Shown here piece by piece: positions 1 through 64,000 of a DNA stretch of 64,000 nucleotides. The position numbers were made by a program, and so were the translations under genes. The stretch is taken from the NCBI GenBank assembly GCA_017503075.1, contig JAFVTU010000012.1:62001-126000 (forward strand). The letters run 5' to 3'. Position 1 is the first letter of the stretch. Every line of letters begins with the position of its first letter. Below the pieces are notes generated by a model that was not told where the DNA came from, did not search any database, and saw only the letters and a list, made by a program, of their open reading frames with translations. This stretch comes from Paludibacteraceae bacterium (lineage in GTDB: Bacteria; Bacteroidota; Bacteroidia; Bacteroidales; Paludibacteraceae).

Positions 1-556
1 CTACCTGATAGTTGTCGATATTTGCCACACACAAACTAATGTTCCATGGTGAAGTACGAGGACGAACAAAAGCTTCTACGCGATATATTACATTGAATGG
101 TTCAAGAATCATCTCATCTTCGGAGCGAAAAACATATGGCTGTGGAATAATAATGCGTGTGGACATACCTACTTGTACATTGACATACTGCATCTTATAT
201 CCAAGTGATAGTGCGTGGACAAAGTCATTGAAATCATCGCGCGAAACCCAACGCGCCATCAGACGGTCTTCCAAATATAGTTCGCCGACAGGTAAAATAA
301 ATTTAGGACGCAATTGTACGCCCACAGTATGAAAATTAGCGGTACTGGTTCGGATACTGGCTTGCATATCAAAATGAGGATTGATAGGCAAGTAGGCGTC
401 AATATCAAAGTTAGCATACGAACCATAGGTCAAATTATGCCCATAGCCTACATGTAGTGACATGCTGTATGTAGTATCTCCTGGTTGCACTTGCGCTGTT
501 GCCACAGATACAAAGAGCAAGGAACAAAGAGCAAAGACAAAAATGTTTTTTTTCAT
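1..556 (-). CDS. Partial outer-membrane beta-barrel-like protein (C-terminus off window)
   Basis: The reading frame starts at an ATG at 556 and runs off the left edge without a stop, giving 185 residues. The first 21 residues form a signal peptide ending at A-T-A-Q. The mature part is rich in alternating hydrophobic/polar stretches and aromatic residues (for example HVGYGHNLTYGSYANFDIDAY), as in outer-membrane beta-barrels. I do not recognise a named family. It lies 13 bp after mutS2 on the same strand, so it is probably the last-read gene visible of the lipoprotein-mutS2 transcript. The C-terminus is missing, so the barrel call rests on composition only; a periplasmic beta-rich protein is the alternative. 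Confidence 0.6.
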   Translation of the reverse strand, partial: MKKNIFVFALCSLLFVSVATAQVQPGDTTYSMSLHVGYGHNLTYGSYANFDIDAYLPINPHFDMQASIRTSTANFHTVGVQLRPKFILPVGELYLEDRLMARWVSRDDFNDFVHALSLGYKMQYVNVQVGMSTRIIIPQPYVFRSEDEMILEPFNVIYRVEAFVRPRTSPWNISLCVANIDNYQV

Positions 557-569
557 ATAAATATTGATT

Positions 570-2912
570 TTATAATTCAATTACAGTTATTCCAGCACCG
601 CCACGGTCGGGATCACCGTCGTGGAAAGAGATGTCACCTGATTTCAATCGCCGCATGCTCTTTTGGCGATCCGCCAGATAATCGCGTACCACCTGCTTCA
701 AAGCGCCTGTACCCGTGCCGTGAAGAATAGACACTTGCTCGGCATTAACCATCAAAGCATCGTCCACATAGGCTATCAGTACCTCTAATGCCTCATCCAC
801 ACGCAACCCACGGATGTCTAATTCGCGTTTGAAAGAGAGTTTTTTCGCGCGCAACTCGTCTGCCACATTGCTTGATACCATTTTAGGCTTAGTGGAATTA
901 GTTTCCTGAATTAATTTTGCAGGGTTGCTGGTTAACAATTTGAGGTCACGAAGATCGCGAAGCACTTTGTTTTGCTTAGAGTTAGCAGTAGAATTAGAGT
1001 TACTAGAAGTAGCAGATTTACTAGTTTTGCTTTCTACTTTGGTCTTTAGTGTTTCTACTTTTTGTCGAGCGGCTTGTGTGGCTTTTTTCTCGGCCTTTGC
1101 CTCTTTAATCTCTCGTATTGTGCGTTCGATAGTAGCATTGCTCTTGCGCAATATGTCTGCCGCTTCAGCATTTGCCTCTTCTAGAATGGCGCGTTTTTTG
1201 GCTTTGATACTAGCTAGTTGCTCCTCATAGTGAGCAATTTTCTCCTCTAGATGTTTCTCGCGTTGACGAATATTCTGTCGTTTATTCTCCCAATAGCGTT
1301 TGTCTCGTGCAATATCTTGCAACTGTTTGTCATAATCAATATGCTCCTCACCTACGATATCTGTTGCTCGTTGGATAATCGTTTCTGGCAAACCAATTTG
1401 GCGTGCAATCTCTATAGCAAAACTACTACCAGCTTGGCCTATAGAGAGTTGGAATAGTGGTTTGAGTTGTCCGCGGTCATATAGCATAGCGCCGTTGATG
1501 ATGCCTTCTGTACGCTCGGCAAGGTGCTTGAGGTTGCCATAGTGAGTAGTAATCACACCAAATGCATGTTGTTCGTTCAGATGTGTAAGTACCGCCTCTG
1601 CGATGGCACCACCAATGAGTGGCTCCGTACCCGTACCAAACTCATCAATAAGCAAGAGTGTATGTCTATTCGCATTTCTCACGAAGAACTTCATATTGCG
1701 AAGGTGGGATGAATATGTTGAGAGATCGTCTTCGATAGATTGCTCATCACCAATATCAAGCATTAATCGTGAGAATATACCCATTTGACTAGATTCGTGC
1801 ATAGGTACAGCCAACCCACATTGAAGCATGTATTGTAATAATGCTACAGTCTTAAGACATACTGACTTACCACCAGCATTCGGTCCGCTGATGACAAGGA
1901 TGCGTTGTTTTTTATCAAGTGTGAGTGTTAGAGGCACAACTGTTTTTCCTAAACGACGGAAGTTAAGCAACAAGACAGGATGATACGCCTCACGCCATTG
2001 GATATGCGTATGGTTGTTTACCTCTGGAACAATGGCATGAATATCTAGTGCAAATAATGCTTTGGCACATAGAAAATCCACCTCAGCCAGGTAATCTTCG
2101 GTAGCTATAATTGCAGGTATCTCAGGGCGAATCTCTGCAGTTATAGCCATGAGAATGCGTATGCGTTCGCGGCGCTCTTCGCCTTCAAGTTCTCGAATGC
2201 GGTTGTTAGCTTCTACCACTTGTTGTGGTTCGATAAAAACCGTCTTACCAGTAGCAGACTCATCATGGACTATACCGCCAATTTTGCGTTTGTAGGCAGG
2301 TGGTACAGGCAAGACCAACCGCCCCTCTCTCATAGTAGGTGCAGCGTCTTTTTCTAGTATACCCTCCGCTTGTGCTTGACGAAGGATGGCATTCAATGCT
2401 CGGCTGACTGAACCTTGTGATGCTGCAATCTCTTTGCGAATACGAGCCAGTTCGGGTGATGCATTGTCACGCATCTTGCCATAACGGTCAAGCACTCTAT
2501 CAATCAAAGTGATGAGGTTAGAAGGTGAAGATGTAATGAGACTAGAAGATAAGATTGGATATTTTGTCTTATCTAATGTAGCAAAGAATCGCTCAAGCTG
2601 AGCAGAATAAGAGAGCATTTTACTCAGCGAGAAGAGGTCATTTTCATCCATAAAAAGTCCCTCAATCCGAATGCGTGATAGTGCCTCACGCAAATCATAT
2701 ATCTCACCTTTTGGAAAGTTAAGAGTAGGATCAGTAAGGATTGCCATCATCTCCCGCAGTCGATGCAGAAGTGATTGAATCTCAGGATAATGGGTTAGCC
2801 ACTGCATTTGCTCCACTCGCTCACGCCCTAGTGAAGAAGTGCAACAGCCCTTAAGGCTGTCGCGTATGACTTGGAAGTCAATCTTCTGTTCTATATTCTG
2901 AGGATAGGTCAT
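570..2912 (-). CDS. mutS2: Endonuclease MutS2
   Basis: MutS2 proteins are MutS-family ATPases that suppress homologous recombination and, in some Firmicutes, rescue collided ribosomes. They lack the mismatch-recognition domain of MutS. The protein has 780 residues, the usual length. The clamp and lever region comes first, then Walker A (GPNAGGKS, 343-350), the signature region around DIGDEQSIEDD, and Walker B (LLLIDEFGTGTEP). A charged coiled coil follows, then a Thr/Ser/Lys-rich linker, and a C-terminal Smr nuclease domain carrying DIRGLRVDEA and HGTGTGALK. The linker around residues 640-670 is low-complexity (SKTSKSATSSNSNSTANSK). It starts at ATG 2912, 21 bp after the upstream lipoprotein stop, so the two are probably cotranscribed. 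Confidence 0.95.
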   Translation of the reverse strand: MTYPQNIEQKIDFQVIRDSLKGCCTSSLGRERVEQMQWLTHYPEIQSLLHRLREMMAILTDPTLNFPKGEIYDLREALSRIRIEGLFMDENDLFSLSKMLSYSAQLERFFATLDKTKYPILSSSLITSSPSNLITLIDRVLDRYGKMRDNASPELARIRKEIAASQGSVSRALNAILRQAQAEGILEKDAAPTMREGRLVLPVPPAYKRKIGGIVHDESATGKTVFIEPQQVVEANNRIRELEGEERRERIRILMAITAEIRPEIPAIIATEDYLAEVDFLCAKALFALDIHAIVPEVNNHTHIQWREAYHPVLLLNFRRLGKTVVPLTLTLDKKQRILVISGPNAGGKSVCLKTVALLQYMLQCGLAVPMHESSQMGIFSRLMLDIGDEQSIEDDLSTYSSHLRNMKFFVRNANRHTLLLIDEFGTGTEPLIGGAIAEAVLTHLNEQHAFGVITTHYGNLKHLAERTEGIINGAMLYDRGQLKPLFQLSIGQAGSSFAIEIARQIGLPETIIQRATDIVGEEHIDYDKQLQDIARDKRYWENKRQNIRQREKHLEEKIAHYEEQLASIKAKKRAILEEANAEAADILRKSNATIERTIREIKEAKAEKKATQAARQKVETLKTKVESKTSKSATSSNSNSTANSKQNKVLRDLRDLKLLTSNPAKLIQETNSTKPKMVSSNVADELRAKKLSFKRELDIRGLRVDEALEVLIAYVDDALMVNAEQVSILHGTGTGALKQVVRDYLADRQKSMRRLKSGDISFHDGDPDRGGAGITVIEL

Positions 2913-2933
2913 GAAAGAGTAGAAACAAGATTC

Positions 2934-3419
2934 TTATTCTTGTGGATAGGTGATAACAATATCAAACTCCATAGCAGGAGGATTGATATTGACATTATCT
3001 TCATACGCAAAATCACTCGTCCGGAAATTAAACTCCACCCAACCTAAACCATAAGTAAAGTCATAAGTTTCGGTGAAATAGATCCACTCACCATAGTTAT
3101 TTTGCTCTTCCACATGCAGTACATAAGGCAACAGATGTTTACGAGCTTTAGATGCATATTGACGATCAAATACTGCGTATGCTTTCACTTCGCCATAATC
3201 AAACACTTCCTTATTGATCTCTGGAACATTAAAACCAGCATAGAAATAGTTATTGTTGAATTGGTCGGTCGTACCTTGTTGCGTATATGACCATTCATCG
3301 AGTTGAACTTTCACCCTTATCGTCTTAAGAGTAGCGCCTTCCTGCTCTACATATGTAGGGTTGCTAACGCAACTAACCATTGCAAGAAGGATAGAAAATA
3401 AAAATAAAATCTTTCTCAT
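2934..3419 (-). CDS. Small lipoprotein of unknown function
   Basis: This is a 161-residue protein with a short signal peptide and lipobox (AMVSC, Cys at about 17), so it is expected to be a lipid-anchored envelope protein. The mature part contains many Tyr, Trp and acidic residues and looks beta-rich. I do not recognise a named domain. It is the first gene after a Bacteroidota-type promoter (3447-3476) and lies 21 bp upstream of mutS2, which suggests shared transcription rather than a shared role. Start chosen at ATG 3419, which places the signal peptide at the N-terminus. Confidence 0.75.
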   Translation of the reverse strand: MRKILFLFSILLAMVSCVSNPTYVEQEGATLKTIRVKVQLDEWSYTQQGTTDQFNNNYFYAGFNVPEINKEVFDYGEVKAYAVFDRQYASKARKHLLPYVLHVEEQNNYGEWIYFTETYDFTYGLGWVEFNFRTSDFAYEDNVNINPPAMEFDIVITYPQE

Positions 3420-3446
3420 ATTGCTTAATTTTTATTGATTTCGGTG

Positions 3447-3476
3447 CAAAGGTACAAAAAAAAATAGACATACAAA
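3447..3476 (-). promoter_or_regulatory. Promoter of lipoprotein-mutS2 unit
   Basis: Read on the minus strand, a TACCTTTG box (complement of 3447-3454) matches the Bacteroides -7 consensus TAnnTTTG. A TTTG (complement of 3473-3476) lies 18 bp upstream in the -33 position, slightly closer than the 20 bp seen at the other promoters here. Confidence 0.6.
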
Positions 3477-3478
3477 AG

Positions 3479-3512
3479 AAATCGCGCCGAAATTTTATTT
3501 TCAGCGCGATTT
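3479..3512 (-). terminator. Rho-independent terminator of the repeat-protein gene
   Basis: A nine-base stem (AAATCGCGC at 3479-3487, GCGCGATTT at 3504-3512) is extended inward by GAAA/TTTC pairing. It lies just downstream of the 611-aa gene, with a T-rich run after it on the minus strand. The symmetric A/T flanks could also let it work on the plus strand. Confidence 0.7.
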
Positions 3513-3535
3513 TTGAAGTTTGACCTTATAAATGA

Positions 3536-5371
3536 TTAGAAAGGAATCTCTACAAAATGTACTTTCACATTTTGGATATGCGTGTCACTTACAGCCATGA
3601 TACCATTAGCAGGAACTATCTGGAAGAATTTCTTAACCTCTGTTCCGTCAAAGTATTCACCACCAACGGCAAGCTCAGTTTCAGAATGATTGGTCAAAGT
3701 AAAGGCCATATCGCACATTTCAGAAGGAATAACTGGACCAATGGTCATATACGCACCATATGTGCCAGTGTTAGCATAATTAATCTCCTTACTTACTAAA
3801 GATTTGAGTTGCCAATCATAAGCACCAACCTCGTATTGTAATTCACAAGATACGACTACTACACCACCTTGTTGTTGTACAAATGCATTAACATCGTAAT
3901 ATATGTGTTGTCCAGCATTGCTCTTAGCAAGAATTTCTACTGCTTTGATATCACCTTCTGCAAGAGTGATAGACCAATCACCACCTAAATAACCATGAAT
4001 ATCTTCCGTAACAGTCTGACCAACCAAATCGTTCTGAATCTTGATTTCGTTTGGTTCGTTCAAATTGGCTCTTTTACTCAATCCACCTGAGAACTCCCAA
4101 GAATTAGAATATTGAGATTTGGTGGATGATTTGACAGGTGATACAGGAGCTGTTTCGTCTTCCTTCTCTGGTTCCTCAGTAATAGAAGGCATATTGTTGT
4201 TTATCTCCACAGGAACATTAATATTCAAAGGAAGGGCGATATTAATAGGAACAACTACGTTAATCGGAGCTTTCTCACCTTCAATCACAACAGTATCTGT
4301 TTGAACGATTTGGAGTGTATCATAAACAGGAACGTTAACAGTATCTATAACAGGCACTTCTACGGTATCAACAATAGGCACTTCTACCAAAACAGTATCA
4401 ACAACAGGAACTTCTACCTCTTGAATTACAGGTACTTCAACCAAAACAGTATCAATTACAGGAACTTCTACCTCTTGAATTACAGGCACTTCAACTTTTT
4501 GGATTATAGGAATTTCTTTTACCACAGGAACCTCTTTAATAACCTCCTTGATAACTTCTTTTTCTACAGGAACTTCTTTGATAACTGTATCAACGCGAAC
4601 AGAAAGTTGATTATCTTCTGGAGCAACTTCTTTAACTTCTTCAATGATTACAGTTTTTTTAACGACTACCGTTTCTACTATATCAACAGTTTCCTTAGTA
4701 ATAGAGTCACATGCAACAACCTCTTCAGAACTAATAACCTCCTCAATAACAGTCACATCACCTTCAGTTTCAGAAATAACTTCTTCTATTGTTAATTCTT
4801 CCTCAACGACCTCCTCAACAACAGGTGTTTCTACTACCTCCTCAACAGCAGGTGTTTCTACGATCTCCTCAACAGCAGGTGTTTCTACAACCTCCTCGAC
4901 AGCTGGTGTTTCTACAACCTCCTCGACAGCTGGTGTTTCTACAACCTCCTCAACAGCTGGTGTTTCTACAACCTCCTCGACAGTTGGTGTTTCTACAACC
5001 TCCTCAACAGTTGGTGTTTCTACAACCTCCTCGACAGTTGGTGTTTCTTCCACGACCTCTAATAGCATAGGAGTGTCTTCTACAGCAACAACTTCTATAG
5101 TGGTAGCAGGATTTTCTTCGACAATTACAAGTAGTTCTACTGAAGGATTTTCTTCAACTACTACAAGCCCCTCTACAGATGGCGTTTCTTCTACGACAGA
5201 GACTTCTTCTACTGCCACCTCCTCAACAACCGGAAGTGCTTCTACAGTTTGGGCGTCAACGACCTCAATAAGATCGCTTTGCACAGCAGCGCTGTCATCG
5301 TTAGATGCCTGAGCTATCATCACAAATGACGCAAAGATACATACTTGAATTAAGAAGAATACTTTTTTCAT
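3536..5371 (-). CDS. Secreted repeat protein with VEEVVETP[TA] array
   Basis: This 611-residue protein has a signal peptide (first about 22 residues, ending A-Q-A). A long acidic Val/Glu/Thr/Pro segment follows, with eight consecutive nine-residue units of the form VEEVVETP[TAV]. A second repeat zone has KEVPV, VEVPVIQE and VPVIDTV units. After a short Ser/Pro linker comes a folded-looking C-terminal region of about 190 residues (from NSWEFSGGLSKR to the end), which I do not recognise. The composition suggests a long extended periplasmic or surface stalk presenting a globular head. The repeat DNA is a 27-bp minisatellite (4801-5052), so length may vary between strains. It has its own promoter and terminator, so it is a single-gene unit. 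Confidence 0.8.
   Translation of the reverse strand: MKKVFFLIQVCIFASFVMIAQASNDDSAAVQSDLIEVVDAQTVEALPVVEEVAVEEVSVVEETPSVEGLVVVEENPSVELLVIVEENPATTIEVVAVEDTPMLLEVVEETPTVEEVVETPTVEEVVETPTVEEVVETPAVEEVVETPAVEEVVETPAVEEVVETPAVEEIVETPAVEEVVETPVVEEVVEEELTIEEVISETEGDVTVIEEVISSEEVVACDSITKETVDIVETVVVKKTVIIEEVKEVAPEDNQLSVRVDTVIKEVPVEKEVIKEVIKEVPVVKEIPIIQKVEVPVIQEVEVPVIDTVLVEVPVIQEVEVPVVDTVLVEVPIVDTVEVPVIDTVNVPVYDTLQIVQTDTVVIEGEKAPINVVVPINIALPLNINVPVEINNNMPSITEEPEKEDETAPVSPVKSSTKSQYSNSWEFSGGLSKRANLNEPNEIKIQNDLVGQTVTEDIHGYLGGDWSITLAEGDIKAVEILAKSNAGQHIYYDVNAFVQQQGGVVVVSCELQYEVGAYDWQLKSLVSKEINYANTGTYGAYMTIGPVIPSEMCDMAFTLTNHSETELAVGGEYFDGTEVKKFFQIVPANGIMAVSDTHIQNVKVHFVEIPF
4801..5052 (-). repeat. 27-bp coding minisatellite
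   Basis: About eight in-frame 27-bp units each encode VEEVVETP[TAV], with partial units at both edges. Differences between units are mostly synonymous GAG/GAA changes and Thr/Ala switches at the last codon, as expected for expansion by slippage or unequal recombination. Confidence 0.9.
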
Positions 5372-5478
5372 TGTTATTAAATTTTAATTGTTAGTATATT
5401 TATTTTGAAATTATAAAATTCTAATTTTTTATCAAATAGTACAACAAACCATTGTACAAAAAATAGCGCAATGGTCGG

Positions 5479-5510
5479 CAAAGGTACTACATTTTTTTTA
5501 TTAATGCAAA
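5479..5510 (-). promoter_or_regulatory. Promoter of the repeat-protein gene
   Basis: Minus-strand TACCTTTG (complement of 5479-5486) is preceded by TTTG (complement of 5507-5510) with exactly 20 bp between, the Bacteroides consensus. The leader is about 100 nt long. An ACCATTG/CAATGGT inverted pair lies near its 5' end. Confidence 0.8.
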
Positions 5511-5544
5511 TTAAAATTCATAAAATTAGGTAAAAACACAACAA

Positions 5545-5588
5545 TAACTAACTAATAACTAACTAATAACTAACTAATAACTAATTAA
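5545..5588. repeat. 11-bp tandem repeat TAACTAACTAA x4
   Basis: Four consecutive 11-bp units (the last is TAACTAATTAA) lie in the divergent intergenic region 5372-5866. A strongly purine-biased tract of about 220 bp follows (5600-5810), including a doubled 14-bp word AAAGAGACATTGAT near 5645-5675. Apart from the two promoters, I see no gene in this 495-bp gap. Confidence 0.85.
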
Positions 5589-5808
5589 TCACTAACTAAT
5601 TATTGATGAAAATAAGATAAAATGGAGAGAAGTGAGAAGTAAATAAAGAGACATTGATAAAGAGACATTGATAAGTTAGAAGATGGGAGATAGAAGAGAG
5701 GGACGAGAGAAGAGAGAGGGAGTGAGAAGTTGTAAATAAGAAATATCGAAAGGAAAAATGAAAGGAACAAGGAAAGTGAGAAGCGGAAAGTGAAAATATG
5801 TGAATAAA

Positions 5809-5840
5809 TTTGGTGGAATAAAAAAAATGTAGTATCTTTG
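5809..5840 (+). promoter_or_regulatory. Promoter of GH73-LysM gene
   Basis: TTTG at 5809-5812, 20 bp, then TATCTTTG at 5833-5840: a perfect match to the Bacteroides -33/-7 consensus. The ATG follows 26 bp after the -7 box. Confidence 0.85.
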
Positions 5841-5866
5841 CAGACGATATTAAAAACACAATAGGT

Positions 5867-6853
5867 ATGATAAAAAGATTCGCACTATTTGCTTCATTAT
5901 TAGTTATGAGCATGTGGCTACAAGGGCAGACAAAAAATCCTACTTTTGTACAATACATTGAGAAATACAAGCCCCTTGCCATTGATCAGCAACGCAAACA
6001 TAAGGTGCCAGCAGCCATTACAATAGCGCAAGGATTGCTAGAGTCAGCCGCAGGAACATCGGAGTTAGCTCAAAATTCAAATAATCACTTTGGTATCAAA
6101 TGCACTTCTGATTGGAAAGGTAAAACTGTAACAGCAGACGATGATAAAGCAGGCGAATGTTTCCGTAGATATGCTGAAGTAAGTGACTCTTACGAAGATC
6201 ACTCTCTCTTCCTTTTGCGTCCTCGCTACGAAGCATTATTTGCCTTACCAATAGGCGATTACAAGTCGTGGGCACATGGATTGAGAGCATGCGGATATGC
6301 AACAGATCCCAATTATCCAGAGAAGTTGATAAAACTGATTGAGTTATACAATTTGCAGGAATTGACTTTTGACAAATCATTAGTTGGAGCAGGTTTTGTA
6401 AAAAAATCAGATACCACATGGGTAAATACAGAGTCAGATGTGATTGTTCATGCTGCGATGGGAGGGGTGAATGACTACGTGTATCCACCAATGGAGGATT
6501 TAGAGTTGTATAACAATCACCCCTCAGGTTATCGCAATGGGGTGCGTTATGTGATTGCGGCAGAAGGCGAGACATATGCCTCTTTGGCTCTGTACCTGAG
6601 AATGCGCGAGAAGACACTGCGCAGGTATAACGATGCGTTAGACACACGCGAGTTAGAGCCAGGTGATATGGTGTATATTTATCCCAAGAAAAACAGAGCT
6701 GGCAGAAAATACAGTTATTATTACTTCCGTCCAGGTGATGACGCTTGGGAGATTGCTCAGAAATATGGAATCAAGTTGAAGAGTTTGTATAAATTGAACG
6801 GCATACCATATGGTATCCCTCTAAAAACTCAACAACGCCTTCAATTACGCTGA
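5867..6853 (+). CDS. GH73 N-acetylglucosaminidase with LysM domains
   Basis: A peptidoglycan hydrolase predicted to cleave between GlcNAc and MurNAc in the periplasm. The signal peptide covers about residues 1-21. The glucosaminidase (FlgJ/GH73-like) domain covers about 25-160, with the catalytic-glutamate segment AQGLLESAAGTSELA (E59) and the family features NNHFGIKC and YEDHSLFL. Two LysM-like modules follow, about 225-285 (YVIAAEGETYASLALYL) and 290-328 (YYYFRPGDDAWEIAQKYG), expected to bind glycan strands. At 328 residues it is a normal size for Bacteroidota members. It opens the long plus-strand gene run and is followed 2 bp later by the DUF721 gene. Confidence 0.9.
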   Translation: MIKRFALFASLLVMSMWLQGQTKNPTFVQYIEKYKPLAIDQQRKHKVPAAITIAQGLLESAAGTSELAQNSNNHFGIKCTSDWKGKTVTADDDKAGECFRRYAEVSDSYEDHSLFLLRPRYEALFALPIGDYKSWAHGLRACGYATDPNYPEKLIKLIELYNLQELTFDKSLVGAGFVKKSDTTWVNTESDVIVHAAMGGVNDYVYPPMEDLELYNNHPSGYRNGVRYVIAAEGETYASLALYLRMREKTLRRYNDALDTRELEPGDMVYIYPKKNRAGRKYSYYYFRPGDDAWEIAQKYGIKLKSLYKLNGIPYGIPLKTQQRLQLR

Positions 6854-6855
6854 TA

Positions 6856-7149
6856 ATGGCGACACACAAAGCAGAAACCATAGGTACATTATTGTCAGAA
6901 TACTTCCGCGGTACGGAGGCGGAAACTACATTGTTAGAGCGCAAAATTCCCACACTTTGGAAGGAAGTGTTGGGTGCAGTTGTAACACAATTTACAGGCG
7001 AAATGGAAGTAAAAAATGGCATTTTGTATGTACATATTCATTCAGCCGCCCTTAGGCAGCAACTCTTTGAGCAGCGTTATGCCATAATAAAGAAGTTGAA
7101 CGAAGCATTAAATGCGAAAGTATTGACTGATATTCGATTGTTGGGATGA
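6856..7149 (+). CDS. DUF721 (DciA-like) protein
   Basis: This small 97-residue protein matches the DUF721 family, related to DciA, the helicase-loading factor of bacteria lacking DnaC/DnaI. Visible family features are an N-terminal helix (TIGTLLSEYFRG), a central W-K-E-V-L-G and the C-terminal segment LYVHIHSAALRQQLFEQRYAIIKKLNEAL. It starts 2 bp after the stop of the GH73 gene, so translation is probably coupled. Whether it is the replicative helicase loader here is inference from family membership. Confidence 0.8.
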   Translation: MATHKAETIGTLLSEYFRGTEAETTLLERKIPTLWKEVLGAVVTQFTGEMEVKNGILYVHIHSAALRQQLFEQRYAIIKKLNEALNAKVLTDIRLLG

Positions 7150-7173
7150 GAGTATAAAGTAGAAACGCGAGGA

Positions 7174-8349
7174 ATGAAAGTTGAAGAATTGGCATTGCAG
7201 CGCAAACGCTATGCACATCTAAGTGATGAGGAATGGCGTTGGATGCTTCAACAAGTGGAGGGGCGTCAACGTACACGTGACAAGTTGCCTACCATGTCAG
7301 AGATAGATGAATGGTGGTATCCAGTGCGATTGTCGTGTGAACAGTGCTCAAGCGAGGAGACAGCTAGATATAAAGGGAAAGTGGCAGAGTCGCGTTATAA
7401 TGAGGAAGGTGTGAGGTATAAAGGCGGAGCTTCGCAGCCACGATGTATGGTGGATTTGACCGGTGGGTATGGAGTGGATACCTATTTTATGAGCGAGCAC
7501 TTTGCAGAAGTACACTATGTGGAGCAGAATGAGGAATTGTGTCGCATCGCGAAGCACAACTTCGCACTCACTCGTCCAGAAATACAAGTACACAATACCC
7601 GTGCAGAGGATTTTTTGAAAGGATTAAGTGATACGGTAGAGGTGATATATATAGATCCTGCAAGAAGGGATAAAAATGGAAGCAAAGTATTTCGCATAGA
7701 AGATTGTGAGCCGAATATAGTAGAATTGCTACCTACTCTACTGCAAAAGGCAAACAGAGTGATTGTTAAATTGAGTCCGATGCTAGACATCACAGCAGCA
7801 TTACGCAGTTTGCATGTGCCATTGGATGTGCATATAGTGGCTGTAGGCAATGAGGTCAAAGAGGTCTTGTTAGTTACCAAGAACGAGGATACGGTAAGCA
7901 GGATTCATGCAATAAATTTGCGGAGTAGCGATGAGGACTTTTGCTATACGCAGGCAGAAGAGAAAGATGCTCAATGTCCCCTATTTGATAGCAAAGAAAG
8001 TGATAGTTTGCAAGGGGAGATGTATATATATGAACCAAATGCAGCCATCTTGAAGGCCGGAGCATATAAGCTGGTTGGCGCGCGGTATGGATTGACAAAA
8101 TTAGGAGTAAATACACACTTATATTTGTCGAAGGATTATGTTGACAGCTTTCCTGGCCGTGTATGGCGATTGACAGGAGAATTGGGAAAAGAAAAGAAAA
8201 AACTCAATGCTAGCGTAATGACACGCAATTATCCTATGAGTGCGAATCAACTGCGTAAAAAGTTGAAGATTAAAGAGGGTGATAAGTTAACTGTGATAGG
8301 AGCAAGACTTGGCAATAAACCAGTGGTATTGCTGGCAGAAAAATGCTAA
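7174..8349 (+). CDS. THUMP-like class I SAM-dependent methyltransferase
   Basis: A 391-residue protein with a central Rossmann methyltransferase core: SAM-binding VDLTGGYGVDTYFM, the acidic loop YVEQNEELC, and the post-motif IDPARRDKNG, a DPAR-type variant of the NPP-like catalytic motif seen in RNA/DNA methyltransferases. The C-terminal part (VWRLTGELGKEKKKLNASVMTRNYPMSANQLRKKL) matches the THUMP-like domain of a Bacteroidota family of predicted RNA methyltransferases. The target is unknown. Residues 60-85 (ARYKGKVAESRYNEEGVRYKGG) look like an in-frame low-complexity insertion just before the SAM motif. It overlaps rlmN by 7 bp, supporting an RNA-modification context. Confidence 0.8.
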   Translation: MKVEELALQRKRYAHLSDEEWRWMLQQVEGRQRTRDKLPTMSEIDEWWYPVRLSCEQCSSEETARYKGKVAESRYNEEGVRYKGGASQPRCMVDLTGGYGVDTYFMSEHFAEVHYVEQNEELCRIAKHNFALTRPEIQVHNTRAEDFLKGLSDTVEVIYIDPARRDKNGSKVFRIEDCEPNIVELLPTLLQKANRVIVKLSPMLDITAALRSLHVPLDVHIVAVGNEVKEVLLVTKNEDTVSRIHAINLRSSDEDFCYTQAEEKDAQCPLFDSKESDSLQGEMYIYEPNAAILKAGAYKLVGARYGLTKLGVNTHLYLSKDYVDSFPGRVWRLTGELGKEKKKLNASVMTRNYPMSANQLRKKLKIKEGDKLTVIGARLGNKPVVLLAEKC

Positions 8350-9470
8350 AGAGAGATATGCAAGAGATATTATTGGGAAAATCGTTAGAGGAGTTGCAAA
8401 TTATAACTCAAGAGATAGGTTTGCCTCGTTTTGCAGGTAAACAATTGGCTGAGTGGCTTTATGTTCGTCGTGCTACGACCTTTGACGAGATGACTAACAT
8501 ATCACTAAAAGGACGCGAGGCATTAAAAACTAGATATGTGATTGGTCGGCACAAACCTGTGGCTGAAGCAATATCAAAGGATGGTACGAAGAAGTATCTA
8601 TTTGAAGTAATAAGAGATGAATCGCTCCTCCAACCCCTCTCGGCAGGGAAAATAGAAAGCCCTAGAGGCGAGGAAGCGAAGTATATTGAGGCAGTGTATA
8701 TTCCAGAGAATGACCGTGCTACACTATGCGTAAGTACGCAAGCAGGTTGCAAGATTGGTTGTAAGTTCTGCATGACTGGCACATTGGGTTTTCATGGTCA
8801 TCTACCAGCAGGAGAGATATTGAATCAAATCTTCTCTATCCCGGATGCGAACAAACTGACGAATATTGTGTATATGGGTGAGGGTGAACCCATGGATAAT
8901 TTAGACAATGTATTGCGTTCGTTAGATGTGATGACTAGCAGTTGGGGATGTGCATGGTCTCCCAAACGGATTACTGTATCATCGGTGGGAGTACTACCTG
9001 CACTGAAACGCTATGTAGAAGAATGCGAATGTCATTTGGCAATTTCGTTGCATAATCCGTTCTCTATTGAACGAAAAGAAGTTATGCCAATAGAGCGAGT
9101 ACATCAATTAAGCTCAGTAATTACACTATTGAAGCAGTATGATTGGTCAAAGCAAAGGCGCGTAAGTTTTGAGTATATTTGTTGGGGAGGAAGGAATGAT
9201 AGCATAAAGCATGCGAATGAACTGCTGAAAATATTGAAAGGTTTGGATTGTAGAATCAACTTGATTCGTTTTCATGCCTCTCCCATGGATAAAGGAGATA
9301 AACAACGCACTCACAATGAAGCCCTAGCATTCTCTTCAAGTAATGAAACACAGATGGAATGGATGCGCGATTACTTAACAGAACACGGTATTACTACCAC
9401 TATACGCAGAAGCCGCGGAGAGGATATTTTAGCAGCATGCGGCATGTTAGTAAATGCACTGAAAAAGTAG
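8343..9470 (+). CDS. rlmN: 23S rRNA (adenine-2503-C2)-methyltransferase RlmN
   Basis: A radical-SAM enzyme that methylates A2503 in 23S rRNA and A37 in some tRNAs. The [4Fe-4S] motif is CKIGCKFC (C136, C140, C143). The second catalytic Cys is in ILAACGML near residue 366. MGEGEPMDN and the SVGVLPALKRY segment are typical. Length is 375 residues. Between KKYLFEV and YIEAVYIPE, where other RlmN proteins I know are directly joined by a few residues, there are about 22 extra residues (91-112, LLQPLSAGKIESPRGEE) encoded by word-like DNA at 8613-8678. The core motifs are intact, so the enzyme is probably active. Confidence 0.95.
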   Translation: MLKRDMQEILLGKSLEELQIITQEIGLPRFAGKQLAEWLYVRRATTFDEMTNISLKGREALKTRYVIGRHKPVAEAISKDGTKKYLFEVIRDESLLQPLSAGKIESPRGEEAKYIEAVYIPENDRATLCVSTQAGCKIGCKFCMTGTLGFHGHLPAGEILNQIFSIPDANKLTNIVYMGEGEPMDNLDNVLRSLDVMTSSWGCAWSPKRITVSSVGVLPALKRYVEECECHLAISLHNPFSIERKEVMPIERVHQLSSVITLLKQYDWSKQRRVSFEYICWGGRNDSIKHANELLKILKGLDCRINLIRFHASPMDKGDKQRTHNEALAFSSSNETQMEWMRDYLTEHGITTTIRRSRGEDILAACGMLVNALKK

Positions 9471-9482
9471 TAAGGAATTGAA

Positions 9483-10661
9483 ATGAACAAGATTATAGAA
9501 TATCTCATCCGTTTCCTACTTTATGGCAACAAAGAAGCCGTTAAACAAGTGGGATATACTAATCAAGAAAGTGATTGGAATAATTATCGCGTAGTGATTG
9601 TGCCCAATGGCAAGTTAGGTAAAGAGATTGTGCTGCCAGACATAGATGAATTGAAAGTCGAGAAAGTAACAATAGGTGATAAAATTAGATGGATTATTCA
9701 CACGGATATAATTTATAATACCTTTTTCTATATTTCTCGTGCGGAGGAGTTGATAAATCATGAGCGTGATGAGCATGGTCGTTTCACGGCCAAACACTCT
9801 ATATTGGGCAAGAAAAACCGTCTGATGATTCCTAGTGTAGACGAGTATGCGCGTATGCTAATGAAATATCTTGATTTACCATTACCAACTCCATCGTTCA
9901 GCAATATATATCTAACTCATGATGTGGATTCGATAGCATACTATCGTCACTTGCGCGGTATGATTGGCGGCATTATGAGAGGAGAGTGTCGCCAAGTGAT
10001 GGCATCATTAAAAGACATTCATAATGATCCTGCCTTCACTTTTTCGTGGTTGATGCAGCAAGATAAGAAGGTAAAAGATGCTAAGTGCATATATTTTATT
10101 AAAGATACTCATGGTAGAGGATACGATTATCCCCAATATGATGTAACAGGGAAAGACTATGCAGTTGTAAAACAGTTGATAGAGAATAGTGATGCACAAA
10201 TTGGTTTACACTCTAGTTATTATGATAGTGAGACGTTAATGGTGAAAGATGAAAGATTAAAGGCAGTTGGACATCGTAGCCATTACTTACGGTGTTCGAT
10301 TGAGCGTATGCAAGAATTAGTGGATATAGGTGTGAAAGATGATTTCACTATGATGTTTGCAGACCAGGTGGGGTTCCGTTTACAGACCACGCGTCCTGTA
10401 CGATGGATTAATCCAAAGACGATGTTGCTGACAGATTTGACATTACACCCAATGACCGTGATGGATTGTACACTGAGCAATGACAATTATATGGGTCTTA
10501 GCGAAGATGAAGCATATTTTGAATGTCAACGACTCTTTGAAAAGATTTACCAAAATGCCGGCGAAGTGGTACTACTATGGCATAATACAAAAGTAACGAG
10601 GGATGGCTATCACCGTTCGTTGTATCCAAAATTGTTGAGTTTATTGACGAATAACCATTGA
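9483..10661 (+). CDS. Polysaccharide deacetylase family protein
   Basis: A 392-residue protein of the NodB-like deacetylase superfamily in its Bacteroidota form, with an N-terminal region preceding the catalytic domain. The metal/catalytic segment is LTHDVDS (HDVD in place of the classic DDG). The second motif is GLHSSYYDS, and the last is VVLLWHNT near the C-terminus. It has no signal peptide, so it is cytoplasmic or associated with lipid-linked sugar synthesis. Its stop codon overlaps the next glycosyltransferase start (TGATG), which argues for a shared role in surface glycan assembly. The substrate cannot be read from sequence. Confidence 0.8.
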   Translation: MNKIIEYLIRFLLYGNKEAVKQVGYTNQESDWNNYRVVIVPNGKLGKEIVLPDIDELKVEKVTIGDKIRWIIHTDIIYNTFFYISRAEELINHERDEHGRFTAKHSILGKKNRLMIPSVDEYARMLMKYLDLPLPTPSFSNIYLTHDVDSIAYYRHLRGMIGGIMRGECRQVMASLKDIHNDPAFTFSWLMQQDKKVKDAKCIYFIKDTHGRGYDYPQYDVTGKDYAVVKQLIENSDAQIGLHSSYYDSETLMVKDERLKAVGHRSHYLRCSIERMQELVDIGVKDDFTMMFADQVGFRLQTTRPVRWINPKTMLLTDLTLHPMTVMDCTLSNDNYMGLSEDEAYFECQRLFEKIYQNAGEVVLLWHNTKVTRDGYHRSLYPKLLSLLTNNH

Positions 10662-11860
10662 TGAACAAACGCGTTCTCATAGTATGCGAGGCAATTGCAC
10701 CTCCTGCTTTTAGTCCACGTGTAATTACGCTAGTGGAAGGTTTGCTGTTAAAAGGATGGCATTGTGAAATAGTGACTGAAATGGATAATAATCAGCCATT
10801 AGATTTAGACATATGTGCAATCCATCAAATGCCTACTTATCATCATTTGATAGCCGACAAATTATTCGGTGCAAAAGAAAAAGCATTGGTACGGTTTGCA
10901 CGTGAGCGGGTGGATATAGATAAATTTGATATAATATTCTGCGCAAGCTACTACTACTTCCCACTACAAGCTGCAGCTCAACTAGCAAGGATATATCATT
11001 TGCCTCTTATTGTAGATTTGCGTGATATTGTTGAGCAATGGGGAGAATTAGATTACTACACCCGTTCATTTACTGGTATACAATGGATTGATAACATCGT
11101 AAAGAAGATATATACGGCAAGAAACATGAATCAGCGCAATCGCGTATTACGACAAGCTACGGCCGTTACGACGGTATCACCTTGGCATCAAAAAACACTA
11201 GCGCAGTACAATGACAAAACCTATCTGATTTACAATGGTTTTGACGCAAATACATTTTATCCTAGAGCGGTCAAAACACCTACATTTGATATTAATTTTA
11301 TAGGCAAATACTACTCGCATTACGCAAAATGCCCCACCTTATTATTCGAAGCAATACAAGATTTAATTAGGGAGAAAAAAGTTAAGAGAGATGATTTACA
11401 CGTAAATTTCTACACAAATGCTATAGGACAACAAACATTTGAGAATTTGTCAAAAAAGTATGCATTGGAACAAATAGTATCAGTACATAATTACATACCT
11501 CGAAGTGAACTTATCAACTATATGCATTACTCATCAATATTACTAATCTTAACTACCTCTTGCAAGCAAAATGGTACACATGGTATGATGGGTACTAAAT
11601 TTTATGAAATATTGGGTGTAGAGAAACCATGTTTATGTCTAAATTCAGATGAAGAATGTCTAGCAGATGCGATCGAACAGACTAATGCAGGTTTGGCTGC
11701 AACACAAGTGGATGAGGTCAAAGATTTTATACTTACCAAATACTACGAATGGCTAAAGAATGGTTATACCCGCCAAGCAGTAGTGAATAAAGAACAATTT
11801 ACACGCCAACACGAAGCGGCACAATTTGAACAACTATTTATACAATGCATCCAACGATAA
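10661..11860 (+). CDS. Glycosyltransferase family 4-like protein
   Basis: About 399 residues with a GT-B fold pattern. An N-terminal Rossmann start (VLIVCEAIAPPAFSPRVITLVEGL) is followed by a linker with TAVTTVSPWHQKTL and YNGFDANTFYP. The C-terminal nucleotide-sugar-binding region contains GTKFYEILGVEKPCLCL, the E-x7-E-like motif area. I chose the ATG at 10661, which overlaps the upstream stop by one base; an in-frame TTG at 10658 would add one residue. It is predicted to transfer a sugar from an NDP donor during surface polysaccharide or LPS synthesis. It overlaps the next glycosyltransferase by 16 bp. Confidence 0.8.
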   Translation: MNKRVLIVCEAIAPPAFSPRVITLVEGLLLKGWHCEIVTEMDNNQPLDLDICAIHQMPTYHHLIADKLFGAKEKALVRFARERVDIDKFDIIFCASYYYFPLQAAAQLARIYHLPLIVDLRDIVEQWGELDYYTRSFTGIQWIDNIVKKIYTARNMNQRNRVLRQATAVTTVSPWHQKTLAQYNDKTYLIYNGFDANTFYPRAVKTPTFDINFIGKYYSHYAKCPTLLFEAIQDLIREKKVKRDDLHVNFYTNAIGQQTFENLSKKYALEQIVSVHNYIPRSELINYMHYSSILLILTTSCKQNGTHGMMGTKFYEILGVEKPCLCLNSDEECLADAIEQTNAGLAATQVDEVKDFILTKYYEWLKNGYTRQAVVNKEQFTRQHEAAQFEQLFIQCIQR

Positions 11861-12576
11861 GCATCATAGTACCTATATACAATGCTGAACTATATTTGGC
11901 GAAGTGTATTGAGTCGTTACTATCACAAGAATGTGCAAACATACAAATCATTCTAGTAAACGATGGTTCGACAGATAATAGTTTAGCTATCGCACAAGAT
12001 TATGCTAAAAAAGATACTCGTGTTGAACTATATTCTCATACGAGCAATAAAGGTCAATCCATTGCTCGCAACATCGGTCTACAACATGCCATCGGAGAAT
12101 TTATTTCATTCGTAGATGCAGATGATTATATAGACACAGACTTCTACACAAATATGCTGCAGCATATTGAGCAAAAGGATTGTGTACAAATTGGTTATCG
12201 CCGAGTTACCAATCAAGGAAAAGTATTGCAGGAAAAGTTGCCTAAACATTTTTATCAGTTTACCTCTCCATGTATGCGATTATATCGCCGTGAAGTATTT
12301 CAAAAAAACGCATTGCTTTTTCCTACTGGAATGATTTATGAGGATGTGATTTTCTCATTAGATTTTTGGGCTACTAAACCAACTTATAAAATGCTCTCAT
12401 ACACAGGTTACAACTATCTTGCCAATGCCTATTCAACAACTGCAATGAGAAATTTGGTAGCCAAAGAACTACTTTTTGCAACATTGAAAGAAAAAAGGCA
12501 ACAACAAAAATCGTTTTGGCAGAAACTATTAATACTATATACCACTCTACGACTAAGATTACACTTTATCAAATGA
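11845..12576 (+). CDS. Glycosyltransferase family 2
   Basis: A 243-residue GT-A enzyme. It shows ISIIVPIYNAELYLAKCIESLLSQ, the nucleotide-binding IILVNDGSTDNS, and the metal-binding FVDADDYID (DxD). MIYEDVIFSLDFW supplies the catalytic ED-type acid. The short C-terminus ends in a basic amphipathic helix (LLILYTTLRLRLHF), which suggests membrane association. It overlaps the preceding GT4 gene by 16 bp and the following transferase by an ATGA junction, so this is one translationally coupled glycan-assembly block. Confidence 0.88.
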   Translation: MHPTISIIVPIYNAELYLAKCIESLLSQECANIQIILVNDGSTDNSLAIAQDYAKKDTRVELYSHTSNKGQSIARNIGLQHAIGEFISFVDADDYIDTDFYTNMLQHIEQKDCVQIGYRRVTNQGKVLQEKLPKHFYQFTSPCMRLYRREVFQKNALLFPTGMIYEDVIFSLDFWATKPTYKMLSYTGYNYLANAYSTTAMRNLVAKELLFATLKEKRQQQKSFWQKLLILYTTLRLRLHFIK

Positions 12577-14249
12577 TGTCATTTAGTAAAAAAGATATTA
12601 TTCATATCCTTTGCTTATTCGCTCTATTGCTTCTGCCTAATGTATGTGCATTATTTATGGCAGTGGATATGGAGGGGTCATGGGTAATGAAGGCTGGCTA
12701 TATGGGTATGGTGGCAGTCTGTTTATTTTTGCCAGCACTGCTATTTAAAACTCGTACGTACTTCTTTATCGAAGGCGTTTTGAGTTTTCTTTTTATGCCT
12801 ATTGATATTGCCAGTTTGTATCTCAACAAACAATCTGCTTCAAAACTGTTTTTCAATTCCATTTTGAATACAGACATATTGGAGGCCACAGAATTGCTGC
12901 AAACGCTATGGCCTATTTGCTTGATTGTATTCTTGTTATGGGGAATATATATTTATCTATGTGTGCGTATTCCCAATCTACCATTCTTCTCTAAGAAACT
13001 GCGCCTGTGGGGAGTTGTAGCTTCTTTTGCCATGATTCTTGCCACCTATGTTTCACTCACGCTGTTAATCCGAAAAATCAATCCTAACGACTCCACACGA
13101 GAGGTTCTGACAGAATCATTAGACAAGTTTGGCATGAAATTCCTGAAAATCTATCCGTATAATTTGTATATCAATGCTTGTCTGCTGTGGCAGGATCAAC
13201 GAGAGTGGAATCAAGCACAGGCTAACGTGGAGGCATTTTCTTTTGGTATATCTACCAGAGATGCTATTGATAGTACTCTCTTCATTTTGTACATCGGAGA
13301 AGCCGCACGATATGATCATATGGATATCAACGGCTACGAACGAAACACAACGCCCTGTTTATCTGCGCAGAACAATCTTATCTCATTCTCATCCATTTAT
13401 GCTCAAGCCAATCTGACCAATTACTCTATTCCTTTCCTTTTGACGCGAGCCACTGCTGCGGACAGAGAAGTCATGCACCATGAAAAGAGTATTCTAGAGG
13501 CGTTTCAAGAGGCGGGGTATCAAACGGCGTTTCTATCTAAAAACTCCTACTCTCCTTTTACAATGCGAATCATGAATAGTTGTGATTATCACCATATTTT
13601 CAGTCGCGGCCTGGATGCTGTAGATAGTTATGATATTGATCTTGTTCAACATTTGCAGCAAATCGCTAATCATAAAGGTCAATTTGCTGTATTACATTCT
13701 TTAGGCAGCCATTTCAAATATAGCCTTAGATACCCCGAAGAGGCCACATATTTCACTCCTGCGCTCAAGCCAAATGATGGGTACAAAATGATTACTGAGG
13801 AACACAAAGAGGTGCTTATCAATGCTTATGACAATAGTATTCGTTATGCCGATTATGTAGTAAGTGAACTCATTCAATGGGCGGATTCGTTGGACCAGAA
13901 AGTGGTTATCATGTATATCTCTGACCACGGAGAGAGTTTCTGGGATGATGAACGCAAGCTGTCCTTGCACGGATCCTATGAGTTATGCGAAGCGGAATAC
14001 CATGTACCGTGTTTTATTTGGTATTCCGATGAATATCAGCAGGCATTTCCGCATAAAGTTGACTTACTATTGCAGAACAAAGATGTACCGCATAATTCTA
14101 GTATTACATTCTCCACTTTACTAGACTTAGCGGATATCACCGAGGTGGTTGACTCCACTCGAAGTCTCTGCTCACCATACATTCAACCGCAATCATCCTT
14201 CCCCGTTTTGAATGGTGCAGGAGAACTCAAAACATATGTAATCCAATAA
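12573..14249 (+). CDS. Phosphoethanolamine transferase, EptA-like
   Basis: An inner-membrane enzyme predicted to move phosphoethanolamine from phosphatidylethanolamine to lipid A or another glycan. Four to five N-terminal membrane helices (about 10-170) precede a periplasmic sulfatase-fold domain. Metal and catalytic residues align with the EptA/MCR family: E243 in IGEAARYD, the likely Thr nucleophile T282 in LTNYSIPF, and the DHG of YISDHGESFWDD. I start it at ATG 12573 (ATGA overlap with the GT2 stop). An in-frame TTG at 12516 would add 19 residues inside the GT2 gene and is unlikely. Family members can confer polymyxin resistance; that is inference here. Confidence 0.87.
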   Translation: MMSFSKKDIIHILCLFALLLLPNVCALFMAVDMEGSWVMKAGYMGMVAVCLFLPALLFKTRTYFFIEGVLSFLFMPIDIASLYLNKQSASKLFFNSILNTDILEATELLQTLWPICLIVFLLWGIYIYLCVRIPNLPFFSKKLRLWGVVASFAMILATYVSLTLLIRKINPNDSTREVLTESLDKFGMKFLKIYPYNLYINACLLWQDQREWNQAQANVEAFSFGISTRDAIDSTLFILYIGEAARYDHMDINGYERNTTPCLSAQNNLISFSSIYAQANLTNYSIPFLLTRATAADREVMHHEKSILEAFQEAGYQTAFLSKNSYSPFTMRIMNSCDYHHIFSRGLDAVDSYDIDLVQHLQQIANHKGQFAVLHSLGSHFKYSLRYPEEATYFTPALKPNDGYKMITEEHKEVLINAYDNSIRYADYVVSELIQWADSLDQKVVIMYISDHGESFWDDERKLSLHGSYELCEAEYHVPCFIWYSDEYQQAFPHKVDLLLQNKDVPHNSSITFSTLLDLADITEVVDSTRSLCSPYIQPQSSFPVLNGAGELKTYVIQ

Positions 14250-14253
14250 TATC

Positions 14254-15540
14254 ATGGCAACTATATCTACCCCCGAACTCCTTCAATTACTCCGCTCAGA
14301 GGTCATCCCTGCTATCGGTTGTACCGAGCCGATTGCGGTAGCATTATGTACGGCTCGCGCCAAAGAACTCCTTGGTGCCGAGCCCGACAAGATTACCGTT
14401 TATCTCTCGAAGAACGTTTATAAGAACGCCCTCGCGGTGGGTATCCCCAATACGGGTATGACAGGCCTTCCTATCGCTATTGCCCTCGGTGCTACGGTCG
14501 GCAAATCAGAGTATATGCTCGAAGTCTTGCGCGATGCTACACCTGAAGCAGTGGCATATGCCAAGGAGTATATGCTACGCGTGCCAGCTACTATCAAGGT
14601 GGATTACGATGCGCCAAGTTTGCTCTATATCCATGTTGAAGTCGCCGATGGCGACCGTACTGCCCAAGCCACCATCATCGACGAGCATACCAACTTCGTT
14701 ACATCCCCTATATCCAATATCCAATCGCCTATATCCAATAGCGAAGCGTCCGATTCTTCGTCTCTCTCTCTCCACCGTGTTTATGATTTTGCCATGGAAG
14801 TAGATATCCATGATATTGCCTTCTTGAAAGATGGTGCTGAGATGAATACCGCAGCAGCAGAAACATCGTTTGCTGACCAATATGGTCATGGGTTAGGACG
14901 ACTATTGCGAGCCAATACGCTTACTGCAACGCCCGAAATGGAAAAGCTCTTTGGCAACACATTATTCACCAAGATTATCAGCTACACCTGCGGTGCGTGC
15001 GATGCCCGCATGTCGGGGGCGATGGTGCAAGTGATGAGCAATTCGGGTTCGGGTAATCAGGGTATATCTTGCTCTATTCCTGTGTATTTGTACGCGAAGG
15101 AGAATCAATGCAGCGAAGAACAAATTCTTCGCGCGCTGGCGCTTAGCAACCTCACCGTTATCTATATCAAACAGTCGCTCGGACGTCTGTCTGCCTTGTG
15201 TGGTTGCGTGGTGGCAGCCACGGGTTCGGCAGCAGGTATCACCTACCTCATGGGCGGCAACTACGAAGAGATCACTTATGCTATTAAGAACATGATTGCC
15301 AATATATCGGGTATGATCTGCGACGGTGCTAAACCGGGCTGCGCATTGAAGGTTACCAGTGGAGTAGCTACGGCTATCTTCAGTGCGTATCTGGCTATGC
15401 AACATTCCTATGCCGACTCCACCGAAGGCATCGTGGAAGATGATATTGACCGCACTATCCGCAACCTCACCCGCATCGGTCACGATGGTATGAAGGTCAC
15501 CGACGACCTCATCCTCGACATCATGACCCACAAACAATAA
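14254..15540 (+). CDS. UPF0597 / L-cysteine desulfidase (CyuA)-like protein
   Basis: A 428-residue cytoplasmic protein of the serine-dehydratase-alpha-like UPF0597 family (E. coli YhaM/CyuA, which degrades cysteine to pyruvate, ammonia and sulfide using an Fe-S cluster). Diagnostic segments are VIPAIGCTEPIAVALC, NTGMTGLPIAIALG, SGSGNQGISCSIPV and GMICDGAKPGCALKV; cysteines in GCTEP, the CGACDAR region and CDGAKPGC are candidate cluster ligands. Residues 150-171 (SPISNIQSPISNSEASDSSS) are a repeat-derived in-frame insertion (14701-14765). Substrate assignment is from the family only; L-serine ammonia-lyase is the common alternative label. Confidence 0.8.
   Translation: MATISTPELLQLLRSEVIPAIGCTEPIAVALCTARAKELLGAEPDKITVYLSKNVYKNALAVGIPNTGMTGLPIAIALGATVGKSEYMLEVLRDATPEAVAYAKEYMLRVPATIKVDYDAPSLLYIHVEVADGDRTAQATIIDEHTNFVTSPISNIQSPISNSEASDSSSLSLHRVYDFAMEVDIHDIAFLKDGAEMNTAAAETSFADQYGHGLGRLLRANTLTATPEMEKLFGNTLFTKIISYTCGACDARMSGAMVQVMSNSGSGNQGISCSIPVYLYAKENQCSEEQILRALALSNLTVIYIKQSLGRLSALCGCVVAATGSAAGITYLMGGNYEEITYAIKNMIANISGMICDGAKPGCALKVTSGVATAIFSAYLAMQHSYADSTEGIVEDDIDRTIRNLTRIGHDGMKVTDDLILDIMTHKQ
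14701..14765 (+). repeat. Word-repeat insertion inside coding sequence
   Basis: Repeated ATATCCAAT/CCTATATCCAAT words lead into GC-GAA-GC and then GTCC (14741-14751). This is the same grammar as the intergenic hairpin module at 47263-47278 (CCAATA, GGC-GAA-GCC, GTCC), though the stem here is only two pairs. It keeps the reading frame of the UPF0597 gene. Confidence 0.7.
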
Positions 15541-15552
15541 CCACATACAACA

Positions 15553-16581
15553 ATGAATAATTCAAAACTCATAATTCATAATTCAAAATTCAAAAAGATC
15601 CGCGCATACTACTCTGGCTGGATCCTCCCGTTGGTAGATTTCCTTATCATCTACCCTATCCTTCTGATAATGAAGCGTAAGACCACCCGTAGTATCCAAT
15701 TGCAATACCACGGTGATAAGCAGCAAATCGAGCAAGACATCCGCCAAGGCGCTTTCTTTATGACTAACCATCGCGACATTGTCATGGATGCTGCATGGCT
15801 CACTTTCCTGCTCCGCACACGCTATTTCATCCATCCCTATTTCGGTATTGGAAATAATCTGTTTGGCAAATGGTGGATTGAGCATGTTGTCCGTTTCTTG
15901 CGTGCTTTCGTGGTTATCCGCAATGGTGGGTTCCGCGATCAGGTCAATAACGCCACTACTCTCTCGCAATATATCCGCCATTTGCGCAAACACCACAAAT
16001 CCATTTGGTTAGCGCAACGCGAGGGGCGTGCTAAAGATGGCAATGATATCACTCAACCGGGCGTACTGAAGATGCTCACGATTGATGCCGAAGACTTCTT
16101 CGAGAGCGTGAAGGAACTTAATATCTGCCCTGTCAGTATCTCCTATGAGTTCGATCCTTGCGACTACCTCAAAGCTCGCGAGATGCAACTCAAACGCGAT
16201 AATCCCAAGTGGCGCAAGTCCCGTAAAGATGATTTGGTTTCCATGAAAGTGGGTATTGATGGTCAGAAAGGACGTATTGTCTATCGTTTGACGCCATCTA
16301 TTAACCACGATATTGATCGTGCTCTTGCTGCGCAACCAGAGTTGCGCGAACTGAGCCGCAACGAGCAAATTCAGTTCGTTTGCCAAATCATCGACCGTCA
16401 TATCCACGCTGCCTATGAGATCTACCCACGCGGCAAAGAGTTTGATGAGTATATCAACAGCCGGTTACAGATGATTCACTTGTCGAACAAAGATGAGATT
16501 TATCTAAGAGAACGCCTATACGAGATGTACAACTACCCCGTCATCAATCACGAGAAAGCATTAAACAAGTACAATTCTTAA
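15553..16581 (+). CDS. Lysophospholipid acyltransferase (PlsC-like)
   Basis: A 342-residue membrane-associated acyltransferase predicted to acylate a glycerophosphate-type acceptor. It has an N-terminal hydrophobic segment (WILPLVDFLIIYPILLIM). The catalytic His motif is TNHRDIVMD, a variant of NHX4D as found in Bacteroidota relatives. The acceptor-binding motif is QREGRAKDG. The first about 14 codons (NNSKLIIHNSKFKK) are made of an AATTCA-type low-complexity repeat (15561-15595), so the true start may differ; no better in-frame ATG precedes the hydrophobic segment. It lies 12 bp after the UPF0597 gene. Confidence 0.82.
   Translation: MNNSKLIIHNSKFKKIRAYYSGWILPLVDFLIIYPILLIMKRKTTRSIQLQYHGDKQQIEQDIRQGAFFMTNHRDIVMDAAWLTFLLRTRYFIHPYFGIGNNLFGKWWIEHVVRFLRAFVVIRNGGFRDQVNNATTLSQYIRHLRKHHKSIWLAQREGRAKDGNDITQPGVLKMLTIDAEDFFESVKELNICPVSISYEFDPCDYLKAREMQLKRDNPKWRKSRKDDLVSMKVGIDGQKGRIVYRLTPSINHDIDRALAAQPELRELSRNEQIQFVCQIIDRHIHAAYEIYPRGKEFDEYINSRLQMIHLSNKDEIYLRERLYEMYNYPVINHEKALNKYNS
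15561..15595. repeat. AATTCA-word low-complexity repeat at gene start
   Basis: Permuted AATTCA/ATAATTC words overlap the start of the acyltransferase gene. Similar words form the recQ leader (30048-30088) and the gap between the aminotransferase and iorB (50004-50038). Confidence 0.7.
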
Positions 16582-16623
16582 GATTTCCTTCCCTTGTATC
16601 TTCTCTATCTTTCCCGTGTTAAT

Positions 16624-16656
16624 AACCAAGGATGAACCAAGGACGAACCAAGGAAC
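16624..16656. repeat. 11-bp tandem repeat AACCAAGGANG x3
   Basis: Three adjacent 11-bp units, AACCAAGGATG, AACCAAGGACG and AACCAAGGAAC, lie in the 168-bp gap between the acyltransferase and prfB. Confidence 0.85.
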
Positions 16657-16749
16657 AACTAAAGAACTCACAAAATCAAAATGTGCTATTTATTAAGATT
16701 ACAACACATTTCTAAACTATAAACTGAAAATAGCGAAAATTAGAAATAT

Positions 16750-17856
16750 ATGATAACAATAGAACAACTAAAAGAAATTCAACAACGCGCCGATAAGCTC
16801 AGACAATACTTGGCTATCGACGAAAAACGCGTGCAACTCGAAGAGGAAGAACTGCGCACTCAAGACCCTGGCTTTTGGGAAGATGCCAAAGCGGCAGAGG
16901 CGCAAATGCGCAAAGTGAAAGGCATCAAAGCATGGATTGAGGGCTATGAAGGTGTACGCTCCGCTACCGAAGAACTGCAACTCGCTTTCGACTACTGCAA
17001 AGAAGAACTTGTCACCGAAGAAGAAGTAGATGCCGCATATGCACATGCCATCCATGAAGTGGAAGCCCTCGAAATGAAGAACATGCTTTCTCACGAAGAG
17101 GACCAAATGCCTGCTGTACTGAAAATCGTTTCAGGTGCAGGTGGCACCGAAGCACAAGACTGGGCTGAGCAACTCATGCGCCTATACCAACGCTACTGCG
17201 AGAAGCACGACTATAAAGTGACTATCGCCAACCTGCAAGAAGGCGATGAGGCTGGTATTAAGACAGTTACCTTCAATATCGAAGGCGATATGGCATATGG
17301 CTATTTGAAGTCAGAGAATGGTGTGCACCGTCTCGTGCGCGTTAGTCCGTACAATGCACAGGGTAAGCGTATGACTTCATTTGCGTCGGTATTTGTAGTG
17401 CCATTGATTGATGATACCATAGATATTCAAGTAGATCCATCGGCAATATCATGGGATACTTTCCGTTCATCGGGTGCAGGTGGACAGAACGTCAACAAAG
17501 TGGAATCGGGTGTGCGCTTGCACTATAAGTTCATCAACCCACTCACCAACCAACCCGATGAGATTGTGATTGAGAACACCGAGACACGCGACCAGCCAAA
17601 GAACCGCGAGAATGCCCTTCGCCACTTGCGTAGCCAACTCTACGAACTCGAACTCGAGAAACGCCGTCAAGCTGCAGCGAAAGTAGAAGCAGGCAAGAAG
17701 AAAATCGAATGGGGAAGCCAAATCCGCAGTTACGTCTTTGATGACCGCCGCGTGAAAGACCACCGAACCAACTACCAAACAAGCAACGTGAACGCCGTAA
17801 TGGATGGCGATATAGATGAGTTCATCAAGGCATATTTGATGGAATTCCCAGATTAA
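16750..17856 (+). CDS. prfB: Peptide chain release factor 2
   Basis: RF2 recognises UAA and UGA stop codons and triggers peptide release. Length is 368 residues with an N-terminal helical domain. The codon-recognition region reads VSPYNAQGKRMTSF (SPY at 199-201 where E. coli has SPF). The GGQ motif is in SSGAGGQNVNK (244-246). The C-terminus has RDQPKNRENALRHLRSQLYE. The usual autoregulatory +1 frameshift (in-frame UGA after CUU near codon 25) is absent: codons 19-24 (QYLAID) read straight through. The frame is uninterrupted from the ATG at 16750. Confidence 0.96.
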   Translation: MITIEQLKEIQQRADKLRQYLAIDEKRVQLEEEELRTQDPGFWEDAKAAEAQMRKVKGIKAWIEGYEGVRSATEELQLAFDYCKEELVTEEEVDAAYAHAIHEVEALEMKNMLSHEEDQMPAVLKIVSGAGGTEAQDWAEQLMRLYQRYCEKHDYKVTIANLQEGDEAGIKTVTFNIEGDMAYGYLKSENGVHRLVRVSPYNAQGKRMTSFASVFVVPLIDDTIDIQVDPSAISWDTFRSSGAGGQNVNKVESGVRLHYKFINPLTNQPDEIVIENTETRDQPKNRENALRHLRSQLYELELEKRRQAAAKVEAGKKKIEWGSQIRSYVFDDRRVKDHRTNYQTSNVNAVMDGDIDEFIKAYLMEFPD

Positions 17857-17886
17857 ATATTGTAACACACATAAAAACAAAATGGT

Positions 17887-19035
17887 ATGAAAAAAATAAA
17901 GTTTATATTTATACGAGGAATAATGGCACTAGTAGCCATGATTGTAATGGTCGGTTGTGGCAAGAATACTGGTCGCACACTGACATCCGCAACAGGATCT
18001 ATTTATGAATGTCTTGTAGTGATGAATGAAAATCCTCTGACACAAGAGCAACTCAATGAAGTAGCTAAATTGTCATTGGTTAATGAGGCTTCTGGATATA
18101 CAGAACCCGTCACCACCACCTACGACTTAGTAGAAGCAGTAATGGCTGCTGATATGCCTTGTATGCCACAAGTAGAACCATATTTCCGATTGACTCATGT
18201 ACCAACTGCGCAATTCGATGATATGTTTAAGCCTACTCGTAACATCCTCTTTGTGGACATAAACCCACAAAAATACACACAGCTAAAAGCCAAAGTGTCT
18301 AACGACTATTGGTCCACTCCACAGGCTATTTGCCGCATTCAATCGCCCTCAGAAGAGGAATTTGTAGCATACTGGTTGGAGCATGGTACAGAAATCCGCG
18401 AATGGTTTGTCAATCAGGAAATCAAACGACAAATGAAATTCTATCGTGCTAGCACCAACAAAGAGGCACGCACTATATTGCAAAAGCAAGGATATGATAT
18501 GCTGATTCCTGAAGATTATATTGTGATTATGGACACTACTTTAGGAGGTGCCACTACCTATAGTTTGCGCAACCCTATCACGGTAGCGCCAGAGGTACGA
18601 CTCCTATGGTGCTGCAACAACAAGGGCAGCATGCGTCGCGACATTGTGGTCTATAGTTATCCATATACGGATGAAAATACTTTTACATTAGATTATCTGA
18701 ATGCTAAGCGTGATGCCGTGCTAAGTCGTGTAGTAACTGCTAGTGTTGACGGCTCATACATGGGAACCGAATATAAGGTATTTCCTCCTCAAATGCGTGC
18801 TATCACTGTGCAAGAGGACGAATATGCTACTGAGGTACGCGGTTTGTGGAAGATACTTGATGGAGAAGCTATGGGCGGTCCATATGTAAGCCACACACGC
18901 TTGGATCAAGTGAATGGACGCGTAGTGACAGCTGAAACATTCCTCTATGCTGCTGGACAAAAGAAGCGCAGTGCTTTGCGCCAAGCAGAAGCTATTCTCT
19001 ATACTCTGCAACTGCCACAAGACACTATTAAATAG
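17887..19035 (+). CDS. DUF4837 family lipoprotein
   Basis: A 382-residue protein with an N-terminal membrane signal and lipobox (VMVGC, Cys about 24). It belongs to the DUF4837 family, which is restricted to Bacteroidota as far as I know and has no known function. Recognisable segments are GSIYECLVVMNENPL near the N-terminus, a central NPQKYTQLKAKVSNDYWSTPQAICRI, and a C-terminal GLWKILDGEAMGGPYVSHTRLD. It is probably anchored in the envelope. Its TAG stop overlaps the GTG start of the ABC-F gene (TAGTG), suggesting coupling. Confidence 0.82.
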   Translation: MKKIKFIFIRGIMALVAMIVMVGCGKNTGRTLTSATGSIYECLVVMNENPLTQEQLNEVAKLSLVNEASGYTEPVTTTYDLVEAVMAADMPCMPQVEPYFRLTHVPTAQFDDMFKPTRNILFVDINPQKYTQLKAKVSNDYWSTPQAICRIQSPSEEEFVAYWLEHGTEIREWFVNQEIKRQMKFYRASTNKEARTILQKQGYDMLIPEDYIVIMDTTLGGATTYSLRNPITVAPEVRLLWCCNNKGSMRRDIVVYSYPYTDENTFTLDYLNAKRDAVLSRVVTASVDGSYMGTEYKVFPPQMRAITVQEDEYATEVRGLWKILDGEAMGGPYVSHTRLDQVNGRVVTAETFLYAAGQKKRSALRQAEAILYTLQLPQDTIK

Positions 19036-20771
19036 TGGCTACTGTTACTCCATATCTATTGGTTGAGAATCTCACTAAATCAGTGGGATCGAAGGTGCTA
19101 TTTAGCGATATCAGTTTTGCAATCAACAAAGGGCAGCGTATTGCTCTCATTGCGCGTAATGGTATAGGTAAGAGCACCCTGCTTGATATATTGATGGGCA
19201 AAACCGATTACGATAGCGGTAAAATCACATGGCGAAACGACCTAAAAGTCAAGTATTTGCCGCAAAAGATGGTAGATAATGAGGCGATAAGGCTGTTAGC
19301 CCACAAGGCAAGTATAGATGATTTTCAAAAACTGAGCGGTGGACAACAGAAGAAACTGCTTTTGCAGCAAGTGCTGGATGACGAACCCGATATCCTGCTA
19401 CTGGATGAGCCCACCAACCATTTGGATCTGGACACTGTAGTGTGGTTAGAAGAATACCTCAATAACCGCACCACCAGAGGCGAGAAAGCATTGACCATTC
19501 TCATGGTAACGCACGATCGATACTTTCTAGACAGTGTATGTACTGATCTCTTTGAACTGGATGAGCATAGTCTGTATGCCTATCATGGCAATTACACGTA
19601 CTATATCGAAAAGCGTGCAGAACGTATTGAGGCACAGAATGCAGAAGTAGAGAAAGCGCGCAACCTCTATCGCACCGAACTAGAGTGGATGCGCCGTATG
19701 CCACAGGCACGTGCACACAAAGCACAGTACCGCATTGATAACTTCTACGAACTCGAAAAGAAAGCGAAACAACAACGCAATGAAGCGGATATACGATTGA
19801 CCGTAAAATCAGGGTATATCGGCAATAAAATCTTCGAAGCAAAGGATGTATGCAAAGCGTTTACATCGCCCTCTACAGGTGAGAAGAAAGTGATTCTTGA
19901 TCATTTCAATTATGTTTTCTCTCGCTATGAGAAGCTGGGTATTATAGGCAATAATGGTACTGGAAAAAGTACTTTTATCAAACTACTGCTTGGCGAAATA
20001 CCCGTAGATAGCGGCAGTTGGGATGTAGGAACTACCGTGCGATTTGGATATTACGCACAAACGGGATTGCAGTTTGAAGAAAGCAAAAAAGTGATTGACA
20101 TTGTCCGCGATATAGCCGAAACTGTAGATTTAGGCAATGGGCAGAAGATGACTGCTAGTCAGTTTCTGCAAATGTTTCTCTTTTCGCCCAATCAGCAATA
20201 TGACTTTGTGAGCAAACTATCAGGTGGAGAGAAGCAACGCTTACATTTATGTACCGTTCTCATGCACAGTCCAAATTTCTTGATATTGGATGAGCCGACC
20301 AATGACTTAGACATCCCCACGTTGAATGTATTAGAAGAATACCTGAAGAATTTTCAAGGATGCCTAATTGTAGTCAGCCACGATCGCTATTTCATGGACA
20401 AGGTAGTGGACCATATCTTTGTATTCCATGGTGAGGGCAATGTGCAAGATTTCCCTGGCAACTACACACAGTATAGATTGGAACAAGGAACCAAGAACAA
20501 GGAGCAAAGACCAATCGGTCAAGATACCAAAACCGAAAAGATCAAAACCGAGCAGAAGCGCCGACTGAGTTTCAAAGAAAAGCGTGAACTAGAGCAACTA
20601 GAGCAACAAATGCCCTTGTTAGAAGCAGAGAAAGCACAATTAGAAGTACTGCTATCTGGTGGTGCTACAAATCCTGATGAAATAGCCAAAGCATCCGCTC
20701 GCTATCATGAGGTACAAGAGCAATTGGATGAAGCAGAAATGCGATGGCTAGAACTTAGCGAGATTGGTTAG
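19035..20771 (+). CDS. ABC-F ATPase, Uup-like
   Basis: A cytoplasmic twin-ATPase of the ABC-F family, which acts on ribosomes rather than in transport. It has two nucleotide-binding domains: Walker A ARNGIGKST and GNNGTGKST, signatures KLSGGQQKK and KLSGGEKQR, and Walker B LLLDEPTNHLD and LILDEPTNDLD. An inter-domain linker lies between them, and a C-terminal coiled coil (about 510-575) like that of Uup. It starts at GTG 19035, overlapping the upstream stop. Residues 484-502 (EQGTKNKEQRPIGQDTKTE) look like a low-complexity insertion before the coiled coil. The gene converges on lplA with only 14 bp between stops. Confidence 0.9.
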   Translation: MATVTPYLLVENLTKSVGSKVLFSDISFAINKGQRIALIARNGIGKSTLLDILMGKTDYDSGKITWRNDLKVKYLPQKMVDNEAIRLLAHKASIDDFQKLSGGQQKKLLLQQVLDDEPDILLLDEPTNHLDLDTVVWLEEYLNNRTTRGEKALTILMVTHDRYFLDSVCTDLFELDEHSLYAYHGNYTYYIEKRAERIEAQNAEVEKARNLYRTELEWMRRMPQARAHKAQYRIDNFYELEKKAKQQRNEADIRLTVKSGYIGNKIFEAKDVCKAFTSPSTGEKKVILDHFNYVFSRYEKLGIIGNNGTGKSTFIKLLLGEIPVDSGSWDVGTTVRFGYYAQTGLQFEESKKVIDIVRDIAETVDLGNGQKMTASQFLQMFLFSPNQQYDFVSKLSGGEKQRLHLCTVLMHSPNFLILDEPTNDLDIPTLNVLEEYLKNFQGCLIVVSHDRYFMDKVVDHIFVFHGEGNVQDFPGNYTQYRLEQGTKNKEQRPIGQDTKTEKIKTEQKRRLSFKEKRELEQLEQQMPLLEAEKAQLEVLLSGGATNPDEIAKASARYHEVQEQLDEAEMRWLELSEIG

Positions 20772-20785
20772 GTTAGAGGCGAAGG

Positions 20786-21571
20786 TTAAAGGCGAGATAT
20801 AAAGGCTGGATCGAGATATTCTTGCTCTATCTTATCAATTTCGTGTATATCATTGTCTGTGGGTATGTAAGTCTGGTTACACCACAGTTCCTTTATTCGG
20901 TCTGCAAACTGCTCCACACTTTGAAATTCTAAACCTTTGATACCTTGATACCTTGATACCTCTTTCAAATTCATCACTCGTTGGCGAACCGACTCTACAC
21001 CATGCTTAGCTAGTTTCTCTTGCGAGGGCGTGATGGCTTGTTGCAGTACCTCAAAATTAACATCATAGAGCATCGTGCCATGTACGATAGTAGCATTGGG
21101 CATGGCGAAGCAGGCATTACCTGACACCTTATATTCTCCTACCATAATATCATTATGCGTTGATTTTACGGCTTCGTAACCCAACTGACACAAGGTATCA
21201 GACATTTTATCAAGATAGGATTGGAATACTTTTTCACTATGCGACGAAGGAGCGATATAGCTAATCATCACATTTCCTTCATCGGCATACACACACCCTC
21301 CCCCACTCTTGCGGCGATACATAGCAATATTATTGGCTTGGCAGTAATCTATGTTCACCTCGTTAGCCATCACTTGATGTCTGCCAAAGATGACTGTAGG
21401 GGGTACTATCCATGTAAAGAGAAGACCACTTATATCTTTGTTGGTATTCTCCGAACCTATGCCGAACCTTTGCCGAAGGGGATGAATATTCTTGGCGAAG
21501 TATTCCTCGGCAGCTAAATACCAAACCAGACGCTTATTAGCAGGCAGATGGATTAAGAGATTGTTTGTCAT
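20786..21571 (-). CDS. lplA: Lipoate--protein ligase
   Basis: This 261-residue enzyme attaches lipoate to the E2/H subunits of 2-oxoacid dehydrogenases and the glycine cleavage system. Family motifs are VIFGRHQV, the lipoyl-AMP-binding YRRKSGGGCVYAD, the catalytic-lysine segment KVSGNACF, and HGTMLYDVNF. ESVRQRVMNLKE marks the end of the catalytic domain. A 9-10 residue in-frame insertion (VSRYQGIKG) after that point is encoded by tandem AGGTATCA words at about 20928-20960. It has its own consensus promoter. glyA in this window fits a glycine/one-carbon role, but they are not linked. Confidence 0.9.
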   Translation of the reverse strand: MTNNLLIHLPANKRLVWYLAAEEYFAKNIHPLRQRFGIGSENTNKDISGLLFTWIVPPTVIFGRHQVMANEVNIDYCQANNIAMYRRKSGGGCVYADEGNVMISYIAPSSHSEKVFQSYLDKMSDTLCQLGYEAVKSTHNDIMVGEYKVSGNACFAMPNATIVHGTMLYDVNFEVLQQAITPSQEKLAKHGVESVRQRVMNLKEVSRYQGIKGLEFQSVEQFADRIKELWCNQTYIPTDNDIHEIDKIEQEYLDPAFISRL

Positions 21572-21592
21572 ATATTATATCATAAACTGCCA

Positions 21593-21624
21593 CAAAAGTA
21601 CTGAAAATCTTTGAATTACGCAAA
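21593..21624 (-). promoter_or_regulatory. Promoter of lplA
   Basis: Minus-strand TACTTTTG (complement of 21593-21600) has TTTG (complement of 21621-21624) exactly 20 bp upstream. The ATG lies about 21 bp downstream. Confidence 0.8.
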
Positions 21625-21630
21625 TATTTT

Positions 21631-21696
21631 TACAAAAATATTCCCTAAGCGCAAAATTCAAACTACAAAAATGTTCCCTGAGCGCAAAATTCAAAG
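21631..21696. repeat. 33-bp direct repeat, two adjacent copies
   Basis: Units 21631-21663 and 21664-21696 differ at only a few positions; both contain TTCCCT[AG]AGCGCAAAATTCAAA. They lie between the lplA promoter and the terminator of the Sus-like operon. Confidence 0.88.
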
Positions 21697-21701
21697 CAAA
21701 T

Positions 21702-21730
21702 AAAAAGCCCTGTGGCGAGTGCCACAGGGC
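21702..21730 (-). terminator. Terminator of the Sus-like operon
   Basis: A perfect 10-bp stem GCCCTGTGGC/GCCACAGGGC (21707-21716, 21721-21730) with a GAGT loop is followed on the minus strand by TTTTTA. It lies 42 bp past the stop of the SusE-like gene. Confidence 0.88.
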
Positions 21731-21771
21731 GAGGATGAGAAATTATTATATTCTCGAAATTAAATGCTTAA

Positions 21772-22893
21772 TTACTCAGCAACAAAAGTGAGTTTTTTGT
21801 TTTGCTCAGCAGAGCCATCCCAATCAAACTCAAATTTAACAGAACCCTTGAAGGCAGGAATTGTAATGTCACCATCACCTGTAGCCTCAATACCCTCAAT
21901 AGTTAAATCGCTACCACCAAAGCTCTTAGCCCAGTCGTGGTTGAAACGAATCTTGAATGCACCAGCAGCAAAGTCAACACCCTTAGCTTCGAATACATAG
22001 TGCTCACCATCTTTGCTTACAAATGGAATATCTGTATCAGTATCCCAGTTACCGTTAACAGTACCGATGAAAGAGTAAACGAATGTAGTAGGATCAAGAA
22101 CTTCAAGCTCACCAGTTTTCTCTACAGTATATTTGTAAGAATCTTGGGTAGTAGCAGCAGGACCAACGAACTCAAGAGTAATCTTGTACTCAGCACGCTC
22201 CAAAGCGATGTTACCACCACCAGGAACACAATCAGCACCAAGGTTGGTGTTAGCCTTAACGAGGTTTGCAATATCCAAGTTAATCTTCCATGCGTTGCTG
22301 TGCGCGAATTTGAACTCACCAGCAGTTTCGATAGTGCAAGCCCACTCCCATTTGTAGCTATCAGCTGCTTTCTCACCAGCGGTGAAGCCCCAGCCGTTCA
22401 TAGCACCACGAACGCCCCATACTACAGGAACGATGATACATTGTGCACCACCAACATCAGACAAGTTGCCATCCTCGTTGAAATCGAGAACGATGTGATA
22501 AAGACCAGTCTCTGTTACTTCTACGGTAGCATTCTCTGCAAGAGAACCCTTGTAACCAGGAACATTAACATTGTCAGTTACAATAAGTTCCTCACCATAC
22601 TCAAGAGCAGCACCATACTTGTCAGCAACAGCACCTTTCTTGTTTACGAACTCATACTTTTTACCAGCCTCGAGAACGATGTACTTCTCATACATACCTG
22701 TACGAGCAGTTTGATCTACCTCGTTGATACCTTGATCCATTGCATTTGCCTCAATGAGATCTACACCTGCCTCAGATACATAGAAACCATTTGGAAGTTG
22801 GTTCAAGTCTGGGCCATTTGTTTTGTTTTCATCACATGAAGTGAATGTTACAGCAGCAACTAAAGCCGCTACAAAAATACCAAATTTCTTCAT
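21772..22893 (-). CDS. SusE/SusF-like surface glycan-binding lipoprotein
   Basis: A 373-residue lipoprotein (signal peptide with lipobox TFTSC, Cys 20). Ig-like and carbohydrate-binding modules follow; the aromatic-rich segments VWGVRGAMNGWGFT, YKWEWACTIETAGEFKFAHSNAWKINLD and FIGTVNGNWDTDTDIPF resemble the starch-binding repeats of SusE/SusF. It is predicted to sit on the cell surface and hold glycan near the SusC/D transporter. It is the last gene of the operon, 73 bp after susD. The position and the SusE-type modules point to an alpha-glucan, but the ligand is inferred. Confidence 0.83.
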   Translation of the reverse strand: MKKFGIFVAALVAAVTFTSCDENKTNGPDLNQLPNGFYVSEAGVDLIEANAMDQGINEVDQTARTGMYEKYIVLEAGKKYEFVNKKGAVADKYGAALEYGEELIVTDNVNVPGYKGSLAENATVEVTETGLYHIVLDFNEDGNLSDVGGAQCIIVPVVWGVRGAMNGWGFTAGEKAADSYKWEWACTIETAGEFKFAHSNAWKINLDIANLVKANTNLGADCVPGGGNIALERAEYKITLEFVGPAATTQDSYKYTVEKTGELEVLDPTTFVYSFIGTVNGNWDTDTDIPFVSKDGEHYVFEAKGVDFAAGAFKIRFNHDWAKSFGGSDLTIEGIEATGDGDITIPAFKGSVKFEFDWDGSAEQNKKLTFVAE

Positions 22894-22966
22894 AATAAAT
22901 TAGAATTTTAGTTTGTTAATTAGTTAATGAATTTTGTTTATATTCAAAATTTGAATATTTTTCGGA

Positions 22967-24721
22967 TTAGTAACCTGGGTTTTGTGTCCAAATCTTCTTT
23001 CCTGTTGTAGGATCTACCACTGCTTTTTGCAATACAGTGTAAGGAATTGGGAACCAACGACGGGTCTCAGCTGTATTCTTAACATACTGAATCTTCTCGA
23101 ATTGACCAAAACGGATAAGGTCACGACGGCGTTGGTTTTCCCAAGTCAACTCACGACCACGCTCAGCCAAGATACCGTCATTGAGACCAGTACCGATTGC
23201 TGTAAATGCATCTGGATATGTTTGGTCGAAAGTAGCAATAGGATCAGCTTCATAAGCAAAAGCACGCTTCTTTATAGCATCTACAGCAGTATTTTCTATA
23301 CCAGGGGCATCGTCTTGACCACCACGCAAAAGTGCTTCTTTCTTCATCAAGATAACATCAGCATAGCGGAAGAGTACAAAGTCGTTCTCCATGTAGGTAT
23401 AAGTACCTGTTTTATCAATTTCATACTTATACATACGTGCTCCATCTACACGATTTGCAGCATCCAAAGACTCTACTTCTGGCACAATGACAATAGGTGT
23501 ACCGTCGTTATCTGCAATTGTATCGCCCTTCTCTGTACAGAGAGGACCAAGGAACCATGCAAACTGCTCGTTAGTCATAGTACCCTTTCTATCACCAGCA
23601 CCACGCACATCACGATTGTTATAAATTTCCATGAATTGAGGACGCGCAACGAAACCATTCCAGCAATCAAGCTTCATATTGAAACGAGTTTGGAACTTGT
23701 AGTGCAAAGAGAGATAGCAAATACGCAATTTGTTTTTGCAAGAATATTGATCACGCTCGTTGTTAGTAGTTCCATCCTCTACAATAGTAAAGATATTCTC
23801 TTTGCTGCCACCATTTTCGAGCAAGAAATTATTGAAATAATTGTTCTCAATAGCATATGAACCAGAATTGATTACCTTATTGAGGCAACGAACCGCATTG
23901 GTATAGAAATCCTCTGCACTGGCGATATTGATACCAACCTCCTGCAAAAGAACAGATCCCTCTTTACCATTTTGCACTGTGCATGTGCGTTTAGCAGCCA
24001 TAACATTCTCAGGAGTACATCCATAAGACTCTGCATTGAGATATAACTTAGCCAACAAAGTATAAGCAACACCTTGTGTACAACGACCCAAATACAATTG
24101 GCGATTAGCATCATTTACAACAGCCATTTTAGGCGCATTGCGCTCAAGACAAGAAACTAAGTGTGCCCAAGTAACCCATGGGTCAAGCAATTTCTCGTTA
24201 CGAGCAGAATAGTCCTCCATATAAGGAATGCGACCAAAAGAGTCAAAAAGAAGATAGTAGTAGTAAGAACGAAGAACCTCCATCTCACCTACATACATTG
24301 CATACATCTCTGGAGACATATTCTCCTCATTGGAATAGAGTGTTTGAAGCAAGTTGTTACACAAAACAGAACCAGAAACGGTACAGTTCCAAATGTTTTT
24401 GAAAGCTTCGCCATAAGCATTCCACTCGTGTGTATTGAGGTATTTCCAATAGCCACCATCGTTCCAGTCACCACCTTTACGAATAGGACAAAGACCTTCA
24501 TCCGATGTCAGCGTGTTTACTCCCCAATATCCCCAGTGATCGTGCATAAAACGAAGATCTGCATATGCTTGACCAACAAGGTTGGTTACATTTTGCTCGT
24601 TTTGGAGCATTTGATCAGTAGTTGGTTTACCAAAGTTCTCCTCTTCCAAGAAACCCTCACAAGAGGAAAATAGAGGCAATGCCATTGCGCATACAAGCGC
24701 ATATTTAAAATACTTTTTCAT
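22967..24721 (-). CDS. SusD/RagB family glycan-binding lipoprotein
   Basis: A 584-residue surface lipoprotein that forms the lid over the SusC channel and binds oligosaccharide. The lipobox is LFSSC (Cys 20). The N-terminal TPR-rich SusD region (FLEEENFGKPTTDQMLQNEQNVTNLVGQAYADLR) and the C-terminal RagB signature (ELTWENQRRRDLIRFGQFE, followed by IPYTVLQ) are clear. It starts 12 bp after the susC stop, the usual susC-susD arrangement. Length is typical. Confidence 0.94.
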   Translation of the reverse strand: MKKYFKYALVCAMALPLFSSCEGFLEEENFGKPTTDQMLQNEQNVTNLVGQAYADLRFMHDHWGYWGVNTLTSDEGLCPIRKGGDWNDGGYWKYLNTHEWNAYGEAFKNIWNCTVSGSVLCNNLLQTLYSNEENMSPEMYAMYVGEMEVLRSYYYYLLFDSFGRIPYMEDYSARNEKLLDPWVTWAHLVSCLERNAPKMAVVNDANRQLYLGRCTQGVAYTLLAKLYLNAESYGCTPENVMAAKRTCTVQNGKEGSVLLQEVGINIASAEDFYTNAVRCLNKVINSGSYAIENNYFNNFLLENGGSKENIFTIVEDGTTNNERDQYSCKNKLRICYLSLHYKFQTRFNMKLDCWNGFVARPQFMEIYNNRDVRGAGDRKGTMTNEQFAWFLGPLCTEKGDTIADNDGTPIVIVPEVESLDAANRVDGARMYKYEIDKTGTYTYMENDFVLFRYADVILMKKEALLRGGQDDAPGIENTAVDAIKKRAFAYEADPIATFDQTYPDAFTAIGTGLNDGILAERGRELTWENQRRRDLIRFGQFEKIQYVKNTAETRRWFPIPYTVLQKAVVDPTTGKKIWTQNPGY

Positions 24722-24733
24722 TATTTCTACGAA

Positions 24734-27715
24734 TTAAAAGAGGTTAAGATTTATACCAAACAAGAAGGTTGCAGTCTTAGGATAGAAGTTATTCATTTCT
24801 ATACCAGGATAGTCAATGCAAGAAGTATTAATCTCTGGATCAAGACCTGAATAAGAGGTGATTGTAAAGAGATTTTGTCCAGTTGCATAGAGGCGCAAAG
24901 AACGAGCATATTTATTCTCTTTGAATTTAAAGGTATATCCAACAGTGATGTTATCACACTTCAAGTATGAGCCATCCTCCAACCAATAACTTGAGAAGTG
25001 GTTGTAATCAGCATATACTGCACCGTTATTTTTCGTAGGACCATTACCAGAAGCGATATCCTTCACGAAGAAATTGTAATCCGTAGTTTTGTCAGTACCG
25101 TCAGGTGTGTACATAAAGCGTGTTGCATTCAACACCTTGTTACCAACCACACCGCGCAAGAATATAGTAGCGTCAAAATTCTTGTAGCGAACAGTATTGT
25201 TCCAACCATAAGTAATAGCAGGTTGTGCAGAACCTAAATATTGCTTGTCAGCAGCAGTAGGCTTCGCAGTAGCGCCACCATATTGATCTTCGTACATCCA
25301 CTCTCCCTTGTTATTAAAGCCCAAGAACTTATAACCATAGAACTGACCAACCTTACCACCTTCCAAGAGGATTTGTGTATAAGAGTCAGAACCGTTGAAC
25401 TTGTTACCATAGAGGTTACCTTGTGGAGAAGATGTATAGTTGTAACCTGCTTCAGGATCAGAAAGTTTAGTAATGATGTTCTCGTTCCAAGCCAATGTAA
25501 GCGAAGAAGTCCAAGTTACATCTTTCTTTTGAACAGCTACACCAGTAACAGCGAGTTCGACACCATAAGAAAGCATCTCACCAGCGTTAGCAAGGAGTTT
25601 ATCGTATTGATATGGAGGAGTTGGTACATCATACCACCAGAGGAGGTCTTTAGTATTACGGACATAACCTTCAAGACTACCAGTCAAACGATTATTGAAG
25701 AATCCATAGTCAACACCAAGGTTGTACTCGTATTTCTTCTCCCATTTCAAGTCTGGATTGACATTCTGAGTTACCTTGTATGTATTAACCTCTTTTCCAC
25801 CAATAGTAATCACATCGGATTTAGAAAGAAGTGCTACAGACTGAAGGCTTTTATTTACATCGTTACCAGTAACACCAAAACCTGCGCGAAGTTTCAATTC
25901 GTCAACCCACTCTACATCGCTCATAAAGTCTTCACCTTTAATGCGCCAACCAGCACTTGCAGCAGGGAAATAACCCCATTTGTTGTTTGCACCGAAACGG
26001 CTTGATCCTTCAGCACGCAATGAAACAGAGAGAAGGTACTTGTCATCGTAGTTATAGTTAATACGAGCGAAGCCAGCTGCCAACGCGTGTGACTCACGCC
26101 ATGAGTTAGCAGAAAGATTATCTTTAGATGCATCACCTTCACCAATTGAATAATATTTAAGCGAAGGCATTACAAATCCCTTATTCGAAGCATTCAATCC
26201 ATCAATCATAAAATGTTGGTATGAGAAACCTGCTACAGCAACAAGACTATGCTCGTTCCATTGACCTACATAATCAACAGTAGCTTCATACAATTGATTC
26301 AATCCCATGTCGTATTGGCGATTAGCCCAATCGCTACTACCAATAGAGTTGGGAGAAAGCAATTCGCCAGTATATGAATAACTACGGTTATCACCTTCTT
26401 CAATAGCAGCAAAAGCATTCACTTTCAAACCAGGAAGCGATTTAATATCAACAGTAGCCTTGATAGATCCACGGAAGAAATTACCATCTTGATAATGTTC
26501 TGTATTATACAAACGCTCTACTGGGTTTGATTGACCACTATTAGACACCAAATAATAGCCATTAGGAGAGTTTTCATCGTAGATAGGCATTGTAGGGTTG
26601 AGTTGTGCCGCCAGTGTATAGTCCGCAGATGAATAATCATTGCGATAGTGCATGTACGAAATATCATATTGCAATTTCAACCAACCATTCAAGCACTTTT
26701 GGTCAGCAGCCAATTTAGCAGTAATCTCATTACGACCATTATTGATTGCGATACCTTTTGCATCCTTGTAGTTGATAGAAGCACGATAGCTGAAATTCTT
26801 ATGTGAGCCAGAGATTGCTACATTATGATTATGTGTAATAGCAGCATCACGACTCAACGCCTTAGTCCAATCGGTAGTTGCTCCGTGATCTATACCAGAC
26901 AACAAGCCACCAGTATATGTGCTCAAATTACGGAATTCCTCCGCATTAGCCATACCAACACGGCTATTAATCCAAGATACACTCATATATCCTGCATATT
27001 CCAATTGCGTTTCGGCTTTATCGCTATTACCTTCACCGCGCTTGGTAGTAATCAAGATTACACCATTGGTACCACGAGTACCATAGATAGCAGCAGCAGA
27101 ACCGTCTTTGAGGACATCCATAGAAGCGATTTCATCTGGAGCGATATTGTCAATATTGGTTGTTGGCACACCGTCAACGATATACAGAGGAGCAGAACCA
27201 GTACCTTGACCAAGAGTAGAGAAACCACGGATTTGGATATTGTATGTTGTAGAAGTTGGGTCAGAAGTGGTACGGCTGATATTCAAACCTGCCACTTTAC
27301 CTTGTAGAAGACCTACAGGGTTAGATTTAATACCTGCATTGAAGTCTTCTGCCTTTACAGAAGCAACAGAACCAGTAACCTCTTTCTTCTTTTGTGAACC
27401 ATAACCGATAGCAACAACTTCTTGGAGGACATGAGTGTCTTCTTCCAATTTTACAATCATGCCATCTTTGGCTGCAAGTGTTTGTGCAGCAAAACCCATA
27501 TAGCTGATTTGAATTTGGGTACCCTCAGCTACGTTGAGCACGAAATTACCATCGAAATCCGTAATCACACCATTGGTTGTGCCTACTTCAACGACACTGG
27601 CACCAATAACTGGGAAATCGGTCGATGCTTCCAAAACGGTACCTGTAATCTGAGCAGACATTGACAGAGAGAATGCTGCAAACAGTACAAGTAAAAATGT
27701 CTTGTTTTTCATCAT
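24734..27715 (-). CDS. SusC/RagA TonB-linked outer-membrane transporter
   Basis: A 993-residue TonB-dependent importer of oligosaccharides. The signal peptide (1-21) is followed by a carboxypeptidase-D-like regulatory domain (ITGTVLEASTDFPVIGASVVEVGTTNGVITDFDG). The TonB box region VVAIGYGSQKKKEVTGSVASV and the plug domain with the SusC signature (PLYIVDGVPTTNIDNIAPDEIASMDVLKDGSAAAIYGTRGTNGVILITTKRG) come next, then a 22-strand-type barrel ending in an aromatic residue (NLNLF). It is probably read from the permease promoter, 62 bp downstream of the permease gene; no consensus promoter is visible in that gap. Confidence 0.95.
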   Translation of the reverse strand: MMKNKTFLLVLFAAFSLSMSAQITGTVLEASTDFPVIGASVVEVGTTNGVITDFDGNFVLNVAEGTQIQISYMGFAAQTLAAKDGMIVKLEEDTHVLQEVVAIGYGSQKKKEVTGSVASVKAEDFNAGIKSNPVGLLQGKVAGLNISRTTSDPTSTTYNIQIRGFSTLGQGTGSAPLYIVDGVPTTNIDNIAPDEIASMDVLKDGSAAAIYGTRGTNGVILITTKRGEGNSDKAETQLEYAGYMSVSWINSRVGMANAEEFRNLSTYTGGLLSGIDHGATTDWTKALSRDAAITHNHNVAISGSHKNFSYRASINYKDAKGIAINNGRNEITAKLAADQKCLNGWLKLQYDISYMHYRNDYSSADYTLAAQLNPTMPIYDENSPNGYYLVSNSGQSNPVERLYNTEHYQDGNFFRGSIKATVDIKSLPGLKVNAFAAIEEGDNRSYSYTGELLSPNSIGSSDWANRQYDMGLNQLYEATVDYVGQWNEHSLVAVAGFSYQHFMIDGLNASNKGFVMPSLKYYSIGEGDASKDNLSANSWRESHALAAGFARINYNYDDKYLLSVSLRAEGSSRFGANNKWGYFPAASAGWRIKGEDFMSDVEWVDELKLRAGFGVTGNDVNKSLQSVALLSKSDVITIGGKEVNTYKVTQNVNPDLKWEKKYEYNLGVDYGFFNNRLTGSLEGYVRNTKDLLWWYDVPTPPYQYDKLLANAGEMLSYGVELAVTGVAVQKKDVTWTSSLTLAWNENIITKLSDPEAGYNYTSSPQGNLYGNKFNGSDSYTQILLEGGKVGQFYGYKFLGFNNKGEWMYEDQYGGATAKPTAADKQYLGSAQPAITYGWNNTVRYKNFDATIFLRGVVGNKVLNATRFMYTPDGTDKTTDYNFFVKDIASGNGPTKNNGAVYADYNHFSSYWLEDGSYLKCDNITVGYTFKFKENKYARSLRLYATGQNLFTITSYSGLDPEINTSCIDYPGIEMNNFYPKTATFLFGINLNLF

Positions 27716-27777
27716 GTTAAAAATTTAATAAATTATGTTTTAAGAGTTTTAAAAGTTTTAACAGTTTTAAGGTAGTG

Positions 27778-29124
27778 TTATTTCTTGCCTTCTTTGATGA
27801 GGACTACGCTGATAGCACCGAGGATGAGCAGTACACCTGCTGCAACCAACATACCTACTTGCGAGCCCGCGCATAAATACTTAAGGATAAAGCCACCAAT
27901 CAATGCAGCCACGATTTGAGGCAAGCAGATAGTGCAGTTGAACAAGCCCAAATAATAACCCATATTATCACCCTTGAGCGAGTTAGTCAAAATAGTGAAT
28001 GGTACTGCCAACATAGCTGCCCATGCGGCGCCAATGAATGCATAAGACACAAGCAATACGTATTGGTTGGTCACAAACAATGTAGAAATAAATCCTAATG
28101 CACCGACAATCAATGAGATAGCGTATGCACCCTTATTGTGGAATTTCTTTTCCAAAGCAGGCATAACCAATGCCCAAAGCATCGAGCCAACCGCTTGAAT
28201 AGCAAAGCAAACACCCACCCAGTTACCTGCGTTTTGGAATGGCTCAGCAGCGGTAGAAACACCGTCCCAACCAAAACATTGGGTAGCGATAGCACCGTTG
28301 GAGTATGTCCACATGAAGAGGAAAGCAGCCCAGCAGAAGAACTGTACAAGACCTACAGTCCAGAATGTAGAAGGAGCATCAATAAGCAGTTTGATGAAAC
28401 TTGCGTCTTGCTTCTTCTCGTCCTTCTTAGTTTCCAAACCATGAAACTTAGCATATTCTTCTGGGTTTAACTCCTTGACTGTAAAGAATGTATAAAGTAC
28501 ACAGAAAATCAAAAGTCCTGCGCCAATATAGAAGCTCCACTTCACAGAATCAGGAATAACGCCCTCTGGAGCCGTATTAGCAATACCTACCCAAGTAAAG
28601 AGAATTGGGAAGATATAGCCCGCAAGCGAACCTGCGTTGCAAAGGAATGATTGGATAGAATAAGCGAGACCTTTTTGCTCCTCATTAACCATATCGCCGA
28701 CCATCATCTTGAATGGTTGCATAGCGATATTAATAGAGGTGTCGAGGAACATAAGCGAGAAGAGTCCAAACCACATGGCTGCGTTCAAGCCCAAGAAGAG
28801 CGATTGCCCGAAGGTGAAGTTACCTGCATTAGGCAAAAGCAACATCACAGCCACTGCAATAAGCGCACCTACGATGAGGTAAGGCTTACGACGACCAAGG
28901 CGATTCCAAGTCTTGTCGGAATACTTGCCCACGAGAGGTTGTACGATCATACCCATCAATGGAGGAAGCACCCAAAAGAAGGAAAGTTGGTGAGGATCTG
29001 CGCCAAGTGTAGCGAAAATACGAGAGATATTAGCACTCTGAAGTGCATAAGCAATTTGGACTCCAAAAAATCCAAAACTAAGGTTAAAAAGCTGTCCAAA
29101 AGACAAGTTGCGTTTTTCTGTCAT
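27778..29124 (-). CDS. SLC45-type MFS sugar (maltose/sucrose) permease
   Basis: A 448-residue inner-membrane protein with about twelve hydrophobic helices, of the MFS/GPH type seen as SLC45-family transporters in Bacteroidota. Features are FGFFGVQIAYALQSANISRIFATLGA at the N-terminus, the MFS loop GKYSDKTWNRLGRRKPYL (RxGRR), and DTSINIAMQPFKMMVGDM. It is predicted to import the disaccharide or short oligosaccharide released in the periplasm by proton symport. It is the first gene of the locus, ahead of susC, and has its own promoter. Confidence 0.88.
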   Translation of the reverse strand: MTEKRNLSFGQLFNLSFGFFGVQIAYALQSANISRIFATLGADPHQLSFFWVLPPLMGMIVQPLVGKYSDKTWNRLGRRKPYLIVGALIAVAVMLLLPNAGNFTFGQSLFLGLNAAMWFGLFSLMFLDTSINIAMQPFKMMVGDMVNEEQKGLAYSIQSFLCNAGSLAGYIFPILFTWVGIANTAPEGVIPDSVKWSFYIGAGLLIFCVLYTFFTVKELNPEEYAKFHGLETKKDEKKQDASFIKLLIDAPSTFWTVGLVQFFCWAAFLFMWTYSNGAIATQCFGWDGVSTAAEPFQNAGNWVGVCFAIQAVGSMLWALVMPALEKKFHNKGAYAISLIVGALGFISTLFVTNQYVLLVSYAFIGAAWAAMLAVPFTILTNSLKGDNMGYYLGLFNCTICLPQIVAALIGGFILKYLCAGSQVGMLVAAGVLLILGAISVVLIKEGKK

Positions 29125-29159
29125 GACTACGAATTAAACGTATTTTTCAAAAATCGCTG

Positions 29160-29191
29160 CAAAGATACACATTTTTTCATACATGCGCAAG
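29160..29191 (-). promoter_or_regulatory. Promoter of the Sus-like operon
   Basis: Minus-strand TATCTTTG (complement of 29160-29167) is a good -7 box. The expected -33 position 20 bp upstream reads CTTG rather than TTTG. The words AAAGATACACATTTT and AAAAATACACATTTT recur about 40 bp apart here and could be an operator pair. Confidence 0.6.
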
Positions 29192-29310
29192 AGTTTCGCC
29201 AAAAAATACACATTTTGTCACCGCAAACGATTTCGAAAAACCATAATTTGTCAGACATAAGGGTCGGAGTTTAGAAAAACAAGAGTTGAGACTAAAATTT
29301 AACACATTTT

Positions 29311-29576
29311 AACATTTTTAACGATAAAGTATGCTGAGAGTGAAACTTTTACATTATTACACTATTACATAAAAAAAAAGAGCTGAAGGTATATATCGCT
29401 TAATAAAATAATATTATATATTTTATATATAATTATTATCTACCCCTGTATCCCCTTAAAAAATGTCTATTTTTCTAGAGAGTACGATTAAGTGTTTTTG
29501 TGCTATGGCAAAAGAAATTCGCTCATAAATTAATGTAATAGTGTAATAGTGTAAAGTTAGATATGTTAAAAATGTT
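29311..29576. repeat. 266-bp interrupted inverted repeat
   Basis: The outer arms are a perfect 12 bp (AACATTTTTAAC at 29311-29322, complement at 29565-29576). The inner arms (29345-29370 and 29533-29557) pair over about 25 bp with one mismatch and one indel. The interior is AT-rich with no ORF. This is part of the 972-bp noncoding gap 29125-30096. Confidence 0.75.
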
Positions 29577-29603
29577 TATTTTTTTTAAATATTAGCTGAG
29601 GGG

Positions 29604-29652
29604 GTATCTTTGAGGGCACCGACCGCGCTACGCTCGCCCACCTCAAAGATAC
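29604..29652. repeat. Hairpin with perfect 12-bp stem
   Basis: GTATCTTTGAGG (29604-29615) pairs with CCTCAAAGATAC (29641-29652) across a 25-nt GC-rich loop. Each arm contains a TATCTTTG-like promoter word, so it could also be two opposed -7 boxes. Confidence 0.75.
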
Positions 29653-29668
29653 TGTCTTGATACGCGGT

Positions 29669-29810
29669 ACATACATAATCAACGAATATTTTACAAAGTA
29701 AACTTTTCCTTACCCGAATGCATATGATTGTTTTTGAGCAAGCTCATACAACCATATTCATTCTGGTAAAAATAGATGAAATCTATTTAAATATTTGTTG
29801 ATTATGTATG
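29669..29810. ncRNA. Candidate multibranched structured element
   Basis: A closing stem of 22 bp with one mismatch joins 29670-29691 and 29789-29810. Inside are a small left hairpin (TTTAC/GTAAA, 29690-29702), a central imperfect stem (29710-29731 with 29748-29769, 19 of 22 paired) topped by TGAGC-AA-GCTCA, and a right hairpin (AAATAGAT/ATCTATTT, 29770-29788). This gives a cloverleaf-like fold of about 140 nt. No family is recognised. It may be a regulatory RNA, a cruciform site or a miniature mobile element. Confidence 0.45.
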
Positions 29811-29813
29811 AGC

Positions 29814-29848
29814 TATCTTCGGGGTATCTTCGGGATATCTTCGGGATA
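29814..29848. repeat. 11-bp tandem repeat TATCTTCGGGR x3
   Basis: Three adjacent units at 29814-29824, 29825-29835 and 29836-29846. They lie between the multibranched element and the 10-bp array. Confidence 0.88.
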
Positions 29849-29857
29849 AAAGGGTTG

Positions 29858-29937
29858 TATAGGATGGTATAGGATGGTGTAGGATGGTATAGGATGGTGT
29901 AGGATGGTATAGGATGGTATAGGATGGTATAGGATGG
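29858..29937. repeat. 10-bp tandem repeat TRTAGGATGG x8
   Basis: Eight uninterrupted 10-bp units differ only at an A/G in position 2. The unit is close to TGTAGTRTGG inside iorA (51515-51564) and to the complement of CTACACCATR inside the phospholipase-D gene (60982-61031). Confidence 0.93.
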
Positions 29938-30008
29938 TGTTGATAGTGGTTATTATCAGCGGGTTGCAGAATAGGCAGTAAGAAAATATAAAATATTTTT
30001 GACAAATA

Positions 30009-30040
30009 TTTGTATATATAAAAAAAAAGTATTATCTTTG
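30009..30040 (+). promoter_or_regulatory. Promoter of recQ
   Basis: TTTG 30009-30012, 20 bp, TATCTTTG 30033-30040: full consensus. The leader (30048-30088) consists of AATTCAATT-type words with partial self-complementarity. Confidence 0.85.
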
Positions 30041-30096
30041 CACTCGCAAATTCAATTATGAATTTAGAATTAAGAATTTTGAATTGTAAATAATAT

Positions 30097-32280
30097 ATGA
30101 CACGACACGAACAATTAATCGAAGCCCTACAACATCATTTTGGATTTGATGCTTTCAAAGGCAATCAAGAAGCAATTATCAACAACCTTATGGATGGCAA
30201 AGACACCTTTGTATTGATGCCAACAGGCGGCGGTAAAAGTCTATGTTATCAATTGCCATCATTATTAATGGATGGTGTGGCGATTGTCATCTCCCCGCTG
30301 ATTGCTTTGATGAAGAATCAGGTAGATGCTATGCGCAACTACTCGGAGGAGGATGGTGTAGCGCACTTCATCAACTCATCGCTTTCTCGCCCTGAGATTC
30401 ATGCAGTAAAGGCCGATGTACTGAGTGGCAAGACGAAGTTGCTGTATGTAGCTCCAGAGTCGTTGAATAAGGATGAGAATGTGGATTTTCTGAAGGGTGT
30501 TAAGATTTCTTTCTACGCGGTAGATGAAGCGCACTGTATATCTGAGTGGGGGCATGATTTTCGTCCGGAGTACAGGCGTATTCATCCGATAGTAGAGCGC
30601 ATAGGTAAGGCGCCAATCATTGCATTGACTGCGACAGCGACTCCAAAAGTGCAGAGTGATATTCAGAAGAACTTGGACATGATGGATGCGACAGTGTTTA
30701 AATCATCGTTTAATCGTCCAAACCTATATTATGAAGTACGTCCAAAGACGGATGATGTGGATAAAGATTTAGTTCGCTATATTCGCACTATGGATGGTAA
30801 GTCTGGTATTATATATTGTTTGAGTCGCAAGACGGTAGAGGATTTGGCCGAGACCTTGCGTGTGAACAATATATCTTCTCTACCCTACCACGCCGGTATG
30901 GATGCTGCGACTCGCAGTGCCAATCAAGACGCATTCTTGATGGAGAAAGTGCAGGTAATAGTAGCCACTATTGCTTTCGGTATGGGTATAGACAAGCCTG
31001 ATGTGCGATTTGTAGTGCATTATGATATACCAAAATCGCTAGAAGGTTACTACCAAGAGACAGGTCGTGCAGGTCGTGATGGTGGCGAAGGTCAGTGTAT
31101 ATGCTTTTATTCACCCAAAGATATTGAGCGATTGAGAAAATTCCAACAAGGCAAGCCAGTATCCGAGCAAGAGATCAGCAATCAGTTATTATTTGAGACG
31201 CAATCGTATGCAGAGAGTTCTATTTGCCGTAGAAAATTGTTGCTTCATTATTTTGGCGAAGAATACAAGAAAGAAGACTGCGGAAGTTGCGATAATTGTC
31301 GAAAAACTTACAAGATGGTTGAGGCGACGGAATTGTTGAGTTTGATATTGGAGATTATTCAGCAATTGAATGAAAAATTCCGTGTGGAGCACATTGTAGA
31401 TATTATGAAGGGTAAGGAGAGTGCAGCCGTGTTGTCGTACAAGCATAATGAGTTGGAGAATTTCGGTTGTGCAGAGGATGAGGATGAACAAAACTTGTAT
31501 GCGATTGTTCGTCAGGCTATGGTAAGTGGCTACATCAAAAAAGACATTGAGTCTTATGGTGATTTGAAGTTGACATCGCATGGTAAGAAGTTCCTGAAGC
31601 GTCCGACGACATTTGAGGTACCTATAGAGGTTCATAATGAGGATGAAGACGGCGAGTTAGGATCGGGCATGGCAACTTGTGCCGCAGCGGATGATGTATT
31701 GTTCTCAATACTGAAAGACCTGCGCAAGAAATTGAGCAAGCGTATGAATGTACCTCCATTTGTAATCTTCCAGGATGGCAGTTTGGAAGCGATGGCAACG
31801 ACTTATCCAATAAAGATGGAGGAGTTGCAGAATATCCCTGGTGTGGGTGTAGGTAAAGCCAAGCGCTATGGTGAGGAGTTTATTCGCGTGATTAAGGAAT
31901 ACGTGGAGGAAAATGATGTCATTCGACCTGAAGATTTGCGAGTACGTACAGTAGCAAAAAACTCCGCAAGAAAAATTGCAATCATTCAGGCGATAGATCG
32001 TCGCGTAGCATTGGATGACTTGGCAGAACGCTTAGGTATGTCAATGGAAGAAATATTGGAGGAGATAGAAGCAATTGTATATTCAGGAACGAAGTTGAAT
32101 ATCAAATACTTTATTGAAGAGGTAGTTGACCCTGATGAGGAAGCTGATATATACTATTACTTCCGTCACGCCGAGAATGATAGCATCAAACTAGCGATGG
32201 AGGAATTAGGCGAAGATGATTATGATGAGATTAATGTACGATTAGTGAGAATAAAGTTCCATAGTGAGTTGGGGAATTAG
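30097..32280 (+). CDS. recQ: ATP-dependent DNA helicase RecQ
   Basis: A 727-residue 3'-5' superfamily-2 helicase for recombination and fork repair. It has Walker A MPTGGGKS (about 47), the DEAH box AVDEAHCISEWGHDFRPEYR, the aromatic-rich loop just after it, and motif VI QETGRAGRDGG. The RecQ zinc-binding cysteines are in SSICRRKLLLHYFGEEYKKEDCGSCDNC. A winged-helix RQC region and an HRDC domain (SILKDLRKKLSKRMNVPPFVIFQD, IPGVGVGKAKRYGEEF) follow. About 100 extra C-terminal residues (RVALDDLAERLGMSMEEILEEIEAI) form a helical extension, common in Bacteroidota RecQ. Confidence 0.96.
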   Translation: MTRHEQLIEALQHHFGFDAFKGNQEAIINNLMDGKDTFVLMPTGGGKSLCYQLPSLLMDGVAIVISPLIALMKNQVDAMRNYSEEDGVAHFINSSLSRPEIHAVKADVLSGKTKLLYVAPESLNKDENVDFLKGVKISFYAVDEAHCISEWGHDFRPEYRRIHPIVERIGKAPIIALTATATPKVQSDIQKNLDMMDATVFKSSFNRPNLYYEVRPKTDDVDKDLVRYIRTMDGKSGIIYCLSRKTVEDLAETLRVNNISSLPYHAGMDAATRSANQDAFLMEKVQVIVATIAFGMGIDKPDVRFVVHYDIPKSLEGYYQETGRAGRDGGEGQCICFYSPKDIERLRKFQQGKPVSEQEISNQLLFETQSYAESSICRRKLLLHYFGEEYKKEDCGSCDNCRKTYKMVEATELLSLILEIIQQLNEKFRVEHIVDIMKGKESAAVLSYKHNELENFGCAEDEDEQNLYAIVRQAMVSGYIKKDIESYGDLKLTSHGKKFLKRPTTFEVPIEVHNEDEDGELGSGMATCAAADDVLFSILKDLRKKLSKRMNVPPFVIFQDGSLEAMATTYPIKMEELQNIPGVGVGKAKRYGEEFIRVIKEYVEENDVIRPEDLRVRTVAKNSARKIAIIQAIDRRVALDDLAERLGMSMEEILEEIEAIVYSGTKLNIKYFIEEVVDPDEEADIYYYFRHAENDSIKLAMEELGEDDYDEINVRLVRIKFHSELGN

Positions 32281-32286
32281 TTTAGA

Positions 32287-32351
32287 GGACGCCCTGCGGG
32301 CTATAGGATATAGGACGCTCTCAAACGAGCTATAGGACGGCACATAGTGCC
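32287..32351 (-). repeat. Three tandem hairpin-GTCC modules
   Basis: Read on the minus strand, each module is a stem, a loop, the complementary stem, then GTCC. The stems are GGCAC-TAT-GTGCC, GCTC-GTTTGA-GAGC and GCCC-GCA-GGGC, separated by CTATA/TATAG words. The stems differ in sequence but keep pairing. The array fills the recQ-rimO gap. Confidence 0.8.
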
Positions 32352-32372
32352 TATGGGATATGGAATAACGAC

Positions 32373-33719
32373 ATGAAGAAAGGAGAGATAGATATAATCA
32401 CATTGGGTTGCTCGAAAAACCTGGTGGATGCTGAGCGATTGATGCGTCAGTTGGAATTGGTGGGATACAAATGTGTGCATGACTCTGCTAATCCTAGGGG
32501 AGAGATAGCTATCATTAATACTTGTGGTTTTATAGGCGATGCGAAAGAAGAGAGTATTGATGTAATATTACAATTCGCAGCAAAGAAGACAAAAGGCGAG
32601 TTACATAAGTTGTATGTAATGGGGTGTTTATCGCAGCGTTATAGAGAGGAATTGCCAGTCGAAATACCAGAGGTGGATCAATGGTTTGGGAAATTTGATT
32701 ACATGGGGATAGTGGAAGAGGTAAAAGGTGAAAGGTTAAAGGTGAAAGGTAAGGGATATGAGCGGACGCTGACAACCCCAAAGCATTATGCGTATCTGAA
32801 GATTGCTGAGGGGTGTAATCGATATTGTTCGTATTGCGCAATACCACTAATTACGGGGCGATTTACATCGCGTAGTATGGAAGAAATATTGGATGAAGTG
32901 AGGTGGCTGGTGAGTGAAGGAGTGAAGGAGTTTAATGTGATTGCTCAAGACTTATCTAGTTATGGAATAGACCTTTATGGCGAACATCGATTGGCTCAGT
33001 TGGTGGATAAAATGGCAGATATTGCTGGCGTAGAGTGGATACGACTGCACTATACCTACCCTACCGACTTTCCGTATGATTTGTTGCCAGTGATGGCCAA
33101 GCACAAGAATGTGTGCAAATATATGGATATCGCATTGCAACATTGTTCGGACAATATGCTCAAGAGGATGCACAGGCATATCACTCGCGAGGAACAAGAT
33201 GCGGTGATAGCAAGGATTCGCCAAGAAGTGCCAGGGATATGTATTCGAACAACTTTGCTAGTGGGTCATCCCGGAGAAACGGAGGAGGATTTTAACGAAC
33301 TATGTGAATGGGTAAAAGCGATGAAGTTTGAGCGTATGGGTGCTTTTGCTTACAGCGAAGAAGAGGGGACTTATGCCGCTAAACACTACACAGATGATAT
33401 TCCACAAGAAGAGAAAGAAAGGCGAGTGGATAAATTGATGGCTATACAACAGGATATTTCGGCTGAATTATTGCGTACGATGGTTGGCAAGAAATTGCGA
33501 GTCCTAATAGACAGAGAGGAGGATAAATATTATATCGGCCGTACCGAATACGATTCACCAGAGGTGGATTGCGAGGTGCTGATTGAGAAAACGGAAAGCG
33601 GACAGGTGAAAATGGGAAACGAGGGGCAGAATTCAGGAGTCCAAATTTTAGAAATAGGAGAATTTTATACAGTAACTATACAAAAAACAGAGGATTTTGA
33701 CCTCTATGCAAGCTTATGA
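32373..33719 (+). CDS. rimO: Ribosomal protein S12 methylthiotransferase RimO
   Basis: A radical-SAM methylthiotransferase that modifies a conserved Asp of ribosomal protein S12. The MTTase domain has three cluster cysteines C13 (LGCSKN), C51 (NTCGF) and C84 (MGCLSQ). The radical-SAM motif is CNRYCSYC (C148, C152, C155). A TRAM-like C-terminal domain ends the 448-residue protein. Residues 116-128 (VKGERLKVKGKG) are a low-complexity in-frame insertion encoded by GGTGAAAGGTTAAAG words (32718-32756) just before the radical-SAM core. Its stop overlaps the HU gene start (ATGA). Confidence 0.95.
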   Translation: MKKGEIDIITLGCSKNLVDAERLMRQLELVGYKCVHDSANPRGEIAIINTCGFIGDAKEESIDVILQFAAKKTKGELHKLYVMGCLSQRYREELPVEIPEVDQWFGKFDYMGIVEEVKGERLKVKGKGYERTLTTPKHYAYLKIAEGCNRYCSYCAIPLITGRFTSRSMEEILDEVRWLVSEGVKEFNVIAQDLSSYGIDLYGEHRLAQLVDKMADIAGVEWIRLHYTYPTDFPYDLLPVMAKHKNVCKYMDIALQHCSDNMLKRMHRHITREEQDAVIARIRQEVPGICIRTTLLVGHPGETEEDFNELCEWVKAMKFERMGAFAYSEEEGTYAAKHYTDDIPQEEKERRVDKLMAIQQDISAELLRTMVGKKLRVLIDREEDKYYIGRTEYDSPEVDCEVLIEKTESGQVKMGNEGQNSGVQILEIGEFYTVTIQKTEDFDLYASL

Positions 33720-33994
33720 CAACAAAAGAACTAACCAATGCAATCAGTTCGAAGAGCGGTATGAAAAAAGTCCGTACAGAGGAATTGATGAATGCAACTG
33801 TAGCCATACTGCAAAAGGAGTTGCTAAATGGCAAGAGTGTACAGATACCAAACTTTGGTACACTAGAGATAAAGCGTAAAAACTCGCGCGAAGTGGTTCA
33901 TCCAACGACTAAACAACGCACTGTTGTACCAGAGAAGATGCAACTGAACTTTAAGGCAAGTGCCGTAATAAAAGAACAATTGAAAAACGCATAA
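33716..33994 (+). CDS. HU-family DNA-binding protein
   Basis: A 92-residue nucleoid protein of the HU/IHF fold. It has an N-terminal helical dimerisation segment (MTTKELTNAISSKSGMKKVRTEELMNATVAILQKEL), then VQIPNFGTLEIKRKNSREVVHPTTKQRTVVP forming the beta-arm, and a C-terminal helix (ASAVIKEQLKN). It starts inside the rimO stop codon and is followed 3 bp later by the larger HU-TM-LysM gene. The two HU domains may pair as a heterodimer; that is inference from adjacency. Confidence 0.92.
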   Translation: MTTKELTNAISSKSGMKKVRTEELMNATVAILQKELLNGKSVQIPNFGTLEIKRKNSREVVHPTTKQRTVVPEKMQLNFKASAVIKEQLKNA

Positions 33995-33997
33995 GAT

Positions 33998-35392
33998 ATG
34001 GCTGGCAATAGATTAACATGGCAAGAACTGCGCAAAGCAGTGGTAGAATACACTAATTGTTCAGAGCAAGAGGCGGAGAGTTTCCTCAATGCATTGCTAG
34101 AGAGCGTTATAGAAGGTCTTAAGCAAGACAAACAAGTGAAGATTAAAGGTCTTGGTGTATTTGCACTGAAAGCAGTATCACCTCGTAAAAGTGTGAATAT
34201 AGCAACTGGTGAGGACTTTATGATAGAAGGATATAATAAAGTAACCTTTAGCGCAGAATCAACACTCAAAGAGAGTGTAGAAAAGCGTATTGAGCAACCT
34301 AACACTGAGGAGATGGTGGAAGAATTGAAGAATGATCCTCTAAAGAAATTGAACAAACAAGCTAGCGAAATTGTGGATATTTTGTCAGAATTGGGACAGA
34401 GTCCAGATGGAAAAGAAGCGAAAATGAGCAAGGACAAACCACAGCAAACAAAGAAGTCTGCAGTAGCGAAAAAGCCGAAAACCACAAAGGTTAAGAAAGA
34501 AGTTAAGAAGCAAGAGTCAACCAAGAAAACCGTAGTAACAGAACCCATTATAGTAAGCGTAGAAGCACATAAGAAGCGCAGTTGGAAGTGGATATGGTGG
34601 GTATTGGGTGTAATCGTTTTAGCAGGTGCTATAGGCACAGGTGTATACTACCGCGAGCAAATTATAGGTTGGTGGCAGTGCACTAGTATTATGGAGCGTC
34701 CTATAAAGAAGAAAAAGTATCACGATATTGTGACAAGCCGCCAAAGCAAACGCCATTCTAATATACAAGGAAGCAGAACAGCAGATAGTCAGTTGGATAT
34801 AATGCGTAAATCCGTAACAGAATGGTGGGAAAATATCACTGATATAAATGGGGAAGAAAAAGAAGCAAATGCTATAGCTAGTCCATCCAAAAAGAGTGAT
34901 AGTGGCGTAAAACCAGTTCGTACTCAAAATAATAGCGCGCAAGATCCATATACCAATATCTCCTATGAGAGTGCTCCTGGTATACAAGAATATTATCCAA
35001 GCGAAGAAGAAGTAGAAAGAGAAGAAGTTGCTGTACCTAAGCCTGCGGATGAAGCACCTGCAAAGCCTATGATGCCAGTGTACGAAGACGAAGTAGTGGA
35101 AGAGGAAAATGCAGTGGCTTTAGCAGATGAACCTCGCACATACACGCGCTTCATTGCAACAGAAGTAGTGGACAAAAATAGTCGCTTGACATTGATAGCA
35201 CAAAAGTATTACGGAGCGAAGGAATTGTGGGTATTTATTTACGAAGCCAACCGCAATGTGATCAATAATCCAGCTCGCGTAAGTGCGGGACAAAAATTGC
35301 GCATTCCAGCTTTGGATGAAAAATATATGGACATGAGCAATCCAGAATTGCAAGCATTGCTAGAAGAGTTAACCGACACATATCTACAGTAA
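33998..35392 (+). CDS. HU domain - transmembrane - LysM fusion protein
   Basis: A 464-residue protein with three parts. Residues 1-95 are an HU-like DNA-binding domain (VKIKGLGVFALKAVSPRKSVNIATGE). Residues 100-190 are a charged Lys-rich linker. A single membrane helix covers about 196-218 (WKWIWWVLGVIVLAGAIGTGVYY). An acidic, Pro-rich stretch then leads to a LysM peptidoglycan-binding domain at about 388-435 (VVDKNSRLTLIAQKYYGAKELWVFIYEAN, AGQKLRIP). The predicted topology puts HU in the cytoplasm and LysM in the periplasm, so it could tie the nucleoid to the cell wall. That role is inference. It starts 3 bp after the small HU gene. Confidence 0.88.
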   Translation: MAGNRLTWQELRKAVVEYTNCSEQEAESFLNALLESVIEGLKQDKQVKIKGLGVFALKAVSPRKSVNIATGEDFMIEGYNKVTFSAESTLKESVEKRIEQPNTEEMVEELKNDPLKKLNKQASEIVDILSELGQSPDGKEAKMSKDKPQQTKKSAVAKKPKTTKVKKEVKKQESTKKTVVTEPIIVSVEAHKKRSWKWIWWVLGVIVLAGAIGTGVYYREQIIGWWQCTSIMERPIKKKKYHDIVTSRQSKRHSNIQGSRTADSQLDIMRKSVTEWWENITDINGEEKEANAIASPSKKSDSGVKPVRTQNNSAQDPYTNISYESAPGIQEYYPSEEEVEREEVAVPKPADEAPAKPMMPVYEDEVVEEENAVALADEPRTYTRFIATEVVDKNSRLTLIAQKYYGAKELWVFIYEANRNVINNPARVSAGQKLRIPALDEKYMDMSNPELQALLEELTDTYLQ

Positions 35393-35420
35393 CAATTATA
35401 GGATGGAGTATTAGCCTGCA

Positions 35421-38189
35421 TTGAACGAGGATGTTATACATATTCATGGTGCCCGCACGCACAATTTGAAGAATATCAGTGTAGATATACCGCGAAATAA
35501 GTTAGTGGTCATCTCTGGTGTTAGCGGTAGCGGCAAATCATCTTTGGCCTTCGACACATTGTTTGCCGAAGGTCAAAGGCGTTATGTAGAAAGTCTGAGT
35601 TCGTATGCTAGACAATTTTTGGGGCGTATGCAAAAGCCTGATGTGGATTTCATAGATGGTATCCCCCCTGCAATAGCCATTGAGCAGAAGGTAATCAATC
35701 GTAATCCACGCAGTACAGTTGGTACAGTAACTGAGATTCACGAATACTTGAAACTGCTGTTTGCTCGTGCAGGCAAGACTATTTCTCCCATTAGTGGTGA
35801 GGAGGTAAAACGCCATAGCGTGCATGATGTGGTGGAATGCCTGCGTAGTCTAGCGTTAGGGACAAGAGTGATGCTCCTCGCCCCTATTATGGCAGATAAT
35901 ATGACTGCACAATTGACGCTTTGGCAACAGCAAGGATTCTCGCGGTTGTACCGCATCAACGAGGATGGCAGTGGAGATGTACTGCGCATTAATAGTATGC
36001 AGTTAGGAGAGGAGGATAGAGAATCAACCTATTTGCTAGTAGATCGACTGATAGCAGATGGAGAGGAAAGCACACTGAATAGGTTTGCAGACTCGGTGCA
36101 AACAGCGTTTTTTGAAGGTAAGGGCGAGTGTAGATTGACCATAGAAATACCAGACATCGGAAACCGAGAAACGGCAAACAGGAATAATCACTATATTGAA
36201 ACATTCTCGCAACGCTTTGAAGCGGATGGAATTACTTTTGTAGAGCCTACCGAGCATCTGTTTGATTTCAACAATCCATTAGGTGCATGTCCTACATGTG
36301 GTGGATATGGAAATGTGATAGGAATAGATCCAGACTTGGTAGTACCAGACAAGTCAAAAACTATATATGAGGGAGCTATTGCATGTTGGCGAGGTGAGAA
36401 GATGAGTCAATGGAACGATGCATTGGTGTATGCAGCGGACAAGTTTGATTTCCCAATCCATACGCCATTCTACGAATTGACAGCAGAGCAAAAACAACTA
36501 CTATGGACAGGTAATGAGCATTTCCACGGATTGAATGACTTCTTCCACGAGTTGGAAAGTAAACAATATGCTAAGATACAATATCGCGTAATGCTGAGTC
36601 GCTATCGCGGTAAAGCGATTTGTCCAGACTGCTTAGGTAAGCGTTTGCGTAAAGAGGCCGAATATGTAAAAGTGTGTGGAAGTTCCATTACCGAACTCAG
36701 TCAGATGCCTATTAATAATTTACAATTGACAGTTGACAATTGGCAGTTACCTGAAGTATTTGCGCCACTAATAGCGGAGATTCGCTCGCGCCTACAATTC
36801 ATGCAGGACGTGGGATTGGGCTACCTCACACTCAATCGTATGTCAAGCACCTTATCTGGCGGTGAAGGTCAGCGCATCAATTTAGCTAAGTCGCTAGGTA
36901 GTAGTTTAGTAGGATCATTATATGTATTAGACGAGCCAAGTATAGGTCTGCATCCACGAGATACACAACGGTTGATTCATGTGCTAAGACAATTACGCGA
37001 TTTGGGCAATACAATAGTTGTGGTTGAGCATGATGATGAGATACAAAAAGCAGCCGATTATACAATAGAGATAGGCCCGAAAGCAGGGCGTCATGGTGGC
37101 GAAGTGGTATATGCAGGCGAGCCAAAGATTGAGAAGTTTACTTATATGATTCCCCCCTATCGTCGCCAATGGAATAACTATATTGAGGTGCTAGGTGCCA
37201 CAGAAAACAATCTAAAGAATATTGACGTTCGTTTTCCGCTGAATGTGATGACCGTAGTGACAGGAGTGAGTGGTAGCGGCAAATCTTCGCTGATTAGCAA
37301 GGTGCTATATCCCGCTTTGAAAAAGTACTATGGTGGTATCGCAGAGCGAACAGGTGATTTCGGCAGTTTACGCGGTAGTTTGCATCTACTGCACAATGTA
37401 GAGTTTGTAGATCAGAATCCATTAACTCGTTCATCTCGTTCGAATCCAGTAACCTACTTAAAAGCATATGACGAAATTAGAAAATTGTATGCTGAGCAAC
37501 AGCTGAGTAAGCAATTAGGATTTACTCCAGCACATTTTTCGTTCAACACACCTGGTGGACGTTGCGAAGCATGTCAGGGGGAAGGAAAAGTTACTATAGA
37601 GATGCAGTTTATGGCCGACATTACACTAGAGTGTGAACATTGTCATGGCATGCGATTCAAACAAGATATATTGAGTGTACTGTATCGTGAAAAGAACATT
37701 TATGATATTTTGGAGATGACAGTCAACCAAGCTATTGAATTCTTCTCGGAGGACGCTGCATGCAAGAAAATAGTTAATCGATTGAAACCGCTACAAGATG
37801 TGGGTATTGGATATGTCAAATTAGGGCAAGCAGGTAGCACCTTATCCGGAGGTGAGAGTCAACGCGTGAAATTGGCATCATTCCTTGCACAAGAGAATGC
37901 ACAGCCTACATTATATATTTTCGACGAACCTACCACGGGCTTACACCACCACGATGTAGCAGTGCTATTGAAAGCACTTAATGCATTGATTATCAGAGGA
38001 CATACAGTACTAATTATCGAGCATAATCCATCGGTTATCTTATCAGCAGACCATATTATTGACCTTGGTAAAGAAGGTGGCGACTTAGGCGGTTATATCG
38101 TAGCAGAAGGCACCCCAGAAGAGATTATGCAATGCGCAGATAGTTACACAGGCAAAGCATTAAACGATTTGAAGGATAGTTTCATATGA
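35421..38189 (+). CDS. uvrA: Excinuclease ABC subunit A
   Basis: The damage-sensing ATPase of nucleotide excision repair. It has 922 residues with two ABC-type ATPase halves: Walker A SGVSGSGKSSLAF and TGVSGSGKSSLIS, signatures LSGGEGQRI and LSGGESQRV, and Walker B LYVLDEPSIGLH and LYIFDEPTTGLH. Zinc-binding pairs are CPTC...CPDC and CEAC...CEHC. No upstream ATG fits, so translation appears to start at TTG 35421. Two low-complexity insertions are visible, IGNRETANRNN (about 36155-36185) and INNLQLTVDNWQL (36711-36756). A second UvrA paralogue elsewhere in the genome is possible. Confidence 0.93.
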   Translation: MNEDVIHIHGARTHNLKNISVDIPRNKLVVISGVSGSGKSSLAFDTLFAEGQRRYVESLSSYARQFLGRMQKPDVDFIDGIPPAIAIEQKVINRNPRSTVGTVTEIHEYLKLLFARAGKTISPISGEEVKRHSVHDVVECLRSLALGTRVMLLAPIMADNMTAQLTLWQQQGFSRLYRINEDGSGDVLRINSMQLGEEDRESTYLLVDRLIADGEESTLNRFADSVQTAFFEGKGECRLTIEIPDIGNRETANRNNHYIETFSQRFEADGITFVEPTEHLFDFNNPLGACPTCGGYGNVIGIDPDLVVPDKSKTIYEGAIACWRGEKMSQWNDALVYAADKFDFPIHTPFYELTAEQKQLLWTGNEHFHGLNDFFHELESKQYAKIQYRVMLSRYRGKAICPDCLGKRLRKEAEYVKVCGSSITELSQMPINNLQLTVDNWQLPEVFAPLIAEIRSRLQFMQDVGLGYLTLNRMSSTLSGGEGQRINLAKSLGSSLVGSLYVLDEPSIGLHPRDTQRLIHVLRQLRDLGNTIVVVEHDDEIQKAADYTIEIGPKAGRHGGEVVYAGEPKIEKFTYMIPPYRRQWNNYIEVLGATENNLKNIDVRFPLNVMTVVTGVSGSGKSSLISKVLYPALKKYYGGIAERTGDFGSLRGSLHLLHNVEFVDQNPLTRSSRSNPVTYLKAYDEIRKLYAEQQLSKQLGFTPAHFSFNTPGGRCEACQGEGKVTIEMQFMADITLECEHCHGMRFKQDILSVLYREKNIYDILEMTVNQAIEFFSEDAACKKIVNRLKPLQDVGIGYVKLGQAGSTLSGGESQRVKLASFLAQENAQPTLYIFDEPTTGLHHHDVAVLLKALNALIIRGHTVLIIEHNPSVILSADHIIDLGKEGGDLGGYIVAEGTPEEIMQCADSYTGKALNDLKDSFI

Positions 38190-40000
38190 TAAGCGTAGAA
38201 CATCTCGGCATAGAATATTCATCACGTCCGATATTAGACGATATTACATTTTTGATTAATCCCCGTGATCGCATTGCTCTCGTGGGCAAGAATGGTGCAG
38301 GTAAGACCACCCTACTCCGTCTATTAGCAGGCGAGGAAACACCCACCTCTGGCCGTATCAGCAAGATGGGCGATATCACTATAGGTTACTTGCCACAGGT
38401 GATGATGCACGTGGACGGAAAAACGCTGCGAGAAGACGTACTTTCAGTGATCGGCAATAGAGGATCGGAGATCGGGGATGAGGCACGATTTATTGCAGAG
38501 ATGGATCGTACAATCATTGGTTTGGGATTTGAGCGCAAAGATTTTGACCGCCCATGTTCGGAATTCTCGGGCGGATGGCGCATGCGTATTGAACTAGCAA
38601 AGATACTGCTGCAACACCCTGATTTATTGCTACTTGACGAGCCAACCAACCACCTCGACATTGAGTCCATTCAATGGTTGGAGGAGTTTCTTAAGACCAA
38701 TGGTAGTGCACTTGTACTGGTGAGTCACGACCGTGCTTTCCTTGATAATGTCACCACACGAACCATAGAGATTACCCTTGGACGAATATATGATTACAAT
38801 GTGCCGTATACTCAGTTTAAAGTGCTGCGCCAAGAGCGCCATGAACAACAAGTACGCGCCTATCTGAATCAGCAAAAGATGATTCAAGAGACCGAGGAAT
38901 TTATTGAGCGTTTTCGCTATAAAGCTACCAAGGCGGTGCAAGTACAATCACGTATTAAGCAATTAGAGAAACTAGAGCGTCTAGAGGTAGATATAGAAGA
39001 CAACTCTCGATTAAGTTTGCGTTTTCCTCCGGCACCACGCAGCGGCGACTTCCCATTGATAGTAGAAGATTTGCGCAAGGATTTTGGAGAATATATGGTG
39101 TTCCAAAATGCGACTTTCACCATTCGTCGAGGTGAAAAAGTAGCATTTGTAGGCAAGAATGGTGAAGGTAAGACCACCCTAGTGCGCTGTATCATGGGGC
39201 AGTTGGATTATATGGGTACGCTGAAGATTGGGCATAATGTCAAGATTGGCTATTTCGCTCAAAACCAAGCGGCACTATTGGATGGCGAACTAACCGTATT
39301 CCAGACGATTGACAATGTTGCTGTGGGCGATATCCGCACACAGATTCGTAACATATTGGGAGCATTTATGTTCGGGGGTGAGGCATCGGAGAAGAAGGTG
39401 AAAGTCTTATCGGGTGGCGAGCGTAGCCGTTTGGCAATGATTCGTTTGCTGCTAGAGCCATGCAACCTATTGATACTTGATGAGCCTACCAACCACCTCG
39501 ACATGCAGTCGAAAGATGTACTGAAAGCCGCACTGAAAGAGTTTAATGGTACAGTCATCTGCGTAAGTCACGACCGTGATTTCTTGGATGGACTGGTAGA
39601 TAAGGTATATGAGTTTGGAGGCGGGAAAGTGCGTGAACACTTGGGCGGAATATACGATTTCTTGCAAAGCAAGAGAATTGATTCATTACAAGAGTTGGAG
39701 CGAAAATCGGATAATAGGAATCGGGAAACTGAAGTCGAAAATCAGCATATCGAAGCTACTTCTTCAAAGTTGGACTATGCAGCCCAAAAAGCTGCAGCCG
39801 CAGCGCGCCGCAAGAAGGAGAAGCAAATTGCAGATGTAGAAGCTGCCATTGCAAAACTGGAGCAGGAGCAGCAGGAATTGGAGACACTGCTGGCTGATGT
39901 AGTCCATCAGACTACCGATAACTTCCAACGCTATGAACATATCAAACATGAAATAGAAAAACGCCTCTACGAGTGGGAAATATTGAGCGAAGAAGATTAA
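38186..40000 (+). CDS. ABC-F ATPase
   Basis: A 604-residue twin-ATPase of the ABC-F family, expected to act on the ribosome. It has Walker A VGKNGAGKTT and VGKNGEGKTT, signatures FSGGWRMRI and LSGGERSRL, and Walker B LLLDEPTNHLD and LILDEPTNHLD. The inter-domain linker contains FIERFRYKATKAVQVQSRIKQLEKLE. A C-terminal coiled coil covers about 530-600. The overall pattern is closest to YheS-type members. It overlaps the uvrA stop (ATGA). Short word-like segments (GNRGSEIGDE at about 38450-38480; RKSDNRNRETEVENQ before the coiled coil) resemble the insertions in neighbouring enzymes. Confidence 0.9.
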   Translation: MISVEHLGIEYSSRPILDDITFLINPRDRIALVGKNGAGKTTLLRLLAGEETPTSGRISKMGDITIGYLPQVMMHVDGKTLREDVLSVIGNRGSEIGDEARFIAEMDRTIIGLGFERKDFDRPCSEFSGGWRMRIELAKILLQHPDLLLLDEPTNHLDIESIQWLEEFLKTNGSALVLVSHDRAFLDNVTTRTIEITLGRIYDYNVPYTQFKVLRQERHEQQVRAYLNQQKMIQETEEFIERFRYKATKAVQVQSRIKQLEKLERLEVDIEDNSRLSLRFPPAPRSGDFPLIVEDLRKDFGEYMVFQNATFTIRRGEKVAFVGKNGEGKTTLVRCIMGQLDYMGTLKIGHNVKIGYFAQNQAALLDGELTVFQTIDNVAVGDIRTQIRNILGAFMFGGEASEKKVKVLSGGERSRLAMIRLLLEPCNLLILDEPTNHLDMQSKDVLKAALKEFNGTVICVSHDRDFLDGLVDKVYEFGGGKVREHLGGIYDFLQSKRIDSLQELERKSDNRNRETEVENQHIEATSSKLDYAAQKAAAAARRKKEKQIADVEAAIAKLEQEQQELETLLADVVHQTTDNFQRYEHIKHEIEKRLYEWEILSEED

Positions 40001-40024
40001 AAATGAATCTTTTTTTGAAAAATA

Positions 40025-40056
40025 TTTGCATTATCAAAAAAAATGTTGTAATTTTG
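40025..40056 (+). promoter_or_regulatory. Promoter of FISUMP-like gene
   Basis: TTTG 40025-40028, 20 bp, TAATTTTG 40049-40056. The leader to ATG 40119 is about 55 nt and AT-rich. Confidence 0.8.
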
Positions 40057-40118
40057 TGGCCCCAATAAACATATGGGAGTAATAAACTTTAAATAACTAA
40101 CTTTTAAATTATAGAAAA

Positions 40119-40571
40119 ATGAAAAAAATTTTCTCTTTTTGCTTGATTTGCTTTATGGCATTATCAGCATCAGCTCAACAAATGGAGTTCGTAGATTTGG
40201 GTTTGCCAAGCGGTACCTTGTGGAAAGCTGTGGATGAACCAGGTTTCTATACTTATGATGAAGCTACCAGCAAATTAGGCGATCAACTTCCTACCAATGC
40301 ACAATTGGAAGAATTGAAGAAAGAGTGTGTATGGAGTTGGAATGGTAATGGATATCATGTTACTGGTCCTAATGGTAACTTTATTACTCTTCCTGCATCT
40401 GGTTATTGTGATTGCAATGGTAGCTATATTTATATGGGATTGGGCGGCTACTATTGGTCATCTACTTTGACCGATTTTGATGCAGCAAATTATATTTTCT
40501 TTGATGCTAGCAAAGTTTCTGTTTACAGTGTGAATCGCTGCAATAGATTTTCAGTACGCATTGTAAAATAA
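40119..40571 (+). CDS. Secreted FISUMP-like domain protein
   Basis: A 150-residue secreted protein: signal peptide 1-19 (ending SASAQ), then a single domain resembling the Fibrobacter succinogenes major paralogous (FISUMP/DUF1566-like) fold. Features are FVDLGLPSGTLW, a region with ATSKLGDQLPTNAQLEELKKECVW, and the end block GGYYWSSTLTDFDAANYIFF...RFSVRIVK. Family members are extracellular, but no biochemical role is established. It is a single-gene unit with a consensus promoter and a strong terminator, which suggests substantial independent expression. Confidence 0.8.
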   Translation: MKKIFSFCLICFMALSASAQQMEFVDLGLPSGTLWKAVDEPGFYTYDEATSKLGDQLPTNAQLEELKKECVWSWNGNGYHVTGPNGNFITLPASGYCDCNGSYIYMGLGGYYWSSTLTDFDAANYIFFDASKVSVYSVNRCNRFSVRIVK

Positions 40572-40591
40572 ATACAGCGAAATTTATTTTG

Positions 40592-40626
40592 AACTCACCT
40601 TGCGGTAGTAAGGTGAGTTTTTTTTT
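40592..40626 (+). terminator. Rho-independent terminator
   Basis: Perfect 10-bp stem AACTCACCTT (40592-40601) / AAGGTGAGTT (40610-40619), an 8-nt loop and a following T run. It ends the FISUMP-like unit. Confidence 0.93.
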
Positions 40627-40684
40627 ATATCGCGATGGATAATGTAGTAGATAAATAGATTTTTCAATAAAATCTAAGATTTTA

Positions 40685-40716
40685 TTTGCTAATATACTTT
40701 TTTTTGTGTATCTTTG
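40685..40716 (+). promoter_or_regulatory. Promoter of subtilase gene (very short leader)
   Basis: TTTG 40685-40688, 20 bp, TATCTTTG 40709-40716. The ATG at 40725 is only 8 bp beyond the -7 box, so the transcript would have almost no leader. This also rules out the upstream TTG at 40686 as the start. Confidence 0.8.
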
Positions 40717-40724
40717 CAGCGAAA

Positions 40725-42128
40725 ATGCAAAGTCTATTCATTTTGATAGCAGTATTCTTTTTGCAGTTCACTGATAAGGTGGGCTCTGAGCGCGTGTGTC
40801 TTGGCGTTGAAGCCCTAGAAATGCGTAAGGAACGGGATATAATGCTTGATAATATGGATTATGAGGTATCGCCTGTGTATTTAGATTCCGTACGTAAATT
40901 AGGAGCAAAAGTGATGCATACCTCACGTTGGATTAACGGAGCTACAGTTGAGGCTAGTAGCGAAGTGATTATTGCGATAGAAAAATGTGCATTTGTAGAT
41001 ACGATTTATCTCACACGGACAGCTGACGACTCCTCTGGTATCCCTTTTGTTTCCCTTCAAAAAAGAATAGCAATTGATTCCGTACCTGGTGCACCACCTA
41101 CTAGTACAGAGCAATTAACACAGCTCAATCTACTGCCCCTACACCAAGCAGGCTACAAAGGAAAAGGCATACGTGTTGGTTTGGCAGATGGAGGATTCTA
41201 CAATGCAGATAGCATAGAGACACTGCCCAAAGAGCAATGGCTAGGATATGCCGATTTTACGGATGATAAAGATAGTTTCTTCGGCACAACGGGCAATCAT
41301 GGGTCGCTCTGCTTGAGCGCAATCGTGGCTAACATCCATGATTATCAAGGGACTGCCATAGATGCAGAATATTTCTTGTTTCGTACAGAAGAGCATCACA
41401 CTGAAAGCCCAAAAGAGATTGATAATTGGATTGCTGCAATAGAGATGGCAGATTCGTTGGGCTTGCATATCGTTTCCACCTCATTAGGGTACACTACTTT
41501 TGATAACCAAGAGATGAATTTTGCGTATGCGGATATGGACGGCAGAACATCTCGTGGTGCTCAAGCAGCAATCATCGCAGCGCGCAAAGGGATGTTGTTG
41601 GTCGTAGCAATGGGCAACGATGGCAACAAAGCATGGCACCACCTCTCTACACCTGCCGATGCCGACAGCATATTGAGCGTAGGTGCTGTGAATGTGGCAG
41701 GCGAGATAGCAGCATTTTCTTCGTATGGACCATCGGCTGATGGCAGAGTGAAGCCAGAAGTGTGTGCTGTGGGTGCAGGAACAGCATTAATTAATCCTAC
41801 CAACAACGAAATGATAAATGGCAATGGCACAAGTTTTGCATGCCCACTTATAGCAGGCATGGCAGCATGCCTGTGGTCAGCGTTGCCACAAGCCACCAAC
41901 ATGGAGATTCGCGAACGTATCATCCGTTCGGCAGATCGCTACGCCCAGCCACATGAGCAGTACGGATATGGCATCCCTGATGCATGGCTGGCATACAACA
42001 TGCAACTGAGCACCAATCTACAACCTATCTATAGCGCATCTACCGCGGAAAAGATAGTCAAAGATGGACACATATACATTATAAATAAAGGACAAATATA
42101 CAACCTATTAGGCAACAAAATCAACTAA
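40725..42128 (+). CDS. S8 family (subtilisin-like) serine protease
   Basis: A secreted protease of 467 residues from ATG 40725. The N-terminal signal segment is MQSLFILIAVFFLQF, followed by a propeptide-like region of about 120 residues. The catalytic triad is D155 (GLADGGFYN), H192 (GNHGSLCLS) and S370 (GNGTSFACP). The end of the protein (STAEKIVKDGHIYIINKGQIYNLLGNKIN region) resembles the short C-terminal tails on many secreted Bacteroidales proteins, possibly a sorting signal. It is followed 3 bp later by the cupin-ManA gene, an unlikely functional partner but probably in the same transcript. Confidence 0.88.
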   Translation: MQSLFILIAVFFLQFTDKVGSERVCLGVEALEMRKERDIMLDNMDYEVSPVYLDSVRKLGAKVMHTSRWINGATVEASSEVIIAIEKCAFVDTIYLTRTADDSSGIPFVSLQKRIAIDSVPGAPPTSTEQLTQLNLLPLHQAGYKGKGIRVGLADGGFYNADSIETLPKEQWLGYADFTDDKDSFFGTTGNHGSLCLSAIVANIHDYQGTAIDAEYFLFRTEEHHTESPKEIDNWIAAIEMADSLGLHIVSTSLGYTTFDNQEMNFAYADMDGRTSRGAQAAIIAARKGMLLVVAMGNDGNKAWHHLSTPADADSILSVGAVNVAGEIAAFSSYGPSADGRVKPEVCAVGAGTALINPTNNEMINGNGTSFACPLIAGMAACLWSALPQATNMEIRERIIRSADRYAQPHEQYGYGIPDAWLAYNMQLSTNLQPIYSASTAEKIVKDGHIYIINKGQIYNLLGNKIN

Positions 42129-42131
42129 TAC

Positions 42132-43508
42132 ATGCACCGACATCTCCACGACATCCCACCTGCAAGTACATCCTATGAAATGGGATTAAAGCGCGTACTA
42201 CTCTCTGCCAACGAGAGTGGTTGCAGTATCACGCAGATAGCGGTCATTGACCTCAAAGCAGGTGAAGAAAGTGCCATGCACATTCACCCAGACTTGCAAG
42301 ATGCCTTCTACATCTTAGACGGAGAATTAGATGTGACCATCAATGGCACCGTTCATCATTGCAAGAAGGATGACTTTCTGTTTGTTGAGCAACTCAACGC
42401 CTATCAGTTGCAAGCCATCACCGATGTGCGCATGCTGGCCATGGGTTGCGTGATCGAATCGCAACGAACCAAACTCTACCCTATGCTCTTTGAGCCCAAC
42501 TTACAAACCAAAGTGTGGGGCGGCAAACAGCTCACTCAATGGAAACAATTACCTGAGCAGCAGCATATAGGCGAGAGTTGGGAGGTGTCAGCAGTAGAGA
42601 AAGCACCCTCAGTGATTGCCAACGGTACATGGGCTGGCTACTCACTCACAGAGGTTATTAACAAAATGCCACAAGCTGTTTTGGGAAAAGAGGTGGCAAA
42701 GAAATATAACAATCAGTTGCCACTGCTAGTAAAGTTCATTGATAGCAACGACGACCTGAGTGTGCAAGTACACCCCAACGATGCTATGGCCAAACGTCTG
42801 CATAACGGCACGGGGAAAACCGAGATGTGGTATGTGCTGAGCGCAGAGCCAGGAGCGTATATTTACGCCGGCTTCCAAATAGCATTGTCGCCCGAAGAAT
42901 ACACACATCGTGTGGCAAATGGCACGATCATAGATACACTAGCCAAGCATGAGATACATGCAGGCGACGTATTCTATATTCCATCAGGACGTATCCATGC
43001 CATAGGAAAGGGCGTTCGGTTGGTAGAAGTGCAACAGTCATCAGACTTAACCTATCGTATATATGACTATAATCGAATGGATTTGAATGGTCTGCCACGT
43101 GAACTACATACCGAGTATGCCGCACAAGCACTTGACTATAAAGTATATCGCGAATATCGCAGCGATTATGTAGATAAGATAGATACTGCCAATGCATGTA
43201 TTGATACCGAGTATTTTACGGTACGCGTGGTATCTATCAAGGAACCTATTCACCGAAATATGATTAAGTATGATTCCTTTATCATTCTAACCTGTACCAA
43301 AGGGCAATGCAAGATTCGTATTCGCAGTACACAAGACGAAATTACACTGCAAGAGGGATACTCTAGTCTGATTCCTGCAGCGATAGCTGACTATGACATC
43401 ATTCCTATTAACGGAGAGGTTAAGGTGCTAGAATCATATATTGACAATAGTACGCAAAGTACCTTCCGCCGTATGATTTCACAGTTCCTACATATTAGCG
43501 GAGTATAA
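42132..43508 (+). CDS. manA: Cupin - mannose-6-phosphate isomerase fusion
   Basis: A 458-residue cytoplasmic protein with an extra N-terminal cupin domain (1-115: MHIHPDLQDAFYILDGELDVTINGTVH), followed by a type I phosphomannose isomerase (116-458). The isomerase part shows FEPNLQTKVWGGKQL, the zinc-site region LSVQVHPNDAMAK, GKTEMWYVL and YIPSGRIHAIGKGVRLVEVQQ. It interconverts mannose-6-P and fructose-6-P, linking to GDP-mannose for surface glycans. The isomerase domain is full length for the short bacterial form. The added cupin retains the HIH metal-binding pattern and may be catalytic or regulatory. Confidence 0.9.
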   Translation: MHRHLHDIPPASTSYEMGLKRVLLSANESGCSITQIAVIDLKAGEESAMHIHPDLQDAFYILDGELDVTINGTVHHCKKDDFLFVEQLNAYQLQAITDVRMLAMGCVIESQRTKLYPMLFEPNLQTKVWGGKQLTQWKQLPEQQHIGESWEVSAVEKAPSVIANGTWAGYSLTEVINKMPQAVLGKEVAKKYNNQLPLLVKFIDSNDDLSVQVHPNDAMAKRLHNGTGKTEMWYVLSAEPGAYIYAGFQIALSPEEYTHRVANGTIIDTLAKHEIHAGDVFYIPSGRIHAIGKGVRLVEVQQSSDLTYRIYDYNRMDLNGLPRELHTEYAAQALDYKVYREYRSDYVDKIDTANACIDTEYFTVRVVSIKEPIHRNMIKYDSFIILTCTKGQCKIRIRSTQDEITLQEGYSSLIPAAIADYDIIPINGEVKVLESYIDNSTQSTFRRMISQFLHISGV

Positions 43509-43557
43509 AATCGTATAAAACTTATAGAACTCTTAGAACATTTTAAACTTCATATAT

Positions 43558-44838
43558 ATGACTAAAGATTCTGTTATTTTTGACATCATTGAGCGCGAGA
43601 AAGAGCGTCAGATGAAAGGCATCGAGCTGATTGCCAGTGAAAACTTCGTGAGCGAGCAAGTAATGCAAGCCATGGGTAGTGTTTTGACAAATAAGTATGC
43701 CGAAGGTTATCCTGGCAAACGCTACTATGGTGGTTGCGAAGTGGTAGATGAGAGCGAGACAATCGCACGTCAGCGCCTCTGCCAACTCTTTGGCGCAGAG
43801 TATGCCAACGTACAACCCCACTCGGGCGCACAAGCCAATATGGCAGTATTCATGGCATGCCTGAAGGCAGGCGATACCTTCCTCGGACTGAACCTCAGTC
43901 ATGGTGGACACCTCAGCCACGGTTCGCCAGTCAACTTCTCGGGCATCATGTTCAACGCATTGGAATACAATGTCAAAGAAGATACAGGCACAGTGGACTA
44001 TGACCAACTGGAGCAAGTAGCACGCCAGCACAAGCCTAAACTCATCATCGCAGGTGCGAGTGCCTATAGCCGTGATTGGGATTATGCACGTATCCGTCGC
44101 GTGGCAGATGAGATTGGTGCTATTTTCATGGTTGATATGGCGCATCCAGCAGGACTGATTGCAGCAGGACTATTGGAGAACCCAGTGAAGCATGCACATA
44201 TCGTTACTTCCACCACCCACAAGACTCTGCGTGGTCCTCGCGGTGGCGTGATACTCATGGGCAAGGACTTTCCTAACCCATGGAGCAAGACCACACCCAA
44301 AGGCGAAGTGAAGATGATGTCCGCATTGCTCGACTCTGCCGTGTTCCCAGGCACACAAGGTGGACCATTGGAGCACGTGATTGCGGCGAAAGCAGTTGCA
44401 TTTGGCGAAGCACTGCAACCAGAGTTTAAGGAATATCAATTGCAAGTCAAGAAGAATGCTGCAGCTATGGCTAAGGCATTGATGGACAAAGGATATAAGA
44501 TTATCTCTGACGGTACAGACAATCACTCAATGCTCGTGGATTTGCGCACTAAATACCCAGAGTTGACAGGTAAAGTGGCAGAGAAAGCCCTCGTGGCAGC
44601 CGACATCACCACCAACAAGAATATGGTGCCATTCGACTCACGCAGTGCGTTCCAAACCAGCGGACTACGTTTCGGTACACCTGCCATCACTACACGCGGA
44701 CTAAAAGAGGACAAGATGGCGTGGATAGTAGAACTCATTGACCGCGTTCTCAGCAATCCAGAATCCGAAGAGAACATCGCACAAGTTCGTGCTGAAGTAA
44801 ATGCAGAGATGGTGAAATATCCGCTGTTTGCATGGTAA
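43558..44838 (+). CDS. glyA: Serine hydroxymethyltransferase
   Basis: A PLP enzyme that converts serine and tetrahydrofolate to glycine and 5,10-methylene-THF, the main one-carbon source. It has 426 residues. The N-terminal [12 protein letters not shown] and [14 protein letters not shown] bind substrate. The PLP lysine is K222 in [33 protein letters not shown] and the C-terminal [13 protein letters not shown] are typical. It starts at ATG 43558, 49 bp after the manA gene; no consensus promoter is visible there, so it may be cotranscribed. Confidence 0.97.
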
Positions 44839-44842
44839 AAAT

Positions 44843-45235
44843 ATGTCCGAAAGAGTAATTTTCACGACCCCCACCAAAGGCATCTTTAAGGATAGAGGCA
44901 GCAAGTTTTTATCTTTTGCAGAGCCCATTAAGGACGAGGAGCATGCCAAAGAGCGCATCAAGTGGTACAAAAAGAAGTACCATGATGCGCGCCATGTGTG
45001 CTACGCTTATCGCCTAGGCGAAAACTTATGGCGTACGAAAGACGATGGTGAGCCACATGGCACCGCAGGCATGCCAATACTTAGAAGCATCGACGCGCGC
45101 AACTTAGATTGTATTTTGGTGGTTGTAGTTCGCTATTTCGGAGGTACATTGCTTGGCACTGGCGGACTGATGGTAGCCTATCGTGAAGCCACTATTGACG
45201 CACTCAAAGAATATAGTGTTAAAGGTAAAGAATAG
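44843..45235 (+). CDS. YigZ/IMPACT-family protein, single-domain
   Basis: A 130-residue protein of the UPF0029/IMPACT N-terminal family: GIFKDRGSKFLSFAEPI, HVCYAYRLGENLWRTKDDGEPHGTAGMPIL, and VVVVRYFGGTLLGTGGLMVAYREA. E. coli YigZ has a second C-terminal domain (DUF1949) and about 205 residues. This protein stops after the first domain, which is common in Bacteroidota. I start it at ATG 44843; the TTG at 44828 lies inside glyA. The function is not established; IMPACT in eukaryotes regulates Gcn2. Confidence 0.85.
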   Translation: MSERVIFTTPTKGIFKDRGSKFLSFAEPIKDEEHAKERIKWYKKKYHDARHVCYAYRLGENLWRTKDDGEPHGTAGMPILRSIDARNLDCILVVVVRYFGGTLLGTGGLMVAYREATIDALKEYSVKGKE

Positions 45236-45262
45236 GTTCAATATTTAGCATCTAGATTTATA

Positions 45263-45700
45263 ATGAAAATAGCCATTTTTCCGGGTTCATTCGACCCATT
45301 TACAGTTGGTCACTACGACATTGTCATGCGTGGTCTGCAACTCTTTGATGAGATTATTATCGGTATTGGTCGTAATGTTAACAAACAGGGGTATTTCCCT
45401 ATTGAGAAACGCATAGAGGCCATCCAATCAGCTTTTGCCGATGAACCACGAGTAAAGGTTATGTTCTACGAAGGGCTTACTACAGATTTTGCTCAAGCGC
45501 AAAGTGCCACCTGTATCCTGCGCGGGGTACGTTCAGTGCAAGACTTTGAATATGAACGCAATATCGCGGAAGCAAATAAACAACTATGTGGCATTGAAAC
45601 TGTATTACTATATACCCGTCTCGAGTATGCACATATTTCATCCTCACTTGTCCGCGAACTACATTCCTATAACAAAGATATTACCCCATATTTGCCCTAA
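45263..45700 (+). CDS. coaD: Phosphopantetheine adenylyltransferase
   Basis: Catalyses the fourth step of coenzyme A synthesis, 4'-phosphopantetheine plus ATP to dephospho-CoA. The nucleotidyltransferase motif is FPGSFDPFTVGHYDIV (HxGH-like TVGH), with ILRGVRSVQDFEYE and the C-terminal ISSSLVREL. It has 145 residues, slightly shorter than the usual about 160. It lies between the YigZ-like gene and the S41 protease with short gaps, so the three may be cotranscribed. Confidence 0.95.
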   Translation: MKIAIFPGSFDPFTVGHYDIVMRGLQLFDEIIIGIGRNVNKQGYFPIEKRIEAIQSAFADEPRVKVMFYEGLTTDFAQAQSATCILRGVRSVQDFEYERNIAEANKQLCGIETVLLYTRLEYAHISSSLVRELHSYNKDITPYLP

Positions 45701-45711
45701 TCACAGAGATT

Positions 45712-47259
45712 ATGAAACGGATTATCATTCTACCCTTATTACTTATTGCGATCGGACTATTCTCTGAGTCACAAACCACACGCATTGATAAGCATCTAAC
45801 CATCTACACCGATGTAATGCGTCAATTGGATATAAATTATGTGGATACACTCAATTACGACCAACTCATCAAGACAAGCATCAATGCGATGCTCCGTCAG
45901 GTGGACCCATACACTGTCTATATGCCCAAGAGCGAAGATGACAATCTCCGTATGATGACCACAGGCAAATATGGTGGTATTGGCGCCATCATCATGCAAC
46001 GCGATAGTAATGTGTATATCAGTGACCCATACGAACATATGCCTGCAGCTGCAAATGGTTTGTTGGCGGGTGATAGATTTGTTTCTGTAGACGAAATGGA
46101 CTGTTATGGCAAGACTACTAAAGAGGTTAGCGACAAATTGCGAGGCAAGCCAGGTACTATGGTGACTATCGTAGTTGAACGAGATAGTGTATTGATTACC
46201 AAAGAGATTAAGAGACAAGATATCCACCTACCTGCTGTCAATTATGCTACTGTATTACATGACTCCATAGGATATATCGCATTTGCAGAATTCACATCTA
46301 ATTCTGCACAGGAATTTCTTGTAGAATTAGACAAAATGCTAAACAGCAACAATATCCAACGCCTCATCATTGACCTGCGCAATAATGGTGGAGGGTTGAT
46401 TGATGAAGCAATTCAATTGGTTGGATACTTTGTACCACAAGGAACAGAAGTTGTTTCTACTAGAGGCAAAGTGGATAAGGCATGTCGTTCATACACCACA
46501 CAAAACAATCCTATTTTTCCCGATATGCCTATCGTAGTGATGGTGAATGGTCAGTCAGCCTCAGCAGCTGAGATTGTAGCGGGCGCATTGCAAGATCTCA
46601 AACGTGCCACTATTATTGGCGAACGCACATATGGTAAAGGACTAGTACAAAATGTACGCCCTATTGCCCATGGTGGACATCTAAAGGTAACCACATCAAA
46701 GTATTATCTGCCATCAGGTCGCTGTATTCAAGCTATTGATTACGCAGAGAGGCAAAAGGGTAATCAATTGCATCGAGATACTGCAGGCGGAATTCTGCCA
46801 GATATAGTACTCACTGACTCGCAAAAATTAGATATTACATATAATCTATACCGCGATCATATGTTCTTTGATTATGCTACTCTGTACCATCGTAAGCATT
46901 CTTCTATTGCTGCTGCGAAAGATTTTCACTTAACCGATGAAGATATAGAGAATTTTTGCCAATTCCTTGAAAATAAGAAATTTTCTTACGAAACCGAGAC
47001 AGGGCGTAACTTAGGCGAACTAATCAAGATGGCGAAACAAGAGGATTTGGACTCCACTCTATTGGCTGATTTAGAGGCATTCAAGCCCCGTCTGACAGTG
47101 GATTATCGTGCGGCTATTCAGCGTAATCGTGCAGAAGTGGAGGAGATGCTGGGTGGCGAAATCGTAAAACGCTACTACTACCATCGTGGCTACTATGCCT
47201 ACCTCTTGCGCTACGACAAGGAACTCACACGCGCCATCGAAGAAGTCTCTAACCTATAA
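45712..47259 (+). CDS. S41 family C-terminal processing peptidase
   Basis: A periplasmic serine protease of the CtpA/Prc family, 515 residues. It has a signal peptide 1-20, an N-terminal helical region, a PDZ domain (GGIGAIIMQRDSNVYISDPYEHMPAAANGLLAGDRFVSVDEMD) and an S41 catalytic core. The core shows LIIDLRNNGGGLIDEA, the serine in NGQSASAAEIVAGALQD and the lysine in TYGKGLVQ. The C-terminal about 130 residues are helical. Such proteases trim lipoproteins and cell-wall enzymes. It ends the plus-strand run, facing the CoA-transferase gene. Confidence 0.92.
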   Translation: MKRIIILPLLLIAIGLFSESQTTRIDKHLTIYTDVMRQLDINYVDTLNYDQLIKTSINAMLRQVDPYTVYMPKSEDDNLRMMTTGKYGGIGAIIMQRDSNVYISDPYEHMPAAANGLLAGDRFVSVDEMDCYGKTTKEVSDKLRGKPGTMVTIVVERDSVLITKEIKRQDIHLPAVNYATVLHDSIGYIAFAEFTSNSAQEFLVELDKMLNSNNIQRLIIDLRNNGGGLIDEAIQLVGYFVPQGTEVVSTRGKVDKACRSYTTQNNPIFPDMPIVVMVNGQSASAAEIVAGALQDLKRATIIGERTYGKGLVQNVRPIAHGGHLKVTTSKYYLPSGRCIQAIDYAERQKGNQLHRDTAGGILPDIVLTDSQKLDITYNLYRDHMFFDYATLYHRKHSSIAAAKDFHLTDEDIENFCQFLENKKFSYETETGRNLGELIKMAKQEDLDSTLLADLEAFKPRLTVDYRAAIQRNRAEVEEMLGGEIVKRYYYHRGYYAYLLRYDKELTRAIEEVSNL

Positions 47260-47262
47260 CCA

Positions 47263-47303
47263 ATAGGCGAAGCCGTCCAATACCCAATAGCCCGTAGGGC
47301 GTC
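47263..47303 (+). repeat. Two hairpin-GTCC modules
   Basis: CCAATA then GGC-GAA-GCC-GTCC (47266-47278), and CCCAATA then GCCC-GTA-GGGC-GTC (47290-47303). They lie between two convergent genes, immediately ahead of the bidirectional terminator. Confidence 0.78.
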
Positions 47304-47314
47304 ATTATCCAATA

Positions 47315-47340
47315 AAAAATAGGGCATCCGCCCTATTTTT
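47315..47340. terminator. Bidirectional terminator between convergent genes
   Basis: A perfect 11-bp stem AAAAATAGGGC (47315-47325) / GCCCTATTTTT (47330-47340) with an ATCC loop. It overlaps the stop codon region of the CoA-transferase gene and serves both strands. Confidence 0.92.
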
Positions 47341-48631
47341 ATTTCAGTCTTAGAAATCCAATACCAAATCGTTTCACCGCTGCCCGCTCCAGTTCCTCTC
47401 TTACCGATGGGTCGGCAATGCTGATAAGTGCTTTGGCACGTTCTGCCAATGGCAAGTTGCGCAGATAGACGATGCCATGTTCTGTGGCGATATATTGCGC
47501 TTGGAAGCGTGTGGTCACTACGCCTGCTCCGGGTGCTAGATTAGCCACAATCTTACTTTGCCCCTTACTGGTCATACTGGGCAACGCGATAAAGCATTTG
47601 CCTCCTTCTGAGAGCGAAGCACCGTACATAAAATCGTGCTGTCCACCCACACCCGAGATAATCGTCTCGCCTATCGAATCGGCACAAATCTGACCAGTCA
47701 AGTCCACTTCCACGGCCGAGTTTATCGCCATTGCTTTAGGGTTCTGACGGATATTCTGCGGATCATTCGTGAATGCTACATCGCGAATAACGAAGTCGGG
47801 GTTATTATCCATGTATTCGTACAAATGCTTCGAACCTAACACCAAACTGCCCAACGACTTACCTGGGTAAATCTTCTTGAGCGAGTTATCGATAATCCCC
47901 TTCTCTATCAGTGGCAACACGCCATCGGTAATGGCTTCGGTATGCAGTCCCAAATGCTGATGTCCGCTCAGCGCGTTGATAACGGCATTGGGTATTCCGC
48001 CTACGCCAATCTGGAGGGTTGCGCCGTCAGGAATCTCGTTGGCAATGAAGGTTCCAATGCGCGTTTCTATCTCGCTGGGCACAGGAGTGGGCACCTCAAT
48101 CAGTGGTTCATCGCCACGGCACATGGCTGCAATCTGGCTGACATGTATCACGGGGTCACCAAAGGTGCGAGGCATGTACTTATTGACTTGTGCAATAACC
48201 GTCTTCGCACACTCCGCCCCCGAGAAAGCAATATCGGCAGAGATACCATAGGAGCAATAACCATTCTCGTCGGGCTCACTCACATTCAAAAACGCCACAT
48301 CTACTGGCACTTGTCCGCTACGGAAGAGGAAAGGCACTTCGCCGAGGAAACATGGGATGGTATCTGCCACCCCTTCGCGCATAGCGCGACGCAGATTGTT
48401 GGGCACAAAGATATTCAGCGCACGGAACGAGTCCATCAGTTCGCGTTTGGCGTATGGTGCTTCTTCGGGGTGTATGCCAAAACCCGATATGACTTTCACA
48501 TCACGCAGTTCGTTGGCGCGCTCGGTGAGTGCACGCAAAAGTACCATAGGTATAGAGGTAGAACCTTGTACGACAATCGTGTCGCCCGATTTCACGAGGC
48601 GCACTGCCTCGGCTGGAGATAAGTATTGCAT
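47339..48631 (-). CDS. Acetyl-CoA hydrolase/transferase family CoA-transferase
   Basis: A 430-residue class I CoA-transferase of the 4-hydroxybutyrate/butyrate-acetate CoA-transferase (Cat2/AbfT) type. It shows the N-terminal substrate region VVQGSTSIPMVLLRAL, GIGGIPNAV-like LQIGVGGIPNAVI, the catalytic Glu segment LGLHTEAITDGVL, and the CoA-site GVGGQHDFMYGASLSEGG. It is the last gene of the iorA-iorB-aminotransferase unit. It could pass CoA from an arylacetyl- or acyl-CoA made by IorAB to acetate, giving acetyl-CoA for ATP synthesis. The actual acyl substrate cannot be told from sequence. Confidence 0.9.
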   Translation of the reverse strand: MQYLSPAEAVRLVKSGDTIVVQGSTSIPMVLLRALTERANELRDVKVISGFGIHPEEAPYAKRELMDSFRALNIFVPNNLRRAMREGVADTIPCFLGEVPFLFRSGQVPVDVAFLNVSEPDENGYCSYGISADIAFSGAECAKTVIAQVNKYMPRTFGDPVIHVSQIAAMCRGDEPLIEVPTPVPSEIETRIGTFIANEIPDGATLQIGVGGIPNAVINALSGHQHLGLHTEAITDGVLPLIEKGIIDNSLKKIYPGKSLGSLVLGSKHLYEYMDNNPDFVIRDVAFTNDPQNIRQNPKAMAINSAVEVDLTGQICADSIGETIISGVGGQHDFMYGASLSEGGKCFIALPSMTSKGQSKIVANLAPGAGVVTTRFQAQYIATEHGIVYLRNLPLAERAKALISIADPSVREELERAAVKRFGIGFLRLK

Positions 48632-48670
48632 AATCCTTTTCTTTAAACCTTAAACCATAAACCTTAAACC

Positions 48671-50002
48671 CTACAACTCATGGTAGTCGCGGTTGAAAAG
48701 GGCGAGGCGCTCATCGAGAAGTTCGTATTGGTCTTCGCGAATACACGATACACAACCACGCATACCCTCACGTTTCGCACCAGTACTGGTCAACGAGATA
48801 GCCGAGATACCATAGTAAATCAGTTTGTTAAGCATCTTTTCGCCCGTCCAATCCTTATAACCAAACGTAAAGAAGAAACCATCGCCTACCTCCTGCTCAT
48901 CGGCATCTTGGTCATAAACGATATGGAAACCGTTCTTAATCATGATCTCCTTGACAATCTTCGCACGGCGAGCATACTCGCGGGTATTGTTCACGAAGTC
49001 AATCTTGCCTTGACAAGCCGCTTTGAACATAGCAGCCATAGCATGTTGCACCGAGTGCGTCACACCCGAAGACAGACTATACAGCACAATATACACAAAG
49101 TTGCGTATGAACTCACCATCGTTGCCATAACGTTCTGCCAATGTAGGGAAGCGACGGTGTGCCAAATACGGATTCATCGCCACGATAGCACCGCGCTGAC
49201 CTGCATACGAGAACATCTTAGAGCACGAAATCATATGCACGCAATTGTTGGTATATCTGCCCACGGTAGGTTGGTATGGCGGTTCGTAGGGTGTGCCACG
49301 GTCTTTATCGCGGAAGTCCATATTCAGGTATGCTAAGTCTTCGATTACCAGCACATTATACAACGTAGCCAATCGACCGATAATCTCCAATTCGCGTTCG
49401 GTGAGGCACATCCACGATGGGTTATTCGGATTGGAGAAGAGCATGGCGGCTATCCTACCCGACTGGAAATGACGTTCCAACTCTTTCTCCAATGCTTCGC
49501 CACGGAAATTCGCCACATCAAACGCATCCACGCGCACACCAATCACCTTGCATTGCTGTTTCTGCACAGGGAAACAGGGGTCAAGAAAGAGGACAGTATC
49601 GCGCTGGCTATCCAGTTGAGCCATCGTCATATTAAGCGCAAAAGCGGCTTGCATACTGCCCACTGTAGGCACAATACAATCGGTGGGGATATCCAATCCG
49701 AGGAAAGCGCGCACGAACTCACTGCCCCAGTGCTTGACTTCGGGAATACCCGTGATAATAGGATAACGCGAACCGTAACCAGCCTTCAGGGCAGCATGCT
49801 CGGCAGCTATGCCCACTTGTTCGGCAGGCAAGCCAGGTTCACCCAATTCCATGTGGATAAACTCCTGACCAGTAGCACGTTCGATATCTTTGACTACGCC
49901 CACGAGTTGGCGGATAGAGGCACCGCCCAATTCTTTGGCATTACGCAGACCAAAATCAATACAGGTTTGGTCAACGAGTTGTTTGTTGAGAGGAAAGCTC
50001 AT
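48671..50002 (-). CDS. Aminotransferase class I/II
   Basis: A 443-residue PLP aminotransferase of fold type I. It shows HMELGEPGLPAEQVGIAA, the cofactor-binding TVGSMQAAFAL, LFSNPNNPSWMCLTE, the tyrosine/Asp region VIEDLAYLNMDF, and the PLP lysine in ISCSKMFSYAGQRGA. Position within the iorAB operon suggests it makes the aryl- or branched-chain 2-oxo acid that IorAB oxidises. The substrate is inference. The gaps on both sides are filled with TTAAAC- and AATTCA-type word repeats. Confidence 0.88.
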   Translation of the reverse strand: MSFPLNKQLVDQTCIDFGLRNAKELGGASIRQLVGVVKDIERATGQEFIHMELGEPGLPAEQVGIAAEHAALKAGYGSRYPIITGIPEVKHWGSEFVRAFLGLDIPTDCIVPTVGSMQAAFALNMTMAQLDSQRDTVLFLDPCFPVQKQQCKVIGVRVDAFDVANFRGEALEKELERHFQSGRIAAMLFSNPNNPSWMCLTERELEIIGRLATLYNVLVIEDLAYLNMDFRDKDRGTPYEPPYQPTVGRYTNNCVHMISCSKMFSYAGQRGAIVAMNPYLAHRRFPTLAERYGNDGEFIRNFVYIVLYSLSSGVTHSVQHAMAAMFKAACQGKIDFVNNTREYARRAKIVKEIMIKNGFHIVYDQDADEQEVGDGFFFTFGYKDWTGEKMLNKLIYYGISAISLTSTGAKREGMRGCVSCIREDQYELLDERLALFNRDYHEL

Positions 50003-50035
50003 GGTAATTATGAATTTTGAATGATGAATTAAGAA

Positions 50036-50647
50036 TTACCATTGTGTTCCATATAATTTCCACAAGGTTGAATTATTTACATTCTCATACCCTGCTTCGA
50101 TAGCAGCAATATTGGCAGCGACAACGGCTTCGCCTTTGCGAGTAAATATGCGCTCCACGCCTGCGACAATCTTATCATGGTCAATGCCCAACATAGGGAT
50201 AGCAGCGCCCAAGAGCACCATATTCGCTGCTTGCAAAGGAGCACCCGCCTCTTTGGCAAGCACCTCTACATCCAATAGCACGTGGTTCTTGACTGCTTTG
50301 ATGTGCTCCAACACCTGCTCAATATCAGGATAATTAGGGATATTCACAAAAGGTTTGCACGAGGAGACAATCCATCCATCGGGTTTGAGGTATGGCAGAT
50401 AGCGCAATGCTTCCATCGGTTCGAGCGAGATGATAATATCTGCCCCACCCTTTGGAATCAAATCCGAATAGATGGGTTCGCTGGATAAACGGAGATTGGA
50501 TTGTACATCACCGCCTCGCTGGCTCATACCATGCACTTCGGCTTGCTTCAAATAGAGGCCCTCTTTGAGGGCTGCCTCGCCAATGACTGTGGCAATAGAT
50601 AGGATACCTTGTCCACCTACGCCTGCTAAAATTATATCGCGTTTCAT
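50036..50647 (-). CDS. iorB: Indolepyruvate oxidoreductase beta subunit
   Basis: The 203-residue gamma/beta-type subunit of 2-oxoacid:ferredoxin oxidoreductases. The N-terminal IILAGVGGQGILSIATVIGEAAL is diagnostic; EVHGMSQRGGDVQSNLRLS and GGADIIISLEPMEALRYLPYL follow. It pairs with IorA to oxidatively decarboxylate aryl pyruvates (from Trp, Phe, Tyr) to arylacetyl-CoA. It lies 40 bp after iorA and 33 bp before the aminotransferase gene. Confidence 0.93.
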   Translation of the reverse strand: MKRDIILAGVGGQGILSIATVIGEAALKEGLYLKQAEVHGMSQRGGDVQSNLRLSSEPIYSDLIPKGGADIIISLEPMEALRYLPYLKPDGWIVSSCKPFVNIPNYPDIEQVLEHIKAVKNHVLLDVEVLAKEAGAPLQAANMVLLGAAIPMLGIDHDKIVAGVERIFTRKGEAVVAANIAAIEAGYENVNNSTLWKLYGTQW

Positions 50648-50687
50648 ATACTTCTTGCCTTTAAACTTTAAACCTTAAACATTAAAC

Positions 50688-52340
50688 CTATTTCTTTTGT
50701 TTCAAATGTCGTTTGAGGGTTTGGATACACTCGCGGCGAGCGATGACAACACTGGTGCCATTGTATGCTACTTCCTCGCGGAGCACCTGCTTAATCTCTT
50801 CCATATTTTTGGGCAGTGGCACTACCACGCGCACATGCTCTTTCTCTACGCCCAATCCCTCGCAGATAGCTTCCAGTCTGCCAGTACCCGCAGAGTCTTG
50901 TCCGCCAGTCATACCCGTGGTGAGGTTATCAGAAATCAGCACCACCACATTCGCCTTGCTATTCACGCAGTCCAGCAATCCCGTCATACCCGAGTGCGTG
51001 AACGTACTATCACCAATCACGGCAAACGAAGGGAACTGTCCTGCATCGGCAGCACCTTTCGCCATAGTGATACTCGCACCCATCTCCACACAAGCGTGGA
51101 TAGCGTGGAAAGGCGACAACGCACCCAAGGTGTAACAACCTATATCGCCGAAAATCTTGGCATTCTCATGTTCGCGTGCCACCTCATTGAGCGCAGCATA
51201 CATATCGCGGTGACCGCATCCCTGGCATAGTGCTGGTGGACGACCAACGACTAGTTCGGGAATCTGGAATCCGGCATCCGGCATCCGGTCACCCACTAAG
51301 GCTTGTGCGACGCTATCGGGTGTAAGTTCGCCCATGCGAGGGAGGTCGCCCGTCAATCGGCCTTTGACAGCCACAGAAGATGGCACCATACCGCGCAATA
51401 GTTCTTCCACTACGGGTTGCCCCTCCTCCATGACAAGAATCTCTTCTGCACCATCGGCTACCATTTGGTCAATCAATGCCTTTGGCAATGGGTATTGGGT
51501 GATCTTGAGGATTGTGTAGTGTGGTGTAGTATGGTGTAGTGTGGTGTAGTGTGGTGTAGTATGGTGGTTTTGTAGCACCTCCATGAGGTAGTTATACGCG
51601 ATACCCGTCGTGACGATGGCTTTCTTTGGATTACTGCCTTTGGTATATTGGTTGTATTGCGACTCCTCACTCGTTTGAATAAAATCGGCTTGTGCATCCA
51701 CAAGTTCGGCGTAGTTTTTGCGTGCGAAAGCTGGCAAAAGAATAAAATGATTGGTATTCTCAGGCGCAGACAACGCATTTTGCTCACGAGGAGTATCCAT
51801 CGTTTCCACCACCGCACGCGAGTGCGCCATGCGCGTGGTCACGCGCAACAAGATAGGTGTGCGCAATGATTCGGAGAGGTCGAAAGCATAGTGCATCATG
51901 TCGTATGCCTCTTGTTGGTTGCTTGGTTCGAGGCACGGGATCATGGCGAATTTCGCATAGAAACGCGAGTCTTGTTCGTTTTGCGAGGAGTGCATAGATG
52001 GGTCATCCGCTGCCACTACCACTAATCCGCCGTTCACGCCAGTGATGGCGGCATTCATAAACGCATCCGCGCAGACATTCATGCCCACATGCTTCATGCA
52101 CACAAGCGCGCGTTTGCCCATATAGGACATACCGAGTGCGCCTTCCATAGCGGTCTTCTCGTTGGTAGCCCATTGGCAAAAAATCTTGTCTTTCGCCTCA
52201 TCGCCTTTTCGCTTTTCGCTCAATTGTATATACTCAGTAATCTCAGTAGATGGCGTGCCTGGATAAGCATACACGCCACTCAGTCCAGCATCGATAGCGC
52301 CTTGCGCTATGGCTTCATCGCCTAATAATAGGTGTTTCAT
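50688..52340 (-). CDS. iorA: Indolepyruvate:ferredoxin oxidoreductase alpha subunit
   Basis: A 550-residue thiamine-diphosphate subunit. The N-terminal pyrimidine-binding domain has LLLGDEAIAQGAIDAGLSGVYAYPGTPSTEI. The TPP-binding domain has PPALCQGCGHRDMYAAL and GDIGCYTLGALSPFHAIHACVEMGASI. The C-terminus stops at RRECIQTLKRHLKQKK with no CxxCxxC, so the ferredoxin-like domain of archaeal IorA (about 640 residues) is absent. Residues 259-278 (HHTTPHYTTLHHTTPHYTIL) come from a 10-bp tandem repeat (51515-51564). A CCGGCAT triple word encodes part of GDRMPDAGFQIP near 51270. Electrons presumably leave through a separate ferredoxin. Confidence 0.92.
   Translation of the reverse strand: MKHLLLGDEAIAQGAIDAGLSGVYAYPGTPSTEITEYIQLSEKRKGDEAKDKIFCQWATNEKTAMEGALGMSYMGKRALVCMKHVGMNVCADAFMNAAITGVNGGLVVVAADDPSMHSSQNEQDSRFYAKFAMIPCLEPSNQQEAYDMMHYAFDLSESLRTPILLRVTTRMAHSRAVVETMDTPREQNALSAPENTNHFILLPAFARKNYAELVDAQADFIQTSEESQYNQYTKGSNPKKAIVTTGIAYNYLMEVLQNHHTTPHYTTLHHTTPHYTILKITQYPLPKALIDQMVADGAEEILVMEEGQPVVEELLRGMVPSSVAVKGRLTGDLPRMGELTPDSVAQALVGDRMPDAGFQIPELVVGRPPALCQGCGHRDMYAALNEVAREHENAKIFGDIGCYTLGALSPFHAIHACVEMGASITMAKGAADAGQFPSFAVIGDSTFTHSGMTGLLDCVNSKANVVVLISDNLTTGMTGGQDSAGTGRLEAICEGLGVEKEHVRVVVPLPKNMEEIKQVLREEVAYNGTSVVIARRECIQTLKRHLKQKK
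51515..51564 (-). repeat. 10-bp tandem repeat inside iorA
   Basis: Five units of TGTAGTRTGG on the plus strand, read in iorA on the minus strand as a ten-residue repeat HHTTPHYT[TI]L. The reading frame is kept despite a unit length not divisible by three. Confidence 0.92.
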
Positions 52341-52369
52341 GGTATTATTGATTAGATAGTATTCATTTC

Positions 52370-53734
52370 TTATTTCACCAACTCTTGAGGGAGCAAATAT
52401 TTTTGTTTATCCTTCACAAACAAAACATAACCACCTAAGTGCATCATATATGTTGCTTCACTCAAAATAGATGATAGCGTTTCTTCATCTTCATAAACAT
52501 TCTTTTTACCAAAGGGCCATGATGTATATCGTGGATAGATTATAGGGAAAAGCCAAAAGCCATCACTCTCCCAATTAGCCACATCCAATCGCTGCACTTT
52601 AGCTACGAGATATTTTTCATCATAATTAGTGCTCACTGCAAAACGCAAAGCATAGGTATTGGTAGGAGTAACATCTGTCAAATATATTCCCAACGAGCCA
52701 TCTTTCAACACCTTGTATTGCCATTTATTTTCCGAGCAATCCAATCTGGTATCTAAATATCCTATCTGTTTTTCACTAGCCACATGTGTAATAGTCAATG
52801 TACTATCTTCAAACTCTAGTTCATAAATCATATCATCCTCTATTTTTGTCATCAAGCAACATTTATCTGCCGCATTTCGCATCAAATTCGCAGCTACGAG
52901 AGGCACTTCAGCCTCAACAATGCTACCACACATAGCCATACCAGTGTGGGCATAGTACTCTGTTACAGCATTCCACATTGTCATCACATATCTACCAGAA
53001 ACATAATCATTTATGGCAGAATTCTCTCTTACATCCGAATATACTGCCCATAGATATGTATTTCCTTTGGGGATATATTCGCTTCCTGCTACCAATATAT
53101 TTGAAAAGTCATCACCCTCCTCTATTTCACTCTCGCTCCATCCTATGAAATACCAATCAGCTGTATCCTTCCATGCGGGTAGAATCACTGGGGCTCCTAT
53201 CCTACTCTGCTGAATAGGGTCTGGGGTTTGCTCCACACCAGTCCTGAAGGTAATGGTATAGCAAGTGGCAGTTGCTGGTGTATATTCTATTGTGTATTGA
53301 TTAATATACAGACTATTTTCTGAAGCGGTAATCAAGATATCTATATCTTCATAATTGCCTACCGTCATATTCATCTCCTGTACAATATCCACCCACGCTG
53401 TGGTATATTCCCCCGCCCACGCTTCTTCAGAGAAGGAGGCATCAGTTATCTTCCAAGCCATATTTTCACCTATTCTCATCTCCAACTTACCTCCCCCCGA
53501 TTTACTATTGGAGTGCATTTTCAATATCACTTTGTGAATAGTACATCCATCCCATCCATCCAACTGCAGTCGTGTCGTATTACCTTCAGTCATTTGACCT
53601 ATTTTCCCTGTAGAAGCAGAACGCTCATAAGCATATGAAGAATAAGGCGGCAGTATTCCTTCTGGCTGTACCGTATTATTAGAAGATAATGAGAATGTAG
53701 CAGTTAATATTGTAAAAATAAATCCAAATAGCAT
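52370..53734 (-). CDS. Secreted protein with InlB-type repeat
   Basis: A 454-residue protein with an N-terminal hydrophobic signal (MLFGFIFTILTATFSLS). The central region, TITFRTGVEQTPDP...WYFIGWSESEIEE...GSEYIPKGNTYLWAVYS, matches the Listeria-Bacteroides (InlB B) repeat found in surface proteins. The flanking parts look beta-rich and are not recognised. The C-terminal 25 residues (GGYVLFVKDKQKYLLPQELVK) resemble short tails on other secreted Bacteroidales proteins. It has its own promoter and lies 29 bp upstream of iorA on the same strand, so read-through into the ior operon is possible. Confidence 0.78.
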   Translation of the reverse strand: MLFGFIFTILTATFSLSSNNTVQPEGILPPYSSYAYERSASTGKIGQMTEGNTTRLQLDGWDGCTIHKVILKMHSNSKSGGGKLEMRIGENMAWKITDASFSEEAWAGEYTTAWVDIVQEMNMTVGNYEDIDILITASENSLYINQYTIEYTPATATCYTITFRTGVEQTPDPIQQSRIGAPVILPAWKDTADWYFIGWSESEIEEGDDFSNILVAGSEYIPKGNTYLWAVYSDVRENSAINDYVSGRYVMTMWNAVTEYYAHTGMAMCGSIVEAEVPLVAANLMRNAADKCCLMTKIEDDMIYELEFEDSTLTITHVASEKQIGYLDTRLDCSENKWQYKVLKDGSLGIYLTDVTPTNTYALRFAVSTNYDEKYLVAKVQRLDVANWESDGFWLFPIIYPRYTSWPFGKKNVYEDEETLSSILSEATYMMHLGGYVLFVKDKQKYLLPQELVK

Positions 53735-53751
53735 CTAGTATTAAATTTTCG

Positions 53752-53783
53752 CAAAGGTAAGAAAATTTATACATATATACAAA
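53752..53783 (-). promoter_or_regulatory. Promoter of InlB-repeat protein gene
   Basis: Minus-strand TACCTTTG (complement of 53752-53759) with TTTG (complement of 53780-53783) 20 bp upstream: full consensus. It is back to back with the C1 peptidase promoter. Confidence 0.83.
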
Positions 53784-53817
53784 CAAACCATTCAAAATGT
53801 GCTTTTAAACATAAAAA

Positions 53818-53849
53818 TTTGCGCATATGTATTTTTTTTACTACCTTTG
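53818..53849 (+). promoter_or_regulatory. Promoter of C1 peptidase gene
   Basis: TTTG 53818-53821, 20 bp, TACCTTTG 53842-53849. This fixes the gene start at ATG 53895, since the longer frame from 53799 would begin upstream of the promoter. Confidence 0.85.
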
Positions 53850-53894
53850 CGGGCAAATTCATTTTCATTTAGAGTAATCAAGACCAACAATATT

Positions 53895-55112
53895 ATGAAA
53901 CAAATTCTTTTAACAATCATGCTTAGTGCAATGAGTTTGAGCATTATGGCGCAAACAGACACCGCACAAGTTGCTAGCGATACCATTGAGGGTTTTCGCT
54001 TTACCACTGTAGATAGCATCGCTATTACACCCGTAAAAGACCAGAACCGTAGTGGCACATGTTGGAGCTACTCCACACTCGGTTTCCTAGAGAGCGAACT
54101 CCTGCGTATGGGCAAAGGCGAATACGATTTGAGCGAGATGTTTGTGGTTCATCATACCATGCTAGATCGTGCCGAATATGTGGTTAGAATGTACGGAACA
54201 GCCCAATTCGCACCTGGTGGTTCAGCATACGATGTCATATACTGTCTCAAAAACTATGGTCTTGTACCACAAGAGGTTATGCCTGGTATTCAGTACGGCA
54301 GCACTCCTGCCGATACATTGCCTGTTCATACCGAACTCGACGCTGTAGCTGGTGGCGTAGTGGATGCAGTAGCCAACAGTGGACTCAAGAAACTCACCCC
54401 TGTATGGAAACAAGCCCTCACCGCAGTATATGACACCTATCTCGGCGAGTGCCCAGAGACCTTCACCTATAATGGTAAGGAATATACTCCAAAATCCTTC
54501 GCTGAGGAGTTGGGATTGAATGCAGATGATTACGTAAGCATTACCAGTTATACCCACCATCCATTCTACACCACGTTTGCACTCGAAGTACCCGACAACT
54601 GGCGTATGGACCAAATGTACAACGTACCAATGGAAGAGATGATGGCTATCATCGACAACGCTCTCGCTAATGGTTACACCCTCGCATGGGGTGCAGATGT
54701 CAGCGAGATGTGCTTTACCCGCAAGGGACTGGGCGTAGTGCCAGAAGAGGAGAAAGCAGCTGACTTGACAGGCAGCGATGCCGCTCGTTGGTTGGGACTC
54801 TCCGCTACCGATAAACGCGAAGAACTGACCAAGAAACCTCTTCCAGAGAAGACAATTACCCAAGAGATGCGCCAAGCAGCATACGATAGTTGGGAGAACA
54901 CCGACGATCATGGTATGCAAATCTTCGGTACTGCCAAAGACCAAAATGGCAAACGCTACTATATGGTAAAGAACTCATGGGGTACCAAGAAGAGCGAATA
55001 CAAAGGGATTTGGTACGTATCCGAGGCATATATGCAATATAAAACCAACGATGTGCTAGTACACAAGAATGCCATTCCAAAGGATATCCGCAAGAAATTA
55101 GGAATTAAGTAA
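53895..55112 (+). CDS. C1B (bleomycin hydrolase-like) cysteine peptidase
   Basis: 405 residues from ATG 53895. The signal peptide is MKQILLTIMLSAMSLSIMAQ, so unlike cytoplasmic PepC it is exported. Papain-fold catalytic residues are C56 (QNRSGTCWSYS, preceded by the oxyanion Gln), H339 (DDHGMQIFG) and N360 (MVKNSWG). The overall pattern follows the aminopeptidase C/bleomycin hydrolase family common in Bacteroidales. The family removes N-terminal residues from peptides; an envelope peptide-processing role is inferred. Confidence 0.9.
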   Translation: MKQILLTIMLSAMSLSIMAQTDTAQVASDTIEGFRFTTVDSIAITPVKDQNRSGTCWSYSTLGFLESELLRMGKGEYDLSEMFVVHHTMLDRAEYVVRMYGTAQFAPGGSAYDVIYCLKNYGLVPQEVMPGIQYGSTPADTLPVHTELDAVAGGVVDAVANSGLKKLTPVWKQALTAVYDTYLGECPETFTYNGKEYTPKSFAEELGLNADDYVSITSYTHHPFYTTFALEVPDNWRMDQMYNVPMEEMMAIIDNALANGYTLAWGADVSEMCFTRKGLGVVPEEEKAADLTGSDAARWLGLSATDKREELTKKPLPEKTITQEMRQAAYDSWENTDDHGMQIFGTAKDQNGKRYYMVKNSWGTKKSEYKGIWYVSEAYMQYKTNDVLVHKNAIPKDIRKKLGIK

Positions 55113-55141
55113 CATACTGCCATTTTGTCAGTATTTGGCAG

Positions 55142-55176
55142 AAATGCCGTGTCAAAAATAGTTTGGCACGGCATTT
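55142..55176 (+). terminator. Terminator after C1 peptidase
   Basis: A 15-bp stem with one G-T pair (AAATGCCGTGTCAAA at 55142-55156, complement at 55162-55176) and a 5-nt loop, followed by GTTTGT. The remaining gap to dnaK contains CGGACTC-type word repeats. Confidence 0.82.
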
Positions 55177-55262
55177 GTTTGTATTAGGACAAGAAACAAC
55201 CCGGACTCCCGACACTGGACTCCGGACTCAAACAAGAATATAAACTAAAAAACTTAAATACA

Positions 55263-57185
55263 ATGGGAAAAATTATTGGAATTGACTTAGGAACAACAAA
55301 CTCCTGTGTCGCAGTTATGGAAGGCAATGAGCCTGTAGTTATCACCAACTCTGAGGGTAAACGTACTACTCCTTCAGTCATTGGTTTCGTAGATGGTGGC
55401 GAGCGCAAAGTGGGCGACCCTGCTAAGCGTCAGGCAATCACCAACCCTACTCGCACCGTATATTCAATCAAGCGTTTCATGGGTGAGACCTATGACCGTC
55501 TTGCTAACGAGGTATCGCGCGTACCTTATAAAGTAGTAAAGGGCGACAACAACACCCCACGCGTGGATATTGATGGTCGTTTGTACACGCCACAAGAGAT
55601 CTCAGCTATCATCCTCCAAAAGATGAAGAAGACCGCTGAAGATTATCTTGGTCAAGAGGTAACAGAGGCAGTGATTACTGTACCTGCATACTTCAATGAC
55701 AGCCAACGTCAAGCTACCAAAGAGGCAGGCGAGATCGCAGGTCTGAATGTTCGCCGTATCGTGAACGAGCCAACAGCTGCTGCTTTGGCATACGGTCTAG
55801 ATAAGAGCGACAAAGACATGAAGATCGTAGTATTCGACTGCGGTGGTGGTACACACGACGTCAGCGTGCTCGAATTGGGCGACGGCGTATTTGAGGTGAA
55901 AGCTACCGATGGTGATACCCACTTGGGTGGTGATGACTTCGATCACCGCATTATCGACTGGCTCGTACAAGAGTTCAAGAGCGAGAACAGTGGCGCAGAC
56001 CTTAGCAAAGACGCTATGGCTATGCAACGACTCAAAGAGGCAGCTGAGAAAGCAAAAATCGAGCTTTCTAACACTACCTCTACCGAGATCAACTTGCCAT
56101 ACATCATGCCTGTAAACGGTGTGCCAGCACACTTGGTAAAGACCCTCACCCGTGCTAAGTTTGAGCAACTCATCGACGACCTTGTACAACGCACTATCGC
56201 TCCATGCCGCACCGCTTTGCAAAACGCAGGTTTAAGTATTAGCGATATTAACGAGATTATCCTTGTAGGTGGTTCAACTCGTATCCCTGCTATCCAACAA
56301 GCAGTTGAGAAATTCTTCGGCAAGGCTCCATCTAAAGGCGTTAACCCAGACGAGGTTGTAGCTCTTGGCGCAGCTATCCAAGGTGGTGTCTTGACAGGTG
56401 ATGTGAAGGATGTGCTCCTCCTCGATGTTACCCCACTCTCACTCGGTATCGAGACTATGGGTGGCGTGATGACCAAGATGATTGAGGCCAACACCACTAT
56501 CCCAACCAAGAAGACCGAGACCTTTACCACAGCAGTGGACAACCAACCTTCTGTAGAGATTAAGGTATTGCAAGGAGAGCGCCCTATGGCTGCACAAAAC
56601 AAGCAAATCGGTATCTTCCACCTCGATGGTATCATGCCTGCACGCCGTGGCGAGCCACAAATCGAAGTAACCTTTGATATTGACGCCAACGGTATCCTCA
56701 ACGTTACTGCTAAGGACAAAGCTACTGGCAAAGAGCAAAAGATTCGTATTGAGGCATCCAGCGGCTTGAGCGACGAAGAGATTAAGCGCATGAAGGCAGA
56801 GGCAGAAGCTAATGCTGAGGCAGATAAGAAGGAGAAAGAGCGTATTGAGAAACTCAACCGTGCTGACGCTACTATCTTCCAAACCGAGAAGCAATTGGCT
56901 GAACTTGGCGACAAGATTCCTGCTGACAAGAAAGCTCCAATTGAGGAGGCATTGAAGAACCTCAAAGATGCTTACGAGAAGAAGGATGCAGACGCATGCG
57001 AGGCAGCTAACCAAGCATTGATGACAGTCTTCCAAGCAGCCAGTGCAGAAATGTACAACGCTACTCAAGGTCAAGCAGGTCCTCAACCAGGTGCTGACTT
57101 CCAAGGCGGTGCACAAGGTGGCGCACAAGGTGGCAACAACAACCAAGGCGCAGCCGAGGACGTGGACTTCGAAGAGGTTAAATAA
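55263..57185 (+). CDS. dnaK: Chaperone protein DnaK
   Basis: The Hsp70 chaperone, 640 residues. The ATPase domain starts [19 protein letters not shown], with [17 protein letters not shown] and IVLFD-like [20 protein letters not shown] (Cys where Leu/Ile is usual). The substrate-binding domain has [21 protein letters not shown]. The lid ends in a Gly/Gln/Ala/Asn-rich tail and EDVDFEEVK. dnaJ and grpE are not adjacent. No CIRCE or consensus promoter was seen in the 150-bp upstream gap. Confidence 0.98.
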
Positions 57186-57207
57186 ACTTCTAATCCTCTA
57201 AGCAATA

Positions 57208-57226
57208 GCTCGCCATGCGAGCGTCC
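57208..57226 (+). repeat. Hairpin-GTCC module
   Basis: GCTCGC-CAT-GCGAGC followed by GTCC and ACTAAAC, preceded by AGCAATA. It lies between the dnaK stop and its terminator. Confidence 0.75.
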
Positions 57227-57234
57227 ACTAAACA

Positions 57235-57271
57235 AAATCGCCATTTGTGATTTATGCACAAGTGGCGATTT
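57235..57271 (+). terminator. Terminator of dnaK
   Basis: A 15-bp stem AAATCGCCATTTGTG (57235-57249) / CACAAGTGGCGATTT (57257-57271) with one G-T pair and a 7-nt loop. Confidence 0.8.
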
Positions 57272-57315
57272 GTTCATAACTCATCACTTATAGTTCTTCA
57301 CTCATACTTACCACC

Positions 57316-58158
57316 ATGCCAACTAACCTATTCCAACACATCACAACCAGCAACGACATCCATTTGCTCTGCGACAAACAGTATCTTCCTGCTACTGCCA
57401 ACTACACCCTATTGGTTACAAAAGGTTGGGCAGACATTGAGTTTAATAATGCACTCTATCACCTAACTCCACAGATGGTACTATTCGGGAGTTTTGCTGC
57501 TGAAATCAATATACTATCCCTCTCGTCCGATTGGCAGTGCAATATCATCATTAATCCCACCTCGCAGATGGACGAAACCATCTATTCCTGCCTGCAAATA
57601 GAGAAAGAGTGGCACAAGAAGATTCAGTTCCTTCACGCCCATCCCGTGCTGACTATTTCCTCCTCCGTGCGCGAGCATATGCAACAGTACTATAATATAC
57701 TGTTGTCGCATACCGATCCCGATAACATCTACCACCAGCGTATTCAATACTTGCTGTGCCAATCGGCTGTCTTTGAACTGCTTTCGTGGATAGATGAGCA
57801 GATGCGTTGTGCCCCTGCGGACACTCCCACCAGCGACCGCAAGCAACAACTAATGCTTGAGTTCATGCGCCTGCTGAAGGACACCAAAGGCAAAGAACGC
57901 AATGTAGGTTGGTATGCCGAACAGATGTGTATCACAACCAAGTATTTGCAATCTATCTGCCGTACCACCGTCCAAGCCACCCCAACAGAGATTATTGATA
58001 AAGTGGCAGTAGCAGAAATCAAAGCTATGCTATCCAATACCAATAAAAGTGTCAAGGAGATAGCTTCCGAGATGCACTTCTCCTCTGCCAGCAGTTTCTG
58101 CAAGTATTTCCACCGCATGACAGGCATGTCAGCATTGTCTTTTCGCGAACAGCGATAA
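57316..58158 (+). CDS. AraC family transcriptional regulator
   Basis: 280 residues. The N-terminal half looks like the cupin-type sensing domain of AraC regulators, with no obvious ligand motif. The C-terminal pair of helix-turn-helix motifs covers about 195-278 (VGWYAEQMCITTKYLQSICRTTVQATPTEIIDK and VKEIASEMHFSSASSFCKYFHRMTGMSALSFREQR). The regulated genes are unknown. Its last 14 codons are duplicated 1,023 bp downstream (59141-59184), and the gene has no terminator directly after it, both consistent with an insertion at its 3' end. Confidence 0.93.
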   Translation: MPTNLFQHITTSNDIHLLCDKQYLPATANYTLLVTKGWADIEFNNALYHLTPQMVLFGSFAAEINILSLSSDWQCNIIINPTSQMDETIYSCLQIEKEWHKKIQFLHAHPVLTISSSVREHMQQYYNILLSHTDPDNIYHQRIQYLLCQSAVFELLSWIDEQMRCAPADTPTSDRKQQLMLEFMRLLKDTKGKERNVGWYAEQMCITTKYLQSICRTTVQATPTEIIDKVAVAEIKAMLSNTNKSVKEIASEMHFSSASSFCKYFHRMTGMSALSFREQR

Positions 58159-58161
58159 TTG
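58118..58161 (+). repeat. 44-bp direct repeat, copy 1 (araC 3' end)
   Basis: Starts TGACAGGCATG and ends GCGATAATTG, identical to 59141-59184 except for one T/C change that is synonymous in the araC reading frame. It is a candidate attachment-site half. Confidence 0.85.
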
Positions 58162-58333
58162 ATTAAACTCATCCCTCATAGTTTATACCTAAAATTGGAA
58201 GTATTTATATTTTGATTTTGTAGCAATTATTAAGATTCTTTCTCTTTTCGTTTCTCTATCTTTTTCTGAATTTTACCGAGAGACGACCCTGAGAACACCG
58301 AGAGAACTCCCTGAGATCGCCAACTTGAAAAAA

Positions 58334-58758
58334 ATGCTGTTTGTTAAGATTGTCCCCCTAAAAGAGTTGCCTGCTTTCCTAAAAAGGTTGACTCAGTTTC
58401 TTGAGACGTGGGAGCAAATTCACAACCCTAATTTCAAAGTGGTCGAATTTGACCACTTTAGAATGGCAGCTGGATTGCCGAATTTTGTATTGAGTGTTTC
58501 AGAATGGGTGGAAAGCACCAATGCATGACGGCTAAGGAGTGGCGCGCTGCCAATCCCGAATTGAAAGGCAACATGCGTGACTATGCTACTATCAATCAGT
58601 TGATTTGCCTCATCAATATGGAGAATATCAATGCGGTGTTTATCAACGAGGGCATGGCGCAATCCTACCGCCTGCAAAAACTTAACCAAATAGCCATTCA
58701 ACAAATGAACCACTACAACCATCCCTGCTCATCGTTTGTCAAATGGTATGAATTTGAT
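58334..58758 (+). pseudogene. KilA-N domain protein remnant
   Basis: Two short overlapping frames carry separated pieces of one known domain arrangement. The first (to 58528) contains TWEQIHNPNFKVVEFDHF, AGLPNFVLSVSEWVESTNA, the conserved KilA-N core. The second resumes with TAKEWRAANPELKGNMRDYATINQLICLINMENINAVFINEG, the region that follows it in intact proteins. The stretch normally between them (about 100-150 residues including the GGTYAHKDIAFEFA motif) is missing, the junction near 58524 shifts the frame, and the N-terminus is unrelated. KilA-N proteins are typical of phage and mobile DNA. Confidence 0.8.
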
Positions 58759-58761
58759 TAA

Positions 58762-59140
58762 AATCACCCAAGGCAACAAAACCATTGGTACCGAAAAAGT
58801 AATTGTAAAATAACTTTATCCGCGAAGATTCAGTAACCTTCAGCACAATCTTCAGCATTATACTCAGCACACGAAAACTTTTTTCAAAAAAAAAATACAC
58901 TCACGCGGAAGTATTTGTAATACAGATGCTTCTGCGTGTTATATATACCATTTTACCCTCCAGATTCTCCAATATTAGACACAAAAACACCAAAACGCTG
59001 AGTATTCAGCACCACTATAATATATAGGGGCGTAAGGAAAACGGAAAGGTAAAAACGGAAAACTAAAAGCCACAGAAAGCCCACAGATGTCCCAGAGATG
59101 TCCTATGGTGGTCGCCTAACTCGCAGGGAATTTGATATAC
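58762..59140. other. Noncoding remainder of decayed insertion
   Basis: No credible gene. It contains a short hairpin near 58914-58940 (CACGCGGAAG and its imperfect complement CTTCTGCGTG), CTTCAGCA words, and AAAACGGAAA-type words. Together with 58162-58333 it forms the inside of the 44-bp direct repeats. Confidence 0.5.
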
Positions 59141-59184
59141 TGACAGGCATGTCAGCATTGTCCTTTCGCGAACAGCGATAATTG
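59141..59184 (+). repeat. 44-bp direct repeat, copy 2 (orphan araC 3' end)
   Basis: This copy of the araC gene end has no gene attached: similarity stops abruptly at its left edge (preceded by TTTGATATAC). A strong terminator follows 22 bp later, as if this were the original downstream flank of the regulator gene. Confidence 0.85.
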
Positions 59185-59205
59185 TCCAAATGGATACGTG
59201 CATTT

Positions 59206-59242
59206 GCCCTTTGACGGAAAACAACTGTCAAAGGGCTTTTTT
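59206..59242 (+). terminator. Terminator beyond orphan araC end
   Basis: Perfect 10-bp stem GCCCTTTGAC (59206-59215) / GTCAAAGGGC (59227-59236), an 11-nt loop and six T. It is probably the ancestral terminator of the AraC gene. Confidence 0.9.
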
Positions 59243-59283
59243 ATGACCTTTTGGCACAGTTTTCGCCCATAAGTTAGTGATAA

Positions 59284-59382
59284 TCTCTTTTTCGTAATCT
59301 CCCGCTGCGAGTATTGTAGGTGGACAGCTATAGCAAAATATGCAATATTCGGTCAAACAGCGGGAACTACGAAAAAAGTGAA
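59284..59382. repeat. About 100-bp imperfect inverted repeat
   Basis: Arms share TTTTTCGTA, TCCCGCTG (59300-59307, complement 59358-59365) and an inner CGA[AG]TATTG pair, with small bulges. It lies just upstream of the DnaJ-domain gene. It may be a leader structure or a remnant end of a mobile element. Confidence 0.6.
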
Positions 59383-59409
59383 AACTGCAAACTGAAAAGT
59401 GAAAGGTAA

Positions 59410-59811
59410 ATGGCAATTATCATCTGTGTATTATTAGGTTGGTTATGGGCAGGTCCAGTGGGCTTGTTTATGGGGTTGCAATTGGGTTGTGTGATTTATT
59501 TCTTCCAACGCCTCATGAAGCGTTTGGCAGGTGCACAAAGCACATTCCAGCACGCCGAATCATTCTACGAACAATATACTCCGCCCAAACGGGAGCCCGC
59601 ATACGATATGCCTACCGCTTATACGACCTTAGGTATATCGCCCAACGCCACCGATGACGAAGTGAAAAAGGCATATCGAAGAATGGCGATGGAGTATCAT
59701 CCCGACAAACAGGTCAATGCTTCCGAGCAAGAAAAACAAGCAGCTGCCGAGAAGTTCCGAGCTGCCAACAAAGCATACGAACATATCAAACAACAACGAA
59801 ATATAAAGTAA
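59410..59811 (+). CDS. Membrane-anchored DnaJ-domain protein
   Basis: 133 residues. Two adjoining hydrophobic segments at 1-33 (IIICVLLGWLWAGPVGLFMGLQLGCVIYFF) anchor it in the inner membrane. The C-terminal J-domain (about 68-128: TAYTTLGISPNATDDEVKKAYRRMAMEYHPDKQV) has the HPD motif needed to stimulate DnaK. There is no zinc-finger or substrate domain, so it resembles DjlA/CbpA-type local co-chaperones. dnaK lies 2.2 kb upstream on the same strand but is separated by a terminator and the insertion. Confidence 0.88.
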   Translation: MAIIICVLLGWLWAGPVGLFMGLQLGCVIYFFQRLMKRLAGAQSTFQHAESFYEQYTPPKREPAYDMPTAYTTLGISPNATDDEVKKAYRRMAMEYHPDKQVNASEQEKQAAAEKFRAANKAYEHIKQQRNIK

Positions 59812-59820
59812 TTATTAACT

Positions 59821-60345
59821 ATGAAATCCAATATTGTTATCACGCACCAAGGGCTAAGCGTAGGGCGTCGCTATGAAATTGTGGTTAATGGACGGTTGGT
59901 AGGCATGATGTCAACACCGCAAGCGCGCTTTACGCTCCCTCGTGGTGCGTATTTCTTAACGATTCGTAGCGGCAGATACCTGCCAATAGGCAAAAAAGGC
60001 AAGACGCTCGATGTTACTGTTTCCACCAGTACTACCTTCCTGTCGGAAGACAATGCCTACACGCATATCACTTTCTCACGCTCGTGGCTATGGTGGATAT
60101 ATCGTATCTTCAAACGCAAGAATTACTATGATGTAACAATTACAAATACACAAGAAGCACCTGCTATAGTCCGTCCGCGCAAGACTTGGTTACAACGGTA
60201 TATGGAGAAGCATCAAGATGAGATTCAAGCACGCCAAGAGGCAATGTGGAAGCAACACCAAGAGCGTGCCTTAGAACGCCAACGCCGTGCCTACCAACGC
60301 CAACTACGTCGAGAGGAGCGAAAGAAACGAAAAAGTGGAAAGTGA
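59821..60345 (+). CDS. Hypothetical protein with basic C-terminal coil
   Basis: 174 residues, not recognised. The N-terminal about 85 residues look beta-rich (MKSNIVITHQGLSVGRRYEIVVNGRLVGMMS, LPRGAYFLTIRSGRYLPIG), recalling PEGA-like modules. WLWWIYRIFKRKNYY in the middle could touch the membrane. The last 50 residues are a strongly basic Gln/Arg helix (QRRAYQRQLRREERKKRKSGK). It starts 9 bp after the DnaJ-type gene and overlaps the phospholipase-D gene by four bases (GTGA), so the three form one unit. Confidence 0.7.
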   Translation: MKSNIVITHQGLSVGRRYEIVVNGRLVGMMSTPQARFTLPRGAYFLTIRSGRYLPIGKKGKTLDVTVSTSTTFLSEDNAYTHITFSRSWLWWIYRIFKRKNYYDVTITNTQEAPAIVRPRKTWLQRYMEKHQDEIQARQEAMWKQHQERALERQRRAYQRQLRREERKKRKSGK

Positions 60346-61592
60346 AAACAAGCCATTTGATAATCATCTTTATATGCGCCATTATTCTCATTGGCGCGAT
60401 TGTGTGTGATATTGTTCGGCGGAAGCAATACAAGCCTTCTGCGCAACTCCGTGAACTAAAGCAATCACTATCGCCAGAGCACGCCACACAAGGCAATAGC
60501 ATAGAAACATACACCAATATCTCCCAACTCATTCCTTCCCTCTTGCGCGATATTGACTGCGCGAAAGAATATGTACTGTTTCAGTTCTTTAAGTTTGAGA
60601 AGGATTCATTGGGTATGGTGGTGCGAGAGGCATTGATGAAAAAAGCCCAAGATGGTGTGCCTGTATATGTTATCTATGATGCGTTTCCTGGTAGCATAGT
60701 TAATCACTCCTTCTTTCGCGAGATGAAACTATACGGTATAGAAGTGCATCGTTACAATCCCGTATTGCCTATTCCGTCTGCTTACTCTAACAATCGCAAC
60801 CACCGCAAAATCGTGGTTATTGATGGTCATATCGGTTATGTGGGCGGGATGAATATCGCTGAGCGTTATCTAAAGGGCGTACACAATGGCGATTGGCGCG
60901 ATACACACTTGCGTATTGAGGGTGCGGCGTGCCAACAATTGCAACAAGTATTCATGGATGATTGGCGCAAGCAATCCACAACTACACCACACGACACTAC
61001 TCTACACCATGCTACACCACACTACACTATACACCAAGCACAATGTCCCATCCAAATCATCGCTTCTGACCCAGAGGACAGCACGCCACCTATTCTGCAA
61101 GCCATGATAGAGATGGCGAACTCTACGAAGCAGTATCTATATATCCAATCCCCCTATTTCCTGCCACCAAAGCCGCTACAAGAGGCTTTATGCGAGGCTG
61201 CCAAACGTGGAGTAGATGTACGACTGATGATTCCTAAACGGGGTGATCGCTCTATTTTCATCTCTTACGCTTCGCGTTCGTATCTCAAACCACTACTGGC
61301 AGCAGGAGTGAAAGTCTATTTCCATACCTTTGGTTTTATCCACGCTAAAGCGTGGGTGGCAGATGATAAGATAGCCACGGTAGGTTCTTCAAATATAGAT
61401 TTTCGCAGTTTTACGCAAAGTTCCGAAGTGAATGCGTTTGTCTATGACACAATCTTTGCTCAAAAAATGCGGCAGATCTTCGAACAAGACATGTGGTACT
61501 GCGACATGATTCCGCAAGAATGGTGGCAACAACGCTCCTTCAAAGAGCGATTGCTGCAAGTAATCGTTAAACCATTTGCACACTTATTATAA
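60342..61592 (+). CDS. Phospholipase D-like cardiolipin synthase
   Basis: 416 residues from GTG 60342, which overlaps the preceding stop (GTGA). The longer frame from 60246 lies within the upstream gene and is unlikely. It has an N-terminal membrane helix (SHLIIIFICAIILIGAIVC) and two HKD motifs, HRKIVVIDG (154-162) and HAKAWVADD (about residue 335), each followed by the GSSNID/GGMNIA pattern of cardiolipin synthases. It condenses phosphatidylglycerol or related lipids. Residues 213-232 (TTTPHDTTLHHATPHYTIHQ) come from a 10-bp tandem array and fall between the two catalytic halves. Confidence 0.88.
   Translation: MKTSHLIIIFICAIILIGAIVCDIVRRKQYKPSAQLRELKQSLSPEHATQGNSIETYTNISQLIPSLLRDIDCAKEYVLFQFFKFEKDSLGMVVREALMKKAQDGVPVYVIYDAFPGSIVNHSFFREMKLYGIEVHRYNPVLPIPSAYSNNRNHRKIVVIDGHIGYVGGMNIAERYLKGVHNGDWRDTHLRIEGAACQQLQQVFMDDWRKQSTTTPHDTTLHHATPHYTIHQAQCPIQIIASDPEDSTPPILQAMIEMANSTKQYLYIQSPYFLPPKPLQEALCEAAKRGVDVRLMIPKRGDRSIFISYASRSYLKPLLAAGVKVYFHTFGFIHAKAWVADDKIATVGSSNIDFRSFTQSSEVNAFVYDTIFAQKMRQIFEQDMWYCDMIPQEWWQQRSFKERLLQVIVKPFAHLL
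60982..61031 (+). repeat. 10-bp tandem repeat inside phospholipase-D gene
   Basis: Five units: CTACACCACA, CGACACTACT, CTACACCATG, CTACACCACA, CTACACTATA. This is the complement of the iorA unit and is read in the matching frame, giving the same P-H-Y/D-T-x-x-H-H type peptide. Confidence 0.9.
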
Positions 61593-61593
61593 A

Positions 61594-62673
61594 ATGTTTG
61601 ACTTCTTAGACAATTGGCTCGCCATAGGCGGCTTTTGGGTAGCAGTACCACTGATTATTGTGGGCTGTGCAGCCCTCATCAAGGGGGCTGACTTCCTCGT
61701 GGACGGTGCTTCGGGTCTGGCAAAGAAATATGGCGTGAGCGATATTGTGATTGGTCTGACCGTAGTGGCTTTCGGTACCAGTATGCCTGAGTTCGTGGTA
61801 AACATGGTGGCAGTAGGACAAGGAAGTACCGAGATTGCCATTACCAACGTCCTCGGAAGTAATATTATCAACACCTTTGTCATCTTGGGTTGTACGGCAC
61901 TAATATTCCCGATTTCATCGCAAAAAACTACTCGCCGATTTGACATACCTTTCAGTATGTTGGCAGCTCTATTGGTCTTGCTATTTGCGGTATATAATAG
62001 CCCATCGTGGTTGCAAATTGAGCATATATTCAACATGAATATTGCCGACCCAACCCTCAGCGACTTGGGTTCTATCCAAATGGGACAAGGCAATGGTGGA
62101 TTCATCTCGGGTGTAGGTGGCAGTATCCTGCTCATCTTCTTCCTCATCTTCCTTTGGCATAATTTCAAAGGTATTGGTAGCGCCCCACAAACGGAGAGTA
62201 ACGAGGGCTACAAACCCATGTCTGCCAAACGTGCATTGGCATTGATTCTCGGCGGACTGGTGGGTTTGGTTGTCGGTGGCGAGTTGATAGTCAAGAGTGC
62301 TACTTCTATTGCACACTCCTTAGGTGTGAGCGATGCAATTATCGGTTTGACGGTTGTAGCGTTGGGTACATCATTGCCCGAACTGGCAACCTCTTGTATG
62401 GCAGCATTCAAAAAGAACTGCGATATTGCGTTAGGTAATGTGATAGGTAGCAATATCTTCAATATCTTCTTTATTCTCGGTACGAGCGCATGCGTCAAAG
62501 CATTGCCTGGCTACCACGGACTGGAGATTGATGCGTTGATGGCAGCTTTGGGTAGTATCTTTGTGATGCTCTTCGTCTATCTCACCAAGAAACACGAGAT
62601 TAAGCGTTGGCACGGAGCCATCCTCCTTCTCACCTACGCTGCTTATCTCACATATCGAATAATAACCCCCTAA
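61594..62673 (+). CDS. Calcium/sodium antiporter (CaCA family)
   Basis: 359 residues from ATG 61594 (an in-frame TTG at 61576 lies in the previous gene). About ten membrane helices carry the two inverted alpha-repeats, VVAFGTSMPEFVVNMVA...TNVLGSNIINTF and VVALGTSLPELATSCMA...GNVIGSNIFNIF. These contain the ion-binding Glu/Asn residues of K-dependent or simple Na/Ca exchangers. It is predicted to export Ca2+ using the Na+ gradient. Confidence 0.93.
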   Translation: MFDFLDNWLAIGGFWVAVPLIIVGCAALIKGADFLVDGASGLAKKYGVSDIVIGLTVVAFGTSMPEFVVNMVAVGQGSTEIAITNVLGSNIINTFVILGCTALIFPISSQKTTRRFDIPFSMLAALLVLLFAVYNSPSWLQIEHIFNMNIADPTLSDLGSIQMGQGNGGFISGVGGSILLIFFLIFLWHNFKGIGSAPQTESNEGYKPMSAKRALALILGGLVGLVVGGELIVKSATSIAHSLGVSDAIIGLTVVALGTSLPELATSCMAAFKKNCDIALGNVIGSNIFNIFFILGTSACVKALPGYHGLEIDALMAALGSIFVMLFVYLTKKHEIKRWHGAILLLTYAAYLTYRIITP

Positions 62674-62686
62674 ACACTAAACGGTT

Positions 62687-62703
62687 GGCGCCTCGCGCCG
62701 TCC
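62687..62703 (+). repeat. Hairpin-GTCC module
   Basis: GGCGC-CTC-GCGCC then GTCC, flanked by ACTAAAC words on both sides. It fills the gap between the antiporter and mntP genes. Confidence 0.75.
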
Positions 62704-62720
62704 ACTAAACATTAAACAAT

Positions 62721-63299
62721 ATGTCAACACTCAATATTTTTCTTATAGCCATTGGTATATCAATGGACTGCTTCTCGGTCGCTGCTTGCGAGGGATTAGT
62801 TACGCGCTCACCTTTGCCGCGCCACTCTAACCGACAAACTACAACGCCGCTCCTGATGGCTATCATCTTTGGGCTATTTCAAGGAATGATGCCACTGATA
62901 GGATATTTTGCGGGTTCCTTGTTTACATCCTTTACAGAACGCTTTGCACCATGGATTGCGTTGGTACTGCTTGGCTATATTGGTGGCAAAATGATTTACG
63001 AATCATTCAAGCCTGAGAAATTTGATACACATGACGGATTATCTCTGCGCATGTTGCTTGCATTAGCATTCGCAACATCAATAGATGCGTTGGTCACAGG
63101 TGTAGTATTTGTCCCTTATTCCGAAATTATATGGCGTGCAATAGGCATTATTGCACTAACTGGTTTTTTATTTTCTCTTGTAGGATTTATTGTAGGAAAA
63201 CTCGCAGGCGACCACTTCCATTTTAATGCCAAATTAATAGGCGGCATTGATCTCATACTGATAGGATTGAAAATATTTATAGAAGGAATAATCAAATAA
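62721..63299 (+). CDS. mntP: Manganese efflux pump MntP
   Basis: 192 residues with six predicted membrane helices. The family pattern is present in both halves: IGISMDCFSVAACEGL with the conserved Asp in helix 1, and LAFATSIDALVTGVVF with Asp in helix 4. It exports Mn2+ and protects against excess. No yybP-ykoY-type riboswitch was recognised in the short upstream gap. Residues 27-42 (VTRSPLPRHSNRQTTT) form a longer first loop than usual. Confidence 0.93.
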   Translation: MSTLNIFLIAIGISMDCFSVAACEGLVTRSPLPRHSNRQTTTPLLMAIIFGLFQGMMPLIGYFAGSLFTSFTERFAPWIALVLLGYIGGKMIYESFKPEKFDTHDGLSLRMLLALAFATSIDALVTGVVFVPYSEIIWRAIGIIALTGFLFSLVGFIVGKLAGDHFHFNAKLIGGIDLILIGLKIFIEGIIK

Positions 63300-63315
63300 T
63301 TAAACACTAAACTAT

Positions 63316-64000
63316 ATGAAACCTGATTCACAAGTCAAACAAGCGACTCGCATTCAAACATCTGTGCTCAATGGCATAGAAAAGAAAGTACTTGTCAAAA
63401 TGGCAAATCATCTCCCCTCTTGGGTTACATCGGATATGCTCACCTTGATAGGCGTATTCGGTGCGTTACTCACTGGCACAGGATTCGTACTAACCTATTT
63501 TAGTTACCAATGGCTATGGCTATCCTCATTTGGATTGATAGTCAATTGGTTTGGCGACTCTTTGGACGGAACACTTGCGCGTGTACGCAACACGCAACGC
63601 CCTATTTATGGCTATTACCTCGACCACAATACCGACCTACTCTGCCAATTAGCCATCTTTGGCGGTATCGGATTATCGCCGATGATGAATATGGGCGTAG
63701 CTATGTTGGTATTGGTGATGTATCTGATGTTAGAGGTCTATGTCTCTATCAATGCGCACCTAAAGAGTGAGTTCCGCTTGACTTATGCCAAAATGGGACC
63801 TACTGAGTTTCGACTATTGGTAATCATTCTAAATACCATTATTATTTGTTCTCCTCATCTGCAAGCGTTTAGCCGCTCACACATACTTCTTGGAGTAGAA
63901 ACCACCTGCCGCTTTATGGATTATGTGGGCTGTATTGTAGCAGCGATTATGTTCCTAATGTATCTGGTCTGCTTTATCAAGGACGCACGCTATTTTGCAA
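63316..64000 (+). CDS. CDP-alcohol phosphatidyltransferase (partial)
   Basis: Starts at ATG 63316 and runs off the right edge; 228 residues are visible. The family signature reads D-SL-DG-TL-AR, nine residues, G-YYL-D-HNT-D (GDSLDGTLARVRNTQRP followed by GYYLDHNTD), with all catalytic Asp present. Several membrane helices follow. These enzymes transfer a phosphatidyl or phosphoalcohol group from a CDP donor in phospholipid synthesis. With the upstream cardiolipin synthase-like gene it suggests a membrane-lipid theme. The alcohol substrate cannot be determined. Confidence 0.88.
   Translation, partial: MKPDSQVKQATRIQTSVLNGIEKKVLVKMANHLPSWVTSDMLTLIGVFGALLTGTGFVLTYFSYQWLWLSSFGLIVNWFGDSLDGTLARVRNTQRPIYGYYLDHNTDLLCQLAIFGGIGLSPMMNMGVAMLVLVMYLMLEVYVSINAHLKSEFRLTYAKMGPTEFRLLVIILNTIIICSPHLQAFSRSHILLGVETTCRFMDYVGCIVAAIMFLMYLVCFIKDARYFA

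Follow-up and report, generated by a model that had tools for sequence, protein, structure and literature searches.

A dispersed family of GGAC-footed mini-hairpins in one clade of Paludibacteraceae, with foot and stem conserved inside open reading frames

Palindromic repeats lying in the open frames of unrelated proteins are known from the Rickettsia palindromic elements. Of the repeats whose hairpins carry a tetranucleotide foot at the 5' side, the GTAG-REPs are described in passages of PMC3733652 and PMC6006769 as dispersed, clustered, and occurring also within ORFs; while the CGTC-tagged REPs (dRS3, RPE-4, RPE-6), which are on record from Bacteroidetes too, are presented in the relevant part of PMC3733652—where RPE types are mentioned as well—as having intragenic copies and no association with a transposase gene, along with stems of 8-9 bp that mostly start with A-T, loops of 4-5, a CCA-like tail, an arrangement mostly in head-head dimers, and rare clusters. 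The section of PMC6006769 on the Y1 transposases attributes atypical structures to the Bacteroidetes subclass 2.6, and the portion of PMC2800124 on the sponge mtDNA hairpin elements, the fungal double-hairpin elements, and the GC clusters portrays these short dispersed hairpins of organelles as mostly intergenic, with some mitochondrial repeats reported in genes.

The closest known kind of the family described here, of which three modules stand in the recQ-rimO gap of the window (the whole 64,000-nucleotide stretch analysed, from the source genome, G000), is the REP-like palindromic repeats. As with the GTAG-REPs and BIMEs accompanied by a RAYT (TnpA-REP), so far as those passages describe them, its hairpins have a foot and are dispersed, clustered, and present in ORFs; but its foot is GGAC rather than GTAG/GTRG, its stems, of 2-6 bp, come in at least 35 different arm sequences, its modules form head-to-tail arrays with a fixed 8-bp spacer, and a Y1 (HUH) transposase was matched once in the source genome and not in four others that carry modules (G308, G356, G394, G333). 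With the CGTC-REPs, on the same partial account, the family shares intragenic copies and the want of a dedicated transposase, and the complement of GGACG is CGTCC, whereas the stems of 2-6 bp starting with G-C, the loops of mostly 3-4, and the head-to-tail arrays set it apart. The likeness to the Rickettsia elements is one of layout: the GGAC modules, too, lie in frame within unrelated protein genes (53 of 57 arrays open), but are much shorter, variable hairpins in arrays, whose conservation we assessed in the nucleic acid and not in the peptide. The sponge and fungal elements resemble them, by the descriptions available in that portion, in being short dispersed hairpins, but are mitochondrial. 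The sequence-only reading of the window had recognised no described repeat family in the modules; and, for their part, Rfam families at the gathering threshold, scanned over the window and four loci with arrays, matched nothing except 5S and LSU rRNA in L021, and a text search of the open-licence PMC subset, which search was not exhaustive, found no description of a GGAC-hairpin family, although the layout itself is of the REP, CGTC-repeat, or RPE kind that those texts have in print.

On the plus strand of the gap, GGAC stands at 32287, 32313, and 32335, and the three hairpin-GTCC units that had been claimed from the opposite strand are present, the stems GCCC, GCTC, and GGCAC each having its exact complement. 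Module 1 (32287-32301), preceded by TTTAGA, consists of the foot at 32287-32290 and the hairpin GCCC-tgc-GGGC at 32291-32301, with a perfect 4-bp stem; the spacer TATAGGATATA (32302-32312, of the 11-bp spacing class) leads to module 2 (32313-32330; foot 32313-32316, hairpin GCTC-tcaaac-GAGC 32317-32330); and the spacer TATA (32331-32334, of the 4-bp class) to module 3 (32335-32351; foot 32335-32338, hairpin GGCAC-ata-GTGCC 32339-32351), after which comes TATGGG. The further claim that the same layout recurs in the window proved right at three places, all on the minus strand: 47266-47282 (spacer and foot TATTGGAC at 47275-47282, hairpin GGC-ttc-GCC at 47266-47274), 57208-57226 (GGAC 57223-57226, hairpin GCTCGC-atg-GCGAGC 57208-57222, in TTTAGTGG context and 3' of an Hsp70 gene), and 62687-62703 (GGAC 62700-62703, hairpin GGCGC-gag-GCGCC 62687-62699, again in TTTAGTGG context). 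At a fourth, 47290-47304 on the minus strand, the foot is TGAC (47301-47304, hairpin GCCC-tac-GGGC 47290-47300), so that the hairpin reads there with GTCA, not GTCC. By reading, the listed hairpins precede TATNGG or TACAGTTTAG and not a T run, and they occur in both orientations and also inside ORFs, on which grounds intrinsic terminators were rejected. Other repeats lie nearby: tandem decamers (TATAGGATGG/TGTAGGATGG) at 29855-29940 of the window, upstream of recQ, have letters related to the module spacers; an in-frame repeat (GTGAAAGGTTAAAGGTGAAAGG) at 32715-32760 inside the source rimO encodes KGERLKVKGKG; and in several genus genomes (e.g., G429, G396, G435, G312) the match to RimO breaks in two near residue 200 while long frames stay open, which looks like the insertion of other repeats at that point.

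The recQ-rimO modules belong to a genome-wide family of dispersed mini-hairpins. The unit is TATNGGAC, followed by a hairpin of 7-15 nt whose first base is G and last base C, and then TATNGG, often in head-to-tail arrays of rigid spacing. Enrichment of foot plus hairpin, which had been proposed as a check, was confirmed in the source genome: over 464 kb (the window plus 20 stretches from source-genome contigs that had matches), GGAC was the top-ranked tetranucleotide 5' of GC-rich 4-bp hairpins (55/1683 occurrences, 5.9 times background), with 47 cases against 6.4 expected when loops were confined to 3-6 nt (Poisson 6e-25); and the pattern TATDGGACGN{5,13}CTATDGG gave 90 matches in that genome as against 0 for its reversed control. 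The word TATAGGAC alone, with up to one mismatch allowed, showed no enrichment in the window (44 versus 43.3 expected).

We collected 572 distinct modules flanked by a spacer at each end, in which the stem was perfect in 478 (2-bp stems included), had one mismatch in 66, and more in 28; six of the 572 come from L125, a Saprospiraceae locus that does not belong, and five of those six have three mismatches. Thirty-five different stem arms are found paired across 131 locus groups. Stems range from 2 to 6 bp, the first pair being G-C in 48 of 49 distinct 13-mers, and loops are mostly of 3-4 under the stem definition used here. Consecutive modules are spaced by 4 bp (TATN before GGAC) in 236 cases, by 11 bp (TATNGGATATN before GGAC) in 34, and otherwise in 3. 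When inserts with more than two mismatches were left out, covariation exceeded that in shuffles at most variable stem positions—pair 4 of the 13-mers was paired in 47 of 49 distinct inserts, the shuffle maximum being 28—though the innermost pair of the 13-mers and 15-mers equalled the shuffle maximum without rising above it, and the first pair scarcely varies. Adjacent modules had a stem arm in common in only 9 of 271 pairs (shuffle mean 27.6, minimum 14), which avoidance was not significant within the source genome alone (1/18 versus 2.6) or G308 alone (0/16 versus 1.3). Module densities in the stretches taken were 71 per Mb in the source genome, 96 in G308, and 43 in G394, values that may be too high because the source stretches came from contigs with matches and because known matches guided the placing of some of those from G356, G355, G308, and other genomes. 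Orientation to replication, judged by GC skew per stretch, showed no significant bias (clusters on the G-rich strand versus the other: source 10/12, G356 13/7, G308 14/8, G355 2/0).

A spacer-agnostic search of both strands, for neighbouring hairpins that share one spacer and differ from each other, returned 19 such pairs in the source genome, 35 in G356, 44 in G308, 5 in G394, and, in two sets of G437 (the second listed as RGIG4248), 6 and 18, as against 0 in shuffles of these sets; over 20-60 kb each it returned none in six other genus genomes and one in G371, and at 19 RimO loci of other genus genomes it returned two (both in G411), the shuffles also giving two. Besides TATNGGAC, that search brought up the spacers TGTAGATC and TACAGGAC, and in G411 TGTATGACC. 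The first of these, a second flavour with an AGATC foot (TGTAGATC), was seen in the source genome on L027, at 2694-2733 (minus strand) and 6552-6567 (plus strand), with the hairpins GCttcGC, GGCtgcGCC, GCtgcGC, and GGCtacGCC. The recQ-rimO gap of G411, a genome outside the GGAC clade, holds a hairpin array with the 9-bp spacer TGTATGACC (L174, about 1390-1500). Different dispersed hairpins were noticed in G361 (TCCT-TCCGctttCGGA-aggagtgg, enriched in that genome; L199-L201) and in RGIG9579 (CTCCTT-GCCCnnacGGGC-AGAAATCTAAAT; L043, L050, L108).

The unit pattern is common only in one clade of Paludibacteraceae/Bacteroidales MAGs among the matches listed. With a stricter pattern, 295 genomes drawn evenly from the order gave 12 matches in the source genome and 1 in a single other genome, the reversed control giving 11 matches in 10 genomes of the same sample. 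The unit pattern given above, which is wider, matched in 19 of 101 genus genomes, with at least four matches in 11: G308 (124), G000, the source (90), G356 (60), G355 (47), G394 (38), G333 (22), G366 (21), G319 and G360 (12 each), G352 (5), and G348 (4). The remaining eight had one or two matches each, and the controls up to two. The ten rich genomes other than the source are among its nearest by RimO identity (82-88%), the next of the 151 searched being at 74% or below; G437 and G430, also near by RimO, were outside the pattern sample. An exception to the link with the clade is G329, which lies outside it and has one perfect module. A scan of named genomes yielded at least 105 loci, and the matches listed were mostly from Paludibacteraceae/Bacteroidales MAGs, whose titles often named the ruminant hindgut. 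Of 80 loci of that scan, 13 were excluded from later counts because their titles placed them in other phyla or in distant Bacteroidota; the 25 loci beyond those 80 (L115-L139) were counted, all titled Paludibacteraceae or Bacteroidales except the Saprospiraceae L125; places duplicated across genome sets were removed by identity filters plus context.

Modules also lie in open frame within genes, which genes by Pfam encode a MurG-type glycosyltransferase, a PDDEXK protein, a phosphopantetheinyl transferase, an FAD-dependent protein, CobW, a tRNA pseudouridine synthase (TruA type), a VapE-like protein, and EPSP synthase (AroA). The alignment of AroA (12 sequences, from 14 loci) has three insertion places, where this conserved enzyme accepts in-frame repeat inserts that differ between species. 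Of 254 arrays, 157 had no module-free ortholog among the sequences compared, 40 corresponded there to a site outside an ORF, and 57 to a site within one; in 53 of these 57 the array is itself in an open ORF. L072 is one of the four exceptions; in the other three, all arrays of the recQ-rimO gap, the ORF used for comparison runs on the opposite strand of that gap and is, in our view, spurious. Since the reading frames stay open, neither removal of the modules from the message nor ribosome bypass is needed.

Inside ORFs the GGAC foot and the stem are conserved at the level of the nucleic acid while the loops drift. The codon-position test comprised 115 ortholog comparisons, with branches and loci in common, from 69 of 169 perfect coding modules; the pairs—here as in the orientation, control, and single-locus-group stem tests—were ungapped through the module and of 70-97% identity, which limit was extended to 99.5% for the count of loop differences. 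At codon positions 1, 2, and 3, the gene flanks diverged by 9.2, 4.4, and 37.6% (position 3: 8980/23904), the stems by only 0.3, 1.6, and 3.8% (position 3: 11/292), and the foot by 0, 0, and 1.1% (position 3: 2/178), although the expected divergence at query sites is lowered because the query modules were picked as perfect hairpins; the loops diverged by 25.2, 17.6, and 18.4% (position 1: 29/115; position 3: 25/136). As loop position 1 diverges at 29/115 against 0.092 in the flanks, there is no conservation of the peptide as such. Hairpins lacking the foot served as controls; taken from the same genomes (900 sampled of 4367, giving 764 comparisons), they behaved like ordinary coding sequence, with 829/2099 = 0.395 at stem position 3 and 6.0, 3.2, and 38.7% in the loops. 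The low divergence of stem and foot beside the high divergence of the loops, unlike in the control hairpins, therefore indicates that the constraint falls on the nucleic acid and leaves the peptide free.

The same contrast appears in other partitions of the data. When only pairs with a changed loop were taken, stem position 3 had changed in 3/140; and in stems found in a single locus group, in 1/84 (8 pairs). With one comparison per ortholog group (30), changes affected 6/378 stem bases, 26/139 loop bases, and 16/577 spacer bases; and in the spacers of all arrays, compared where the arrays were nearly equal in length and at least 70% identical (as in the other array-level tests, of array versus flank identity and of stem changes), the N had changed in 19/175 whereas each letter of the final GAC had changed in 0/175. 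Between genes the difference of stem and loop is weak or absent in the few comparisons available: 29 co-directional intergenic comparisons gave 11/248 in stems versus 5/90 in loops, with no clear difference, and 31 noncoding comparisons in another alignment gave 5/342 versus 8/145 (p = 0.026). Two candidate processes were rejected. Block-wise loop replacement fails in that 0, 1, 2, and 3 loop differences were found in 58, 19, 7, and 3 of 87 pairs, only a mild excess over the binomial 51.4, 29.6, 5.7, and 0.4; and gene conversion from same-stem copies in that rare stems are equally conserved, in the few pairs concerned.

We interpret the modules—TATNGGAC, a hairpin beginning with G and ending with C, and TATNGG—as clade-specific mini-hairpin sites that would act as single-stranded or extruded DNA and be read by a putative shape-recognising factor, with arrays growing by recombination or slippage, to which reading we assign a probability of about 0.45. 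The putative clade-specific factor would recognise the GGAC foot beside a short hairpin, reading shape and not the letters of the stem, whichever way the site lies relative to transcription; recombination or slippage within the TATNGGA heptamer spacers would bring new modules into the arrays; any copy that broke the frame would be lost; and neighbours with the same stem would be avoided because such copies mispair or get deleted. The layout would thus work like that of a REP site, with its foot tetranucleotide and hairpin, but without the REP transposase. Tentatively, and at less than even odds, such structure-read sites might extend genome-wide, with the candidate factor accepting GGAC beside almost any short stem on either strand, and with selection keeping foot and stem even in essential genes, the peptide being free so long as the frame stays open.

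The orientation of the modules bears on whether the nucleic acid so constrained is DNA or RNA. Among coding modules, 173 are antisense and 86 sense to the gene; in the antisense pairs (83) the foot had changed in 0/332 bases, the stem in 19/754, and the loop in 57/261, and in the sense pairs (26) in 2/104, 7/222, and 17/85, respectively. A constraint that holds also in antisense modules points to DNA rather than mRNA, and the retention of foot and stem whether the module is sense or antisense to the transcript favours, we infer, recognition as folded single-stranded or extruded DNA. The hairpins might instead act in mRNA, an RNA-binding protein or RNase reading the GGAC-hairpins there and the stems being kept for transcript stability or processing; but the foot is equally conserved in the predominant antisense copies, where the mRNA carries hairpin-GUCC. 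This alternative, which we regard as unlikely, does agree with the co-directional intergenic modules, more often sense (149) than antisense (85), and with the tolerated mismatches, which relative to the transcript are G.U in 23 cases versus A.C in 11 (p = 0.058); but with the innermost pair excluded that excess falls to 15 versus 8 (p = 0.21), counted on the GGAC strand, mismatches of the G.T and A.C types are nearly balanced (15 and 17), an excess of G.U might also come from deamination of the non-template strand, and Rfam, as stated, gave no match.

The turnover of arrays between orthologs bears on whether the stems are young. On either side of recQ-rimO, G356 and G355 are 97.5-98.6% identical, but their arrays differ; while G356 and the source genome, whose recQ and rimO are just 77-80% identical, have arrays with 1 difference in 98 bases, which difference is a loop base of module 2. 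In other species the gap is occupied by different hairpin arrays or by plain repeats, or is nearly empty, and at other loci single modules are gained and lost within arrays. By flank identity, gain, loss, or replacement was scored in 169/224 comparisons at 70-80%, 145/217 at 80-90%, 26/69 at 90-97%, and 9/12 at 97-99.5% (522 of 540 comparisons shown, and not independent of one another); and where arrays could be aligned, their identity exceeded that of the flanks in 94 of 101 comparisons. Hence we retained the explanation that the modules are exchanged between species as short tracts, the stems showing their true age and the unpaired bases (loops and N) mutating faster with no purifying selection, because tracts do appear to move between species and because intergenic stems and loops diverge nearly alike; but we consider it quite improbable, given that pairs with changed loops keep stems and feet almost unchanged, that the N outside the hairpin drifts as well, and that most of the pairs with a changed loop (19 of 29) differ there by a single substitution.

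Among 173 comparisons of orthologous modules, the stems had few changes, mostly in one arm: 25 single versus 4 double Watson-Crick cells, or 4 versus 1 when each ortholog group contributed a single comparison (n = 30). One orthologous double change is GCCCtgtcGGGC -> GTCCtgtcGGAC. Stem diversity seems to arise mainly from the gain, loss, and replacement of whole modules. The sequence-only reading had offered selection on structure or a copying process working on hairpins: selection is supported, most strongly inside ORFs, but a copying that rebuilds hairpins in place is not; and with respect to the uncompensated drift of stem arms that it had named as contrary evidence, the changes are indeed mostly uncompensated, yet the stems barely drift. 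A purely mutational upkeep of complementarity, for example by template switching in which one arm serves to correct its partner, would account for the many perfect stems of differing sequence and for that double change, but should give many double changes where few are seen and leaves the fixed GGAC foot unexplained, for which reasons we judge it very unlikely.

Least probable of all is a strict REP family mobilised by a REP-associated Y1 (HUH) transposase encoded in the same genome, in spite of the layout of foot tetranucleotide and hairpin, the single Y1_Tnp match in the source genome, and the atypical flanking structures ascribed to subclass 2.6 in that section of PMC6006769, since Y1_Tnp was matched in 5 of 20 genomes searched (G000, G319, G400, G303, G245) without tracking the modules, and not at E 0.001 in G308 (98% complete, 124 pattern matches), G356 (84% complete), G394, or G333, which absence from several module-rich genomes disfavours this enzyme as the mover. 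A reverse transcriptase, matched in 7 of the 20 genomes searched, was not seen in G000 or G308, and was set aside as a general companion of the modules. By eye, the source Y1_Tnp gene (L014 754-1863, minus strand) stands beside an apparent type I restriction specificity subunit and seems itself to hold repeated palindromes of a different family, encoding VLGxNSPS.

REP-like repeats are usually read as selfish or as neutral after insertion. The orthologous in-gene copies of the GGAC family can be compared with one another, with the third codon positions as a built-in clock, and the constraint that they reveal is on the nucleic acid and not on the protein, so that the question whether palindromic repeats serve their host becomes directly testable. 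The in-gene conservation of foot and stem as nucleic acid hints, moreover, at a putative factor that reads the shape of hairpins, which factor is thereby predicted in a little-studied clade of gut bacteria.
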